A model generated the notes under the pieces. It did no database searches and was not told the DNA's origin. It saw nothing but the letters and a program-made list of their open reading frames with translations. Both the position numbers and the translations under genes were made by a program. From contig JAHBBC010000024.1 in the NCBI GenBank assembly GCA_019915015.1, positions 248,001 through 312,000 of the forward strand: 64,000 nucleotides of DNA. The letters run 5' to 3'. The first letter of the stretch is position 1. Every line of letters begins with the position of its first letter. The DNA comes from Auriscalpium vulgare (lineage: Eukaryota > Basidiomycota > Agaricomycetes > Russulales > Auriscalpiaceae). This document shows positions 1 through 64,000 of this stretch, piece after piece.

Positions 1-503
1 ACGAGCGTCAGAAAACTTCTCTGGCGTTCGTCTTTTGCTGAATAACCGCGGCGTGAGCTACAATGTAAGGCGTACTGACGCTCTTACTATTCAGAGATGG
101 CATTGAATACCTTGACTCCGAGACACATGGTCTCTTTGTGCACGCTGACACAAAATGGCGTACGCTGACCCGACCTCAGGTCAGACAGCTGCCAATGCCA
201 TTAATTATTGCAGATAGCACAGTTCTGAACAGGGCGACTACTTAGCGGAATGTACAGGTCGAGATGGGCTTCCCCCTTCCATTGTAGAGGGGCGCAATCT
301 GTGATCGTGCAGGTCTTGAGAAAACTCACGACAATGTCCATTTCAGACTACTGGTAGCTACACAATACAAGATAAATAATAGGTATTATAGCACATCACA
401 TAGGACATCAGCGCGAGCCCTTGGCCAGCAAGCAAGAGCGCCATACAATCATCAAACGATATGGACCTATAACAATAAGGCACGTGGAGACAGAGAAAAT
501 AAT
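1..503. other. No gene seen
   Basis: No open frame with protein-like composition and no convincing exon was found on either strand. It is downstream sequence of the minus-strand gene ending at 504. Confidence 0.5.
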
Positions 504-1290
504 TCACTGGGACTCGTCCCAGGGATTCTCGACCAGATAGGCTGCGACTTGCTGGAGGCCATCCAGATCGACACGCTCGATGTCCCCATTGAACGTGCTA
601 GAGACATCGGGGGTGTTGAAACTCGGACTGTCGGAAGATGCATCAGAAGAGACGCCGTCCGATGTATCCGCGTCATCCATCGACGCGTCTGTCTCTGGAC
701 TGTTCGGCGTGTTCGGCGTGTGGGAAGTCTACCACGCCAAATGAGTTGTCAGAAAGATGCGATGCGCGCGGTGAGACAACTCACCGCCACTTCCTCGACC
801 AATGCAGATCTGCCGACACCGGGAACATTGTGGACAGTCTACAAAGCGCGATGGCCTATTAGCAAAATACAATGCGCACACAGTGAGAACAAGCCCACCG
901 TCGCCGCCGTCTTGGCCGCTCCAGATCCGTCGCGCCCGCCCTTTACACCGTTTACAGCCTTATATCGAACTATGGGGCCGCAATCCGGTGAGCATCGGAT
1001 CCACGAACATGCCACGGTAACGCAGGGCTAAGCTTACGGAGTGGAACGAGCTTCCCGGTTGCAGGGTCGCGCATTTCCAAGGTTTCTTTTTTAAAATAAG
1101 ACGCGATGTACTGGCAGTGCACCTGCTCGTCGCGTCCGCAGGGTCCCCTGCACCGCCGAGCCTGAGCAATTTGTTGAGCTCTGACTGCAGTGAGTCTGTT
1201 AAGCGTTTTCCGGTGATATCCAGTATGTTTCTCGACGCCTCGTCATGGCGCCCTTGGAGTTTAATGGGGGTGGAACCCGTGGTAACTTAC
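504..1290 (-). CDS. 3' exons of an unrecognised gene
   Basis: Two terminal exons are well supported. Exon 838..785 (18 codons) and exon 728..504 (75 codons with TGA) join in phase 0 across a GTGAGT...TAG intron with a CTGAC-like branch site. The last exon encodes an acidic, Ser/Asp/Thr-rich tail ending VAAYLVENPWDESQ. Upstream, 1000-1130 reads YIASYFKKETLEMRDPATG on the minus strand and 1130-1270 reads ITGKRLTDSLQSELNKLL, both coding-like. They lie in different frames, and I could not find introns that join them, so the middle of the gene may be frameshifted or carry an unusual intron. The family is not recognised and the 5' end was not found. Confidence 0.45.
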
Positions 1291-1920
1291 TTCAATCCAC
1301 TGCTTGCCATCGGCCACTGAACTGGCACGGCGACCCGCCTATTTGTCATTATGCTGCTTTGCGTCGTCTTCACATCGGATGAGCTGGAGTATGCGAGAGA
1401 CACGTGTTTGGCCACCTAGTTGCAGTGGACGCTGTGCTACTGCTACTCCAGGGCCCCAAGGATCACAATTTGGGTTCGCTGCATGATGTCCACGCTCTGA
1501 GACCGCGATCCTGTCCATCTCGTTTTACTACCTCGCGCGCCGCTACCGTAGTACCCGCACTCGCACTGGCGCTACGTACACGTCCCCCTGCCCCCCGCGA
1601 ATGGCATGAACTCTTCGTCGTGGTTCATCGACATCATGGGCAGTGGTTCATGCGCCACTCTACCTGCCAGTCACCTTCCGCTGGTGGATCACCACAAGTT
1701 AGTCCGTTGGAGAGTTTGTAGCAGTTCATTTGCATAATTTACAGACACTACTACAGACCATGACAATGCTATGAGAAGTTTGTGTGCGTAAGTAGCAATA
1801 AACAAATGCTTTTAGTAGTAGTACAGCGCGGGTTTCACACCGCGCTCGTGATCATGACCGTTCAAAGCCATTCATGCGATAAGTACCGTGTGTTAGGTCA
1901 TGTCCACTCCACATCGTCGC
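1291..1920. other. Intergenic, no clear gene
   Basis: Contains one coding-like minus-strand fragment near 1290-1325 (VADGKQWIE followed by a GTAAGT donor) that may be an upstream exon of the gene ending at 504. Nothing else is supported. Confidence 0.4.
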
Positions 1921-3545
1921 TCAAGCAAGGGTGGCAAAGCCGATCTGCTGGTTGCCGACGTCGAACTTGGTGTAAACGTTTTGCAGGAACACGTCACCGA
2001 GGATCCAGAATTCTGCAGGACACGGGTACATGAGCAGCTGCGGGAGAAATGCGCGCGTGAAAGGGCTCACCGCTGCTAATGTCGTCGTCCGCAGCAGCGC
2101 CGCCGACGCAAGTGGACGAGCCATCTGAGACGGGGCCGAGGTTGAAGGTGCTGGGGTCGATGGTGAACGCAGTGCCGCCGAGTGTCACCGAGAGCGGCGT
2201 GTTGAACGAGCACGGGACTGTGCACGTGGGCGGCGTCAGAGAAAGTGCGGCGCTGCTACGAGGGAAGAATACGTACTGCTGTAGAGGCCGGTTCCGAGAG
2301 AGTCGTCCTCTTTCGCGCCGCTGATCTGCGCGTAGAGCGCCGCGATACCGGTGGAGGAGCCGATGAGCTGTGTAGTGCCGGTGTCGATGATGGCCGCGGT
2401 GCTGTCGACGACCTGCTGGCCGTTGACAGAGATGCTGTCGAAGGTCGTCTGCCAGTACGCCTGCGCAGCCACAGAATCAGCATCAGCATCAGGATCGCAA
2501 TCGCAATCGCGTGGAGAAAAACTGACCGCCGTGGAGACGTCAACGGTGGTGAAGTCGCCGGAGTACAGCTGGTCGTTGACGCCGCCGATAAACAGCTCAG
2601 AGCCGGACGACGCAAAGTAAAAGCCGAATGACTCGTCCGCTACCTTGCCCGCCGCGATGAGCGACTGGAAGAGCGGGTTGGCATTGTAGTCCGAGAGCGA
2701 CTCGAACGCCATGCCGAGCAGCCCATCCGCAGGGAACTGGGAGCTCTCGAAGCCCGTAGAGTAGGTCTTCGCGGAGCCGAGGGTCTGACCGGTGGCCTGC
2801 AGCAGGAAACATTGCGTCAGATAAATTCTCAGCAAGGAAAGAAGTGCGATCGTACGGTCAAGCCGGCGATGGACACGGTGTCGGTATACTGCTCGCCAGT
2901 GACGGAGGATCCATCGCCGTACTTCAGCGTGAACGTCTTCTTGATGTCCTTGGAGGTGGAGCTCTTGCTGGGGGTGTACAGCGTGTGTCCGGAGCAAGTC
3001 GACCCGCAGGTCGAGCCGGGCAAGAACAGATCGCTGCTGCCTGTGTCGAAGTCGACTAGATGTGCAAACACCGTATGTCAGCTAGGCCGCTTCCGCGAGT
3101 ATGACAAATAGGGAAAAACGGACCCGTGTACTGCTTAGCCGGAGTGCCAACCGAGATAGTGCCGTACCAGAGCTGGGCGTCGTCGTCGGTCAGAGAATCG
3201 GCACCCGACGTGGCACGCTTCTTGAGGTTGCGCGCCGAGGGGTGGACCTTGCCGGTGTTGCGCTCGTAGATCTCGAAGCCACGGTTGATCTTGCTATTTA
3301 TAAAGCAAGACGGTCATCAGCGCTAGCACAGAATGAAGGAACCTGTGAAAGTGCACTCACGCGACAGAGCTGCGCACTTTCCTCTGGAGGACCTCAGCGT
3401 TGACGGACCCATCGGCGCGGTGCAGGGTGGAGCGCTTGGCGATGGGGATGGCGACGCCGCTGCGTGCCGACGGCGTCTCCGCGATGGGGACGGCCGTGGC
3501 CAGGAAGGGGAGCGCAGCGAGGATGAAGGCGGCGGAGAAGTACAT
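1921..3545 (-). CDS. Secreted pepsin-like aspartic protease (A1 family)
   Basis: Seven exons: 3545..3361, 3293..3124, 3055..2856, 2796..2527, 2460..2277, 2217..2071, 2012..1921. They total 1248 nt and encode 415 aa. The start is the ATG opening MYFSAAFILAALPFLATAVP, a typical signal peptide, followed by a basic propeptide. The mature part contains the first catalytic loop (VDFDTGSSDLFLPG, Asp near residue 121), the flap YGDGSS, and the second loop (AAIIDTGTTQ, near residue 300), and ends with FWILGDVFLQNVYTKFD. This order and length are normal for basidiomycete polyporopepsin-type enzymes, which hydrolyse peptide bonds extracellularly at acid pH. Intron 2526..2461 (66 nt) has no stop and is in frame, so a frame-only reading adds a spurious Asp-rich insert. 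A TATA box lies about 82 nt upstream of the ATG. Confidence 0.93.
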
Positions 3546-3626
3546 TTCGGTGAAGAAAGACTTGACTTGATACTCGACTCTTGGGGAAGAGGGCCGGTGA
3601 AGACTGTAAGCAGAGACTGTGCTGCC

Positions 3627-3632
3627 TTTATA
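3627..3632 (-). promoter_or_regulatory. TATA box of the aspartic protease gene
   Basis: GGGTATAAAGGC on the minus strand, about 82 nt before the ATG at 3545. Confidence 0.6.
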
Positions 3633-3650
3633 CCCTCGAGGCTCCAGCAC

Positions 3651-5356
3651 GGCCGCATGGCGGTCTCTGCGGTGATCTCAATGACAAATCGGCGCAAGCG
3701 AGGAGGACGGGTGCATGTCGCGTGTAGGCGGTCCAGTCTGCTCGTCTTCCACGAGGTGTCGGCTGTGCACGGTAAAGACAACGCGGAGCGATCACTCACT
3801 CGACCGCGCGGCACATTCATCTTCTTTCATTCGATAATGCACAGCTCGGAGAGCATGCGGCACCTATCCTGTCAATGCAGATGAGCAATTTGAGCAGAAA
3901 ACTGGAGTGATTTGGAGGAATACTGACCGAAAAGCACCGTGAGAATGTGATTTTGTAGCGATTCATTCCATCTTGATGCACGTTGACAACGCCTTGAAGA
4001 TCCCGATATGCAAGCAGCACATCGCTGGGATGGCCCAGGAATAGATGAATATGCATGTAGAGCGCATAAAAACAATATTGTGGACATGCAACTTGAAGTG
4101 GAGGAGTCCCATATGGACCAGCGTTTCTTGGGCGTTTCGACTCGCCGCAGAAAATCCGGGAGACCCAAGACGCCATAGACTTCCGGCGGTGGAGCTCGAG
4201 GAGTGCGCCGTGCAGAGAAGGGCGCGACAGTCCAGAAATAGATCTCGGTTGGGCGCCCACATCAGTTGACAACGCCTCGATGATGCACAGCATAAGCAAG
4301 CAGCGTGGCGACGCACTGCAGACCTTCACTGGAGTTGCCAATCAGCTCAATAGAACGGCTGCTTTCCAATCAGTGTGAGCAAAGTCAGCTACGGAGAATC
4401 AGGCGGCGATCACCCCGGGATGATCGTGCCCCGAGAGGGTACCATGTTGCGGACAACCTGCAAGGACGCCGGACCCCGATGTCGTCAAGAACGCGCGATT
4501 CGAGACGTAGTGCTCGCGTGCAAGTCATCGAAAAAAAGCGCAGTCCACGCAAAGCAAAGCAAAACCCATGTGCTCGAAATATGGCGTACCGGCGAGCAAG
4601 CATATGACGTTGACCATAATGCTGATGCCCCAGACGGCAGATAGGAAGACCTGCTGTAACTCTCACTCCCGGAGATGATGAGCGGGCGAGTGATTGTCTC
4701 TCAGCAAGGGTAATGCGACGCGGCTGTGTGCGTTGGGAGAGAAGAAGCGTGGGAATCAGGCTGCACGGGCAGACGAGCAAGAGCCTTCCGATGAGCAGGA
4801 CGTGTCTTCAGTCCGAGTCTCTACATCATCTTCGTTCGATCTCTTCGAGTCTCTGTCGTTATATACGATCTCTCAGTCTTGGCGCCGAGACAGCCAAGCC
4901 TCGGAAGATGCAGCAGGAAGGTGCGCTGCATGGTCAAGGCCAAGCCGATGATTTGGAGCACGCGACAGGGCGACCGGGCCTCTGCCAACAGTACTGCGCC
5001 TGCAAGGCCTCCTATGGGATACAAACCGCTATATCAGAGGATAGCTCACTGGTATCGTGTTGCGGGAATATCTGCACGTCAATCCTTAAGGTGCGTTCGC
5101 CTGCACGATCTTCTCGCAGCGTTGTTTCATCTCTTTTTTCATTTCTCATCTAGCGATACGTTTTCGCTCCAACGACGTGAACTCACATCCGTCGCGCCCT
5201 CCCTTCCTCGCATGATCCTACGCCCCGATCTGCACCAAGCCCTCCTCCGAGCCTCTCGAAACCAACCCGATGCCAGGAGCGACCGGATGAGCTGATTGAA
5301 GTGAGTGAAATCTGATAAAGAAGAGATGGGATGTCGTATCTTCGGCGCCGGTCCCT
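3651..5356. other. Gene-poor stretch with possible decayed membrane-protein exons
   Basis: The minus strand shows isolated hydrophobic coding-like segments, for example AVWGISIMVNVICLLA near 4640-4600 followed by a GTACGC donor, and segments around 4390-3960. A TATATAACG motif sits near 4860 on the minus strand. I could not assemble a continuous reading frame. It may be a decayed multi-pass membrane protein gene, but this is inference. Confidence 0.25.
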
Positions 5357-5969
5357 TTAGTCGAGCTCATCGAACGAGCGAGACGCCAAGATCAGGGAAG
5401 CGAGGGCTTGCTCTGGGGTGACGTTGCGACGAGTCGCGGAGGCGGTGTCCCGGGCATGGACGGCGGCGTTTGCGGCTGCGCCCGAATTGTTGATAATGCT
5501 CTGGAAAGCATTCGCGAACTCGTCCAGGTCGAAGCGTTCCTCGAGCTCGCGCCTACTGTAGACGAAGCGTCAGCACAGCTGGCACTACCGTGCACACGTC
5601 AACGCACCTTGACGGCGCGGCAGCGGCGGCGGCGTTTGCGGCAGCGATCAGATTGTTGTTGATGGCCTGAAAAGCATTCGCAAACTCGTCCGGGTTGAAG
5701 CGCTCCGCAAGCTCGCGCTTGCTGTAGACGGAACGTCAGCACTACTGGAACTACGGCGCACACGTCAACCAACGCACCTGGACGGCGCGACGCTCGTCGG
5801 CGCCAGGATCAGGGAAGCACGGGCCTGATCTGGGGTGACGTCGCGACGGGTCGCGGGGGCGGTTGCCCGGGCATGTACAGCGGCATTTGCGGCAGCAACC
5901 GAATTGTTGATAATGCTCTGGAAGGCATCCGCAAACTCGTCCGGGTTGAAACGCTCGTCGAGCTCGCGC
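5357..5969 (-). pseudogene. Family 1 repeat-protein gene, 5'-truncated
   Basis: Three symmetric phase-2 exons can be spliced: 5969..5778 (64 codons), 5721..5608 (38 codons) and 5552..5357 (TAA). Each begins with a basic pair plus EL[DEA]ERF[ND][PL]DEFA and continues AFQ.I.NN...AAANAA. The dibasics (KR, RR) straddle the splice junctions as in the intact paralogue at 44,883. The last exon ends TRRNVTPEQALASLILASRS then FDELD, the family 1 C-terminus. The repeat unit differs from that of the other members (DEFANAFQ instead of SLSDLGGDL). No signal-peptide exon and no family leader lie upstream; the nearest ATG (6073) opens a non-hydrophobic peptide. I therefore call it a truncated copy, though an unrecognised first exon is possible. 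Confidence 0.65.
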
Positions 5970-6276
5970 CTGCAGGCAAACGGTCAGCGCAGCTGTCTGG
6001 CAATAAGTAGATAGGAGTGGCCTACTGGAGAGGAGCACGCCCTCGTCGCCGTATTCTCAATCTTGCTGTCCATGGATTATGTCCAGGGCACGAGACAACA
6101 CATAAAAAATAATACTCGACGTATGAGCGCTATAGACCCGCAACTCCGATACGATTGTCAACCTTCGATTGAACTTATTGAAGAACATGATACGAGAGCC
6201 TCCGCAATGAAGCACTCAGATTTAGCACGTATGTATGCAACGAAAGATGAACGTACAGAGGGCCATTGCTACTTCT

Positions 6277-6834
6277 TCAGTGAACCCTATTGCCGTGGAT
6301 CAGGTTCCCTTCCAAAGTAGCCGGCAGGTGGAAATTCGGGGTCCGCCTGAACGCGCACATCCGTGGTCAGCCATCGGAGCACGGAGTGCAATTATCTCGC
6401 GAACCTGCTCGTCGCGCCCTCCGATCCGTCTTCATTAAAACTCGGGAGGCCGCGCAGCGCCAGGCCGTCATCGCGATCGGAGTTGACGAGAGCACAGCCG
6501 AGGGTATTCAAGTGAGAGAGTTCACCGATGTTAAAGGGGTCTCTGGCAGAGAGCTCGGGCTGAGGCGTCCCATTTGCAAGATTGTCGCGATCAGGCTCGA
6601 AGATAGCGGCGCCGAGGCCGTTCAAGGAGAGAGTTGGCCGACATTGAAGGGGTCTCTGGCAGAGAGCTCGGGCTGGGGCGTCCCGGTGCGAACATGGGCG
6701 CGATTGTCGCTGGTGCGACCCAGCATAATCAGTATCGCGGGAAGAATTGAGACGAAAGAAACGCGCCGGAGCGGCGCTGCGGTGCAGAAGGCAGCAAAGG
6801 CGGCGAGGAGCACGAACGTGGTGAGGGAGTACAT
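6277..6834 (-). pseudogene. Family 2 repeat-protein gene, frameshifted
   Basis: ATG at 6834 opens MYSLTTFVLLAAFAAFCTAA, a signal peptide matching that of the intact family 2 gene at 41,110. The first intron appears to use a GC donor (CTCCG|GCGCGT) and ends CACCAG. Two repeats follow, each with QPELSARDPFN[VI]G. In the first, one base is missing from the expected CTCTCTCACTTGAAC (here CTCTCTCCTTGAAC), which gives a TGA at 6624..6622; the second repeat is in another frame. A GTTCGC...TTCAG intron and a terminal exon (TPNFHLPATLEGNL) are still recognisable, with TGA at 6279..6277. The family promoter and leader are present upstream (6964-7057). A sequencing error cannot be excluded. Confidence 0.7.
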
Positions 6835-6963
6835 TGCGGCAAAATTGAAGAGAGAAAGAAGGAAGGAGCTTGTTGAGGTGCAAGTATTATTGAAGTAGAG
6901 GACGAAACTAGAGGGTTGGAAGGAAGCTGGTCAGCGTTCGATATATGGTATGGCCAGCTAGCA

Positions 6964-7057
6964 ACTCACTGGCAGCCAGTGCCGAGATAGCGAGGGATGG
7001 TATATGACTTGTGAGCGATAGATGGAGAGAGCAGACAGAGAAGAACATCCTTTTATT
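6964..7057 (-). promoter_or_regulatory. Family 2 core promoter and leader (minus strand)
   Basis: AATAAAAGG (7057..7049) is followed by GGCACTGGCTGCCAGTGAGT (6983..6964), a diverged version of the GCACTGGTTGGTGAGT leader and 5'-UTR intron donor found before all other family 1 and 2 genes. Confidence 0.5.
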
Positions 7058-7845
7058 AAAGCAACATGAAACGTGAACCCACACTTTAGCAAGTTCGAGA
7101 AGTTTTGCTTGAAAGCGACGAGGGACGTACGCATGCAACGGAGCCCGTCGGTCACATAGTGCAATCGGCGTTTTGAAGTTTGTATGGGACTGAAAGATTT
7201 CAACTTTTGTGCGCGTTTGAGACGTTAGTACGTGAGCTTTGACAGCACAACCCATTTCGTCTTGCCTTGCTGTATGAGGAGACAAGGCCCATCAAAGCAG
7301 AGCGTTGCAGTTGCATACTGCCCGTTGCCCAAACACAGATCACGTATGGTCGAGTTCTATAGCTATAAGCTCAAGAATTACAGCACTGATTTGCTAGGAC
7401 AGGAACAGAGAGACGATGTCAAGAGAGTGTACGAAGAGATGATGGATGGTCGGCGAAGTCGCCCAGGGGAGGACGGTCCAACAGCGAATACAGCGTTATA
7501 TCGAGGAAGAAATCTGCTACTTTCCAAGCAAAAAGTTCAGTAGCCGCGCGTAGAGGAGCCAGTACTAGTAGCTTGAAACATCGAAGTGGGACGACGAACT
7601 TGACAGAGTCGGAGTCGGACAGACCTGACGCCGACGGCGGTTGTTGCCAACCAACGGTAGCCGGCAGATGCCGTGGCTGAGCTTATCTTGCCGACTGCGC
7701 GACTGCGCGACCTTACCTTTCTCCTGCTCTCGTCCCAGCTCACCGAGTGCCCTCCTCGCCGGCCACACCGATCTGAAGTTTGCGCACGTACTGTAAGTGT
7801 CCAGCCCTAACCCTGGCATCTTATCTCTTCACGATATAACCAGAA

Positions 7846-9118
7846 ATGTCGAGCGTTTTGCTCCTCGGAGGGACAGGATACTTAGGCGGTACTACTTAGG
7901 CCTTCAGGCTTCTCCTGGCATTAGTGACGGCTTGACCTGAGCGTCCACGCAGGCTCCGTCCTTGTGTCTCTACGTGCCAAATACCCGGATCTCGCCATCA
8001 CCGCGCTCATCCGCAACCCCGCACACGTCCATGCCATCCGCGCGACAGGCGCATCCGTTGTCGAAGGCTCGTTGAACGACGCCCAGCTCGTTGAGGAACA
8101 AGTCTACGCGCACGACGTCGTGATCAACGCCGCGGACTCCGCAGATGTCAAGCTTACTGAGGCGATACTGCGCGCGGCGCACAGGCGGTCCGACGAGGGG
8201 AAGAACAAGAGCGTGTTCATACATACCAGCGGGGTCGGTCTATTCATGGACGGAAGCCGGGAGGGAAAGTTCGACGAGGGTGGGAAGGTCTGGAATGTAC
8301 GTATTTCGCTGCCTCAGGCTCACGTTGCGGCTCACAGTAGCGAGCCCAGGATGCCAACGAGGACGACATCAAGTCCATCTCGACCTCGATGATGCACGGC
8401 GACGTCGACATAGCGTGCGCACATAGTTTCCCACTCATATACGTATTGCGCTCAATTTTTCCCATCAGCATCCTGCAGGCTGGCGAAGAAGGATACGTCG
8501 ACACCTACATTATCTGTCCCGCAGGTGTTGTCGGGCCTCCCCGCGGACCCATCCAGGTCGGCTCGTTCTTCACGCGCAACATCGTGCAGTTCTGCATCGC
8601 GATGAAGCAGCCTACCTACGTCGGCGAGGGCACAAACGAGGTCGACATTGTACGCTACTCGAGCATTTTCTTCTGTTCGCCGCGCCATTTTGACTGGCCG
8701 CGTCTTGCAAGGTCGACCTCGACGACACTGTCGACCTATATCTGCGCATATTGGACCTTGCGCTCAAGACTGAGAAGCCACCCACGAGCGCGTACGCACG
8801 CTACTTCATCGCGACCGCCGGGCCGGTCTCGTGGAAGACCCTCGTGACGATTTTCGGCGCCGAGCTCGCGCGCCGCGGGCTCATCTCTAACAGTGCGCCG
8901 CAGAGCATTGTGATTGCAGATCTCGAGAACCCGTACGTGTCTCGTCACGCTCATGGATTTCGGATGCAAGCTGATGGCATTGCAGGCCGATCATGCTCTT
9001 CGTCGTGGCAGCGAGTGCGCGTGTTGTCGCGCATCGCCCAAAGGATCTTGGTTGGAAGGCGCGGCCGGTGAATCTTGAGGACTACGTGAAGGCGGACCTT
9101 GACATCATACTGCAATAA
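7846..9118 (+). CDS. NmrA-like NAD(P)-binding protein, copy 1
   Basis: Six exons: 7846..7888, 7953..8296, 8350..8414, 8469..8649, 8712..8932, 8986..9118. They total 987 nt and encode 328 aa. The N-terminus has the dinucleotide-binding glycine motif LLGGTGYLGG, followed by ALIRNPAHV and VVINAADS, typical of the NmrA/atypical short-chain dehydrogenase fold. The conserved GPPRGPI and WKTLVT segments are shared by all copies. No Tyr-x-x-x-Lys catalytic pair is obvious, so it may be a redox sensor or a reductase; the substrate is unknown. It is the first gene of the duplicated unit, and downstream a membrane-gene relic lies tail to tail with it. The window holds five intact copies with identical exon phases. 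Expression and cofactor preference cannot be read from the sequence. Confidence 0.88.
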
Positions 9119-9169
9119 ATGAATTGAGTGGGTAAGTGGTTTAAGATTCACTGGGCGTCAAATCACAGT

Positions 9170-9345
9170 GATATGTGGCGTGCACGGGCGCTGGGAGCGC
9201 GTGCGCCGCGCGGTGAGCTAGACAAGGGGCATGTACAACGGCGAGATGGATATATGTGTGTGCGGCACAAACTCATTATGGGTTTGCGCCCATTGGGTGA
9301 GGTTCAGTGCGGTGGGACGGTGACTGCGACCTGCGGCGGTGCGGG
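9170..9345 (-). pseudogene. Relic of the 365-aa membrane-protein gene
   Basis: Two pieces match exons of the intact gene at 23,027-24,428: GCACGGGCGCTGGGAGCGCG near 9180 (compare 23,515) and ACAAACTCATTATGGGT near 9268 (compare 23,677). The intervening exon sequence is deleted. The junction with the NmrA 3' end (AATGAATTGAGTGGGTAAGT) is shared with 22,927. Confidence 0.6.
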
Positions 9346-9692
9346 CCGCACAAGCAACTTATATTGATATCCTGTCGGCTCGTCAGCGCTATGATACATA
9401 GCCTGATAGTAAGGTATTAATGTGAATCACGTTTCGAACCCGGACTTCGGGGTTGGACAGCTAATTGAGGCAGGGTTCATTTAAGCTTCCCATCTACTCA
9501 CTGAAAATTGCCCTCCGGTCCGGCAAGATACCTAGTACAAGTCCCAATCCTCACTCACCTGTTCGTGGCGTTCGAGGTTCGCCTCCTTCCAGAATTCACA
9601 AGCAATGTGCATAATGCATGGTGAGTCGAGCTTCAGTAGAGATATCGTAAATGTGTGATATATACGATGTGTGAGACCGAAAATTCCATAGC

Positions 9693-10682
9693 TTAAGTCT
9701 TGACAGTAGCCTATACAACAACATATATCAGATACAGAGACTGAAGGCACTGAAATTCCCGCGTACCTGTTGGAGCGTGACAGCGGTCTGTGCGAGGAGC
9801 CGGCCGTGGATAGTAGCTCCCGTCTGCAGGACGATCGACGTTTCGCCGAGGATGACGCCTTCGAAGTGCGAGCCGACGCCGGCGGTCACCGCGCCCGTCA
9901 CGACCCACACAATATTCTTCGCCCGCGCGCCGCGGGAGAGTACGATCTTCTTCGCTGTTGCGACGGTCAGCGTCCCGGAGATCTGGAAGATCCAGGCTAT
10001 AACGCGTCAACTGTCCGCGTATTGGGAGCATTGGGGAGGGTGACTCACTGTCCGTGGCACTGCCCGCGATGGTGATATCGGTCGCGATGTTGACCCCACT
10101 CGACCACTTGTACAGCCCCGGGGCCAGAACGAGTCCACCTATCGAGCCTGTCGGATGCCTGAGAACAATGCGCAGCACCACAACATAATTGCACAGACCG
10201 GCCGCAAGATCGGTGAAATCCGGGTTCGCGCGGCCAATGGCGTCAATGACGGCCGTGCTCAGGTCGCCGATGGCGGTGGTGAGCGTTGCCGGCGTGGGCG
10301 CGACATACGACGCGCCGAAGAGCTTCCCGGTAACTTGGTTCGAGGTCGAGAATTGACCGCTCGAATCGAGAGTGAGCGCGAAGCCGGTGAGGGCGGTGGC
10401 CGCAATCGGGCTCACCGCCACTTGGCCAGCTGGAGAGAACGTCAGAGATGTGGAAAATTTGAAGGAATTTGAACATACTGATGACGGACGGGGGGACGGT
10501 CGATACTCCACTTTTAGCGAGGATCACGTAGTTGCCGGCGGTGCGCAGTTTGACGGGGGCAGGGCCGATGGCAAGGACGCTGGCAAGAGCAGCCTGCTCG
10601 CGGCCTGGGTCAGAGTAGAAAAATAGGGAGGATGCACGCTGGGAGGTACCAAAAAGGAGACGGTGAAAAGGCTCGAGAACAT
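9693..10682 (-). CDS. Ice-binding (antifreeze) protein, DUF3494 family
   Basis: Exons 10682..10650, 10593..10479, 10429..10199, 10138..10049, 9996..9767, 9710..9693 give 717 nt and 238 aa. The first exon plus the start of exon 2 form a signal peptide (MFSSLFTVSFLAALASVLA); the acceptor was chosen because it alone gives this peptide in frame. The rest is a nearly complete DUF3494 domain: TAGNYVILAKSGVSTVPPS, GVSPIAATALTGF-like, GLVLAPGLYKWSSGV, TWIFQISGTLTVA and AKNIVWVVTGAVTAGVG, ending AQTAVTLQQATVKT. Fungal members such as the Typhula antifreeze proteins are secreted beta-solenoids that bind ice planes and inhibit recrystallisation. The length matches the family. The last coding exon is only 18 nt. 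A second, frameshifted copy lies at 20,745-21,731. Confidence 0.93.
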
Positions 10683-12090
10683 GGCAGGAAAGAGGCTAGA
10701 GTTAGGAAGTCGAGTTGTGGAGAACTGGGTTGAAGATGAAGACATTCGCTGCTCTCAGAGAGCTTTTATACGTTTCTAAAGATGAGGTTTTCTAAGAAAT
10801 GAATGAGCCAAGGCTTCGGTCTTGTAACGTCGTCATGAAACCGACCCCATGCTTGCCACTGAAATAGACTTTGGCCATGGCCTGGACTCCTTCAGTTCTG
10901 CACACCGTGACGCAGACAGGCCTGCGAAATCGAAAGACGCGAGCTGGACATTTTGCGGGGGCGGAATACACCAGTTCTCGTTGAATATCCAGCGTGATTA
11001 GATTGTCTGGGACCACAGAACATGGGCTGATACGGTGCTCATAAAGGGCGAGCGAGGATCCCGCCCCTCGCGCGACGAGGGTGGACGCAGGAGGAGAGCG
11101 GACTCTGATGCCAACGCCCATCGACAGTGTTCCATTTCTCCTGTAAACACAATCAGCAAAACCGAGCACCAGACCACTATGAAGGCCTACCACCGCGACA
11201 TTCGTCGTCTCAACAACCGCACAAACCCCGAAGCACGGCAGAATTTGACCGTGATGACGACGGACCTGACGCGGACGCCAAGTCAAAATCCCGGCGTCTC
11301 ACTGGCATTTGTGTCCGTTCCTGTAGGCGTGTCCTCTGGGAGGGGATAGGTGGCCATAGAGCGAATATGGATGAATAGAAAATTTGACAGCATGGGTCGA
11401 CAATGTCACCCGCTCGCCCTGGACCCCCGCTCGTGTCCTGCTCATCCGCGCGCTCCAGTGCGTCTGTTCCCGCCAGTCCGTCCCCCTCCTGCCGTTCGCG
11501 CTCATCTTCTATTACCGCTTACCCGCGCTCCTCCTTACCGCGCGCGTCCCGCTCGTCCCCGAGGAGAGCAGGGAGACGCATCAAAACAGAGCAACCGGGC
11601 GTTGCAACAGCACATACTCGTTGCCCAAACATGTGGTCGCCTTCTACAGCTGTAAGTTCAAGAAGACAGCATGGAATCGCTGGGACAGGAACAGAGATAT
11701 TGACGATGATAAGAGACTTCCGTACGAAGATGTATTGTCGGCAAAGTCGCTCAGAGGAGGGCGGTACGACAGCAAGCGCGGCGTTATATCCAGGCAGAAA
11801 TCTGCTGTTGTCGAAGCCACAAGTCCAGTAGTCGTGCGTTGAGGAGCTAGCGGTCACAGCTTGAGACATTGATTTGCTGTTCGGAAGTGGAAACGGTTGT
11901 TGCCGAGCGGCGGCCGGCAGATGCCGGTGGCTGAGATGACCGCTCTCAAGTCTGCGCGCGTACTGTAAGTACGGTCTTCTCACCTTCCCATCAGCGGAGG
12001 TTTCACAGAGTATCCCCGCAGGCTCCGTCCTTGTGGCCCTACGTACCAAATACCCGGCTTTCGCCATCGCCGCGCTCGTCCGCAACCCGG

Positions 12091-12098
12091 CGCACATC
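12091..12098. repeat. Target-site duplication, left copy
   Basis: CGCACATC directly precedes the left terminus of the element at 12,099. The identical octamer follows the right terminus at 20,155-20,162. Confidence 0.8.
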
Positions 12099-14139
12099 CA
12101 GAACGTGCCGTCCTCTGGGACAACCGATCGCGGCCGGACGCGTCCGCGACCGCATGCGGTAAACCCCACTGTAGGGGCAGCGCGTCGGTGGTGTCCATTG
12201 CCCATTGCCCGGTCACTCATTCAATGTATTACTCGCCCCTTAGACACCCTCTGTAGGCTGTATTTATCATGCACGTACATTCTCATTATCCTGAACGATG
12301 TTCGTGTCACTCGCTCTTTGCAAACTGCTCCGTCGACGGATGCGTGACCGCGTGACCGCGTGACCCGACTGCCGACATGCCGTCTGCCACTCGTCCGCTG
12401 TCATCACCAGAGGTGGCCACCCCTCCCGCGGCCGAGCACGCTGGTTCGTGTCCGAGGCGATGTGGACTGCATCAAGCTCTCTGCACGCAAAGAAGGTCAG
12501 TGCGTCTGGTCGGACGCTGCAGCGCTATTACTCACTGCGCCCGCGCCGATCGACATCCTAAACGGGCAGGTATTCGGAGACCGGCTCGCGCCTCGCGGCA
12601 CGGCACGGACAAGCGGCGTGGGCGGGTTCAGTCTCAAGGGCTTCAGGCCCTCATGAGCTCGCTTACCGGTGTAGACAAGGAAAACACCTGGGGCGACAGA
12701 AACTAAAGGAGAGCGCGACGCGTCAACGTGTGATATCCCAATATATTAATGATAACCACAGACGTGTCAGTGTCACGCGGTCGAGCGGCCTGAGGTATTA
12801 AGAGTGTATTGGGAGTGCAGCGCTCAAGGAGACTCAGGCTGTGGCAGATGAGCACGATAGATAGCATTACTCAGATCGAGTGCATTGGCGTTGTTGCCAA
12901 TGCAAGGGGTACAGAGGCTGGCGGTACGGTGGGAACTAATGCTCTCGTTCTCACGACACAACCCCACAGTTGGGTTTCACCCAATGCGGCCGCGGTCGCG
13001 ACCCGCCTAGAGCTCCAACCATATACTATACGTATACCACTTTTGGAAAAAATATACGGATAGGGTATATATAGGATAGTAAACAGTTTTTATACGGTAA
13101 CCATATAGTATTTGCACATGCTTTGTCATCTGCTCCTAAAGGATTTCCTACAGGGTCCGATCCCGTCGATTAAACACATGAAACTTCGCCTGTAAGCTTG
13201 TATACAAGTTCTAAGGCTCTGGGCATATGTCGCATCAATGAAGCCTCACTTGTTGACACTAGTCCTACATATATATTGCACCGTAGCGTAGCCACAAACA
13301 TAGTACTTGTATAATTAGCTCCTACTCTGCGAGGGATCTCACCGGCGCGTCCTGCGCATGACCTTCTCCTTCACCCTCTTTGAAGAATGCACTATCAATC
13401 ACGAGGGCGTTGAGCAAGTTGAGCAAAAGAAGTCTCCCCCGCCATCGGGCACCACAGAGCAGGGTGGCGCGTTGCGCGGGGGCGGTGTCGAGGTTGATGT
13501 GCACGGTGCACATGGGCCGCCGCCGGCCGGCGTCGAGGCTGTCGTGTACCGCGCGAGCTCGTGCAGCGTCGGGCGAGTATGGTGTAAAGAGCGAGACGGG
13601 CATGCGGAAGGGCGCGTTGCGCGCTGTATCTGATCATGCGGAGGACTGTGGTGTGTGGTCAGTCGTTCAAGTTGAGGTTGTGTGGGAAGGGAGGGAGAGG
13701 GCACACCATTTGCGGTGTTGTCGCGCACGATGCGGCGGCAGGCGCGAGCAGCTGAGGTAGAGCGAGAGCCGGGACATGGTTGCAGAGAGAGGGGCGTTCA
13801 ACGCGCGGTGACTGCGTCGTCGCGACGCGCAGTCTGTCGCACCTGCACAAAGCGCCTACCCACTTGCCCTCATGCTTGTGGCTGCGCACCTGAGCTCTTC
13901 GACATCAGCAAAAGTGCCGAACTCGCGCGAAGGCGCCTATGCCTTCCCGATCGGGACAGGCCTCGGATGGCCTCGAGCTCGCGTGGGGCTCGCATGGCAC
14001 ACAACAGTCTGGGATCGGACCCAGGTTTGTACTAGAGGCACAGGAGCCATAGCACGTAGCCGATAGCCTGTAGTACTGTACAGGGATGCAATAAATAAGA
14101 AGAAATACAATAAGGCTGCGCAAACCCAGCGCTGTCAGT

Positions 14140-15790
14140 ACTCGGCAAAACCTTCGTTCTCGTCGTCGCGCTCATTCTCGCCGTCCTTCGGCCCCAAATT
14201 ACCGTCCACTACACGGACGACAACGCGAGATTCGGCGTCATGGGGCCCACGCCAGGCGAGCGCTCTCCGAACCTCTAGCGCAGCAAGCCACGCAGAAGGC
14301 GCGTCGTCCGTGTCGACGCTCAGCTCGGGGTCCGCAGACCGCGAGCTCGGCGGCGGGCCCACCGCCCGTCACGCACATTCTACTCCGCGAGCAACGAGGC
14401 TGGAGGACAGCATAGCAAAAAAAAGAAGCGCGCCGCCCGTGGCAGAGCAAACGCGACGCGCATGGTCCTCGCAGCCCGTTCTCCGGTCCTCGAGCCGGCC
14501 TGTGCAACACCGCGCCGCGGCCCGCGCATATCCCCGCTGCTCCTCAAGCCCCCACACAAGTCGACCACCCCTTGTTGAACCGCTGCCGTGTAGCCCGGAT
14601 GCCTGATTCCCGTGCTCGCCACGTCGTCCCTCCCTTCCTGCGCGCGCCGTTCCACTTTGGTACCCCAACGGGCTGGCGGGCCATGTGCTCTATGCGCAAA
14701 ACGTCCTTGCCCCCGCGCTCGCGCGCGCTGTGCGAGTTGACCATCGTAAGCCGCAGCCACCGTTGCTTCTGGCGCGTCCACACTCGTGCCGCGCGTCCGC
14801 GCCGCCGCCCTTGTCTCTGGTGGCACCGCTCGATGGCGCGGCTCATCCGCCATGGGCAAGCCACAGCGCGCAAGGCGCCCCCTTCAAGTGCACGTCGTCC
14901 AAGATGCGGTCGTGCGTGCGGTCGTGCCGCCGTCTCGCCCGTCTTCTTCATGCATGTGCTCCATTCGTGATACGCCCGCCTCGTCCACACACCGCTCGAT
15001 GGCACCGCCCGCCGGAGAGCCGCATCGCGCGACCCGCCGTCGTCTCACTCGTTTTCTTCGGGTATGCGCGCGGCCATCTTGATGCGCCTCGTCCAATTTG
15101 TGCAGCGTGCGTGGAGGACATCGTCTATGGCTGGAGATCGCACGTCCACACGTCCTTGAGACTTGACGGTCAGCGTCGGCGTTGCCCTGCCGTGTCACAG
15201 CGCCTCGTCCAGCGTTGTCCACGCGGGCTTTAATTGCATCTTGACCGCGCTGCGACGCGCCGCGACTCGTCCAGGGTGTGTGCGTGGCTGCCGCGTCGCA
15301 CCGCCTCTTCCAGCGTTGTCCAGGGGCGTCGCATGCATGCAATGTGGCAGTCTCGTCCACTGGCGTGCTCGCGCCGCCGCCTCGTCGCAGCGTCTTGTCG
15401 ACAGCCTCACCCATCTTCTTCAACCATGGCGCGGCCATCTTGATGCTCCTCGTCCAACATGTACAGCGAGCGCGCCGTCGTCTTGCATGCCGCTGATGCG
15501 CATGCCAGCGCGTGCGCTGCAAGCCCGCCCGGTGCAGTCTTGAGCAGATGTCCGAGCCCAGGATCTCTTGAACAGGATGCTTGATGGGCTTGAGGTTGCA
15601 CGTCCGCTGCTTCTTGATGCTTGAGGGCATCGACCATGGCCGCGTGCGAGAATGCGTCTTGGGCGTGGCTGTTTGACCTGCGCGCGTCCGTGGGCGTGTC
15701 GTGCAGATTTTACTGGGGAGTTCGGGCCTCGGGCCTCGGTCACGCGTCACGGGCCACATGCTTGTCTTGACGTGAACGAGCATGCGTGGC
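14140..15790. repeat. GC-rich degenerate repeat region inside the element
   Basis: Phrases such as CGCCTCGTCCAGCGTTGTCCA, here given by its core TCCAGCGTTGTCCA (near 15,210 and 15,310), and CTTGATGC..CTCGTCCAA (15,078 and 15,440) recur in imperfect form. Long frames here (for example 15,783..14,884 on the minus strand) are Arg/Ala/His-rich and low in complexity, without domain signatures, so I regard them as composition artefacts. Confidence 0.4.
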
Positions 15791-16344
15791 GGCGCCCAGA
15801 TGATCTGACAGGCGAGGTTTGACGCGGCCAGAGTGTCACCTGGGCGGCGCGCGCACGTTGCAAGTACACTGAAAGACGAATCACATAGTTAAGTGAAGAA
15901 GATTACAGATAATTAAACAAGGTACATACCTACGCACAGCGCGCTCGTACAGCGGCTCGCGGTGCGTCGATTGCTCTTGACAAATGCAGCGCATGGCTGC
16001 GACGACGGGCTGAGGTTGCGCAGAGTCGCAGCACACCTCTTCCAGGGGTTTTGCGTCACTATCGGGTGGCAGCACGGCATGTGAGGCGTCCAGCGTATTC
16101 GTGCGCACCTGACGATCTTCAGAATCTTGAGACGTCCAGGCGCGCGCGTCGGATGCAGTCAGCGCGAGCGCGAGCAACGCTGGTGCAAAGACGGCTGCGC
16201 CTCTCCAGCGCCTCGTCCCGGTCTGTGTGCCGTCCGTTCGGACCGTGCGTGGCGTCAGTGCCGGGTATTAGCCACGCGCTGGAAAAGTCGTCGGGCGCAG
16301 TTGTCAGCAAAACAAAAGGGTAGAGAGAGGTATGGAACGCACCG

Positions 16345-16860
16345 GGCTGCCTATGTCGAGCTCTGAGAGCATGTTGCCATACAGTTCCAGAACATGCTCT
16401 CAGTTCCAGAAGCGTATGCTTGTCCTGCGCCCCACCGCCTGTCACCACCCGTCGCGAGGTGTGGGTCCCACGCGAGCGCCTTCACCGTCGCCGTGTGCTC
16501 ATGGAAGATCCACAGCGGCGTATCCCCAGCGCCCGCGCCCGCCGTGGCGCCGCCCTCCTCCGCGTTCCCTGCGCCCGTCCTGCCCGTACGCTTCGAGCCG
16601 CTCCCATATGCAGACCTTATTGTCGTTCCCGCCGCTCGCGAGCAGCGCGCTCTGCGGGCCGCTGTCGCTGCTCCACCGAAGCCCGTAACCTCCTGGTGCC
16701 TTGCGCTCTTGCGGAACGGCTTCTGCGCGTGGTCGCACACGTCGCGGTGGTGGATCATGCGGTCGCGCGAGCCGGACATGAGCACGTGCGAGTTCCACCC
16801 GAGCGCACCGATCCGCTGCAGGTGCGCTGCAGGTGCGCTGCGGGGAAGGTGCGCTGAAGC
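16345..16860 (-). pseudogene. Fragment of a Cdh1/Fizzy-related WD40 gene
   Basis: The minus strand reads IGALGWNSHVLMSGSRDRM, then IHHRDV and HQEVTG, shifts frame, and continues LLASGGNDNKVCIWERL and PLWIFHEHTATVKALAWDPH, then ATGG. These are consecutive WD repeats of the APC/C activator family Cdc20/Cdh1. At least one frameshift separates HQEVTG from the next blade, and both ends are missing. It lies wholly inside the 8-kb element, so it is probably a captured host fragment. A 13-bp inverted repeat (16,363-16,375 and 16,391-16,403) marks its degenerate 3' end. Confidence 0.75.
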
Positions 16861-17039
16861 TGCAGCGTCGTGGTGTCATATAGAAATCGTGCCAATTGCG
16901 AGGGTTGAGCCCTTTAGAATCCAGGACCCGTGCCTTGACTGGAGAGGTCGCACAGTTTCAATACCGCGGAGAACAAGCCTGGATGGGTGAGAGCATAGAG
17001 CGCTGCAGACGGCGCGACGTCGGGGACGGAGGAGAGCGC

Positions 17040-17250
17040 TTAGGCTGTCGTTCCACTCGCTCGAGCGTCGCTCGCTGTCTTGTCGATGGAGCAGACACCG
17101 ATGAAAAGGCACGAGTTATTCTGCGGGAAGATAGGTGGGCGCGTCAGCGACGCACACACCACGATGACGAGACACGCACCAGATAGACAGTGCGACTCGC
17201 TCGAGCGTTATTCAACCGAGTTGTTCTGGGGGAAGATAGGTAGGCGAGTT
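17040..17250. repeat. Short tandem duplication
   Basis: CACTCGCTCGAGCG and a following GGGAAGATAGGTGGGCG occur at 17,056-17,160. They recur as CGACTCGCTCGAGCG and GGGAAGATAGGTAGGCG at 17,192-17,245, an offset near 100-140 bp. No gene is recognised from here to 18,330. Confidence 0.45.
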
Positions 17251-18329
17251 GTGACAGTGACTTGTCCCTGCACCGGCGCACCGCGGCTGCGCCAGAGCCG
17301 ACACGGCGCTGCGACGCCTGACCCAGCGCGCTGCTGCCTGCACTGGCCGAGCAACGCACTGTTCGTCGAGTGTCTTCTGTACGATCAATATTCCCCGACC
17401 GCGAGGGACGCCGCTCGCGTCTCCCGTGGTCGGCACTCTGGTCACAAACGACGAGCGGGGCGACAGCGGCGCGCGGGGACACTGACGGCACGACGAGCAC
17501 TGCGGATGCCTAAGAACAGTGAACCGGCACGTACGTCAGCAGATCGCCGAGGACAAGCAGCTCACTGCAGACGCACCTCATCGCACCCAGTCCCTGCAGC
17601 TCGAGCGTGAGGCCACTCTGTGCCAACTCGCGCGCGGGTGCCGCCCTCCGGCCTACTTGCTGGCGCGGACTCTGCGGAGCCTCCTGTGTTGGCCGTAGAC
17701 AGTTCTTCGTAAAAAGAGCGGGACGTGTTGGCGTCGTGTTTCGTTCTGGATGCGGTGGCGTAGCGGTGCGTGCGCGAGCAGGCCCGGACGACTCGTAGCC
17801 GCTCCTTGTCTCGCAAAGCCGTAGTAGTCTTCAGTGCAGTTGGCGGAGCTATGAAGATGGCGATATTATCTGCGCAGACGCACGGGAGCGTCGCGAGATT
17901 TGGCTGGTTCCGAGGGAGCAAATATCAGCAGTGCTAGAACGCGGAATTCAACCCTCAAACGCACCTCATCTCACAGCATCATCTTCTCGCGACACACCTT
18001 GCCGTTGAGACCTCGCCATTGTTACTGCAATTGGGTCGAGCTGTTGGGTGTCGCTGCGCGCGGGATACGTCCATTGGAAGGCGAGTGGCTCCTCGCCATC
18101 GTGCGCCGGGAGAGGAAAGTTGCAGGGCGGGAGTTGCAGCGGAGGAGAAGCGAGCGGCAGAGGGACTTTGGGTGGGAGCAAATGAAGTAGTGGCAGAAGC
18201 GGGTTTGCAGGCGCGAGGGACTTTGGGTACTTAGAACGCGGCTGGGACGTGTAGTCGTGGGGCGAAAGAGCAGGCTGTATGCGGGCCCGGGGCGCGACTC
18301 GGATCCTGTGACTCTGACTCCGACGCGTC

Positions 18330-18560
18330 CCGTCGCGCTTTCAAACTCCGCTGCTCACCTTGTATATAAAGGCGGTTGGAGCGCATCCGCTGTCTCCATG
18401 CCCTTTCCCTCCCTCCCTCATCCTCACCAGGACCAATCTACATGTCCCTCCGCTGCCTACAGCTCTGGCTGCCGCCAGGTATCTCTTTGATTGCGAAACT
18501 CTGCTCTCCCTAGTACTCACAGTCACAATCCAAAGTCCCTCGTAGAGCCAAGCGTCTAGG
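18330..18560 (+). promoter_or_regulatory. Promoter-like segment inside the element
   Basis: TGTATATAAAGGCGG at about 18,361 is a strong TATA context followed by pyrimidine-rich DNA (CCCTTTCCCTCCCTCCCTC), as in fungal core promoters. No convincing coding sequence follows. It may be a captured promoter fragment. Confidence 0.3.
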
Positions 18561-19029
18561 TAAGCGCATATATGCGCGCAATCTTTCGGTGATGCTGACG
18601 TCGGCTGTCAGCAGTGTCTCGGCTGCATGCCGACGTGTTGTAGCTGGACCCGAGTTGGCTCCCTAGGTGTGTGAGGTCTCCTCCTCGACTTTCCGCTCTG
18701 ACAGCACATCTGCAGCATAGCGTTGGCGTCGACTTCAAGGACATCGACGAGTACACAAGGTATGCTCGCCACTGTTGACTCGTCGATTCACACCGCTCAT
18801 CCTCGCCAGCAGCTTCTCACGCGACTGCTCGTGTACGAGGGGCGGTGTTGCGCTGCGGCGATAGGCGCGGGAGCACAGTGCGCGGGGTGGTGTCCTTGAG
18901 CTTGTTATTACTTCACTGTATCTTACCGTAGCTTTCAATAATGAGAATGTGATTTCATGTATAATCTGCTATGACAATAAGGTGAATCTGCTAAAGCCGA
19001 CCATCCCTAGCACCATCTGCTCATACGGC

Positions 19030-19290
19030 GTCGCATAGCCATGCCTGGTGAACCGAGTCTTGCCGCCTTGGCTAGGTCCCTAGTCTCGCGTCGGCTCGTA
19101 TGGCCTCGGATAGCCATGTGTGGCTATCCCAGTCTCGCAGCCATGGCAAGGTCCCGAGACTCGGGAACTCAACCATTCGACATGAGGCTATCCGAGGTCG
19201 ACCCCAGACCGGCGACCGTGCCAGGGCCTGCCCAGGCTGGAGACCCGTCCAAGGTCCACCTGAGATCATGTGAGTCTATCTGAGACCACG
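19030..19290. repeat. Palindromic repeat cluster
   Basis: GGATAGCCATG..TGGCTATCC around 19,116-19,132 is an inverted repeat. Neighbouring copies (AGCCATGCC, AGCCATGGC, GAGGCTATCC) occur up to 19,195. No coding potential seen. Confidence 0.35.
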
Positions 19291-20154
19291 GCCCTTTTGC
19301 TGATGGATGTGCGCCGCCCCGCGGGCCGCGCTCCTTCCCCCCACAGTGCCGGCACACCTGTTTCCCCATCGAGCAGCGAGCAGTAAGCAGGCTATCGCAA
19401 ATGAAGGGAAAATCTGAAGAGAAACCGGGCGAAATCCTATATCAAAGATATAGAGGGTGGAGAAGGGCGCATGCGCTCAGGATGCGCCGCGTGCGGGCAA
19501 GATGCGCGCGCGGGCAAGATTTAACTTGAGTTCGTCGGAGGAGTACGGTATGCTCCGCGGCCTTGTGAGACGTGCATCGTGAGGGGTACGTCTTTGGCAC
19601 AGACTCAGACCGTGCGGCAACGAGATTCTGCGGCCACCCCCGGGGAACCCTGCGGTCAAGCACGCGTCGTCCGGGGTACTTGCCAGCTGTCGGACCAGTT
19701 TGCTCTGAGACGCAGCATGACGAGTGCAGCGCTGAGCAATTGCCTGCCATGTGAAGTGTAACGGTGCTCGACCATGTCTGGCATCGCTGGCCTGTGAGGA
19801 CTTGGATTCAATGGTAGGCTGAGGAAGAGAGAGAGGGCACGTCACCATGACCGGCTAATCCCGAGGGATAAAGCTTCCTTAAGGTTCCGTATATGGGCAT
19901 GACATCTATATTGTATCAGGCTCAAGGATCGTACTGCAGCAACATCATAGTACTCTCTGACAGCAAATTGCAAATTGCTATTCCATATAAACTATCTGTA
20001 TATCGTATATTTACTGTCTTTCGTCGATCCCAGGTTTATACGTATACGGTTAGCATATGTATAGGGTTATAACCGGATATATACGGTAATTAGATAATAG
20101 AGTTGGAGCTCTAGACCCGCCGCGATCGATCGTCCCAGAGGACGGCACGCTCTC

Positions 20155-20162
20155 CGCACATC
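20155..20162. repeat. Target-site duplication, right copy
   Basis: CGCACATC, identical to 12,091-12,098, immediately outside the right terminus of the 8-kb element. Confidence 0.8.
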
Positions 20163-20387
20163 GATGCGGTCCGCGCGACAGGCGCATCCGTCATCGAAGG
20201 CTCGTTGAAGGACTCCACTGATCTCGTTGAGGAACGAGTCTACGCGCACCACGTCGTGATCAACGCTGCGGACTCGGAATATCTCAAGCTTACTGAGGCG
20301 ATACTGCGCGCGGCGCGCATGCGGTCCGATGAGGGGAAGAAGAAAAGTGTGTTCATACATTCCAGCGGGCCCAAGTACTTACTAGTA

Positions 20388-20470
20388 TGTGGTGTGCGCG
20401 GGCGTTTGGAGCGTGCGAATGCCGCCGCGCAATGTCATACACGAGGCCTAGCGCCTGCCAGACGCTGATG
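20388..20470 (-). pseudogene. Relic of the 365-aa membrane-protein gene
   Basis: GTGCGCGGGCGTTTGGAGCG and CGAATGCCGCCGCGCAATGT match exon 4 of the intact gene (23,517-23,590), with about 33 bp deleted between them. It abuts the truncated NmrA copy 2. Confidence 0.65.
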
Positions 20471-20744
20471 TCGAGTCTTCGACGAACCAACCCTTTCAAA
20501 GGAGAGAGCGAGTTCAGTTAAAGAGTAGCACAAAGGGTTGGCACGGTTATCAATATTCTGTCGTCTTTCGTTACTCGTCGTGCTAAAGTAGCCTGATAGT
20601 GTGGTATTTATATCATGTTTCAAACGGGGCTGGACAGCGAACTGACTGCAAATTTAAACTCTTCGATGCATAATGCATGGTAGGTCAAGCTCTGGTAGAG
20701 ATATCGTAAATGTTTGCCATAAGTATACGATAAACGTTCATAGC

Positions 20745-21731
20745 TTAATTCGTGACAGTGGCCTATACAACGACAATATATCAGACACAGTGAGACTAAA
20801 AGCACTGAAATCCCGCGTACCTGCTGGAGCGCGACCGCGGTCTGGGCGAGAAGCCGGCTGTTAGCAGTCGCTCCAGTCTGCAGGGTGATCGACGTCTTGC
20901 CGAGGATCACGCCCTCGAGGTGCGAGCCAGCGCCGGCGGTCACCGCGCCCGTCACGACCCACACAATGTTCTGCGCCAGCGCGCCGCCGAAGAGCACAAT
21001 CTTCTTCGCCGCTGCGACGGTCAGCGTCCCGGAGACCTGGAAGATCCAGGCTACAACGCGTCAGCTGTCCGCGTATCGGGAACATTGGGAGAACTCACTG
21101 TCCCTGGCGCCGCCCACGATGGTAACATCGTTCCCGATGCTGACCCCGGTCGACCACTTGTACAGCCCTGGGAATAGAATGAGACCACCTATCGCACCTT
21201 TTGGATGCCTCAGAAGAATGCGCAGCGCCACAACATAGTTCTACTGACCGGTCGCAAGGTCGACGAAATTTGGGTTCACGCGGCCAATGGAATCGTTGAA
21301 GGCCGTGACCAGGTCACCGATGGCGGTGGTAAGCGTTGCCGGCGTGGGCACGGCATACGACGCGGCGAAGAGCTCCCCGGTAACTTGGTCCGAGGTCGAA
21401 AATTGCCCGGTCGAATCGACAGTGAGCGAGAAGCCGGTGAGGGCGGTGGCCGCGATCGGGCTCACTGCCACCGAGCCAGCTGGAGAGAATGTCAGAGATC
21501 TGGAGAAACTGAATGAATTTGAACATACTGATGACGGACGGGGGACGGTCGAGACTCCGCTTTCAGCGAGGATCGCGTAGTTTCCGGCGGTGCCCAGATT
21601 GACGGCGGCAGGGCCAATGGCAAGGACGCTAGTAAGAGCAGCCTGTCCGCAGCCTGGGTCAGCGTATCAAAATGAGAAGGAGGCACGCTGATAGGTACCA
21701 AGAAAGAGACGGTGAAAAGGCTCGAGAACAT
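20745..21731 (-). pseudogene. Ice-binding protein (DUF3494), second copy, frameshifted
   Basis: The organisation is the same as in the intact copy at 9693-10,682: signal peptide exon starting at 21,731 (MFSSLFTVSFL), then AALTSVLAIG, TAGNYAILAESGVSTV, VSPIAATALTGFSLTVDST, TWIFQVSGTLTVAAAKKIV and NIVWVVTGAVTAGAGSHLEG, ending QQATVTN at 20,745. At 21,540-21,544 a run of five G on the plus strand replaces six G in copy 1. This shifts frame just before the first internal splice donor and leads to a stop in the next exon. All other exons are open and all splice sites are intact, so the loss is recent, or it is a homopolymer sequencing error. Confidence 0.8.
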
Positions 21732-22799
21732 GGCAGTTAATATGTGGAAAGAGGCTAGAGCTAGGAAGTTCAACTGTGAAGAAATGGGTTGAAGCTGAGG
21801 ACATTAGTAGCTGCCCTCGCAGATATTTTATACCTTTTGAAAATGAGCCACAGCGTCGGTCTTGTGAAGTTCTTGACAATCGGACTTGGAAGTTGGAAGA
21901 CGCTAGCTGTAATTGGAAAACGCGACTCGGAGCTCGTCTTTTTGCGGGGGGCGGAAGGTGCCAGTTTTCGTCGGATAGCCACCGTGATTATATTGTCTGG
22001 GAACACAGCAGATGGGTGGACGCAGTGCTCGGAAAGGGCAGATAAGAATCCCGCCCCTCGCCCGACGAGGGTGGACAGGAGGAGAGCAGACTTTGATGCC
22101 AACGGTCCACTGACATCGTTCTATATCGCCTGTAAACCCAGTCAGCAAAGCCGAGGACTAGACGGCAATGACGGCGTACTACCGCGGCATTCGTGCTCTC
22201 AACAACCGCACAAACCCGAAGCTCGGCAGAATTTGAACGCGATGACGACGGACCTGACGCGGACGGCCAGTCAGAATCCCGGAGTTTCCCTTGGGATCTG
22301 TGCCCGTTCCTGTAGTGTCCTCTGGTAACGGTTAGGTGGCCATGGAGCGAACATGAATGGATGGGAAATATGACAGCATGGGTTGACAATGACACCCGCT
22401 CGCCCTGCACCCCCGCTCGTCCCCGCGTTTCAGTTCGTCTGCTCCCGCTAGTCCGCACCCCTCCTGCCGCCCGCTCATCCCCTGTTGCTGCTTACCCCCG
22501 CCACTCCTTACCGCGCGCCTCCCGCTCGTCCCCACCACTCTCCTACCCGGCTACCCACACCAACGCTGCCTGCTGTCCACCCCTGCAACCCACGCTACAG
22601 CGCCCGCGATGCTTTGTGGAAAGCTAAGATGTCTCCCAGCCTCGAGGAGAGTCAACCAGAGTACAAAGCAATAGTCCGTCCGAGCGCAAGCGGAGCTGGA
22701 AGAGTGCACAGCTGCAGGTAGACCTAAGCCAGGAACCGAGCGGTTAGCAGGGTGTACAAAAGATATCTGTAGCGAAGAAATTGAGATGATGGTGGTTAG
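21732..22799. repeat. Spacer of the duplicated unit
   Basis: 21,950-22,560 is similar to 11,035-11,580 (for example CCCGCCCCTCGC.CGACGAGGGTGGAC and the TGACAGCATGGGT segment). No gene is supported. Confidence 0.55.
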
Positions 22800-22937
22800 G
22801 GCAAGATCATGTTCTTCGTCGTGGGGGCGGATGAGCGTGTCGTCGCGAATCGGCCAAAAAAGCTTCGTTGGAAGGCGCGGCCGGTAACTCTTGAAGATTA
22901 CCGGACATCGAGACCATACTGCGGTAAATGAATTGAG
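22800..22937 (+). pseudogene. Last-exon remnant of an NmrA-like gene
   Basis: ATCATGTTCTTCGTCGTGGG... reads I-M-F-F-V-V-G-A-D-E-R-V-V-A-N-R-P-K, corresponding to exon 6 of the intact copies. The frame then fails before a GGTAAATGAATTGAGTGGGT tail homologous to 9113-9135. Confidence 0.65.
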
Positions 22938-23026
22938 TGGGTAAGTGGTACAAGATACACTGGGCGACAAAATACAGTGATGTGCGGAGGAAGAGATGTG
23001 CAAGAAAGGAAAGGATGGCAATCGCG

Positions 23027-24428
23027 TCATGGCTGCGGTACGAATCTGGGGGAATACGCGCCGCCATCCATGGAGTTCTTGATGCAGAGCTTCCACATGT
23101 CCGGAGGCGTTTGCACCGCAGCGCTCAGCATGGTCTGCGCGTGCCTCACAGTCAGTGAAATCCAGCCGCGCAGACCATACGCGACGTACCAGCTTGAACA
23201 TTTCCCTCCGTGTCACGTTGTACAGGGTCAGCAGCTGGATCACAAACCCCTCTTCGCCCTGTGTAACCCGCATCAGACCATCCTAGGAAGAACGTGCACT
23301 GGATGCAGACCGTTGCAAGCATCTCGCGCGGCGAGCGCTTATCGTCCGCACCCTGCTCGTATACCATGACCAGCACCGTGCCTAAGTGCCCCTGCGCGCG
23401 CGTCACCGCGTCGACCTGCGCCAGCATGCGCATCGGCGGCTGGCTGAAGCGGCGCGCGAACGGTACGGCGGCTTCCGTGAGCGGGGCAACCTGCGCGTCG
23501 TGCAGCGCGTAGAACGTGCGCGGGCGTTTGGAGCGCGTGCGCTGCACAGTGAGCACGAGCGTGTGCGAATGCCGCCGCGCAATGTCGTGCACGAGGCCGA
23601 GCACCTGCCATGCGCCGAAGGAGAGCGTGTCCCTAGAGAAGGGTAAGCGTACGGCGAGATGGATGCATGTGCGGCACAAACTCATTATGGGTCTGCGCCC
23701 ATTGGGTGAGGTCGCTGAAGATCAGGTGCCTGCGGTGGACCGGGTGAGCGGACTCCAATATGGCTGTTGGGCGTCTCTCACAGGCTTCGTCCTCCTGGCG
23801 CTGACGTCGATGGCCCCGCAAATGCGTCAGACGTGAACTGCATATGAGAAAGATCTGAGCCAGGTCGCTGTGCCGGATATGCGTAACTCACCTCAGGGTG
23901 AGGCACGCCGTCGTTGGAGTTGCCACGGTCTCCGTGCGACGCTTTCTTGCCAGCTCCATCCGTTTTCTTGCGAGACTTTTTTGGGCGCTGAGGGCGGCTG
24001 GACGTGTAGCCTGAGCCCGGCGCAGTGTTAATGGCAGCGATGAGATCTGGGCGACTGATCAAGTACAGCCTGCGTATATGCGCATATAGCCATCAAGGAT
24101 CGCGTAAAGAGGCGCATAGAACGTACATGAGGCTGCACAGGAGCGCGGTAATCCACTCCATGAGTGTCGGCTTCACTATACTTTTGCCTCGGACAAGGTC
24201 GATGGCCGGTGGGACCGCGAATACAGCCAAGATGAAGGCCTGCAGCAGTTGGTAGCTGCTGAACTTCGACGATGCGGAGGTCATCGCGACAGGCCAGCAA
24301 ACGTTTGTGAGCAAAAGCTGGGCGTAGTAGATGATGAAAGCAAAGAACTCATCGATGGCAGCGCGACGCGCTTGTGTGCGTTTGTTTGCTGCTGTATCCC
24401 CATGCACAAACAAACGCCCCAGTGGCAT
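23027..24428 (-). CDS. Hypothetical protein with N-terminal membrane segments (365 aa)
   Basis: Six exons splice cleanly: 24428..24127, 24069..23892, 23800..23682, 23632..23311, 23258..23190, 23134..23027 (1098 nt). The first exon contains two hydrophobic stretches (FFAFIIYYAQLLL and YQLLQAFILAVFAVPPAID) and part of a third (WITALLCSLMLYLI, completed by exon 2). Next come a Lys/Arg/Ser-rich linker (RPKKSRKKTDGAGKKA) and a soluble C-terminal half (FGAWQVLGLVHDIARRHSHT). The donor GTTTGT at 23,681 was chosen because it alone keeps frame. The start could instead be the Met at 24,284. I do not recognise the family. Two truncated relics (9170, 20,388) show that it was part of the duplicated unit, tail to tail with the NmrA gene. 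Confidence 0.65.
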
Positions 24429-24744
24429 GTATACTGTATCCTTTTACCTGGGCTCCCACGAGAGAGCGACAATTTTTACTAAGTACTTTGCCGGCGGTTC
24501 GGCAATTCGGGTAATCCGGGTAACGTAAAGCTCTCAAGCAACTCTCAAGTAAGTTTCATCCGCCTCTCAGACGGGCTTGTGCGCGGGCTGTGGTTGACAA
24601 TAATCTGCGCCCGCTCAATTCACCCCGACGCGACCGTGGGGAAGTTGAAGGGGAACATTGGCACGGTGTTCGTCATGATACTTTTATTAATCGCACAATA
24701 TATGTGCATTCCGTTTGCCAGCGCTACGTGACATTTTGTACCAT

Positions 24745-26017
24745 TTACTGCAATATGATATCAAGGTCAGCCTTCATGTAGTCCTCCAGATTCACCGGCC
24801 GCGCTTTCCAGCCAAGTTCCTTTGGACGATCGGCGACAATGCGGTGGCTCGACGCGGCGACGACGAGCATGATGTGCCTGCACCACCATCAGCATGCATC
24901 CGAATGTTCGCGCAGCTCAGCAGGGGGTGAAACGTACGGGTCGGGAATGTCCGCAAGCGCGATACTCTGCGGCGTGGCGTTGGTGACCAGCCCGCGGCGC
25001 GCTAGCTCGCCCCCGATGGCAGTGACAAGAGTCTTCCACGAGGTCGGCCCGGCGGTTGGGACGAAATAGCGTGCGTACGCGCTCGTGGTTGGCTTATCCG
25101 TCTTGAACGCGAGATCGAACACGCGCAGATACAGATCAACTGTGTCGTCAAGGTCGACCTTACAAGGCGCGCTAACGGTCAAAATGTTGCTAAGCATGGA
25201 AAAAAGGAAACGGCGTACCATCTCAAATTCGTTCGTGCCCTCGCCGACATAGATAGACTGCTTCATCGCGATGCAATATTGCACGATGTGGCGGATGAAA
25301 ACCGAGCCGCCCTTGATAGGGCCGCGAGGAGGCCCTACAATACCTCCGGGACAGATAATGTAGGTGTTGACATATCCTTCTTCGCCAGCTTGCAGGACGC
25401 TGACGACTGCATGTTGGGAAAAGTGTGTAGATAGATGACAATGTGCTCACGGTACGTCGACCTGGCCGTGTATCATTGACGTCGTGATCGACTTGATATC
25501 ATCTTCGCTGGCATCCTGTTGATGCCGACCAAGCTTCGGTCAGTCGTACGTCCGCAAAATTGACTATATGACGTACGTTCCAGACCTTCGCGCCCGCATC
25601 GAACTTTCCCTCCCGGCTACCATCCAAAAATACAGCGACCCCGCTAGTATGTATAAAAATAGTTTTCTTCTTCCCTTCGTCGGACCGCCTGCGTGCGCCG
25701 CGCAGGATTGCCTCAATGAGCGTGACATCATCGGAATCCGCCGCATTGATCACGACGTCGTGCTCGTAGACCTGCTCTTCAATGAGCTTAACGTCGCTGA
25801 ATGAGCCTTTGACAACGGCTGCGCCTGTTGCGCGGACCGCCTCGATGTGCGCGGGGTTGCGGACGAGGGCGGTGACGGAGAGGGACGGGTATCTGGCGCG
25901 GAGGGCCACAAGGACGGAACCTGCGTGGCTATCATTATGAAACAGTCGCTAAAAGGATGGTTGGGAAGACCTACCGCCTATGTACCCTGTCGCTCCAAGA
26001 AAGAAAACGCTCGACAT
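24745..26017 (-). CDS. NmrA-like NAD(P)-binding protein, copy 3
   Basis: Exons 26017..25975, 25920..25577, 25515..25451, 25399..25219, 25158..24938, 24877..24745 have the same lengths and phases as copy 1 (43, 344, 65, 181, 221, 133 nt) and encode 328 aa without interruption. The glycine motif is FLGATGYIGG. Other landmarks are VRNPAHIEAVRATGAAVV, NAADSDD, FIHTSGVAVFLDGSREGKFD and WKTLVTAIGGELARRG. First member of a run of four intact copies all on the minus strand. TATAAG (26,083..26,078) and a TGAGTCA element (26,104-26,110) lie upstream. Confidence 0.88.
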
Positions 26018-26103
26018 GTCTAGTTTGATTGCGAAGAGATGGGATGGACTATCCTATCATCTCTATCCTGTGGTTTACTTATATGCATATTGCTGTGGCA
26101 AGA

Positions 26104-26110
26104 TGAGTCA
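26104..26110. promoter_or_regulatory. TGAGTCA element upstream of NmrA copy 3
   Basis: A perfect bZIP (AP-1/Gcn4-type) heptamer about 21 bp upstream of the TATAAG box. The same arrangement recurs before copy 4. Confidence 0.45.
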
Positions 26111-26354
26111 ACCGCTGTGTGATGAAGCAAGCAGTAAGCAGAGAGCTGATTGGCTGGGTAGGAAGAACCCGAGCTAAAGGCCGACCGCTGTCGGCGAAAT
26201 GAGTATTTCCAATCAAACAAGGGTCGAAGGTGCCGGTGACAGGTTAGTATTACACAGAAATTATGGGACAATCAGTGACATGTAGTAGACACACAGGTAC
26301 CCGCGAAGACGCCAGGGCGACGCGGTGAGATACCACGTACCACACTCAATCTGT

Positions 26355-27626
26355 CTACTGCAGGACAATGTCAACGTCAGCCTTCACGTAGTCCTCCAGA
26401 TTCACGGGCCGCGCTTTCCAGCCAAGTTCCTTTGGACGATCGGCGACAACGCGCTCGCTCGCCGCGGCGACGAAGAGCATGATCGGCCTGCAGCACCATC
26501 AGCACGCATTCAAAAGCTAGCGCAGCTCAGCAGGGCGTGAAACGTACGGGTCGGGGATGTCTGCAAGCGAGATACTATGCGGCGTGCCGTTGGTGATGAT
26601 CCCGCGGCGCTCGAGCTCGCCCCCGATGACAGTGGCAAGGGTCTTCCACGAGATCGGCCCGGCGGTGGGGACAAAATAGCGCGCGTACGCGCTAGTGGTT
26701 GGCTTATCTGTCTTGAGCGCGAGGGCGAATACGCGCAAATACAGATCAACTGTGTCGTCAAGGTCGACCTTACAAGGCGCGCTGACGGTCAAACTGCCGC
26801 TAAGAATGAAAAAAGGAAACGGCGTACAATTTGGAATTCGTTCGTGCCTTCGCCGACATAGGTGGGCTGCTTCGTCGCGATGAAAAATTGCACGACATTG
26901 CGGAGGAAAATCGAGGCGGCCTTGATGGGGCCGCGAGGAGGCCCTACAATACCTGCGGGACAAATGATGTAGGTGTTGACATATCCTTCTTCGCCAGCTT
27001 GCAGGACGCTGACGACGACATGTTGGGAAAAATGTGTAGATAAATTAAAATGTGCTCACGGTACGTCGACCTGGCCGTGAATCATTGACATCGTGATCGA
27101 CTTGATATCATCTTCGCTGGCATCCTGTTGATGCCGACCAACCTTAGGTCAGTCGTACGTCCGCACAATTGGCAATATGACGTACGTTCCAGACCTTCGC
27201 GCCCGCATCAAATTTTCCCTCCCGGCCACCATCCAAGAATACAGCGACCCCGCTGGTTTGTATAAAAGTACATTTCTTCTTCCCTTCGTCAGACCGCCTG
27301 CGCGCGCCGCAAAGGATTGCCTCAATGAGCGTGACATCGTCAGAGTCCGCCGCATTGATCACGATATCGTGCTCGTAGACCTGCTGTTGAACGAGCTTGA
27401 CGTTGCTGAATGAGCCTTGGACGACGGCTGCGCCTGTTGCGCGGACCGCATCGATGTGCGCGGGGTTACGTACGAGCGCAGTGATGACGAGGGACGGGTA
27501 TTTGGCACGGAGGGCCACAAGGACGGAACCTGCGTGGCTATCACTATGAAACAGTCGTTGAAAGGATGGTTGGGAAAACCTACCGCCTATGTACCCTGTC
27601 GCTCCAAGAAGGAAAACGCTCGACAT
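26355..27626 (-). CDS. NmrA-like NAD(P)-binding protein, copy 4
   Basis: Exons 27626..27584, 27529..27186, 27124..27060, 27008..26828, 26768..26548, 26487..26355 are intact and encode 328 aa. It is the closest relative of copy 3, including its promoter (TATAAG at 27,683..27,678, TGAGTCA at 27,701-27,707) and about 300 bp of intergenic DNA, which points to tandem duplication of gene plus promoter. Differences include QGSFSNVKLVQQQVYEHD and a Cys in place of Arg (EAILCGARR). Intron 1 is stopless and in frame with both neighbours. Confidence 0.88.
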
Positions 27627-27700
27627 GTCTAGTTTGACTGCGAAGATATAGAATTATCTTCTCTATCCGAGGGGTTACTTATATGCATATTGCTGCAAGA

Positions 27701-27707
27701 TGAGTCA
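27701..27707. promoter_or_regulatory. TGAGTCA element upstream of NmrA copy 4
   Basis: Same heptamer and spacing to TATAAG as in copy 3. Confidence 0.45.
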
Positions 27708-27965
27708 AACGCTGTGTAATGAAGCCAAAGCAGTAAGCAGAGAGCTGATTGGCTGGGTAGGAAGAGCCCGAGCTTAAGGCCGACGGGACAGCCGTCGGCG
27801 AAGTGAGTATCTCCGATCGGACAAGGGTCGAAGGTGCCGGTGACAGGTTAGTATTACACAGAAATTACGGGAAAATCAGTTACATGTAGTCGACACACGG
27901 GTACCCGCGAAGACGCTCTTCGCCAGGGCGGCGCGGTGAGATACGACGTACCACACTAAATCTGT

Positions 27966-29216
27966 CTACTGCAAGACAAAGTCAACGTCAGCCTTCACGT
28001 AGTCCTCCAGATTCACCGGCCGCGCTTCCCAGCCAAGTTCCTTTGGGCGATCGGCGACAACGCGCTCGCTCGACGCGGCGACGACGAGCATGATCGGACT
28101 GCAGCACCATTAGCATGCATTCGAAAGTTCGCCATGAAACGTACGGATCGGGAATGTCTGCAAGCGCAACACTACGCGGTGTGGCGTTGGTGATCAGCCC
28201 GCGGCGCTCTAGCTCGCCCCCGATGATAGTGACGAGGGTCTTCCACGAGATCGCCCCAGCGGTTGGGGCGAAATAGCGTGCGTACGCACTCGTGGTAGGC
28301 TTATCCGTCTTGAGCGCGAGGGCAAATACGCGCAGATACAGATCAACTGTGTCGTCAAGGTCGACCTTACAAAGCGCACGGACGGTCAAACTGACGCTAA
28401 GAATAAAAAGAAAAGATGGCATACAAGTGGGAATTCGCTCGATCCCTCGCCGACATAGGTGGGCTGCTTCATCGCGATGCAACATTGCACGACGTTACGG
28501 AGGAAAAATGAGGCGGCCTTGATGGGGCCGCGAGGAGGCCCTACAATACCTGCGGGACAAATGATATAGGTGTTGACATATCCTTCTTCGCCAGCTTGCA
28601 GGACGCTGACGACTATATGTTGGGAAAAGTGTGTAGATAAATGACAATGTGCTCACGGTACGTCAACCTGGCCGTGTATCATTGACGTCGTGATCGACTT
28701 GATGTCATCCTCGCTAGCATCCTGACCGACCAACCTTCGGTCAGTCGTACGTCCGCACAACTGGCGAGGTGACGTACATTCCAGACCTTCCCACCCGCAT
28801 CGAACTTTCCCTCCCGGCCACCATCCAAGAATATAGCGAGCCCGCTGGTTTGTATGAAGACACTTTCCTTCTTCCCCTCATCAGAACGCCTGTGCGCCCC
28901 GCGCAGTATCGCCTCAATCAGCTTGACATCGTCCGAGTCCGCGACGTTTATCACGACGTCGTGCGCGTAGACTTGTTCTTCAACGAGCTTCGCGTCGCTG
29001 AGCGAGCCTTCGACAACGGCTGCGCCTGTTGCTCGGACCGCATCGATGTGCGCTGGGTTGCGGACGAGCGCGGTGATGGCGAGGGACGGGTATTTGGCAC
29101 GTAGGGCCACAAGGACGGAGCCTGCGGAGATACACTGTGAAACATCCGCTGATGAGAAGGTGAGAAGACCTACCACCTATGTACCCTGTCGCTCCAAGAA
29201 GGAAAACGGTTGACAT
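27966..29216 (-). CDS. NmrA-like NAD(P)-binding protein, copy 5
   Basis: Six exons with the family lengths (29216..29174, 29121..28778, 28721..28657, 28605..28425, 28365..28145, 28098..27966) give 328 aa. Glycine motif FLLGATGYIGG; ends KADVDFVLQ. The fourth exon ends YVGEGSSEFPL where other copies have EGTNEF. The promoter contains TGAGTCA at 29,308-29,314. Confidence 0.87.
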
Positions 29217-29307
29217 GTCTGGGTTGAAAGAATTCAGCGGACGGACGGACTATTCTGTCTTATCGTATCCCAAGGTTGAGTTCCTTATAGGCGTATATGA
29301 TGCGGGA

Positions 29308-29314
29308 TGAGTCA
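29308..29314. promoter_or_regulatory. TGAGTCA element upstream of NmrA copy 5
   Basis: Third occurrence of the heptamer in an NmrA-like promoter of this cluster. Confidence 0.4.
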
Positions 29315-29535
29315 GCACATACTTGGCGAGCAGTAAGCAGAGCTGATTAATCTTGGCTGGGCAGGAAGAACCCTTGCTAAAGGCCGACGGGAAAGCCAGT
29401 ATCTCCGGTCAGACAAGGTGCCGTTGAAATCGCAGTCGCACCTACACGGAGCAAACAGTCACATGCAGTAATATATTAAGCGTCGAGGAAAGACGGCAGG
29501 CGGCGCGGTGCAATACAACGTACCACTGATTTTGT

Positions 29536-30410
29536 CTACTGCGAGACAATGGCAACGTCGGCCTTCACGTAAACCTCGAGGTTCACCAGCCGCGCTTTCC
29601 AACCAAGCTCCTTGAGACGATCTGCGACAACGCGCGCACTCGCCGCCGCGACGTTGAATAGCGCGCTCGGCCTGCAGCAGCATCAGCGTGCATCCGGAAG
29701 TTCGTGCAGCTCAGCATGGCGGAAAATGTACGGGGGGGGGATGTCTGGGCTGATCGATGATTCCGCGACGCTCGAGCTCGGCGTGATGAAAGTCTCCCAT
29801 GAGTTGGGCCCGGCAGTCGCGACGAAGTAGCCCGGCGCGTACGCGCTCGTAGGTGTCTTGAGAAAAAAGTCCAATATGCGCAGATACAGGTCGACTGTAT
29901 CATCAACGTCGAGCTGACAAGGCATGGACGGTCAAACTGCCATTAAGAACGGGGGGAAATGCTTGAAAATGCCTACAATTTCGAACTCGTTCGAGGCTGA
30001 TTCATCGCGATGCCGGGGGCAGATGAAGTAGGTGTCGGCACACCCATCTTCGCCCAGCTGCAGGTTGCTGACGGCTACATATTGAGCAGATTCCGTATAT
30101 GACTGACATGTGCTCACGCATGTCGACCTACCCGTGCATCGAGGTCGTGATGGACTTGAGGTCGTCCTCTTTGGCATCCTAGGACCTTGCTAGTAGGACC
30201 TATATGCAGTGTGCCCGCCCCAGTGAGCCGCACCGCGAGCCTGAGGTTGGGAAATACGTACATACGTTCCAAAACCTCCCCATCCTCGTCGAATTTCCCC
30301 TCCCGGCCTCCCATCCAAGAAATACCGACCCCGCTGGTATGTATACACACGCCTTTCTTCTTCCCGCCTCGACCCGCGCAGTATCGCCTAATCCACTCAC
30401 GAAACGTCGA
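29536..30410 (-). pseudogene. NmrA-like pseudogene (3' part)
   Basis: Starts inside exon 2 (GRGGKKKGVCIHTSGVGI), keeps exon 3 with an in-frame TAG where the Gln of HGQVDV is expected, has lost the GPPRGPI region of exon 4 (ICP joins directly to a late segment ending NEFEIV), and has internal deletions in exon 5 (VDDTVDLYLRILDFFLKT, then gaps). Exon 6 is recognisable (VVADRLKELGWKAR) and ends at the TAG at 29,538..29,536. Confidence 0.8.
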
Positions 30411-30930
30411 CCTGGCCATGACGCATGGACGCCATGATCGCCTTTATATCATATTTGTTGGCGTGCTGTCGTTTGCAGACATCGCCGTTCAGTCCTTTGT
30501 GTGGCGAAGCCAAGGGAGACCACGCACATTCCAAATCTTCCCGCTCATGTCAAACTTCCCCTCCCGCTCTCCATCCAGGAGCACCGCGCCTCCACTCGTT
30601 TGCACCAACGCGCTCCCATCATTGAACCGTCTCCGCGCACCGCGCAGGAAGCTTGACGTCGTTGGAGTCTGCGGCATTGATCACTACATCGTGCGCGTAG
30701 ACTTGCTCTTCCACTACCTTGGCATCGTTGACGGATCCTTCGACGATGATTGCGCCTATCGAGCAGATAGCGTCGACGCGGGCAGGATTGTGGACGAGGG
30801 CTGTGAGTTCGAGGTTGTCGTAGAGCACGGGTAAATATTTATTGGCATATCCGGATTTGCCATGATGGGAGTGATCGTGCGAATATTCGACTAAGGGCTT
30901 CAACTAGACTTCAGTTGGCCACAACTTTCC
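30411..30930 (-). pseudogene. NmrA-like pseudogene (5' part)
   Basis: Exon 2 sequence reads LELTALVHNPARVDAI and AHDVVINAADSNDVKL, then loses bases and changes frame (FLRGARRRFNDGSALVQTSG). Exon 3 ends MRHGQVDV with the usual donor GTGAGT at 30,397. Immediately after that donor the sequence jumps into exon 2 of the neighbouring pseudogene, so two broken copies are joined end to end. No exon 1 is recognised. Confidence 0.75.
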
Positions 30931-30990
30931 TTCGACTCTTCAAGTTGGACCACAGCAGTAAGTACCAGCACCTACGGACAGAATCATATC

Positions 30991-31317
30991 ATGCTACCAG
31001 ATTTACTCAGCGCGCAGCAACACAATGCCAATCTCCCCAGTTCACGGCTCCCGCCCGAGATCATGGGCCACGTCTTCACCATCCTCGTCTCCATCGACCC
31101 ACCCACGGGCACAACGTCCGCAGGGGAGTTTTCCTGGGATGGCTATCAGCCACTCACGTCTGTCAGCGCTGGCGAGACATCGCCCTCCACAAACCCACGC
31201 TTTGGGCCGACATCGCTGTTCCCTTTGAACTTGGCGAGCGGTGGGCCGCCGCCTTTGCTTCCCGCGCCCGAGACATACCTCTCACGATCCAGTACGCCTG
31301 CTCTGCCCGTCTAGCGT
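30991..31317 (+). pseudogene. F-box gene 5' fragment, frameshifted
   Basis: LPSSRLPPEIMGHVFTILVS is a typical fungal F-box start. After EFSWDG the frame shifts by one base and continues LSATHVCQRWRDIALHKPTL then WADIAVPF, the standard CxxWRxIAxxxPxLW sequence. The fragment stops after TIQYACSARLA and abuts the 3' end of NmrA copy 6. The remaining LRR-like part of a normal gene is missing. Confidence 0.65.
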
Positions 31318-31342
31318 GAACATCATGCAGCGAATGACTCAC

Positions 31343-32619
31343 TCAAATTGATGTCTGCAGTATACAATTGAGATATGCCTTCACATAGTCCTCAAGGCTG
31401 ACCGGGCGCGCTTTCCATCCAAGCTCATTCGCGCGCTCCGCCACGATGCGCTCGCTCGCCGCCGCCGACGCGAATACCGACCTGCACAGCAATTAACGTG
31501 GGCGGATCGCTCGACCGGTGTGCCACATACGGGTTTTCTAAATCCGCAAGAGAGATGCTGCGCGGAGTGCCGTCCGCGAGGAGCCCGCGGCGCTCGAGCT
31601 CGGCACCGATGACGCTGACGAGGGTCTTCCACGCGACGGGCCCCGCGGTCGGGACAAAGTAGCGTGCATAGGCGCTTGTGGCTGGCTTCTCAGTCTTGAG
31701 CGCGAGGTCGAGCACGCGCATATACAGGTCGACCGTATCTTCGATATCGACCTATGACGACCACTCTGAGTTAGCCTTCCAATCTGACAGATGACGCGCA
31801 GAGGGACGTACCAGATGGAACTCGTTCGTCCCCTCGCCGAAGTAGATCATCCGCTTCTTGGCGAGAGCAAACTGCACGATTTTGCGGATAAACACGGAAC
31901 CCACCTTGATGGGTCCGCGGGGAGGACCGACGATGCCGGCGGGGCAGATAATGTAGGTGTCGACATAACCTTCTTCGCCCGCCTGCAGGACGCTGTCGGC
32001 TATCTTGAGCGGGTACGATACAAATGAGGCAACCTGCTCACGGAACGTCGACCTGGCCGTGGCTCATGGAGGTCGTGATAGCCTTTATATCGTCTTCTTT
32101 GGCGTCCTGTGGTTTGCAGGGAGCATAGAACAGTCCGTTGCGTGAGTAAGACTTCGAAGCCCAAGGGAGAACACGCACATTCCAGGTCTTCCCGCTGGCG
32201 TCAAACTTCCCCTCTCGCCCTCCATCCAGGAACACAGCGACCCCGCTCGTATGCACCAACACACTCCGCTTCTGCCCCTCGTCGTATCGCCGGCGCGCGC
32301 CGCGCAAGATCGCCTCCATCAGCTTGACGTTATTGGAGTCTGCGGTATTGATCACCACGTCGTGCGCGTAGACTTGGTCTTCCACGAGCTGGGCATCGCT
32401 GAAGGAGCCGTGGATGACGGATGCGCCTGTCGCGCGGATTGCGTCGACGTGGGCCGGATTGCGGACGAGGGCGGTGATATCGAGGTCGGGGCGTTTGTCA
32501 CGGAGCGCTGTGAGGACAGAGCCTGTGCGCATAGTGGGCTCAGGTCTTTGTCCTTGGTGAAGCTAGAGAGACGTACCGCCTACGTATCCCGTCGCTCCGA
32601 GCAAAAAGATGGTCGACAT
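31343..32619 (-). CDS. NmrA-like NAD(P)-binding protein, copy 6
   Basis: Exons 32619..32577, 32522..32179, 32106..32042, 31992..31812, 31751..31531, 31481..31343 are open. The protein is 330 aa, two residues longer than the others because the usual stop after ILQ is lost and translation continues TSI to a TGA. It is the most divergent intact copy (FLLGATGYVGG, LVHTSGVAVFLDGG, EDTVDLYMRVLDLALKTEKP). The promoter has TATAAG but only a degenerate TGAGACA. Confidence 0.87.
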
Positions 32620-33601
32620 GTTTGCTAGTGTCTGAAACAGGCCCTGGGTGTCAGTGATGCTTCTCACTTACCCAACTTATACCAAGATGAGACAACGGCT
32701 GCACGATGTAGCCGCGCATAGTAAGGAGGTAATCGTGTGGATGTGAGGGTAGAGAGGCCATGAGCAGAAGAGTCCCGACGGGAAAGCCGTCGGCTCAGTG
32801 ATCACGAAATTGGGCCCGTACCTGCGCACACGGCGTCGGCGACGACTCGGACGTTCCCTAGGCCCGTGCATTCTGCTGTCCCGTGCGGCTGGGTGGGAGG
32901 AGTCGGTGCAGTACTTGAGTGCCAGCGGCCGCGGCGGCGGCCCGGGTGTTGCGCAGCTCAGCCACCGCCGGCATCTGCCGATACGCGCTCACTAGCTCAG
33001 GTTCGTAACTTCGTTCTTGCCCACTCGCCACATTGCTCTAGTACGCCGCTTTGCTCTAGTATGCCGCTATTTATTTCGGCCCTCCACGATCTCAACTGCT
33101 CCGCTTCGCGGCTTGCCGGGCTCTCCCATATGAAACTGGTGACCTTCTGCCTGACGATTTCAGAGGTGGTTTCGAAATATATGCAACATCACCTTAGGCT
33201 GCCTGTGGTGACGAGTCTGCTCCTAGCCTTCTTATAAAGTCATGCTGTTTCTTTGGAGCTCGATGCTGGAGTTGTTGGTGGCACCAGTGTACCTGACGAC
33301 TTGCAAAAGGACTCGAGCCGTATCTAGTCTAGGATCTGGATTCGGGCAGCAATACCATGATTGTGGGCGTTCCGTTCCATACTCTCGTCGAATGCCCTGG
33401 GTCGCCTTGTCATGGCCTGGAACGTACTAACATGTAGAAGGTTCGCACCGGGTTAGTAACTATTCAGTCGCGCTTGGTCGACTGCGTCAATACGTCGTGC
33501 ACCCTATACACCCACCATGCCCCCGTTTCCTCCGCAGCCCAAGATCGTTGTCGTCGGGTTTCCAGGCAAACGGCTTGAGGTGACTATGGTCTGCGTCTTT
33601 T
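32620..33601. other. Intergenic between the NmrA and repeat-protein clusters
   Basis: Contains the promoter of NmrA copy 6 (TATAAG near 32,680 on the minus strand). No gene is supported. Short frames at 32,866-33,237 have no recognisable features. Confidence 0.45.
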
Positions 33602-33713
33602 TATAAAAGAAGGCTTTCTCTCGGTCAGTTGTCCACTCACATCTCACACATCTCAACGCTCAGGCTCCCACCTATTGACCCATAGATTTTTATCTCGACA
33701 CTGGTTGGTGAGT
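33602..33713 (+). promoter_or_regulatory. Family promoter: TATA box and leader with 5'-UTR intron donor
   Basis: TATAAAAG (33,602-33,609), then GACACTGGTTGGTGAGT (33,697-33,713); an intron in the UTR probably runs to the CTAG near 33,771. Shared with the other family 1 and 2 genes. Confidence 0.6.
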
Positions 33714-33856
33714 TAATAACTAGCTGAACCGCGTCTCGTGCGTTGGAGCACTGATTCGCTTCCTGCTAGCCCTCAAAGCCTCATCGTCCACGTCTATTTC
33801 AATTTCACCACATAAGTTCTCTCAGCAATCGGCATCTTGCTCGCTAGCCCACCGCG

Positions 33857-34381
33857 ATGTATTCTTCTTACATTGCCTTCTTGATCCTCGCCATTTTTTC
33901 TGCCTCCTGCGCCGCAGCGCCCATCCCGTGCGTGCTGTCCGGGACCCTTTCTAAGCGAGACTAATACGTGTTGCATCGCAGTGACAGTTACGCAGACGTA
34001 CACGTTGGGCTGGCCCAGCCCGAGCTCTCCGCCCGGGACCCCTTCAAGGCAGGCGACCTCTTCAAACTGAATCACCTCGGTGCTGCTATCGCCGAAGCTC
34101 AGCGCCGTGATGACGAGCTCGCCTCGGGCGACCTCCAGAGTCCCACTGGAAGCATATCGGCGAGCCAACTTCAGGCTAAATTGGAAAGGTTTCCGCCCTG
34201 GTTTCGTCCCTCGACAGGTGAAAGCGACGGGGGCGCGACTTACAGGTTCGCTACAACATCGCATTTCCGTTCTGTCTGCTGGCTGAACTGCTATGCATAT
34301 AGGCATGCACTCGCCGAACGGGACATCACCCTGCCGTCTACTCTGGAGACGAATCTGCTCATTGGCGCAGGTGGCGACTGA
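33857..34381 (+). CDS. Family 2 secreted repeat protein, single-repeat member (137 aa)
   Basis: Exons 33857..33927, 33982..34245, 34303..34381 (414 nt). MYSSYIAFLILAIFSASCAA is a signal peptide. One repeat follows (AQPELSARDPFKAGDLFKLN), then DDELASGDLQS, and a terminal exon HALAERDITLPSTLETNLL equivalent to the last exon of the seven-exon gene at 41,110. All introns are phase 2. The second intron (57 nt) is stopless and in frame, so an unspliced reading would add 19 residues. No enzymatic motif is seen; function unknown. This may be the minimal form of the family. Confidence 0.72.
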
Positions 34382-36110
34382 GTACTGTACAGAGTCCTTG
34401 CTGTCAGGGGCGCAGGACCTCGTCATGAGCGTGGGATCGGCGGGATAACCGAATTCTGTTCGAAATATCGTGATATTTCTTGTATATATTAGTAGGCATC
34501 GGCACAATTTGATAAATCTGACAAGAGGAGCCGCAATCATATATATATATTGTGCTCAAACGGCAGCTTCAATAAGCGTACTTGGAAAATTTAGAGGTAA
34601 ATATTGGAACAGGAGCCTGAGCGACGGCACTCATCTCCGTGGTCGGCTCTGCCAGTCACTGCCGCATCATCACTGCGTTGTCAAAAGGCAACGGCAAACG
34701 GCGTTTCTGGGCAGCGTGGATGTTGAAAGATATGTGCACGGGGGTGGAATGGGCGTTATCTGGCCAACGAGAGTGGTGGCGTGCCACCCGGACTCAAGAG
34801 ACCTAAGCGCGTGGTCAGTAACACGACGTCGGCGTATACGTTACCATTGTACCAAAGGCTCATCATGCCCAAACACTTGGCCTGCCAAGTCCCTGGCAGT
34901 GTCAGTCATCATGCCGTCCAGTGTGGCGAGATCGCCTTGCCGAGCGAGGTCTACATGCGCCGCACTGCATCGGCGCAGCGCTCATCTCAACCCGTCGCAT
35001 AGCATGCAACGCATGCTTCATGGCTATGTACCAGGGATGCGTGCGCACATTTGAAATTGTCGTGGGATGCGAGGAGCGCGGTCAGCGAGAAAACGCACCG
35101 AGTCTCGCATTCGCTTCTCACTGCATTCTCAGAGCTTCAGCCGCTGCCAGCCTTCGCCTCTTCCTTCCCTCCGGCAGCACATCAACATCGCCCGGCATCC
35201 TTGGATGCGCCTGCATGGCGCTCTTCCGACCCTAGCGCACGGCATGTTTGAGCCAAGATGGGGAGCTCAGGGCGCTACGCTGTACACGGAGAGCGACACA
35301 ATATCAGAATACGGCGGGATCCCGGTTCCGCGTGAGGAGATCGAGCTACTCCAAGACGAGGAGGCCAAGGGGCGTTGTCAGTCGAGCATGTTTCACTGCA
35401 AAGTTGATATTGATGTAGCTCGATCGCTCACCTATGGACGAGCACGGCTGTCGTACCGGGCTGGCAGTAGTAGTTTCGTGCGAGCATCGACATTCAGGTG
35501 GTTCAAAATGAAGAGAAATTATTGAATGTGAATGAAAAGCAAAACTCAGTCGGCACCGGCATTTGCCGAAACGATATGTGCACACCCGAGGCTGGCACTG
35601 GCAACAGTTTCTCGTCCGGCCACTTCATCATCATGCTCCTGGCCAGTCCTCCCGGCACCGCTAATGCTGCTTAGTACTGGGCTTGTGGCTTACTTGGAAG
35701 CGGGCGCCGTCACTCACTCAGATTTAACGCCACGTCGCCGTCGAACCCGACTCGGTTCCTAGAAGTTTCTGTGCAAGTTGATCGACGACTCGTATCCATC
35801 GCTTTGTATGAGGTGCTGTCCAGTAACATGCATGCTATCTCGTTGACGACCTCCGCCACCAGCGACCCTCAAAAACGTAGAGGCAGTATCCGCAACGCTT
35901 CCCCCTGATCTCGCTGTTTCCATGGGTTTTTCTGCTCTCCTCTTACACCGGTGACGATGAAATGGGTTGCCATTGTACTAACTTACACGAGGAAGCATGC
36001 AACGTATCCGAAACCACTCATTGCCTTACGAAAGATTGTTTGCGCGCTTGCAACGTGGCCGAAATCCATGTTATCCGTGTAGCTCAACCTTACCATCGTC
36101 GTCCCAAGTT
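34382..36110. repeat. Promoter-side segmental duplication, copy a
   Basis: 34,800-36,110 aligns with about 39,470-40,900 upstream of the next family 2 gene. Shared landmarks are CCCAAACACTT.GCCTGCCAAG (34,867 / 39,516), ATGCGCCGCACTGCATCG (34,954 / 39,602), and TCCTGGCCAGTCCT (35,637 / 40,351). A stretch PKHLACQVPG..., ending ALP.EVYMRRTAS, is open in both copies but belongs to no recognised gene. Confidence 0.6.
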
Positions 36111-36200
36111 ATAAAAGGATGCTGTCCGCTGTCCGCTGTCTCCAGCACTCGCTCACAAATCACACACCATCTCTCGTTTTTACGGCACTGGTTGGTGAGT
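36111..36200 (+). promoter_or_regulatory. Family promoter: TATA box and leader
   Basis: ATAAAAGG (36,111-36,118) and GGCACTGGTTGGTGAGT ending at 36,200; the UTR intron starts at the GTGAGT (36,195). Confidence 0.6.
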
Positions 36201-36319
36201 TACCAGTTGGCCATCCCGTGTCTCCAAAGCTGAATACCTTCTTTCTAGCCCTTCTAGCCTCTCCTCTGCATCTAAGTAAGTATTGACGTTCGTCAACTCG
36301 CTCCGAACCCACCACAACA

Positions 36320-36935
36320 ATGAAATCTCTCACCGCGTTCGTGGTCTTCGCCGTCTTTGCCTCCTGCACCGCAGCGCCCCTCCCGTGCGTCCCTTTCCTC
36401 GAGTTCCTCCGCACATGACTGATATGTACATGTTGCTCGTGTTAGCGGAAACCTTGCGCATTTTCGCACCGGGACGCCCCAGCCCGAGCTCTCTGCCAGA
36501 GACCCCTTCAATATCGGCGAACTCTCTCACTTGAATGGCATCAGCGCTTCTGTAGAAGCGCCTGATCGCGATGTCGGACTCGCGCTGCGCAACCTCGCTA
36601 GCCTCAGCGCAGGCGGATCGGCGGGCGAAATAACCAGGTCCGCAACATTGCACTTCGTGGTTTTCGTTGGCTGACCAGAGGCTGTGTGATCAGGCTACCA
36701 CTTGTCATGCGCGCCTCGGGCAAACTCTTTGACCTGCCGTCTGCTTTAGAGAAAAACCTGCTCCGAGGAGCTGAATTCAGACACCCAAGTCACTTTACGT
36801 GCGTTGATCCTCTCTTCTCGGCGTAGGCGAGCTTAATATAGTTTGGGTCCCACCAGTGACAAACCTGCAATGCTCGTGCGGACCCCGAAATCTCTCCCAG
36901 AGACCCTTTCAACATCGGCGAAATCTCCCACTTGA
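36320..36935 (+). pseudogene. Family 2 repeat-protein gene, frameshifted and truncated
   Basis: Exons 36320..36384, 36446..36637, 36694..36798 and 36857..36935 keep phase 2. The product begins MKSLTAFVVFAVFASCTAAP and has one full repeat (PELSARDPFNIGELSHLN) and a second-type exon (FDLPSALEKNLLRG). In the fourth exon one A is missing relative to the paralogue (CCTGCAATGC against CTTGCAAATGC), so the second repeat is out of frame and a TGA follows at 36,933. The second repeat (ARADPEIS.RDPFNIGE in the other frame) is otherwise recognisable. Read as is, a 146-aa protein with an aberrant tail could still be made. Confidence 0.65.
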
Positions 36936-37069
36936 ATTCCATCTGAACCTACCCAGCGCGATGTCAGAGGGACTTTATATATGTATAATATGTAGGCCAC
37001 ATACACGGTCAGCAAAAAGAGGAAGCCTTGGAGATGGCCGACGTCTTCTAGCGTGGATGTCGTACACGG

Positions 37070-37150
37070 TGCAGCGAACGACTCACTCAAATCGATGTCT
37101 GCAGTCGCGCTTTCCATTATTCAAGCTCCTTCGCGCGCTCCGCAACGCCG
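37070..37150 (-). pseudogene. NmrA-like 3' end remnant
   Basis: GCAGCGAACGACTCACTCAAAT and the following CGCGCTTTCCA...TTCGCGCGCTCCG resemble 31,328-31,442 (3' end of NmrA copy 6), with about 50 bp deleted. Confidence 0.5.
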
Positions 37151-37514
37151 GCGGCAGCTCTGCTGCCAGATATTTTGGCTGGCTGACGGCGACCGTACAG
37201 TGCATTCTTGCAGCCCGCTTCGTCCGCTCCGCCGTTGCCTCCACTCGTTATCCTGAATGAAAGCACCCGCGAAACACAGGGCAACGGTATGATGGTGGGA
37301 TGACAAATTACCGAGTAGGTAGTAAATCCGTACGCCTCGCCGTCACTATCGTACAGCATACGCACCCCGACATCGCTCCACGCCGACCCTCAAAACGCAT
37401 GATACGAGCTCATTTTGTAGTCCTGTTGACCCTTGCCCATGCTGGAGGAGCCATCGTGGTCCGCCTGATCCAGCTTTTTCTGTCGTTGGCCTCTATGAAC
37501 ACGAGAAGTACTTC

Positions 37515-38824
37515 CTAGTGAAGACGACTCACCGGAAGAGTACCCAAGCTGACAGCATTGCCGTGGGTAAGCTCCAGTGTCTCGAATGGGCCGCTGGAGA
37601 CAGGTATACTAACGGTGCCGGCGTTGCCAGTGTACGATGCGAATTGGATCCCACTGCCCAAGTCCGCTTCAAGATCGTAAACGTACTTCTGTTGCAGGTT
37701 GACGATGATACGACAGCGATTGTTGAGGAGAACAAGAAGACTGTTAGAATATACTGTGAGGTTGCTTTCACTGTCAGTGTACGCAGAGAGTAAGGTGCGC
37801 TGAACGAACATTTTCCGAGAACGATTGCGGGGCAAAAGTGGAAGTTGTTGTGCTTGTAGACCAGAAACATAATCAGGTCAACAGTAGCAACGGCAGCTGG
37901 TAAGCGTGAGGGAGGAAGTATCAACGGTGTGAAGACGACTCAGCCGGTGATCGTACCGGTGATCAAGCCTGTCGCGACGCTCAAACGCAGTATCTGAGAG
38001 ATAACGTCGGCCATCTCTTCGATGAGGCCCCGACGTCGAGCTAGGAGGTACTACTCACTCTCGTCAGCAAATCTCTTGCCACAGACTAATGAAACACACC
38101 CAGGTTAGCATGCAGCTGCGGATGGTCAGGTCGCACAATGAAGCGCCGGCAAGCCAGACCTTAGTCATTGTGCTATTGAAGAGGCTTGACTGAGACATAC
38201 GAGTGTGACATTTTCCGTGGTGGCCTGGATACCAAAGTCGCTGCGCGTGTTCAAGTGCACGACGATACCAGCAGCGAGTCCAGCGCAGCCAGATATTGCA
38301 GCAGTCTGACATAACATAGATAAGCCGAAATAGTGGAGCGTTAAAGTAAAGGATTGTGCGAACGGAGGTGATGATGATCCACAGCAATTTTGAGCCGGTC
38401 AAAACAAAGATGTGGAAGGCGAAAAAAGACTGCACAGCGGCACTGACTACCGACTTCGTCGTCACCGGCTCGGAACAATCTAAGAGCGCACTAGGTGAAC
38501 GTACTCAATCCACTCATTAGAGGCAGACTGAACCACACCGTCCCCAGATCTTGCAACTGATTGAAGTCACCCCATCCTATCCCGGTGTTGGCAAATGCGG
38601 CCTGCGTGACCATCCCTGTCTGCATAGTTTCAAGGATAAGCAGGCCATAGACAAAGTATTTGATGCGCCACCTGTCGGCGGGGAAATGCAGGCTGTACTT
38701 AGTAATCTTGTTTCGAATTTCGTGGCAGTCAGGTGGTGGTTGAGATGAAGGAAGACAGTGGAGACGCACATGTCTGGGCGCAAAGCACACCGAAAAGCCC
38801 CCAGTTCAATAGAAAGCCAAAGAG
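37515..38824 (-). CDS. DUF6534-type multi-pass membrane protein (5' end uncertain)
   Basis: Recognisable exons on the minus strand: LFGFLLNWGLFGVLCAQT (from 38,824), then RWRIKYFVYGLLILETMQTG with GTVWFSLPLMSGL (38,697..38,501), AAVQSFFAFHIFVLTGSKLL (from 38,442), VWLAGASLCDLTIRSCML near 38,150, AAVATVDLIMFLVYKHNNFH near 37,890, and YSNSLLVLLNNR near 37,740, ending at 37,515. The order of membrane segments and the LYSN.LLV.LN.R signature match the basidiomycete DUF6534 family. One intron near 37,945 appears to be GC-AG (ACCG|GCTGAGT). The first exon, with a likely TLG motif, lies upstream of 38,850 but its ATG was not settled. Role unknown; members are seven-helix-like fungal membrane proteins. 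Confidence 0.75.
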
Positions 38825-39129
38825 CTATGACCCATCACCGTCAGCAGCAAGCTGGCTTGAGGGACTACTGTGCTCACCTGTGGGACGGTACTGGGGCATT
38901 ACCGAGCGTAAGAGCTTCCACGAAACGTTGAGCTATGCACTCACAAAACCGCAATGTTGTCGGGTATACCAGGGAGACTCACCGTCAGGCTGTGCGTCCC
39001 AAGGAGACCCTACGAGCAGCTTGGTGGTACGTGCCAATCATGCAAGATCATGCAGCGGGCGCTGGCGCCTCAGATTGGTCCACTGAGAGCTCAGCGGAAA
39101 TGCGAGAGGGCACGTAATACGTGGCGTGA

Positions 39130-40905
39130 CGCCCATATTATATATACAGATTAGAGTCAACCAAACAAGGACGAAGTACGTCGACATACAGATTTAATCC
39201 ACTTCAGTACCCTCCCGTGGGCGGTGCCATAGCAGCTTCCTCGCCACGACCGTTCCGTTCCAGCTCCCTGTCGCTGCGAGGTCCGCATCGACCAATTGTC
39301 GGGGCGCGCCTGTCGTCTACGAAGGGCTTGAGATCAGGTTGATCATTGTCTCCCATGCTGCTGACACCGTAAAAGCGGCAATGATTCAGGTTGCGGAGAA
39401 AAGACAGGCTGATAAGGTCACAGTTTCGTCCCATCGCACGACCTTATCCTTGACTCCCGCGTGTCATTCCCGTTCGTCGAAGCGGGTATACGTTACCAAA
39501 AGCTCCTCGTCGTGCCCAAACACTTAGCCTGCCAAGTACCCGGCATTGTCGGTCTCCATACCGCCCAGCGTGGCGAACTTGCCTTGCCGATGGAGGTCTA
39601 CATGCGCCGCACTGCATCGTGAGCGCGGCGCCATCTCAGCACGTCGCATAGTGACATGCGACGCGTGCTTCATGGCTACGAGGGATGCGTGCGCACATTT
39701 CAAATCGTCGTGGGATGCGAGGAGCGCGGTCAACGAGTCAGGGTCCGATTCTGAGCAGGCTGGATAGACATCAAGGCGTGTAGTGGCGATGACAGCAAGC
39801 AAGCGCACCCAGTCTCGCATTCGCTGCTCACTGCGTCCTCAGCGCTTCAGCCGCTGACAACCTCCGCCTCTTCCTTCCACTCCGGCACCACATCAACATC
39901 GCCCTGCATCCTTGGATGCGCCTGCATGGCGCTCTTCCCTAGTGCGTGGTTGGGGAGTTCGGGGCACTGCGCTAGACACGGAGAGCGACACGACATCAGA
40001 TGGCGGTTCCAAATAGATCCCGGTTCCAGCGGTTCCGCTCGAGGATATCGAGCTAGCCTAAAACGAGGAGGGAGGGGCGTTGTTAGTTATCAACCGAGCA
40101 TGTTTCACTGCAAAGATGGTATTAATGTAGCTCGCCCAACTAAGCGGATGTCTGCAATAGCACGGAGTCAGATGTTGAACCAGGCGGGCAGTGGTAGTCT
40201 CTTGCGAGCATCGACATATGTCCAGCCAGTGGTTCAAATTGAAGAGAAATTAATGAATGACCGAAGCGGTGCAGCAAAACGGTCATGCTCAGCCACCGGC
40301 ATTCGCCGACACGGGCGCGAATCCTCCGGCCAGTGACTTCGTGCCCATGCTCCTGGCCAGTCCTTCCAACGCAGCTAATGCTACTCAGTACTGGGCTTGT
40401 GGCTTCCGTGGAAACAGGCGCCGTCACTCACCTGGATTCAACGTCACGTCGCCTTCGAACCCGACTCAGAAGTTGAGCCGACGTGTAGTTTCTAGTTCAC
40501 TGCCATTGCTTAGTCCCTGCGCGACTTGATCGACGACTCGTATCCATCGCTTTGTATGAGGTGCTGTTCAGTAGCATCTGTGCTGTCTCGTCGACGACCT
40601 GCGCCACCATCAACCATCGAAAACGTAGAGGCAGAGAATCCGCAACGCTTGCTCCTGGTCTCGCTGTTTCCGTGGGTCTCCCTGTCCTCTTACACAAGGG
40701 CAATGATGAAGCGGGTTGCCACTGTACTGACTTACACTATGAGGCATGCAACGGATCCGAAACCATCCAACGTTACGAAAAACTATCTGCGCCCTTGCGC
40801 GACGTGGCCGAAGGCTCTGTTGCATGCGCACGTCCATGTACCCGTCTCCACCTCAACCTTGCCGTCATCGGATCTCAAAGGAGACGGCTCAGGCCGAAGC
40901 ACAGG
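39130..40905. repeat. Promoter-side segmental duplication, copy b
   Basis: 39,470-40,900 is the partner of 34,800-36,110. No supported gene; short open frames are not protein-like except the shared PKHLACQVPG stretch at 39,514-39,620. Confidence 0.55.
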
Positions 40906-40907
40906 TG

Positions 40908-40994
40908 ATAAAAGGATGCTCTGCGCTGTCTGCTGTCTCCAGCACTCGCAAGTCATACACCACCTCTCGTTTTCTACGGCACTGGTTGGTGAGT
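40908..40994 (+). promoter_or_regulatory. Family promoter: TATA-like box and leader
   Basis: ATAAAAGG (40,908-40,915) and GCACTGGTTGGTGAGT (40,979-40,994). A UTR intron runs from 40,989 to a TAG near 41,042. Confidence 0.65.
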
Positions 40995-41109
40995 TACCAG
41001 TTGGCCATCATGTGTCGCCAAGGCTGAATACCTTCCTCCTAGCCCCTCTAGCCTCTTTTCTGCATCTCAGCATTTACGATAGTCAACTCGCTCCGATCCC
41101 ACTCCAACA

Positions 41110-42545
41110 ATGAAGACTCTCACCGCGTTCGTGCTCCTCGCCGTCTTCGCTGCGTCCTGCAACGCAGCGCCCCTCCCGTGTGTCCCTTTCCTCTGGATTC
41201 TACGAGCACGACTGATATATGGCGGCCGCACTAGGAACAATCTTAAACAGGTTCGCGCCGGGACTTCCCAGCCCGAGCTCTCTGCCAGAGACCCCTTTAA
41301 TATCGGCCAACTCTCTCACTTGAACTCCCTCGGCGCCGCTCTCGTCGAGCCCGATCGCGAGAATCCTGCACATGCTCGCGCTGGGACGCCCGAGCCCGAG
41401 ATCTCTGCTAGAGACCCCTTCAACATCGGTGAACTCTCTCACTTGAATTCCATCAGCGCTTCTGCTGTCGAGCCCGATCGCGATGACAGCCTGGCGCTGC
41501 GCGACCTCCCCAGCCTCAACGGAGGCGGATCAGCGGGCGAGACGACCAAGTTCGTAACATCATCATAGTCTATGGCCTTCGTTAGCTGACCGGTTGCTGT
41601 GTGTTCAGGCATGAGCTTATTACACGGGCCTCGAGCTTCCGCTTGCCGTCTATTTTGGAGAAGAACCTGCTCCTAGGAGCAGGTAGCTCTGAAACCGCAG
41701 TCGCAAATGGCCCTACGTGTGTTGATATTTCATTTTCGGCGCATGCGAGCCTGATATAAGTAATTGGGTTCCGCCAGCGACAATCTTGCAAATGCTCGTG
41801 CCGACCCCGAACTCTCTGCCAGAGACCCCTTCAACATTGGCGAGCTCTCTCACTTGAATTACATCAGCGCTTCTGCCGAAGAGCCCGATCGCGATGACAG
41901 CCTGGCGCTGCGCGACATCTCTAGCCTCAGCGGAGGCGGATCAGCGGGCAAGACGACCAAGTTCGCAACATCATTATGTGTTTTCTTTGGCTGACCAGGT
42001 ACTGTGTGTTCAGGAATGCGCACGTTAAGCGGGCTTCGGGCTTTCACCTGCCGTCTAATTCGGTGAAAAACCTGATCCCCAAAGCACCTTTTGAACCCGC
42101 ACAGCCACAGCCAAGGTGCGTTGATCTTTTCTTTTCGGCTCATGCAAGCCTCATATCAATATGGGTCGCGCCAGCGACAATCTTGAAAACGCCGGTGCCA
42201 GTACCGAACTCTCCGCCAGAGACCCATTTAATATTGGCGGCCTATCTCACCTAAATACCATCAGCGCTGACGCTGTCAAGCCCGGTCAAGCTCGACAGGA
42301 TGGCGGCCTCACGTTGCGCGAGCTCCAGAGCCTCAGCGGAGTCAAATTGGCGGGCGAAACGACGAGGTTCGCAACATCACAGCACTCCATGGTTTTCGTC
42401 GGCTGACCAGATGCTGCTGCCCAGGCATGTGCTCGCTGAGCGAGTCTTCGACCCATTCCACCCACCGTCTAAATTAGAGGAGAACCTGCTTCGCGGAGCC
42501 GGTGACTTCCCTGTGGCCGATCGCGACATCGATGAGCTCAATTGA
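41110..42545 (+). CDS. Family 2 secreted multi-repeat protein (362 aa)
   Basis: Seven exons: 41110..41177, 41235..41549, 41609..41716, 41778..41960, 42014..42115, 42175..42366, 42425..42545 (1089 nt). The signal peptide is MKTLTAFVLLAVFAASCNAA. The body is a repeated two-exon module. Module part A carries ELSARDPFNIGELSHLN, then SAS(A)xEPDRDDSLALRD and a GGGSAG-like linker. Part B carries RAS.F.LPS.LEKNLL. A occurs four times (two in exon 2), B three times. The protein ends ADRDIDELN. Every intron is phase 2, A-to-B introns start GTTCG and B-to-A introns start GTGYGT, so the modules are symmetric and can duplicate without frame loss. Homologous at motif level to family 1. Few dibasic sites (VKRAS). 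Secretion is predicted; function unknown. Confidence 0.8.
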
Positions 42546-44652
42546 AACAACACGATCGTACCACCCTGCTATCAACCGGAATTACTGCCTCTCATTGCCG
42601 AATAGGTTTTGGGTACGTCCTTGACAATGTAAATGATTCCGCTCCTTTGTGCACCGTAGTTTGTCGCTGGGTAAATGACTCTGCTTTCGGAAACGGATGA
42701 GTGGATAGCGGCATCAGCACCAAGGGCATACAGCAGCCGAACACCTGGCATTTTCTCTTGCCCTGGAGGTATTATGGCCGACGGTGGGAAATACGGCAAC
42801 GCTGGACGAGGACGAAGACGGGTTAAGTTAGGTCCAAATGCGAGTCGGACGAGGAGAAATTGAGTGCATCGACCAAGCCAAGCAGCTAATAGGCTGGGAG
42901 GAAGTCGGCGTATGCAAAGTGTGGCATGGCAAGGATATGGGAGTGAACATGGCATCAAGTTATCTTGGTCTCCGAGTCGGAGAGCGCCTCATCACTGGCG
43001 CTTAGTCACCGGCCGGCATCCGCCGATGCCACATGGTGAACCCCGACTCGGACTCGTCCTCCTCCTTCAACTCGTCCGGCGACTTATGTCGCGACTTATG
43101 TCGTCGGCTCTTCACGGCTACCGGGAGCTACCGGGCTTGTGGCTAGTTCTGCATTGGCCCTGTCATATCGCCTCGTCGCCGTCGAACCCGATATTGAGCA
43201 GGAGCATCAGCAACGAGCGAACTTCCCGACGCAATGACATCTTCCGTCAACGGTGTGCCGTCTCCTCCTGTCATTCACTCATAGTCACTATCTGTCCGTG
43301 CCATTGAGCGTCCCCTTGGAGCCCCTCAGTGGCACTGTAGAAGGCCTCGCTCGCCATGGTACAATAGCACAGCCACCGCGGCCGATCACTCGCCATCGTC
43401 CACGAAATCGAACAGTGGCGTCAGCAACATTCCTCTAAAATGGCATGGCTGCGTCGTAACCGTGCGTCACTTTGGCGACCATCTTCCAACTAGTTGCCTT
43501 ACGAAGGCGAGACTTCGTCATGTGTATGCGCCAGCACACGTCCTCTCGCTTCGTTCTAGTGCCGCTCGTCCAACCGAAGGCGGGGAAACCTCTGGGCTTC
43601 TAGCTAGAACAATAACTTCCTAGAGAATGATAGAGGAACCAGCCGCCTTGCAGCCGCCCACATATTCTGGTCTTCGAAGCTCCTTGACCGTTCGTTGCTC
43701 CATCTTTACATCTGGTGGCGACAATTGACCGTTGATTTAGTGTTGACTGTGCTGCATGTGCCGCGCATCTCAAAAAGATGATAACAGAGCTCTGCGTTTA
43801 CTCGGAGACCATGGAGAATGTGATCTACTGAAGGTCTAATTTAGGCGGGACCCTCCTACTGACTCTCTCCCCACGGACGAGCAATTGCTGATGCCGATCT
43901 CGTATCCAACATCGTGTGGAGGCAAAACAGCTCGGACTGATCGGCCATTTGGACTTACAATGGGATGCTGTCATTGCTGGCACGATTGACGCTCGCTAAT
44001 AGCGCCGACGCCCTGACCAGTATAGGCAGCCTCCCTCCCTCGGCCTCTGCGCATCGTCAACCAGATATGTACGACATGGCTACCGTGCCGGTGTGTGCAT
44101 CGCCGTGCGTCGCTGTGTTGAAAAGGGCCGCTGGCGCGCTGAATCTAGACGACAAGCGACCATCATGCTTGCTGCGTTTCGCATTTCTTGGTTCAGCGCT
44201 GATGCAGTGCTTCTTCCATCTTCTTCCCCATGCATACTGATGTACTCTGCACAATAGGTCCTGCCGGATTGCTGCCGAAACGTAAATCCGGTCACTGTGC
44301 TTCCTTGATTACACGCAAACAGTTTCAGAGGATGTCGCATGTCGCAGTCTTCTAGCCGGTGCATACCTGGCCTCTCTCAGCGCTCACCCCTCTGGTGTCC
44401 ACCTGCTTTCAATACCTCACAAAGGAACGAAGAGCGCATTATCATAACAAAATCAGTGGCGGAGGCAAGGAGTGAAGGCGGGTGATCACCATGGTCCATA
44501 GGTTCCAACGGTTCACAGGTCCCTTTCCCAGCGGCCATTCGGATGTGAATAGAATTTACTCGGCCTCGGAGGTACCAATGCGCCGTGTTGACATCCACAC
44601 AGCCCCGCCGGAGATCGACAGCATGCCACCTCCAGATTGGTGGTATCCTGGC
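42546..44652. other. Intergenic, repeated upstream sequence
   Basis: 43,000-43,210 is a diverged third copy of the GCTACCGGGCTTGTGG / CCGTCGAACCCG sequence seen at 35,560-35,760 and 40,270-40,470. 44,260-44,520 resembles 51,660-51,900 upstream of the next family 1 gene. No coding gene is supported. Confidence 0.5.
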
Positions 44653-44791
44653 TATAAAGGCACCCTCGCATCCGCCGATATTCTTCAGCTCCTGCTCACT
44701 TCGTTCATCACATTTACTATTAGGCACTGGTTGGTGAGTACTTCGCATCTTCACCGTGTACGCACGATGCTAACTTCGCCTTCTGTACTAG
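44653..44791 (+). promoter_or_regulatory. Family 1 promoter and leader with 5'-UTR intron
   Basis: TATAAAG (44,653-44,659), then GGCACTGGTTG|GTGAGTA. The UTR intron is 44,734-44,791, ending TGTACTAG, followed by CCTTTATTTG. The layout is the same as at 52,037 and 62,767. Confidence 0.7.
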
Positions 44792-44882
44792 CCTTTATTT
44801 GACCGTTTTCCTTCACGATTTCCATCGCACCCACGCACAAGCTAATTCAAGCATCACTAATATATCTCCCATCGTATCAACA

Positions 44883-46558
44883 ATGCATTCCAACGTCGCC
44901 CTCATTGCCCTCGTCGCGGCTGCTTCCTCCGCGGTCGCTGCGCCTCTCCAGTACGCCCTCCCATGTACTCGCTCTATCCATTGTCACTGACGCCTCGGCG
45001 CTTTCCCAGCGACAATCAGCTCCGTGCCCTCGAGCGCGAGCTCGCAGCACGCGAGCCTCTGAGCCTTGGTGGCCTCGGTGGTGACCTCGGCTCCCTGTTC
45101 GAGGGCGAGGTCGGCACCGGCCTCAAGGCCCTCGGCACCGGTATCCTCGGTGGTGCCGCCGTCCCCCTCCTGAACAAAGTCTTCGGCGGCGGATCCCAGA
45201 CTTCGGCCGCCCCTGCGCCCACGGCCACGGCCACGGCCACGCGCCGCGAGGTTCTCAGCGCTCGCGACATGGAGCTCCTCGGCCGCAACATTCTCGGGAG
45301 CCTCCTCGGCGCGACTGAGGACTCGCTCGGCACTGTACTCAAGACCAGTGCGGCGGGCGGTCTTGCCGCCGGCGCAGTCGCCGGGATTGGCGGGGAGATT
45401 GAGAAGCTTTTCGGCGGTGGCTCCAGCTCGAGCGCCGCCCCCGCCCAGGCCACAGCCGCATCCAGGTATGTGGACATTTGTACGATCGCGTAGGTGAGGA
45501 ACAACTTTGCTGACCATGAGTCTGCAGGCGTGAGCTTGAGGAGCGCTTCAGCTTGTCCGACCTTGGGGGCGACTTGGAGAGCATCCTCGGCAGTCTCTTT
45601 GGCGGGTCGGGCTCTGCCGCCGCCCCTGCCCAGGCCACCGCCGCAGCCGCATCCAGGTGCGTTGACCATTGCATTGCAGTGTCGTGTAGAATAGCTGTTC
45701 TGATGCTTCCTCTATAGCAGGCGCGAGCTTGAGGAGCGATTCAGCCTGTCCGACCTAGGAGGCGACTTGGAGAGTATCCTCGGCAGTCTTTTCGGTGGGT
45801 CGGGCTCTGCCGCCACCCCTGCCGCCACCCCGGCCACGGCCACGGCCGCCTCCAGGTGTGTTGAAATTTGCACGATCGTATGGTGAGAAACAGCTTTGCT
45901 GACCGTTCGTCTACAGGCGCGAGCTCGAGGAGCGCTTCAGCCTGTCCAGCCTCGCCGGCCTCGGGGGCGACTTGGAGAAAATCCTCGGCGGCCTTTTCGG
46001 CGGGTCGGGCTCTGCCGCCCCTGCGCAGACCGCCGCCCCCGCATCCAGGTGCGTTGACGTCTGCAACGTAGCCTCGGCTGTGCTGACGCTTCGTCTATGA
46101 CAGGCGCGAGCTCGAGGAGCGCTTCAGCCTGTCCGACCTCGGAGGCGACTTGGAGAGCATCCTCGGCAGTCTCTTCGGCGGGTCGGGCTCTGCCGCCGCC
46201 CCTGCCCAGGCCACCGCCGCAACATCCAGGTGCGTCGACCGTTCCCACCATAGTGTCGGCGTGGAACAGCTGTGCTGACGTTTTTTTTTGTAGGCGCGAG
46301 CTTGATGAGCGCTTCAGCCTGGCCGGGATCGCGGATGACCTGGGGCCCATTGAGAAGGGCATCATCGGTACCGTCACCAGCTTGGGCGCGTCGAGCGCTG
46401 CATCCGGCCTCCTCGGCAAGCTGTTCGGTAGCTCGAGTTCTTCGAGCTCTGCCGCCCCAGCTCAGTCCTCCGCCGCCTCGAGTCGCCGCGACGCCACCCC
46501 GGAGCAGGTCCTTGCTTCTCTCCTCCTGGCTTCTCGTTCGTTCGACGAGCTCGACTAA
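44883..46558 (+). CDS. Family 1 secreted repeat precursor with splice-built dibasic sites (436 aa)
   Basis: Seven exons: 44883..44950, 45010..45465, 45528..45656, 45721..45855, 45917..46048, 46104..46229, 46294..46558 (1311 nt). Signal peptide MHSNVALIALVAAASSAVAA. Exon 2 holds AAREPLSLGGLGGDLGSLF and a Gly/Ala-rich hydrophobic part, split by an internal TRREVL. Exons 3-6 (42-45 codons) are near-copies: RELEERFSLSDLGGDLESIL, GSLFGGSGSA, Ala/Pro/Thr-rich spacer, SR. Exon 7 has a variant repeat, an SRRD site, TPEQVLASLLLASRSFDELD. Each junction is TCCAG|intron|GCGCGAG, so Ser-Arg-Arg-Glu arises only after splicing. All introns are phase 2. Cleavage after each RR, as by Kex2, would give about eight peptides. 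Function unknown; the hydrophobic Gly-rich peptides could be surface-active. Confidence 0.85.
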
Positions 46559-47093
46559 AGGAAGTTGTATGATGCCTTCTGTGTTTCATTTTTTACGATC
46601 ATTTACGCGTTGGGTTTGGAGCGCTTTGGAATTAGCTGGGTGTTTGCGTCTTACATTTGTTTATTTGCCGCGGTACATAGACGGCGAATCCTAGACGTCT
46701 GAAGGATGGGTTGGAGCTCAAACACTTGTGTGCGAACGCTGATTGCCTCAAGCATGATCTGGGTAAGTGATAATCTCAAAAACGGCCGAGCTGCAAGGAA
46801 TGCACGGGAATCCAGATCATCGGAGAGACATCGGCGTCTGTTATGTAACCCGTTCTCGGGCCGCGCCCCTGATCGCTCCGCCTGCGATTGTGCACGACCT
46901 TGACGATGCGTGTCAAACCCATCCCGCGTCAGCGAGCTCCTCTCCTTCATGCGGCCAGCGAACAGAACTGACAGTGCCCCGGTTGTGCCTTCCTCAAGAC
47001 CGCGATAGGAACGATGCAGTTGAAGGGTGTCCTTATCAATGACTGCGGTGCGTTTCTATCATGTATCTGCAATTCTACTCTGACATAGCAACA
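46559..47093. other. Downstream region, no gene
   Basis: Contains TTAGCTGGGTGTTTGCG and a TAGACGG.GAA.....TAGA segment shared with 53,360-53,430 downstream of the second family 1 gene, so the 3' flank duplicated too. No reading frame is supported. Confidence 0.45.
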
Positions 47094-47215
47094 GGATCTT
47101 CCGAGGAAGATGCTGCGTGAAATATTCTTCCTTGTATCCATCCGGGGTCTTTACAAAATTTGCTGGCGCTTGCGCGACCCTGAGGCTGGAGCTCTGGACT
47201 CCGCAACATGGACCT
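47094..47215 (+). pseudogene. F-box gene relic
   Basis: CAACAG|GATCTTCCGAGGAAGATGCT... reads D-L-P-R-K-M-L-R-E-I-F and later ICWRLRD, matching DLPVETLREIF and VCRRWRD of the F-box gene at 59,137. The loop between them is deleted and no continuation exists. Confidence 0.5.
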
Positions 47216-47407
47216 ATCAGTAAGCTCTGAACTCCTTGCGCTCCCATCCCACGATTCTTCATGTACCGTCGGTGACTAGTCGACAAGTGCAGCCGCGACC
47301 GCGGTCTTTGCCTCTGCAGCATCTTCAAGGTCTTCCTGGAAAACTATCTGAGCTCCTTCTCGTTTACAGATAACACTAGTACTACGTGTCGCAGGCGAAC
47401 GTAACGT

Positions 47408-48843
47408 ATGGCTGAAGGTCCTGTTGAGCAGCTCCGAGCGCCAGGTAAGTACCCATGAGCCCTCTTTCTCGATAAACAGTCTAACAAATCCCTCGCTTTC
47501 GAGGAATCGCGGAACAATGGTTTACCATCTGTCATGATATTGGCTTCTATTGGTCTGTTGGGATGACGGGAAGATACCACTTGCCCACGTCGTCCCCCTT
47601 CGACTCGGCGATTCTATTCGGCGCTTTGCAAACTCTCATATCGAGACACGCGCCTCTAGGCGTCTCCCTAGTTGGGGAGAACACTGCCGCTGCGCATTTC
47701 GTGCGCCTCCAGCGCATTGATCTTAGAGAAGTCGTCGAGTTCGTCCGGGTGAAAGGGCTCTCCGAGCGCGACGATGTTCTCGGCGAAATAACCAGCAAGC
47801 GGCACTCTGGGCCTTTCAACGACTTGGGAAAGCTCCCGCTCTGGCGTTTGTACGTGGTCCTGCCTCCGGAGGAGGAGATAGCCGACTCTGGGATCGACAT
47901 AGCCCTTTTCCTGCACCACGGTGTCGCCGACGGCGCCAGTGCCCTCATTTTCCACCGGGATCTTCTCGCGGCTCTCAATGATCCTTCGGCACCCTCGTCT
48001 TCACCCAACATTAATGTGCCTCGACTTCCTCTCCCTGCGCCGCTCGAGGCCCAGCTTTCACTCTCGCATTCATGGTGGATCATCGTTCGCGCGCTTTACC
48101 AAGACATATTCCCCCCCTCGACCAAAGGGCTATGGACAGGCGGAATTGTTACGAATACGCCTGCATTGCGAACCCACCACATCCCTCTCATATTCCCTCC
48201 ATCCACGCTCTCCGCCCTCTTGTCCACGTGCCGCAAGAATGGGACTACGGTGACCGCAGTCGCAGAGACTGCGATTGCGAAGGCCCTCTTCGGCGCACTG
48301 CCAGCGGACGGCAACGCCGACAAGCTCGCTTGCTCGGTTCCGATCAACCTCCGCCGGTTTATCCCTGGTTCGGACTCAGTTATGGGCGATCTAGTCACTG
48401 CAGAAGAACACCACTTTGCCCGAGTCGAAGCAGACGACTCGTGGGCCGTTGCGCGGCGCATCAAGAAGGAGTTGGTCAAGAAGGTCGCCGCGGGGGGCAA
48501 GAACCTGAATATCGGGCTCCTGCTCTATGTCTCCAACATGTGCAAGTACTTTACGGGGAAGGTGGGGAAAGCACGGACATCGTCGTTCGAGTCGTCCAAT
48601 GCGGGCGTCATGGACGGCAGGATTGACGCACAGTCGGGTTGGAGGGTTACGCGGCTGGCGATGTCGCAAAGCGGCGCGGTGACGGGGTCTGCAATCGCGT
48701 TCAGCCTGTGCAGTGTGAAGGGCGGGGACATGTCGATTTCGGTCAATTGGCAGGAGGGTGTCGTGGAGCGTGGGTTTGTCGAGAACGTGGTGGAGCTGTT
48801 GCGCGCCGAGATTGACAGCCTGGCCTCATCGTCTGGGACTTAG
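47408..48843 (+). CDS. Alcohol O-acetyltransferase-like protein (AATase family)
   Basis: Two exons, 47408..47444 and 47504..48843, encode 458 aa. The first exon supplies MAEGPVEQLRAP; the second opens GIAEQWFTICHDIGFYWSVG. FLHHGVADGASALIFHRDLL near residue 150 contains the HHxxxDG acyltransfer motif of the condensation/BAHD-like fold, in which the first His is the general base. CSVPINLRRFIP and SSNAGVMDG further on fit the PF07247 alcohol acetyltransferase family, which transfers acetyl from acetyl-CoA to alcohols to give esters. Length is normal for the family. The neighbours (F-box relic, repeat proteins) give no pathway context. The intron (59 nt) is GTAAGT...GAG. Confidence 0.85.
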
Positions 48844-49583
48844 ATGATTGATCGTACCTCCGCCATAGCTATAGCATTGTTGTGCGCGTTCTTCGAGGCG
48901 GCGGGCTTCGCCACTCGAGGGCGACTAGATTAGCGCCGAAGGCTCGGCATATGCCGTCTTCCCGACTGGCAGGCACTACTCGGTCCCCAATATACCGACG
49001 CTCTTTGTTTCTCCTCTCCAGACTCCACCAACAAGCCCACGACGTACCGCATCGACACACAGGCGTACAGATTTCTACCTGACAGCCATGGAACAGCGAT
49101 GTCGTCACATAGTCACGCGAAGACATCGTCCTATGTCGTGCGGGGCGCTGCGATCACTGTCGGGGCGGTGGTGGGCTTGAAGAGGCGCAGGATTTGTGTT
49201 ACGAATGTCCAGTTGCCAGGTGTGTTTCATTGGTCTTTCTCGGCGTGGTTGGCGGCTCATTTGACTTCCAGTGCGCTAAGGCGACAGAAATACATACTGC
49301 CCAAGGAGACTGAAGGAGGCGCCCATTCGATGGTGTGCGCGCTGGGAACTATACAACACACTGGTTGCTTGCTGCGACACTATTATCGTGGACATCAGTC
49401 TACGAACTTGGACGCGCTCATCATACTCTTCCTCATCCATCAACAAGACCTAGGCCCACCGACCTCCCTCGGCCTTACAGTACACATCCAGGCGATCAAA
49501 GACTATCCAATGTGAGCGCAATGAATTGATCAAAAGCCCTTAGTTGTTGACGCTTTCGATCGTCGCAGTGATCGCGCGGTACG
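48844..49583. other. Intergenic; one unassigned 138-codon frame
   Basis: The frame 49,099-49,515 (+) starts MSSHSHAKTSSYVVRGAAIT and contains VGAVVGLKRRRICV. Its middle is less protein-like and a competing frame exists at 49,335-49,529. It could be a small gene with introns, but no family is recognised. Confidence 0.25.
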
Positions 49584-50728
49584 ATGTCTGTCCCGCCTCT
49601 CCATTTCGACATCCACGCTCGCACCCTCCAGTTCATCTACATTCTTTCGCAAAGCCACGACGTTGACTACGGCACGCTTTCTGCGTGCGCGCTTGTATGC
49701 AAGGACTGGACCGCCCCCGCGCAGCGCCTCCTTTTCCGCCGCATCATGGGCCCGAGCGACACCGTCCGCGCCGACGAATGGCTAAACCGCGCCGCGCCGG
49801 TGCTCCTCCACGCATTCACATCCCGCCCGCACCTCGGCATGTATGTGCGCTCGATCGCCATCCACGCCCTGCCCAATTGGGTCGAACTCCTCCGCCGCTG
49901 CCCGCACATCGCCCAGCTCCGCCTCGTCGGCGACGGCCCCTGCTGTCCCGGGAATGTCTCCACTCCCTGAGCGCGCTCGGCGTGCGTCCCTCCGTGCTCG
50001 TAGTCCCCGGGTCCGCGGACCGCAACGTGATCCACGCCGCGCTCGCGGCGCTACCCAGCGTGCGCCACTTGGTGAAGGAAGCTTTCGAAGACGGGGACGC
50101 TGAGCGGCTCAACCCCGCGCTGCCCTCGGCTGCGCAGCTGCTCTCAATAACGAGCGGAGACACCACTATCGACTTCAGCAAATTGTGCGTGCAGCCTACA
50201 ACTATGCCGGCCACCGAAATCTTGTTCGAGGACCTCGACCTCGACAGCCTCTACTTTGGGAACATCATGGCGAGTGTCGGGCACGGCGTTGCAAGGAACC
50301 TGCGCGCCCTGACGACGTACACGGTGCCCTCCGACGCCCTGCTCAAGGAGCTTACAGCCCTCGAGTCCCTCATCATAGGCGGCCTCCCATCCAAATTTAT
50401 CGAATTCACGCTCCCGCGCACGCTGCTGCACTTTGGATTTCACGCATACTACAGCAATCGCGGATACGGGGTGTATAAAATGGCGCAATCTCTCAAGATA
50501 TTAACCGCTGCACTGTCCGAGCCGCCAAATTTGCGGGTTGTATCGGTGACCCGTTGCTCACAATCCCCTGTCCGACATGCGTTGAAAGGGGCCAGCGCCG
50601 CGCGCGGTGTGGAGTTCGTGGAGTACGTTGACCCCGCGGCATATCCGGTACGTTTACTTGAAGATCTGACCGGTCGCAACTCTGATCTAGGATTGCAGCG
50701 AGCACGATATGTCGACTGGTTGTGGTAA
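49584..50728 (+). pseudogene. F-box/LRR-like gene with one frameshift
   Basis: The first part (from 49,584) reads LSACALVCKDWTAPAQRLLF, the classic post-F-box CxxW region, then YVRSIAIHALPNWVELLRRC. The frame ends at 49,970. From about 49,940 the same gene continues in another frame: LSALGVRPSVLVVPGSADR, VRHLVKEAFEDGD and LRALTTYTVPSDALLKELTA, to TGRNSDLGLQRARYVDWLW and a stop at 50,726-50,728. Both halves look coding, so a one-base indel near 49,915-49,945 is the simplest explanation. An intron from the GTATGT at 49,840 is possible but would remove conserved-looking sequence. It is a pseudogene, or intact with a sequencing error. Confidence 0.6.
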
Positions 50729-52036
50729 GAGTTTAGACGGGTGGTTCACCGAGTTCACTCGACCATGTATATAAGGTCCTTTCTGATCGCATGTACGCTT
50801 CAAACACTGCGATAGCCTCATCCGCCTTTATTGCTAGAACACGCCGGGTGGAGGGCAATCGCTCTCTTCTTCGTTCCGTACATGGTTTCACGGGAAAACA
50901 ATTGACATGTACTTCACTTTATGTAGGAACTGGTGAGCATATCGAGCCCGACGGGTTGACACGATTGTCAACACCTGATCTACGGGGCTCCAGCCCTCTA
51001 CTGCTGCTACCATCGACCGAGGCCACACACGCTCCAAGCATGCAAAATTTATCCTCGTTACCAGGCGTTCAGTGCACCGCGGTCGACAGGCGCGCGCGCT
51101 CCAGCGCACATCCATCCTCATACACACACCTGTTCGCCTTGTGCACTGGTATGGATGCGATCACCATCGCTGCGGGTACATTTGAAATTTTAAAATATGG
51201 CACGAGGATATCCATCACGCATTGCAGTCAAATGTAGGTCGTACGCTCTGTAGGAAACACTAGAGTACTAGTCGGCCTGAGATCAGTACTCTCCCGAGGC
51301 TCACTGCAATTCAAATCCATTTGACCCTGGCTCAGCGGTGCACAGCCATCCCGGCCGGCCGCGCCGACGCGGATCAACTTTGAGCAACTGATTGAAGGCG
51401 TCCCTGGTCCCCCGTCAATCCCCCGTCCGGTCCGTCCACTGGCACCGACTCCCTACCACTCTACTACCTTCACAAATGCTGGCACGAGTGATGGATCCTC
51501 ACTGATAACTGGCGATGACTGGTGCAGCGCCCTGATCTATGAAGCAGCCTCCAAGTCTCAGTCTGTCTCAGTGCGTCGCTTCGTTATAAAGGCTTGGCGA
51601 TACCTGCCAGGCGACCATCATTTGCAGCGCATTTCTTGGACCTGTTCAAGAGGCTCTGTCAGATTGCTGCCAAGACACGTTAAAGCCGGCGATCAGATGC
51701 AAACAAGTTTCAGACGATGTCGCCAAGATGTCGCCAGCCTTCTAGTCGATTGCTGACCTGCTCGCTCATCCTTACGTGCCCCTACCTGCTTGCAAGGCCG
51801 AGCAAAGGCACGAAGTAGGAACTCTTCTGCGCAAGATCAGTCTAGAGACAGGGAATGAAGGCGAGTGACCACCATGGCCCATAGGTTCTTCCAACCGAGT
51901 CAGAAGCTACCACGGTCCCGATTTGCATTGAGGTGCATATGTGAATCTATTCGGAGGTACCTGTGCGCCGTGTTGCTGATGATACCCGCACCGCCCGCAG
52001 GCGATCGACAGCATGCGGCGCATCATATCGAGTTCC
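50729..52036. other. Intergenic with conserved family 1 upstream sequence
   Basis: 51,600-51,900 resembles 44,260-44,520. No gene supported; the 148-codon frame at 50,791-51,237 has no features. Confidence 0.45.
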
Positions 52037-52178
52037 TATAAAGGTGCCTTCCAGTCGTCGATATTCCTCAGCTCCTGCTCACTTCGTTCATCAAATTCAC
52101 CCTTAGGCACTGGTTGGTGAGTACCCGCACACCATCACCGTACGCATAGAATTAACCTCGTCTGCCGTTCTGTAAAAG
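52037..52178 (+). promoter_or_regulatory. Family 1 promoter and leader with 5'-UTR intron
   Basis: TATAAAG (52,037-52,043) and GGCACTGGTTG|GTGAGTA (ending 52,123). UTR intron 52,117-52,178 ends GTAAAAG instead of GTACTAG. Confidence 0.65.
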
Positions 52179-52269
52179 CCTTGTTCGTTCTCTTCACGAC
52201 TTCTATTGCAACGCCCACGCACAAGCTAAATCAAGCATCACTAATACCTCTTCTCCCAACGTATCAATA

Positions 52270-53285
52270 ATGCATTCCAACGTCGCCCTCATTGCCCTCA
52301 TCGCCGCCTCGGCTGCCTCCTCCACGGTCGCTGCCCCTCTCCAGTACGCCGCTTGAATGCACCGACGCCACATGGTGTCGCTGACGTTTTTTTCTTCCTT
52401 GGCAGTGACAATCAGGCTCGTGCTTTCGAGCGCGAACTCTCTGCCGCGAGCCTCTGAGCCTCGGTGGCATCGGCGAGGCCCTCGGTGCCGCATTCGAGGG
52501 TGAGATCGGCTCAGGCCTCAAGGACCTTGGAACGGGCATCCTTGGCGGTGCTGCTGTCCCGCTCATCAACAAAGTTCTCGGGGGCAACAAGGACTCCACC
52601 GCGGCCTCGCGCGAGCTCGCCGCCCGCGAGCCTCTGAGCCTCGGTGGCATCGGCGAGGCCCTCGGCTCCGCATTCGAGGGTGAGGTCGGCTCAGGCCTCA
52701 AGGCCCTCGGAACGGGCGTGCTTGGCGGTGCTGCCGTCCCGCTCATCAACAAATTGTTCGGGAGCAAGGACTCCACCGCGGCGTCGCGCCGCGAGATCCT
52801 CGAGGCGTTCGGTGCCCGCGACGAGGAGGAGCTCCTGGCGCGCGGCAACATCCTCGGGAGCCTCCTCGGCGCGACTGAGGACTCCCTCGGCACTGTTCTC
52901 AAGACCAGCGCGGCGGGCGGTCTTGCCGCAGGCGCAGTTGGCGCGATCGGTTCGAAACTTCTCGACTTGTTCAACGGCAACAAGGACTCCTCGCAGTCCA
53001 GGTGCGTTGACCTTTGTGCAGCCGCTTCGGTGTCAGGTTACTGAAGACTTGTATTGCAGGCGCGAGCTCGAAGAGCGCTTTAACCTGGCCGGCATTGCGG
53101 AGAGCCTGGGCCCCATTGAGAAGGGCCTGATCGGCACTGTCGTCGGTTTGGGCGCGTCGAGCGCTGCCTCCGGCGTTCTGGGCAAGATATTCGGCAGCAG
53201 CGACAAGAGCAGCCGCGATGTCACCCCCGAGCAGGTGCTTGCTTCCTTGATCCTGGCCTCTCGCTCGTTCGATGAGCTCGACTAG
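52270..53285 (+). pseudogene. Family 1 repeat-protein gene with an early frameshift
   Basis: Exons 52270..52343, 52406..53001 and 53060..53285 match the family. The signal peptide MHSNVALIALIAASAASSTV is intact. In exon 2, CTCTCTGCCGCGAGCC lacks one C relative to CTCGCTGCCCGCGAGCC of the copy at 62,995, giving a TGA at 52,455-52,457. From there on the correct frame is open to the end: REPLSLGGIGEALG appears twice because of an in-frame 180-bp tandem duplication (52,451 and 52,631), followed by ASRREILEAFGARDEEELLA, and the last exon ends TPEQVLASLILASRSFDELD. Only one ELEERF exon is present. Loss is recent, or it is a sequencing error. Confidence 0.75.
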
Positions 53286-53884
53286 AGGGTGCATGCAGCA
53301 AGGTGTTTTCCGTATTTACGATCACTTTCACGTTGGTTTTCACTTTTGGGGCGTATCATATTGATTAGCTGGGTGTTTGCGTTCACATGTTCATATTTGC
53401 CGTGGTAGTACATAGACGGTAAACTCTAATAGAAGTCTGAAGGATGGGTTAGGGCTCAAACCCTTGGGTGCGAACGCTGAGAACACATATTGAACCCAGG
53501 ACCGTCAGACTCCAGAACAACACGAGTGGCGCACGAACTTAACGTGGGAATCCGACAGACAGAGATACTTACGGTTGACGGGACGACCGAGGTTCGTTTT
53601 GATGCGGCCAGCCGGCCCCGGCTATCACCGGCTTTCGGCACGGCCGCTTACATACATCACGACCACCTCTTGCAGTTGCAGCCCCGCCCTCCCAGTCCCA
53701 CAGCTCAACCACAGCTACCCATGCATGCATCAACAGCACGCACACGGCGTGACACGCGGCCTCGAACGGCGCATTGACGATCGTGCACGACTCCAGCGTG
53801 ACTTCAGCGCGATCCAGCGGCTAGCATTAGTGATGCGCACGCCACAGAGCGACTGAATGTCGCGCTGCCCGGCCGACGACGGCG
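53286..53884. other. Downstream region, no gene
   Basis: 3' flank of the family 1 gene (shares GATTAGCTGGGTGTTTGCG with 46,634). No coding sequence recognised. Confidence 0.4.
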
Positions 53885-54420
53885 CCGCGACGGACTGGTG
53901 TGTCGGGTCCCCATCCTGCGCTGACGAACTCAGAAGCTGACACACGTGCGCCCAACGACAGACTCGACGGGCTGAACAAGAAGCTGAGCCTGTGGGACTC
54001 GCAGCACTACATGGAGTTCTGCACGAGTACGTCCAGATCGCGCGCTTCGACCCGTCAAAGGGCACCCCGGATGTGATCAACTAAATTTCGCGAGCTGCTG
54101 CGCAAGAGCGGGAACTACAAGGAGGAGGACACGCTGCAGCTGCTCATCTGCGGGCACGGCGCGGTCGACGACCCCGACGCGAGCATCACCTGTGACCAGG
54201 CCATCAAGCGTATCTACTCAGACGATTACAACAATACGCGATCGACAACATCGCCATGCCGGCCCAGCGACCAGCGTGCGCGCTGCCTTTCTCTATCCTG
54301 GCGGCTGATGGACCGTGGTATGATGTGCACAGTGCTGATCGCTCATGGCGAACTCGAAGATTGTGCTGCAGCTCTCGTCACGCTAGGGCTTCGAATTTCC
54401 GAGGGGCTGCCTCTCTCTCA
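53885..54420 (+). pseudogene. Decayed trehalose phosphorylase (GT4-type) fragment
   Basis: In shifting frames the plus strand reads LDGLNKKLSLWDSQHYM, EYVQIARFDPSKGTPDVIN, then a stop, ELLRKSGNYKEED, LQLLICGHGAVDDPD, and near 54,350 NSKIVLQLSSR.GFE. The IARFDPSKG, GHGxVDDPD and KIVLQLSxRxGFE segments are, in this order, the glycosyltransferase half of the fungal trehalose phosphorylase/synthase family. Several frameshifts and stops, and the lack of the rest of a protein of about 700 residues, show a dead fragment. The assignment rests on motif recall, not on a search. Confidence 0.6.
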
Positions 54421-55647
54421 CGATGTCGCGGCCTGTGTCGCAGCCCAGTCGCGATGCTATGCAGCTGACGTGTGTGGTGGGGTAGTATGAGCACATGAAG
54501 CAGTAGCCATTGGCTATAGATTGTTATTGACTACGACATCCATAGATGCCTGCAGGATGTCACCTAATAATAGTACTGCGCCCGGTTCAGTTGGTCCATA
54601 TCTCGGGTAGAAGGCGCTGTTCAGATTGAAGCTGTAAGTATACGTGCAGGGTAGCCCGCAAGGACGGCAGCGCGCTCGACCCCGAGGAGCGCCGTGCACT
54701 GTGCACGTGTAGATTGACACCGGTTTGTGAACAGCTGTGAACTCATCTTCTACGTGTTCTGCAGAGCCTATGGGAAGCGAAGGGGGCGATGCGGTCAGTA
54801 TCGGGGTGAAGACGCGATGAGCGGGACTGCGAGTCTTGCACTCCCCATAAACTACTGCTGGATGTGAAAAAGGGCATCCTTGGGGCGTCCAGGACATATC
54901 CCAGGTGAGCAATCGTGGAGCTGAAGAGGCAAATCAGAGACCAGGACGCGGACATAACAATGGACGTATCTAGAGCATCCTACGTCACCTTCCAACTGCT
55001 CGTTATCCTGAACCAGCACCGCCACTTTCCTCGCCGCGAAGGCGGGCCTCCAACCCTCCCTCCTTCGCATGCCGTTCCTACTGATGCCAGTTAGATGGCG
55101 CATTCGAGATCTTCTCGTGTTGGCTCAACGTCACGACATCGGCATTCGTCTGCAGCGCGCGTCCTTCTCCAATGCGATCGCGGCCGCCTCTCCAGGACCC
55201 TCCCCCGCCGCAAGTCCGTGCGTGGGGCCTCCTCGTGCAAAGGGCCCGTGGTGCCAGCACCATCCGGCGCAATGAAGAGTCGTGCGAGGCAATTGCAAAT
55301 GAGTCGGCAAGTGCATGGTGCTCGGGGAGGGGCCGGCGGCGGAGGCAAATGTGGACGCAGCAGAGGCGGATGTCGAGCGAGGTGACGCTGTCAGTCACCG
55401 TCTCTGGCGTCCAAGTGGCGTCTCTGGATGTCGAAGCGGAGGAGGAGGTGGGCACGGAGGCGGACAATAGTGCCTGCGATACATATCCAGCGGATGCGAC
55501 CTGCAGCGCATGATCTCATCCCTATAAAACGCAATAGATAGAAACCGACAGCGGACGCAAGTCTCTGGGACGCACCTGATGTCCCAGAACCTCATCAGAT
55601 ACGCCTAAGGCCTCCGCCGCCACCTCGATGAGGCTCTATTGCCGTTT
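54421..55647. other. Gene-poor stretch
   Basis: Possible coding-like minus-strand peptides occur at 54,660-54,520 (FYPRYGPTEPGAVLLLGDIL) and 55,100-54,900, but no gene could be assembled. Confidence 0.3.
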
Positions 55648-55654
55648 GGCGTCA
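55648..55654. repeat. Putative target-site duplication, left copy
   Basis: GGCGTCA; the identical heptamer lies at 57,293-57,299, just outside the other end of the inverted repeat. Confidence 0.55.
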
Positions 55655-57292
55655 GAGGGACTTCAGTAGCGTGCCAGACCAGTCGGGGCTGGTATGTGCA
55701 GCCCGACCGGTCCTGGCGGGATCCCGCCCGTACCGCGCGGACTCAGCGCGCCCAGCGATGCTGGAGCAGCTGGAGCCCGTGCGCAGCGAGGGAGACCGCC
55801 AGGACCGGGCGGATGCCGCCCGGTCTGTGCGCCGCTCGGGAGCCCCGCAACCATCGCCGCCCGCCGCCGTCGGTGCGCCTGGTCTGTGCGGGCCCGCCTC
55901 GTCCACGCGCGTGCCCCTTGCCGCCCTCACCGCGCGCCCCTCGCCGCCTGCACTGCGCGCCCCTTGTCGCCCTCGCTGCGCGCCCCTTGTCGCCCTCGCT
56001 GCGCGCCCCTGCTCGTCGCCCGCACCGCGCACCCCTCGTCGCCCGCACCGCCCGCCCCCGCTCGTCGCCCGCACCGCGCGCCCCTGCTCGTCTGAGTCGC
56101 CCTCGCTGCGCGCCTCGCGCTGCGAACGTTGTCGCCCTTGCCGCACGCCCCTCGTCGCCGTCGTCGTGTTGTCGTCGTGCGCCCCTGCTCCTCGCCTGCG
56201 TCGCGTCGCCTGCTGCATGCGCAGCGTCCTGGCTGCACGTCCATGTGCGCTGCCCTCGCTGCGTGTCGTCCTTGCTGCGTGTTGGCCTGGCTGCGCGTCG
56301 TTCTTGTCGCGCGCCCCTGCACGCCGTCCTCCCTGCGCAGCCAGGAGGCACCTGGTGTGGCGCCATACAAGGCTGCACAGGCACGTCTCAACAGAAAGTG
56401 GCGTGCGGGCGTGCGGGCGTGCTGGCGTGCGGGCGTGCGGGCGTGCGGGCGTGCGGGCGTGCGGGCGTGCGGGCGTGCGGGCGTGCGGGCGCGGAAACAA
56501 GGCAGGAGTGCCTGCATTGGCAAGTGAAGCCCAATTCCCACGATGTGCTGTCAACAAAACCACGTGACCGAGGGGCCGCGTGGCAGGTTCAACGCGGCGC
56601 AAGGCCACTTTCTCCCCACTACCACCTGCCCCCAACCACCACACCGTCCCAACACCCCCGCACTCTCACCATCATCTCGAAACCGACCGCCAGGTGCGTA
56701 CGACGAGGCGGCAACGAGGGGCGGCGCGCTGCGAGGTCCAGGCGACGGCCCCGGCGTGCAGCGAGGGCGAGGATGTGCGCAATGACTCATGAGGTCGACA
56801 ATTGCGCGCAGCGAGGGCCACGCATAGGCGTGCGGGCAACGAAGGGCGCGCGACGAGGACCGCGACAAGCGAACAGAGGCGACGAAGGCGCGCAGGGAAG
56901 GCGACGAGCAGGGGCGCGCGGTGCGGGCGACGAGGGGTGCGCGGTGCGGGCGACGAGCAGGGGCGCGCGGTGCAGGCGACAAGGGGCGCTCAGTGCAGGC
57001 GGCGAGGGGCGCGCGGTGAGGGCGGCAAGGGGCACGCGCGTGGACGAGGCGGGCCCGCACAGACCAGGCGCACCGATGGCGGCGGGCGGCAATGGTTGCG
57101 GGGCTCCCGAGCGGCGCACAGACCGGGCGGCATCCGCCCGGTCCTGGCGGTCTCCCTCGCTGCGCACGGGCTCCAGCTGCTCCAGCATCGCTGGGCGCGC
57201 TGAGTCCGCGCGGTACGGGCGGGATCCGCGCCATGACCGGGCGGGCTGCACATACGAGCCCCGCCCGGTCCGGGACGCAACTGAAGTAGTAC
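55655..57292. mobile_element. Fold-back element with long terminal inverted repeats
   Basis: 55,660 to about 56,100 is an almost perfect reverse complement of 57,287 to about 56,870. Both inward readings pass through ACTTCAGT, GTATGTGCAGCCCG, GATCCCGCCCGTACCGCGCG, GGAGCCCCGCAACCAT and CGTCCACGCGCGTGCCCCTT. The inner parts of the repeats are made of imperfect 18-24-bp GC-rich units (CGCGCCCCTCGTCGCCCGCA). A GGCGTCA duplication flanks it. There is no transposase. Long terminal repeats of 400 bp or more with a short unique core resemble Mutator-like or fold-back non-autonomous elements. The long Arg/Ala-rich frame across it is a composition artefact. Confidence 0.75.
56401..56491. repeat. 8-bp minisatellite (GTGCGGGC)n
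   Basis: About eleven tandem copies of GTGCGGGC, with one variant unit (GTGCTGGC), in the centre of the fold-back element. Confidence 0.9.
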
Positions 57293-57299
57293 GGCGTCA
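57293..57299. repeat. Putative target-site duplication, right copy
   Basis: GGCGTCA, partner of 55,648-55,654. Confidence 0.55.
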
Positions 57300-59136
57300 A
57301 GGCTGCCGTGGCACCTTGAATGTCAATCTCGCCCAGAAGTTCATCATAGGGTCAGTCTGAGTATGCTGAGGCAACATGCTGAGGCGATGAGGTTGGATAC
57401 AAGAAATAGATTTTTGTGCGCAAGGCCCCGACTCGACGCGGTACTTACTTGTTTGGCTTGCCAAACAAAGAGGCCTCCAACGCCACCCATAGCGCTCAGC
57501 ATGGTCACAGCCTGCAGTCGTTATCCGTTAACAAGCACATAGACTTTTCCTCCGTCCTCCCATTGAGACGCAAGGGCTGCCCAGACGCTGGCTGTGCAGA
57601 GCACTGAGGCGCTTACATCGGAGGCAAACGCATCGTGCCTACTGTCACCGCATATCGCATACGAACTCGAAGCGCCGTGGATGTCTGGCCCAGGCAACAG
57701 GCTGTTTCCGTGTACGTGCTCTGCAGCCTGAACACTTCCCTACTCCGCGCACACTCGCGGAGCGCGGTGACGATGTCCTACGACGGATACCGGGCGAAAT
57801 CACTGCGTTCAGGGCCCGGATACTCCCGCAATGGGCCAATTAAGCAACAAAAACGCGAGCTTGCTTTATTACCTCTTCACAATCGGCAACTCCCTTCTGC
57901 ATCAAGTTGCAGCATTAATTCCTGGCACTGTACTGGGTGTACAAGGTATAAGTATTGTGCAGCGCCCGCGCCTTTCGGCAGATGCCGGTCTGTTCGGCAC
58001 TGCGGCATTGCTGCGGCACCGCCACCCAGGTGCCTGGAACTTTCCAGGTGGCTTCATCCGTGCCCAAGAGCCACTTCATATGCTTTTATGAGGCTACCTA
58101 AGTACACTGGAAGGCTTGCAGACTGCTTGCAGTCGCTGTGTCCGGGAGCGGACCGACGGAGCCGATGGCCGGTGATAGCCGAGTCCAGCCGGCCGCATCA
58201 AAAACGAACCTCGGTCGTCCCGTGCACGACAGATACTACCCTAAAAATATTTTCATCCCCCTGCACATTCGCGACTTGTATTTAATTTCTTCGGCATTCA
58301 GTGTGCGACTCGGACTACCACTTCCCGGCTGTTTTATATCAAATCAGCGTTACAACCAGCCGGAGCCTGAGGTGGTCCTGGTTCGTCACCAGCTTGACTT
58401 AGACTTGTACGACTTGTACGGAACTCACACACAGTGGCACGTCTAGAGCAAGAAAATTGCCCCAATACCTCCTTGCTGAGACGCAGCGCGATCTCCTCGA
58501 AGACCTCCTGTTGTCCCGGGACCCCCTCGACCCCCGCGTTCAGAATGATTCGCCTCCGACCTCATCCTCATCCGTGCCCGGACCAGCAAGAGTCGGTCTA
58601 ATGGCACGCATCCAGAACAATGACCCAATTGTTGTTTCTTCACCTTCGTCAAGACTGTGGGAGGATCTGCACGATTCCTTCGAGCTGCGGGTGAGCCAAC
58701 GAAGCGACTGGCGCCTCTTCTTCAATATCGTCTTGCGACTTGGCATTCACAGACCTCCTGCCAAATCCCTCTTGTTTGCAAGTTGCTTGGACGCCATGTA
58801 GATCGCGCGCAGAGTGGACTCTTCTACCGCGTCGACGTCGGCGACGAGAACCGAATTGAGACTCACTCCGGGTGTTTAGTACCTAAAGTCATACTTTGGG
58901 GGCTATTGGTCCGCCAGTGTGGATCGATGGATCGCCGATGGCACACGGAGCGACTTCATCGTTCACCGCTTTTCCAATTCGTTCATAGCGAGCGTTCATT
59001 CAAAAGGGGAACTTTTCAGTAAGAGCCTAGTGATACCCTGCCGTCTTTCCGCACATTCTGATAGTTAGGCGGACTCCAGTGTGGGGACAGTGGGGTCCTG
59101 TAGTTGAACTTGTTCTGAAAGGCGTCCTTACCAGAA
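57300..59136. other. Intergenic; one unassigned 114-codon frame
   Basis: The frame 58,457-58,801 (+), MPQYLLAETQRDLLEDLLLS..., has a polar Ser/Pro-rich middle and LWEDLHDSFEL. It is moderately protein-like, but no family, promoter or introns were identified. Nothing else is supported. Confidence 0.3.
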
Positions 59137-60723
59137 ATGGCGGTACGTTGCTGTGATGTTCCCGCAATTCGTCTCTGACCAAGTTAATGCACTGTCCTGT
59201 CGATCATACAGGACCTTCCGGTGGAGACGCTGCGCGAAATCTTCCAATACCTCCCTCTCTTCTCGCGTGAAGCCCTTGTGCCGAATAACGAATCTGTTCC
59301 TCCGGAAGTCTGGGTTCCTCCTCCTTGGCGTCCATCTGGGGTCTCAATCTACCAGGTCTGCCGGCGCTGGCGCGACATCGTGGGGAATTTCCCGGAACTC
59401 TGGACGACCATCCCCTTGCGCAGCGCAGAGTGGGCCAAGCTCGCGCTCGAACGTTCCGGTGACAAACCGATCTCCATCTACATCGATCTCGGTCTTATTC
59501 GCTCACCGACTTATCTCTCGGTCGCTTCCGACACGATACCACACATGGTCCGCGCCCGCGACATCTCGCTGTCTGCTGTGAGCCATCCCCCATTCCCATC
59601 GAACGGGCAAGAGTGGAGTCATTTTGTATGGCAAGTCGTGGTCAAGTCATTAGAGCAACACCGCGCGCCATTATTGGAGTCGTTCGAGCTGCGGGACTTC
59701 GATGGTTGGTGCCTCCCCAAAGGGATATTCCAGGGCTCCGTCCCGCCGCGGCTTCGCGAACTGCGCCTAAACTGCTGTCTGCACCCTACGTCCTCCTTAC
59801 TGAATGCGCCTCTCACCGTCTTCGACATGAGCACCAATTCTATTCGTTTGGACGACGACGAAGTCGAAGTCGAAGACGAAGACGAAGACGAAGACGAGGG
59901 CCTCCAACACGCTTACGTTCATCTGTCGAATGCGCTCGAGACCTTCTCCAACCTGCGAGAGCTATCCCTTTGCGACATGCTCAATGAACCTGATGTCTGG
60001 ACCAAGGAACAACACGCCATCCATTTCCCCCGCCTCGAGGTGCTCACACTGAGCGGCCCCAATTACATTGTCAATCACACGCTCTCCCTCCTCTCAGTGC
60101 CAGCCACCGTCGACTTGCGATTGGTTTTACTCGCGGCCATAGCCGAACAAACGATGGTGGGGTCCCCGGCCGTGAAGCTGCCCTCGGATATCCACGCTTT
60201 CTGGAGCATGATGGCGGCTCACGGGCAGAACCTTGCCACTGCCCAGCTGGCATTCCGGCACCTCCGTATTCGCAATGTCAGCGAATGGCCCACGAGTCAC
60301 TGGTGGGCCGCGTCTCGCAATAGGGATACCAAAGACCTGGTCATCACCGCGTCCAACCCTGGAGCCCCCGGCACCAAGAACTCGGGTTTCTCGCCTCGCA
60401 TCCATGTGCAGTTCATGCCAGTCCCACTGGGACCCGAAGCACGTTTCGCCACGTTTCCCGAGATTCTAGCATTCCTGTCTGTGTTCCCTGGCATCAAGAA
60501 CGTGGAGGAAGTGGAATTTGTCGGCGTCGATGACGTTCCCTGGACACTCGAGGAAGTCCCTGACGCGAAGGCCGCTGCGCTTGCAATGAAAGAGCGCATC
60601 CCGAGTAGCAGTCATGTTCTCTCGCGCGACGCGCCGCTGTGGGAGGACGTACGGCGTGCCGTTTTGGCGAATGAGGCTTTGAATCCGTCGTCGGTATTTA
60701 TCGTGGCATCGGTCGATTTTTGA
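59137..60723 (+). CDS. F-box protein (505 aa)
   Basis: Exon 1 is a 6-nt coding microexon (ATGGCG, 59137..59142) with donor GTACGT. Exon 2 is 59212..60723. The joined start is MADLPVETLREIFQYLPLFS, a clear F-box, followed by the fungal-typical VSIYQVCRRWRDIVGNFPEL then W. The middle carries an acidic run (EVEVEDEDEDEDEG near residues 217-230), and the C-terminal half is leucine-rich without a sharp repeat. F-box proteins link substrates to SCF ubiquitin ligases through Skp1; the substrate is unknown. Such genes are greatly expanded in Agaricomycetes. A relic at 47,094 preserves the same acceptor context (CAG|GA.CTTCCG). Alternatively, translation could start further upstream. Confidence 0.85.
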
Positions 60724-62766
60724 CACTCTCTTGACGTCCTTGTATATGTCGAGTCGAACTGTTCCACATTTTACGATCGGCTCTTCACATTACGGCGTAC
60801 GCGCTGTGCCTCCAGAAGTTCTCGCTGTAGGACGTTCTACATATTCGTCCTACTGCACTCGCCATACTACAAGGTTCAAAGTTTAAACTCGCCCGGGCGT
60901 GCGTTTATTGTACCTACGAGTCCTCCGGGCGCTCTGCTTATATTCAGAATGACTATCTTCTGATATCATAATTTCAAGCTAGGGAGACTAGGCGCTTTGT
61001 ATACTATCGGAGGATGACTCTCAATCTTTCCGCCAAAATGCAATGTGCAGTAGCCGTCTCGAGTCCATGAGGTCGGCTCTGGGTCTGCCAGCAGTGGGCG
61101 CCTAGTAACTTTCCATCAACGTTCATCCACTGTCGCCGTGCGCGCCGGAGTCGCTACGGTGCCTCTCCTCGAAGCCTATCACGAGCGCACCGGCGCAAAA
61201 CACGAAGCATGGAACGACGTCGACAGACGGAGGAGGAGCTGGAGGAGAACGAGGAGACGGCTTGCGACAGGTGGCTCAGTCAACCCACAATGGTCCATAT
61301 CCCGTCGATTTCGTCCGCCAAAGCCAGGCTGGCATTCTAGGACTCTGTCATCACACCGCACGGCATGCAATCGAAGTGACCAAACCTCGCGCTATTCGGC
61401 TCTTCGCTCTGCCTCCTTTCCTCGTCGCCCATCGGGCTTTGACAGGGCTTGAGCTATGTTGAGGCTCTTCATCCTTTCCTCGCTGCAATCCGCCGCGCAG
61501 GCTGCATTCTCAGGCTCACGTCCCATGCGTAAGTGTGCGTCTCCCCGCCCATACATGGTGCAAACAAGGCTGACGTCCGGCCGCATCAGATTCACTGGGA
61601 ACCGTGCGCGTGCTACTAATGCTCCCGGGACGTGGCCTCCGGACCTCTCCAAGCGATCTACCCTCTAAAGCGTCGAAAACATTTTATCCGTCACGTCATA
61701 GTGGGGCAACCGGTTGGGTCGCCACTGGAAGCTGAGCACGGCGCAGGCAAGGCGCAGGCAAGACGCAGGTGCGATGAGCAGGTGCGACGAGCAAGTGCGC
61801 AATCAAACCTTTATCGCGTGCCATCTGCGTTTTGATTTCTCGCTGTGTCCGCGCGGCGCGCGGTTTTGTTTTCGTTAGTCTAGAGACGCTCTCGGCCTTG
61901 ACGGCCTTTGTCTCGCTCAGTACACTCGATCAGTACGCTCGATTGGCGGTGCACCCGCGTTGAACGGCGCATCCCACCTGGGATCGGGCGAAATCGAGCT
62001 AATTATAGAACTCTATTGTAGCAGTCGGTGAGGAATTTGATCCTGCGCTCGGGATCTGATCTAGCTGGCGGTACGAATCTGTCTTGATCAGGCTGGCTTC
62101 CGTAATAGCTGACTTTGGCACAGAAGTCAGAAGATAGTCGTTGCCACTGTGACTCCCCCTGCTCGCGCCGCGGAGCATTTGCAGCGGCTTAGCTGATGGC
62201 GACCTCGTATTTTCTGTCAAATGGCTCTGCGCTCACCGGTCATGACCGTGCCAAGATATCCAACAGCTGGCCAGCTGCACTGGCCCGTCGCCCGAGGACT
62301 CTGGGATGTTTTCAAAAGTAACAAGTTGTCTCTTAAAAGAGTGGCACGTGCCTTGGCTTATCCAGTGGTACGGCGATCAGACTGTCAGTGACAGGCGATT
62401 GATCAGTCGCCAGTGCACAGCCGATACATCGCAAGCAGGGCAAAGACCAAGAAGTAAGGCTGCTGCTGACTGCTGGCGGCGTGGACAGCGAGGCCGGTCA
62501 TTCTCGCATTTCTTGTTCAGCACCGCTACAGTACAAATCGGCAGAAAGCAGGTCAGTATTTATGCTGATTCTGCTGAGAGGAGGCTTCGCCGATCACATC
62601 AAAGAGTCAGCATGTCTCAAGACTCAATGTCGAGGTCGCATAGGTCGCATGCCACGGCCTTCGAACCGGGTACTTACATGCTCGCCTACCATATGAACAG
62701 TGATGCGCCATGGTACTGGGAGATACTGGCGATGTTAGACAGCGTGCTACATCTCATGGCGAGTCC
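60724..62766. other. Intergenic, no supported gene
   Basis: Frames at 61,138-61,668 overlap in several readings without recognisable features. 62,300-62,760 is the family 1 upstream region. Confidence 0.4.
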
Positions 62767-62900
62767 TATAAAGGTACGTTTCATTCGCTGTTGATTCCTC
62801 AGCTCCGCTCACTTCGTTCATCCACATTCACCGCTTAGGCACTGGTTGGTGAGTGCTAGGGCAGCATCCCATTCTATGCGAGTAACTAACGCTGTACTAG
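62767..62900 (+). promoter_or_regulatory. Family 1 promoter and leader with 5'-UTR intron
   Basis: TATAAAGG (62,767), GGCACTGGTTG|GTGAGTG (ending about 62,855). UTR intron 62,849-62,900 ends GTACTAG, then CCTTTCTTCG. Confidence 0.7.
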
Positions 62901-62994
62901 CCTTTCTTCGACCTCCTTCCCTTCACGACTTCTATCGCACGCCCACCCACAAGCTAATTCAAGCATCACTTTCTTCGCTCCCATATTATCAATA

Positions 62995-64000
62995 ATGCAT
63001 TCTAACGTCGCCCTCATCGCCCTCATCGCCGCCTCGGCTGCCTCCTCCACGGTCGCCGCCCCTATCCAGTACGCCCCTTCAATGCACTGACGCCACAATG
63101 TTTTGCTAACGTTTTTTCCTCTCCTTTCCAGTGACGATCAGGCCCGTGCCTTCGAGCGCGAACTCGCTGCCCGCGAGCCTCTGAGCCTTGGCGGCCTTGG
63201 CTCTGTGTTCGACGGCGAAATCGGCTCAGGCCTCAAGGCCCTCGGAACGGGCCTGCTTGGTGGTGCTGCCGTCCCGGTCATCAACAAATTGTTCGGGAGC
63301 AAGGACAAGTCCTCCACCGCGGCGTCGCGCCGCGAGATCCTCGAGGCGTTCGGCGCCCGTGACGAGGAGGAGCTCCTGAGCCGCAGCATCCTCGGGAGCC
63401 TCCTCGGCGCGACCGAGGACTCCCTCCCCACCGTCCTCAAGACCAGCGCGGCGGGCGGACTTGCCGCCGGCGCGGTCGGCGAGGTCGGCTCAAAGCTTCT
63501 TGACTTGTTCCACAAGAAGAGCTCCGCGTCCAGGTGCGTTGTTTGTCGTGCCGCATCGGTGTGTGCTGATGGCTCCTCTTACAGCCGCGAGCTCGAGGAG
63601 CGCGAGCCTCTGAGCCTTGGCAGCCTCGGCTCTGTGTTCGACGGCGAAATCGGCTCAGGCCTCAAGGCCCTCGGAACGGGCCTGCTCGGCGGTGCTGCCG
63701 TCCCGGTCATCAACAAATTGTTCGGGAGCAAGGACAAGTCCTCCACCGCGGCATCGCGCCGCGAGATCCTCGAGGCGTTCGGCGCCCGCGACGAGGAGGA
63801 GCTCCTGAGCCGCAGCATCCTCGGGAGCCTCCTCGGCGCGACCGAGGACACCCTCCCCACCGTCCTCAAGACCAGCGCGGCAGGCGGCCTTGCCGCGGGC
63901 GCCGTTGGCGAGGTCGGCTCAAAGCTTCTTGACTTGTTCCACAAGAAGAACTCCGCGTCCAGGTGCGTTGTTTGTCGTGCCGCATCCGTCTGCAACGTAT
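62995..64000 (+). CDS. Family 1 secreted repeat protein, cut by the window end
   Basis: Exons 62995..63068, 63132..63533 and 63585..63962 are open, and the gene continues past 64,000. Signal peptide MHSNVALIALIAASAASSTV, then DDQARAFERELAAREPLSL. Exons 2 and 3 are a 429-bp tandem duplication at near identity (FDGEIGSGLKALGTGLLGGA and VINKLFGSKDKSS in both), including the intervening intron; exon 3 starts SSRELEEREPLSL, a fusion of the ELEER repeat start with the REPLSL repeat. Each copy has an internal dibasic TAASRREILEAFG. Introns are phase 2 and end TCCAG|GTGCGTTG. It shows the family enlarging by exon duplication. Confidence 0.8.

Follow-up and report, generated by a model that had tools for sequence, protein, structure and literature searches.

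A probable Kex2-processed repeat precursor of Auriscalpium vulgare with introns inside the codons of its dibasic sites

Results

The window analysed here is a 64,000-nucleotide stretch of Auriscalpium vulgare DNA (contig C24, 248001-312000). On its forward strand, at 44883-46558, lies a gene that we rebuilt in silico from the DNA as a seven-exon model encoding 436 amino acids with no internal stops, which reproduces the seven exons and six phase-2 introns of a preliminary description. Its parts, and the family paralogs in the window, are:

44657..44663, + strand: TATA-like element TATAAAG, upstream of the gene (by eye)
44734..44791, + strand: putative 5' UTR intron, GTGAGT...CTAAC...AG (by eye)
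44883..44950, + strand: exon 1, start codon and signal-peptide-like sequence (rebuilt model; by eye)
44951..45009, + strand: intron 1, phase 2, away from dibasic sites (rebuilt model)
45010..45465, + strand: exon 2, first two long segments and one in-exon RR site (rebuilt model)
45242..45247, + strand: in-exon Arg-Arg site of exon 2, CGC CGC (sequence)
45466..45527, + strand: intron 2, phase 2, splitting the first Arg of RR as AG|G (rebuilt model)
45528..45656, + strand: unit exon 3, 129 nt, 43 codons, ELEERFSLSDLGGDLESILGSLFGG... (rebuilt model)
45657..45720, + strand: intron 3, phase 2, split RR, tandem acceptor ATAG/CAG (rebuilt model)
45721..45855, + strand: unit exon 4, 135 nt, 45 codons (rebuilt model)
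45856..45916, + strand: intron 4, phase 2, split RR (rebuilt model)
45917..46048, + strand: unit exon 5, 132 nt, 44 codons (rebuilt model)
46049..46103, + strand: intron 5, phase 2, split RR (rebuilt model)
46104..46229, + strand: unit exon 6, 126 nt, 42 codons (rebuilt model)
46230..46293, + strand: intron 6, phase 2, split RR (rebuilt model)
46294..46558, + strand: exon 7, last (C-type) unit, in-exon RR, conserved C-terminal tail ...SFDELD, stop (rebuilt model)
46484..46489, + strand: in-exon Arg-Arg site of exon 7, ahead of the tail peptide (sequence)
5357..6073, - strand: family paralog L009, partial model (genome search and gene model)
52270..53285, + strand: family paralog L010, reading frame disrupted close to the 5' end of exon 2 (gene model)
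62995..64000, + strand: family paralog L011, extending past the window end (gene model)

The six introns are 55-64 nt long, all in phase 2 with GT...AG ends, and each carries a CTGAC or CTGAT branch-like element that ends 13-18 nt upstream of the intron end. By eye, the N-terminus MHSNVALIALVAAASSAVAAPL is signal-like, and similar MHS...AAP starts recur in most family models. The protein contains seven Arg-Arg sites, five split by an intron as AG|G and two inside exons. As first described, introns 2-6 interrupt the first Arg of the pair at all five repeat junctions. The uniform letters reported there, TCC-AG followed by G-CGC-GAG, hold at the amino-acid level in every case and at the nucleotide level in four: all five exons end TCC-AG, but exon 3 (45528) resumes G-CGT-GAG. 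The acceptor of intron 3 is doubled, ATAG|CAG|G; the Viterbi gene finder described below used the first and the rebuilt model the second, and either preserves Arg-Arg (S-S-R-R or S-R-R).

Exons 3-6, with 43, 45, 44 and 42 codons, encode nearly the same peptide, bearing out the earlier account. A 21-nt unit word, allowing at most 3 mismatches, occurs nine times in the window, always within family gene models, against a mean of 0.00 in 100 shuffles. The equation of one exon with one peptide has to be restricted to these four of the seven exons, because exons 2 and 7 contain in-exon sites and carry two segments each.

Four family genes lie in a 60-kb part of the window contig. Interspersed with them are open reading frames for an aspartyl protease (2236-3081, -), an ice-binding-like protein (9711-10523, -), an alcohol acetyltransferase-like protein (47485-48843, +) and an F-box protein (59188-60723, +). 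Both strands of 55609-57360 contain long open frames that overlap and have ACGRAGVR-like runs; by eye, this stretch resembles low-complexity tandem-repeat DNA more than a gene. L010 is 98.2% identical over aligned residues to the A. vulgare protein P0001, and its frame break marks either a pseudogene or an assembly error. In L011, both internal junctions build Ser-Arg instead of a dibasic site; its internal introns, 51 and 60 nt, are multiples of three and stop-free, and would code a Cys-rich stretch if read. Stop-free in-frame introns amount to 10 of 63 phase-2 introns, these two included, and we set them aside as coding alternates.

Searching the 51.6-Mb assembly (96 contigs) returned 30 matching stretches at the DNA level and 39 at the protein level, which we grouped into 18 loci, some of them possibly alleles or broken copies. 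The loci were modelled with a purpose-built Viterbi gene finder that gave a bonus for 4-mers from A. vulgare and other homolog proteins. Twelve models were counted. Six loci (L009, L020, L021, L022, L024 and L025) were dropped as partial, broken or poorly supported; this was decided after the models had been inspected, and dropped L022 (score 196) outscores kept L023 (167).

The split-site layout is frequent in the gene's own family, beyond the window gene. Of the 44 internal introns in the 12 models, 37 are phase-2 introns that interrupt the first basic codon of a dibasic pair; this count omits introns close to the signal peptide as well as the tail intron immediately preceding TPEQ, and its members are not independent because the introns are copies of one another. 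A random intron would be expected at a dibasic pair in 0.5% of places. The dropped loci contribute 18 modelled internal introns, none of them split, so the figure for all 18 loci is 37/62. Seven internal introns in the counted models do not split a pair: the two Ser-Arg junctions of L011, two others in L012, one in L023, and one in each of two genes on contig C34, where it sits before Q-R-R. Across introns of all kinds, three doubtful 5' introns included (one in L010, two in L015), 63/64 are in phase 2. Without the 4-mer bonus, 58 of these 64 were reproduced; three of the six lost were split sites (L013, L015 and L018a). In all, 35 of 72 K/R-K/R pairs in the 12 models are uninterrupted by an intron; a split is therefore not needed for a site.

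Of the C34 genes (L018; C34:267500-274000, minus strand), L018a is a cleaner example of the exon-per-peptide layout than the window gene. Nine unit exons of 66-75 nt stand in tandem in it, each encoding one 20-23-aa peptide (for example ALTADQVVALTNFLSSEGNQ) bounded by split K-R or R-R sites, and similarity between its introns 4 and 5 reaches 96%. The adjacent L018b has three such exons.

Relatives in other fungi came from three protein searches, each scoring ~8,000 candidates. A. vulgare belongs to the Russulales. The window protein recovered at least ten homologs (eight from A. vulgare, one each from Artomyces pyxidatus and Bondarzewia mesenterica), a profile at least five more (one each from Artomyces, Gloeopeniophorella, A. 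vulgare, a JGI protein and Rickenella mellea of the Hymenochaetales), and a Rickenella protein at least seven more (Rickenella four, Punctularia two, a JGI protein one). Throughout Auriscalpium, Artomyces, Bondarzewia, Gloeopeniophorella, Rickenella and Punctularia, units end in KR or RR, often behind Ser runs. For five genome loci, an A. vulgare partner protein is 93.5-98.2% identical across the aligned residues; the window gene has no such counterpart among the matches listed, the best reaching 52% identity over 46% of the length. In four of the five pairs, the deposited A. vulgare protein has identical letters at 7/7 split junctions, a match that is partly circular because the gene finder used homolog 4-mers. 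In the fifth, with partial P0006, 0/3 match, and the neighbouring residues differ.

The extreme C-terminus [ND][DE]L[DE] (window gene 46537-46558) is shared by 17/18 models and by 20/22 homologs, a set of five named genera plus two further proteins; the exceptions, P0012 and P0013, are seemingly truncated or misannotated. It is perhaps a sorting or folding tag. Searches for known domains gave little: the window protein matches no Pfam family up to E 10, and with two relatives it matched NCBIfam models only far below cut-off. Pfam matches of P0016 (YitT_membrane) and P0011 (viral lipid-binding), the only two past the curated cut-off among nine relatives, are short with unrelated names, and we regard them as compositional. 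A 17-sequence profile against solved structures returned 21 sequences up to E 1, the best (E 0.0026) being viral matrix proteins, which we judged to be chance. For P0002, structure prediction was poor (pLDDT 50, pTM 0.23), and PHROGs gave two weak unnamed matches only.

We asked how splicing could alter the product. Retention of any of the six window-gene introns brings a stop within that intron, so the proposal that retention would change sites or copy number is not supported: the outcome would be truncation, with no alternative peptides. If any one of exons 2-6 is skipped, the reading frame survives and Arg-Arg is formed again; only copy number therefore alters. Of the two effects once ascribed to exon skipping, a change in copy number could thus occur and a change of sites would not.

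Introns 2-6 are 57-79% alike in ten pairwise comparisons; a shuffle control on one pair (200 shuffles) gave a mean of 50 and a maximum of 58, so one of the ten pairs (57) falls within it. The unit exons are 76-92% alike within the window gene and 61-67% alike to the single exon of this type in L012, a paralog on C27. Because the introns resemble one another and the unit exons are closer within the gene than to L012, we conclude that exon and intron were duplicated together. Differences among the unit exons comprise 46 synonymous and 24 non-synonymous codon changes, summed over six non-independent pairs, with one pair showing the opposite trend (3 synonymous, 7 not).

The junction ahead of the first C-type unit (in L012, the window-type unit), which corresponds to intron 6 of the window gene, is split K/R-R in 10 of 12 models, S-R in one and absent in one; a split intron at this place is thus probably ancestral in this genome's family. 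Split and in-exon pairs differ in first codon: AAG 26, AGG 10 and CGG 1 at the 37 split sites, against CGC 19, CGT 7, AAG 7, CGA 1, CGG 1 and AGG 0 at the 35 in-exon pairs. The 12 coding sequences contain 216 Arg codons, of which 13 are AGG; ten of these AGG codons stand at split sites. L013 has two C-type units within one exon and its A. vulgare ortholog P0002 has three; copy number can therefore probably change without introns as well.

Discussion

The window gene probably encodes a precursor of the secreted, Kex2-processed repeat type (KEP) and belongs to an Agaricomycete family; kexin would release the peptides at the Arg-Arg sites. This upholds the preliminary view, on the strength of the signal-like start (by eye), the four units between Arg-Arg pairs and a kexin locus in the same genome. 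That locus (L019, C4, about 1861-1862 kb) has Peptidase_S8 (PF00082) and P_proprotein (PF01483) exons and was the single one found by an exon-wise search that may miss diverged ones. Kex1 belongs to the S10 carboxypeptidase family, which has 37 matching stretches in the genome (family level only). C. cinerea and other agaricomycetes are reported to have three kex2 genes (PMC9769878). Umemura's definition of a KEP is at least three tandem repeats of 8-100 aa between KR, KK, RK or RR (PMC7329392); the window gene has four units of 42-45 aa. Like described KEPs (PMC6339444, PMC7329392, PMC9769878), it encodes tandem near-identical segments between dibasic sites, and in both cases linear peptides are the likely products.

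In the proposed pathway, the precursor would enter the Golgi, where kexin would cleave after each Arg-Arg and a Kex1-type carboxypeptidase would remove the C-terminal arginines. Yeast alpha-factor is cleaved before Glu. Four copies of a ~40-aa acidic Gly/Ala/Ser-rich peptide, with several longer relatives, would then leave the cell, their most likely target being the cell surface or other organisms. Six family peptides carry net charges between -2 and -5, and their hydrophobic moments do not stand out from those of their own shuffles (p between 0.15 and 0.82); one predicted mature window-gene unit (~40 aa) has a net charge of -5 and amphipathicity not above shuffles. The negative charge and the lack of excess amphipathicity argue against a classical cationic antimicrobial peptide, and we rejected an amphipathic antimicrobial helix. 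The unit peptides may have a wall/surface or a signalling role; a surface-active role is a guess. PMC7329392 describes KEPs as widespread and diverse, and PMC9769878 (Vogt et al.) describes them as mostly of unknown function, demonstrates KEP peptides in Agaricomycetes, reports six kep knockouts without phenotype and suggests biotic interaction; we lean towards that role here.

Two other readings of the protein bear on this assignment. It might be an uncleaved structural or cell-wall repeat protein in which the Arg-Arg pairs are linkers, as the name 'Cell wall protein' on two Rickenella relatives in UniRef would suggest, along with the Ser/Ala-rich spacers, which resemble O-glycosylated wall linkers. 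We consider this unlikely: K-R or R-R pairs recur at unit borders across the family, split or in-exon, the window protein lacks any Pfam match, and PMC9769878 demonstrates KEP-derived peptides in other Agaricomycetes. A precursor of a dikaritin-type cyclic RiPP would share the repeat organization with Kex2 sites (PMC9233826), and is highly improbable here. Tyr, Trp and Cys are all absent from the four unit peptides. An exon-wise search for UstYa (DUF3328; PF11807) gave 14 matches, a lower bound, on C1, C4, C9, C15, C18 and C25; C24 had none of them, and the match closest to a family locus is ~120 kb from it, on C4.

The layout itself is best read as inherited cassette architecture rather than as a site built by splicing. 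Since the bounding introns are all phase 2 and lie inside the cleavage codon, a unit exon forms a self-contained cassette of half site, peptide and half site. With such cassettes, peptide number would change by tandem duplication or by unequal exchange across similar introns, while frame and protease sites stay intact. Against this stands the possibility that AG|G is simply favoured as an intron target and that introns occupy these sites for that alone, with no cassette effect. Eight of nine phase-2 [AC]AG|G sites carry introns, all eight of them dibasic (12 coding sequences, minus the first 69 nt), yet AA|G (Lys) is the form at 26 of the 37 split sites, and a further 129 [AC]AG|G sites that fall in phase 0 or 1 lack introns. 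Such proto-splice targeting may account for a first insertion and not for tandem exon arrays; we hold it to be doubtful as the whole account, and it is compatible with the KEP reading, their probabilities overlapping. Skipping or retention at unit exons might also tune peptide number or switch the precursor off. The unit exons are symmetric and multiples of three, exons 2-6 can be skipped with Arg-Arg rebuilt, each retained intron brings a stop, and beetle periviscerokinin genes, whose coding exons all have phase-1 introns, are alternatively spliced in some species (PMC6585902). The donors, branch-like elements and short lengths nevertheless look constitutive, and by our estimate the 10/63 stop-free in-frame introns are about what length and stop frequency predict, so regulated splicing seems improbable.

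The protein type is a known one, defined by KEP features, and the gene layout appears undescribed for fungi. Words that start with 'intron', 'exon' or 'splic' are absent from the main text of PMC6339444 (Le Marquer 2019) and PMC7329392 (Umemura 2020), and that of PMC9769878 (Vogt 2022) has such a word once, 'intron-less'; these KEP papers accordingly leave exon structure at repeat borders untreated. Umemura's type S-8 (#203) comprises five KEPs from one Rickenella strain (PMC7329392), and our searches returned at least five Rickenella relatives, so the window family may coincide with S-8 and may already be catalogued. Ustilago maydis Rep1, whose 37-aa cleavage products govern properties of the hyphal wall (PMC6339444), resembles the window gene as a cleaved repeat precursor, by description only.

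Searches of a collection of open-licence papers yielded no fungal precedent that we recognised, and PMC7314547, PMC9004410 and PMC3777899 offered nothing decisive. The claim that the layout is undescribed stands for fungi in this sense, but has partial precedents in animals. According to PMC8557429, CCWamide/agatoxin-like genes also place a phase-2 intron inside a basic codon of the cleavage site; they have one such intron, a single mature peptide in the last exon, no tandem array and an unrelated protein. Beetle periviscerokinin (Capa) genes, described in PMC6585902, share repeated same-phase peptide exons whose number varies by species, with alternative splicing in some, and differ in phase 1 introns, animal convertases and an unrelated protein.

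We tentatively propose, at somewhat less than even confidence, that entire exons serve this fungal peptide family as evolutionary cassettes: each duplication or loss, and possibly each splicing choice, would raise or lower the count by one intact-ended peptide. If so, L018a on C34, with its nine unit exons, would illustrate this best. Protein-only surveys miss an exon-per-peptide layout, and gene-prediction errors at such short exons would hide peptide copies. Peptide copies bounded by in-phase introns inside the cut-site codon offer a testable model of how their number can change without frame damage.
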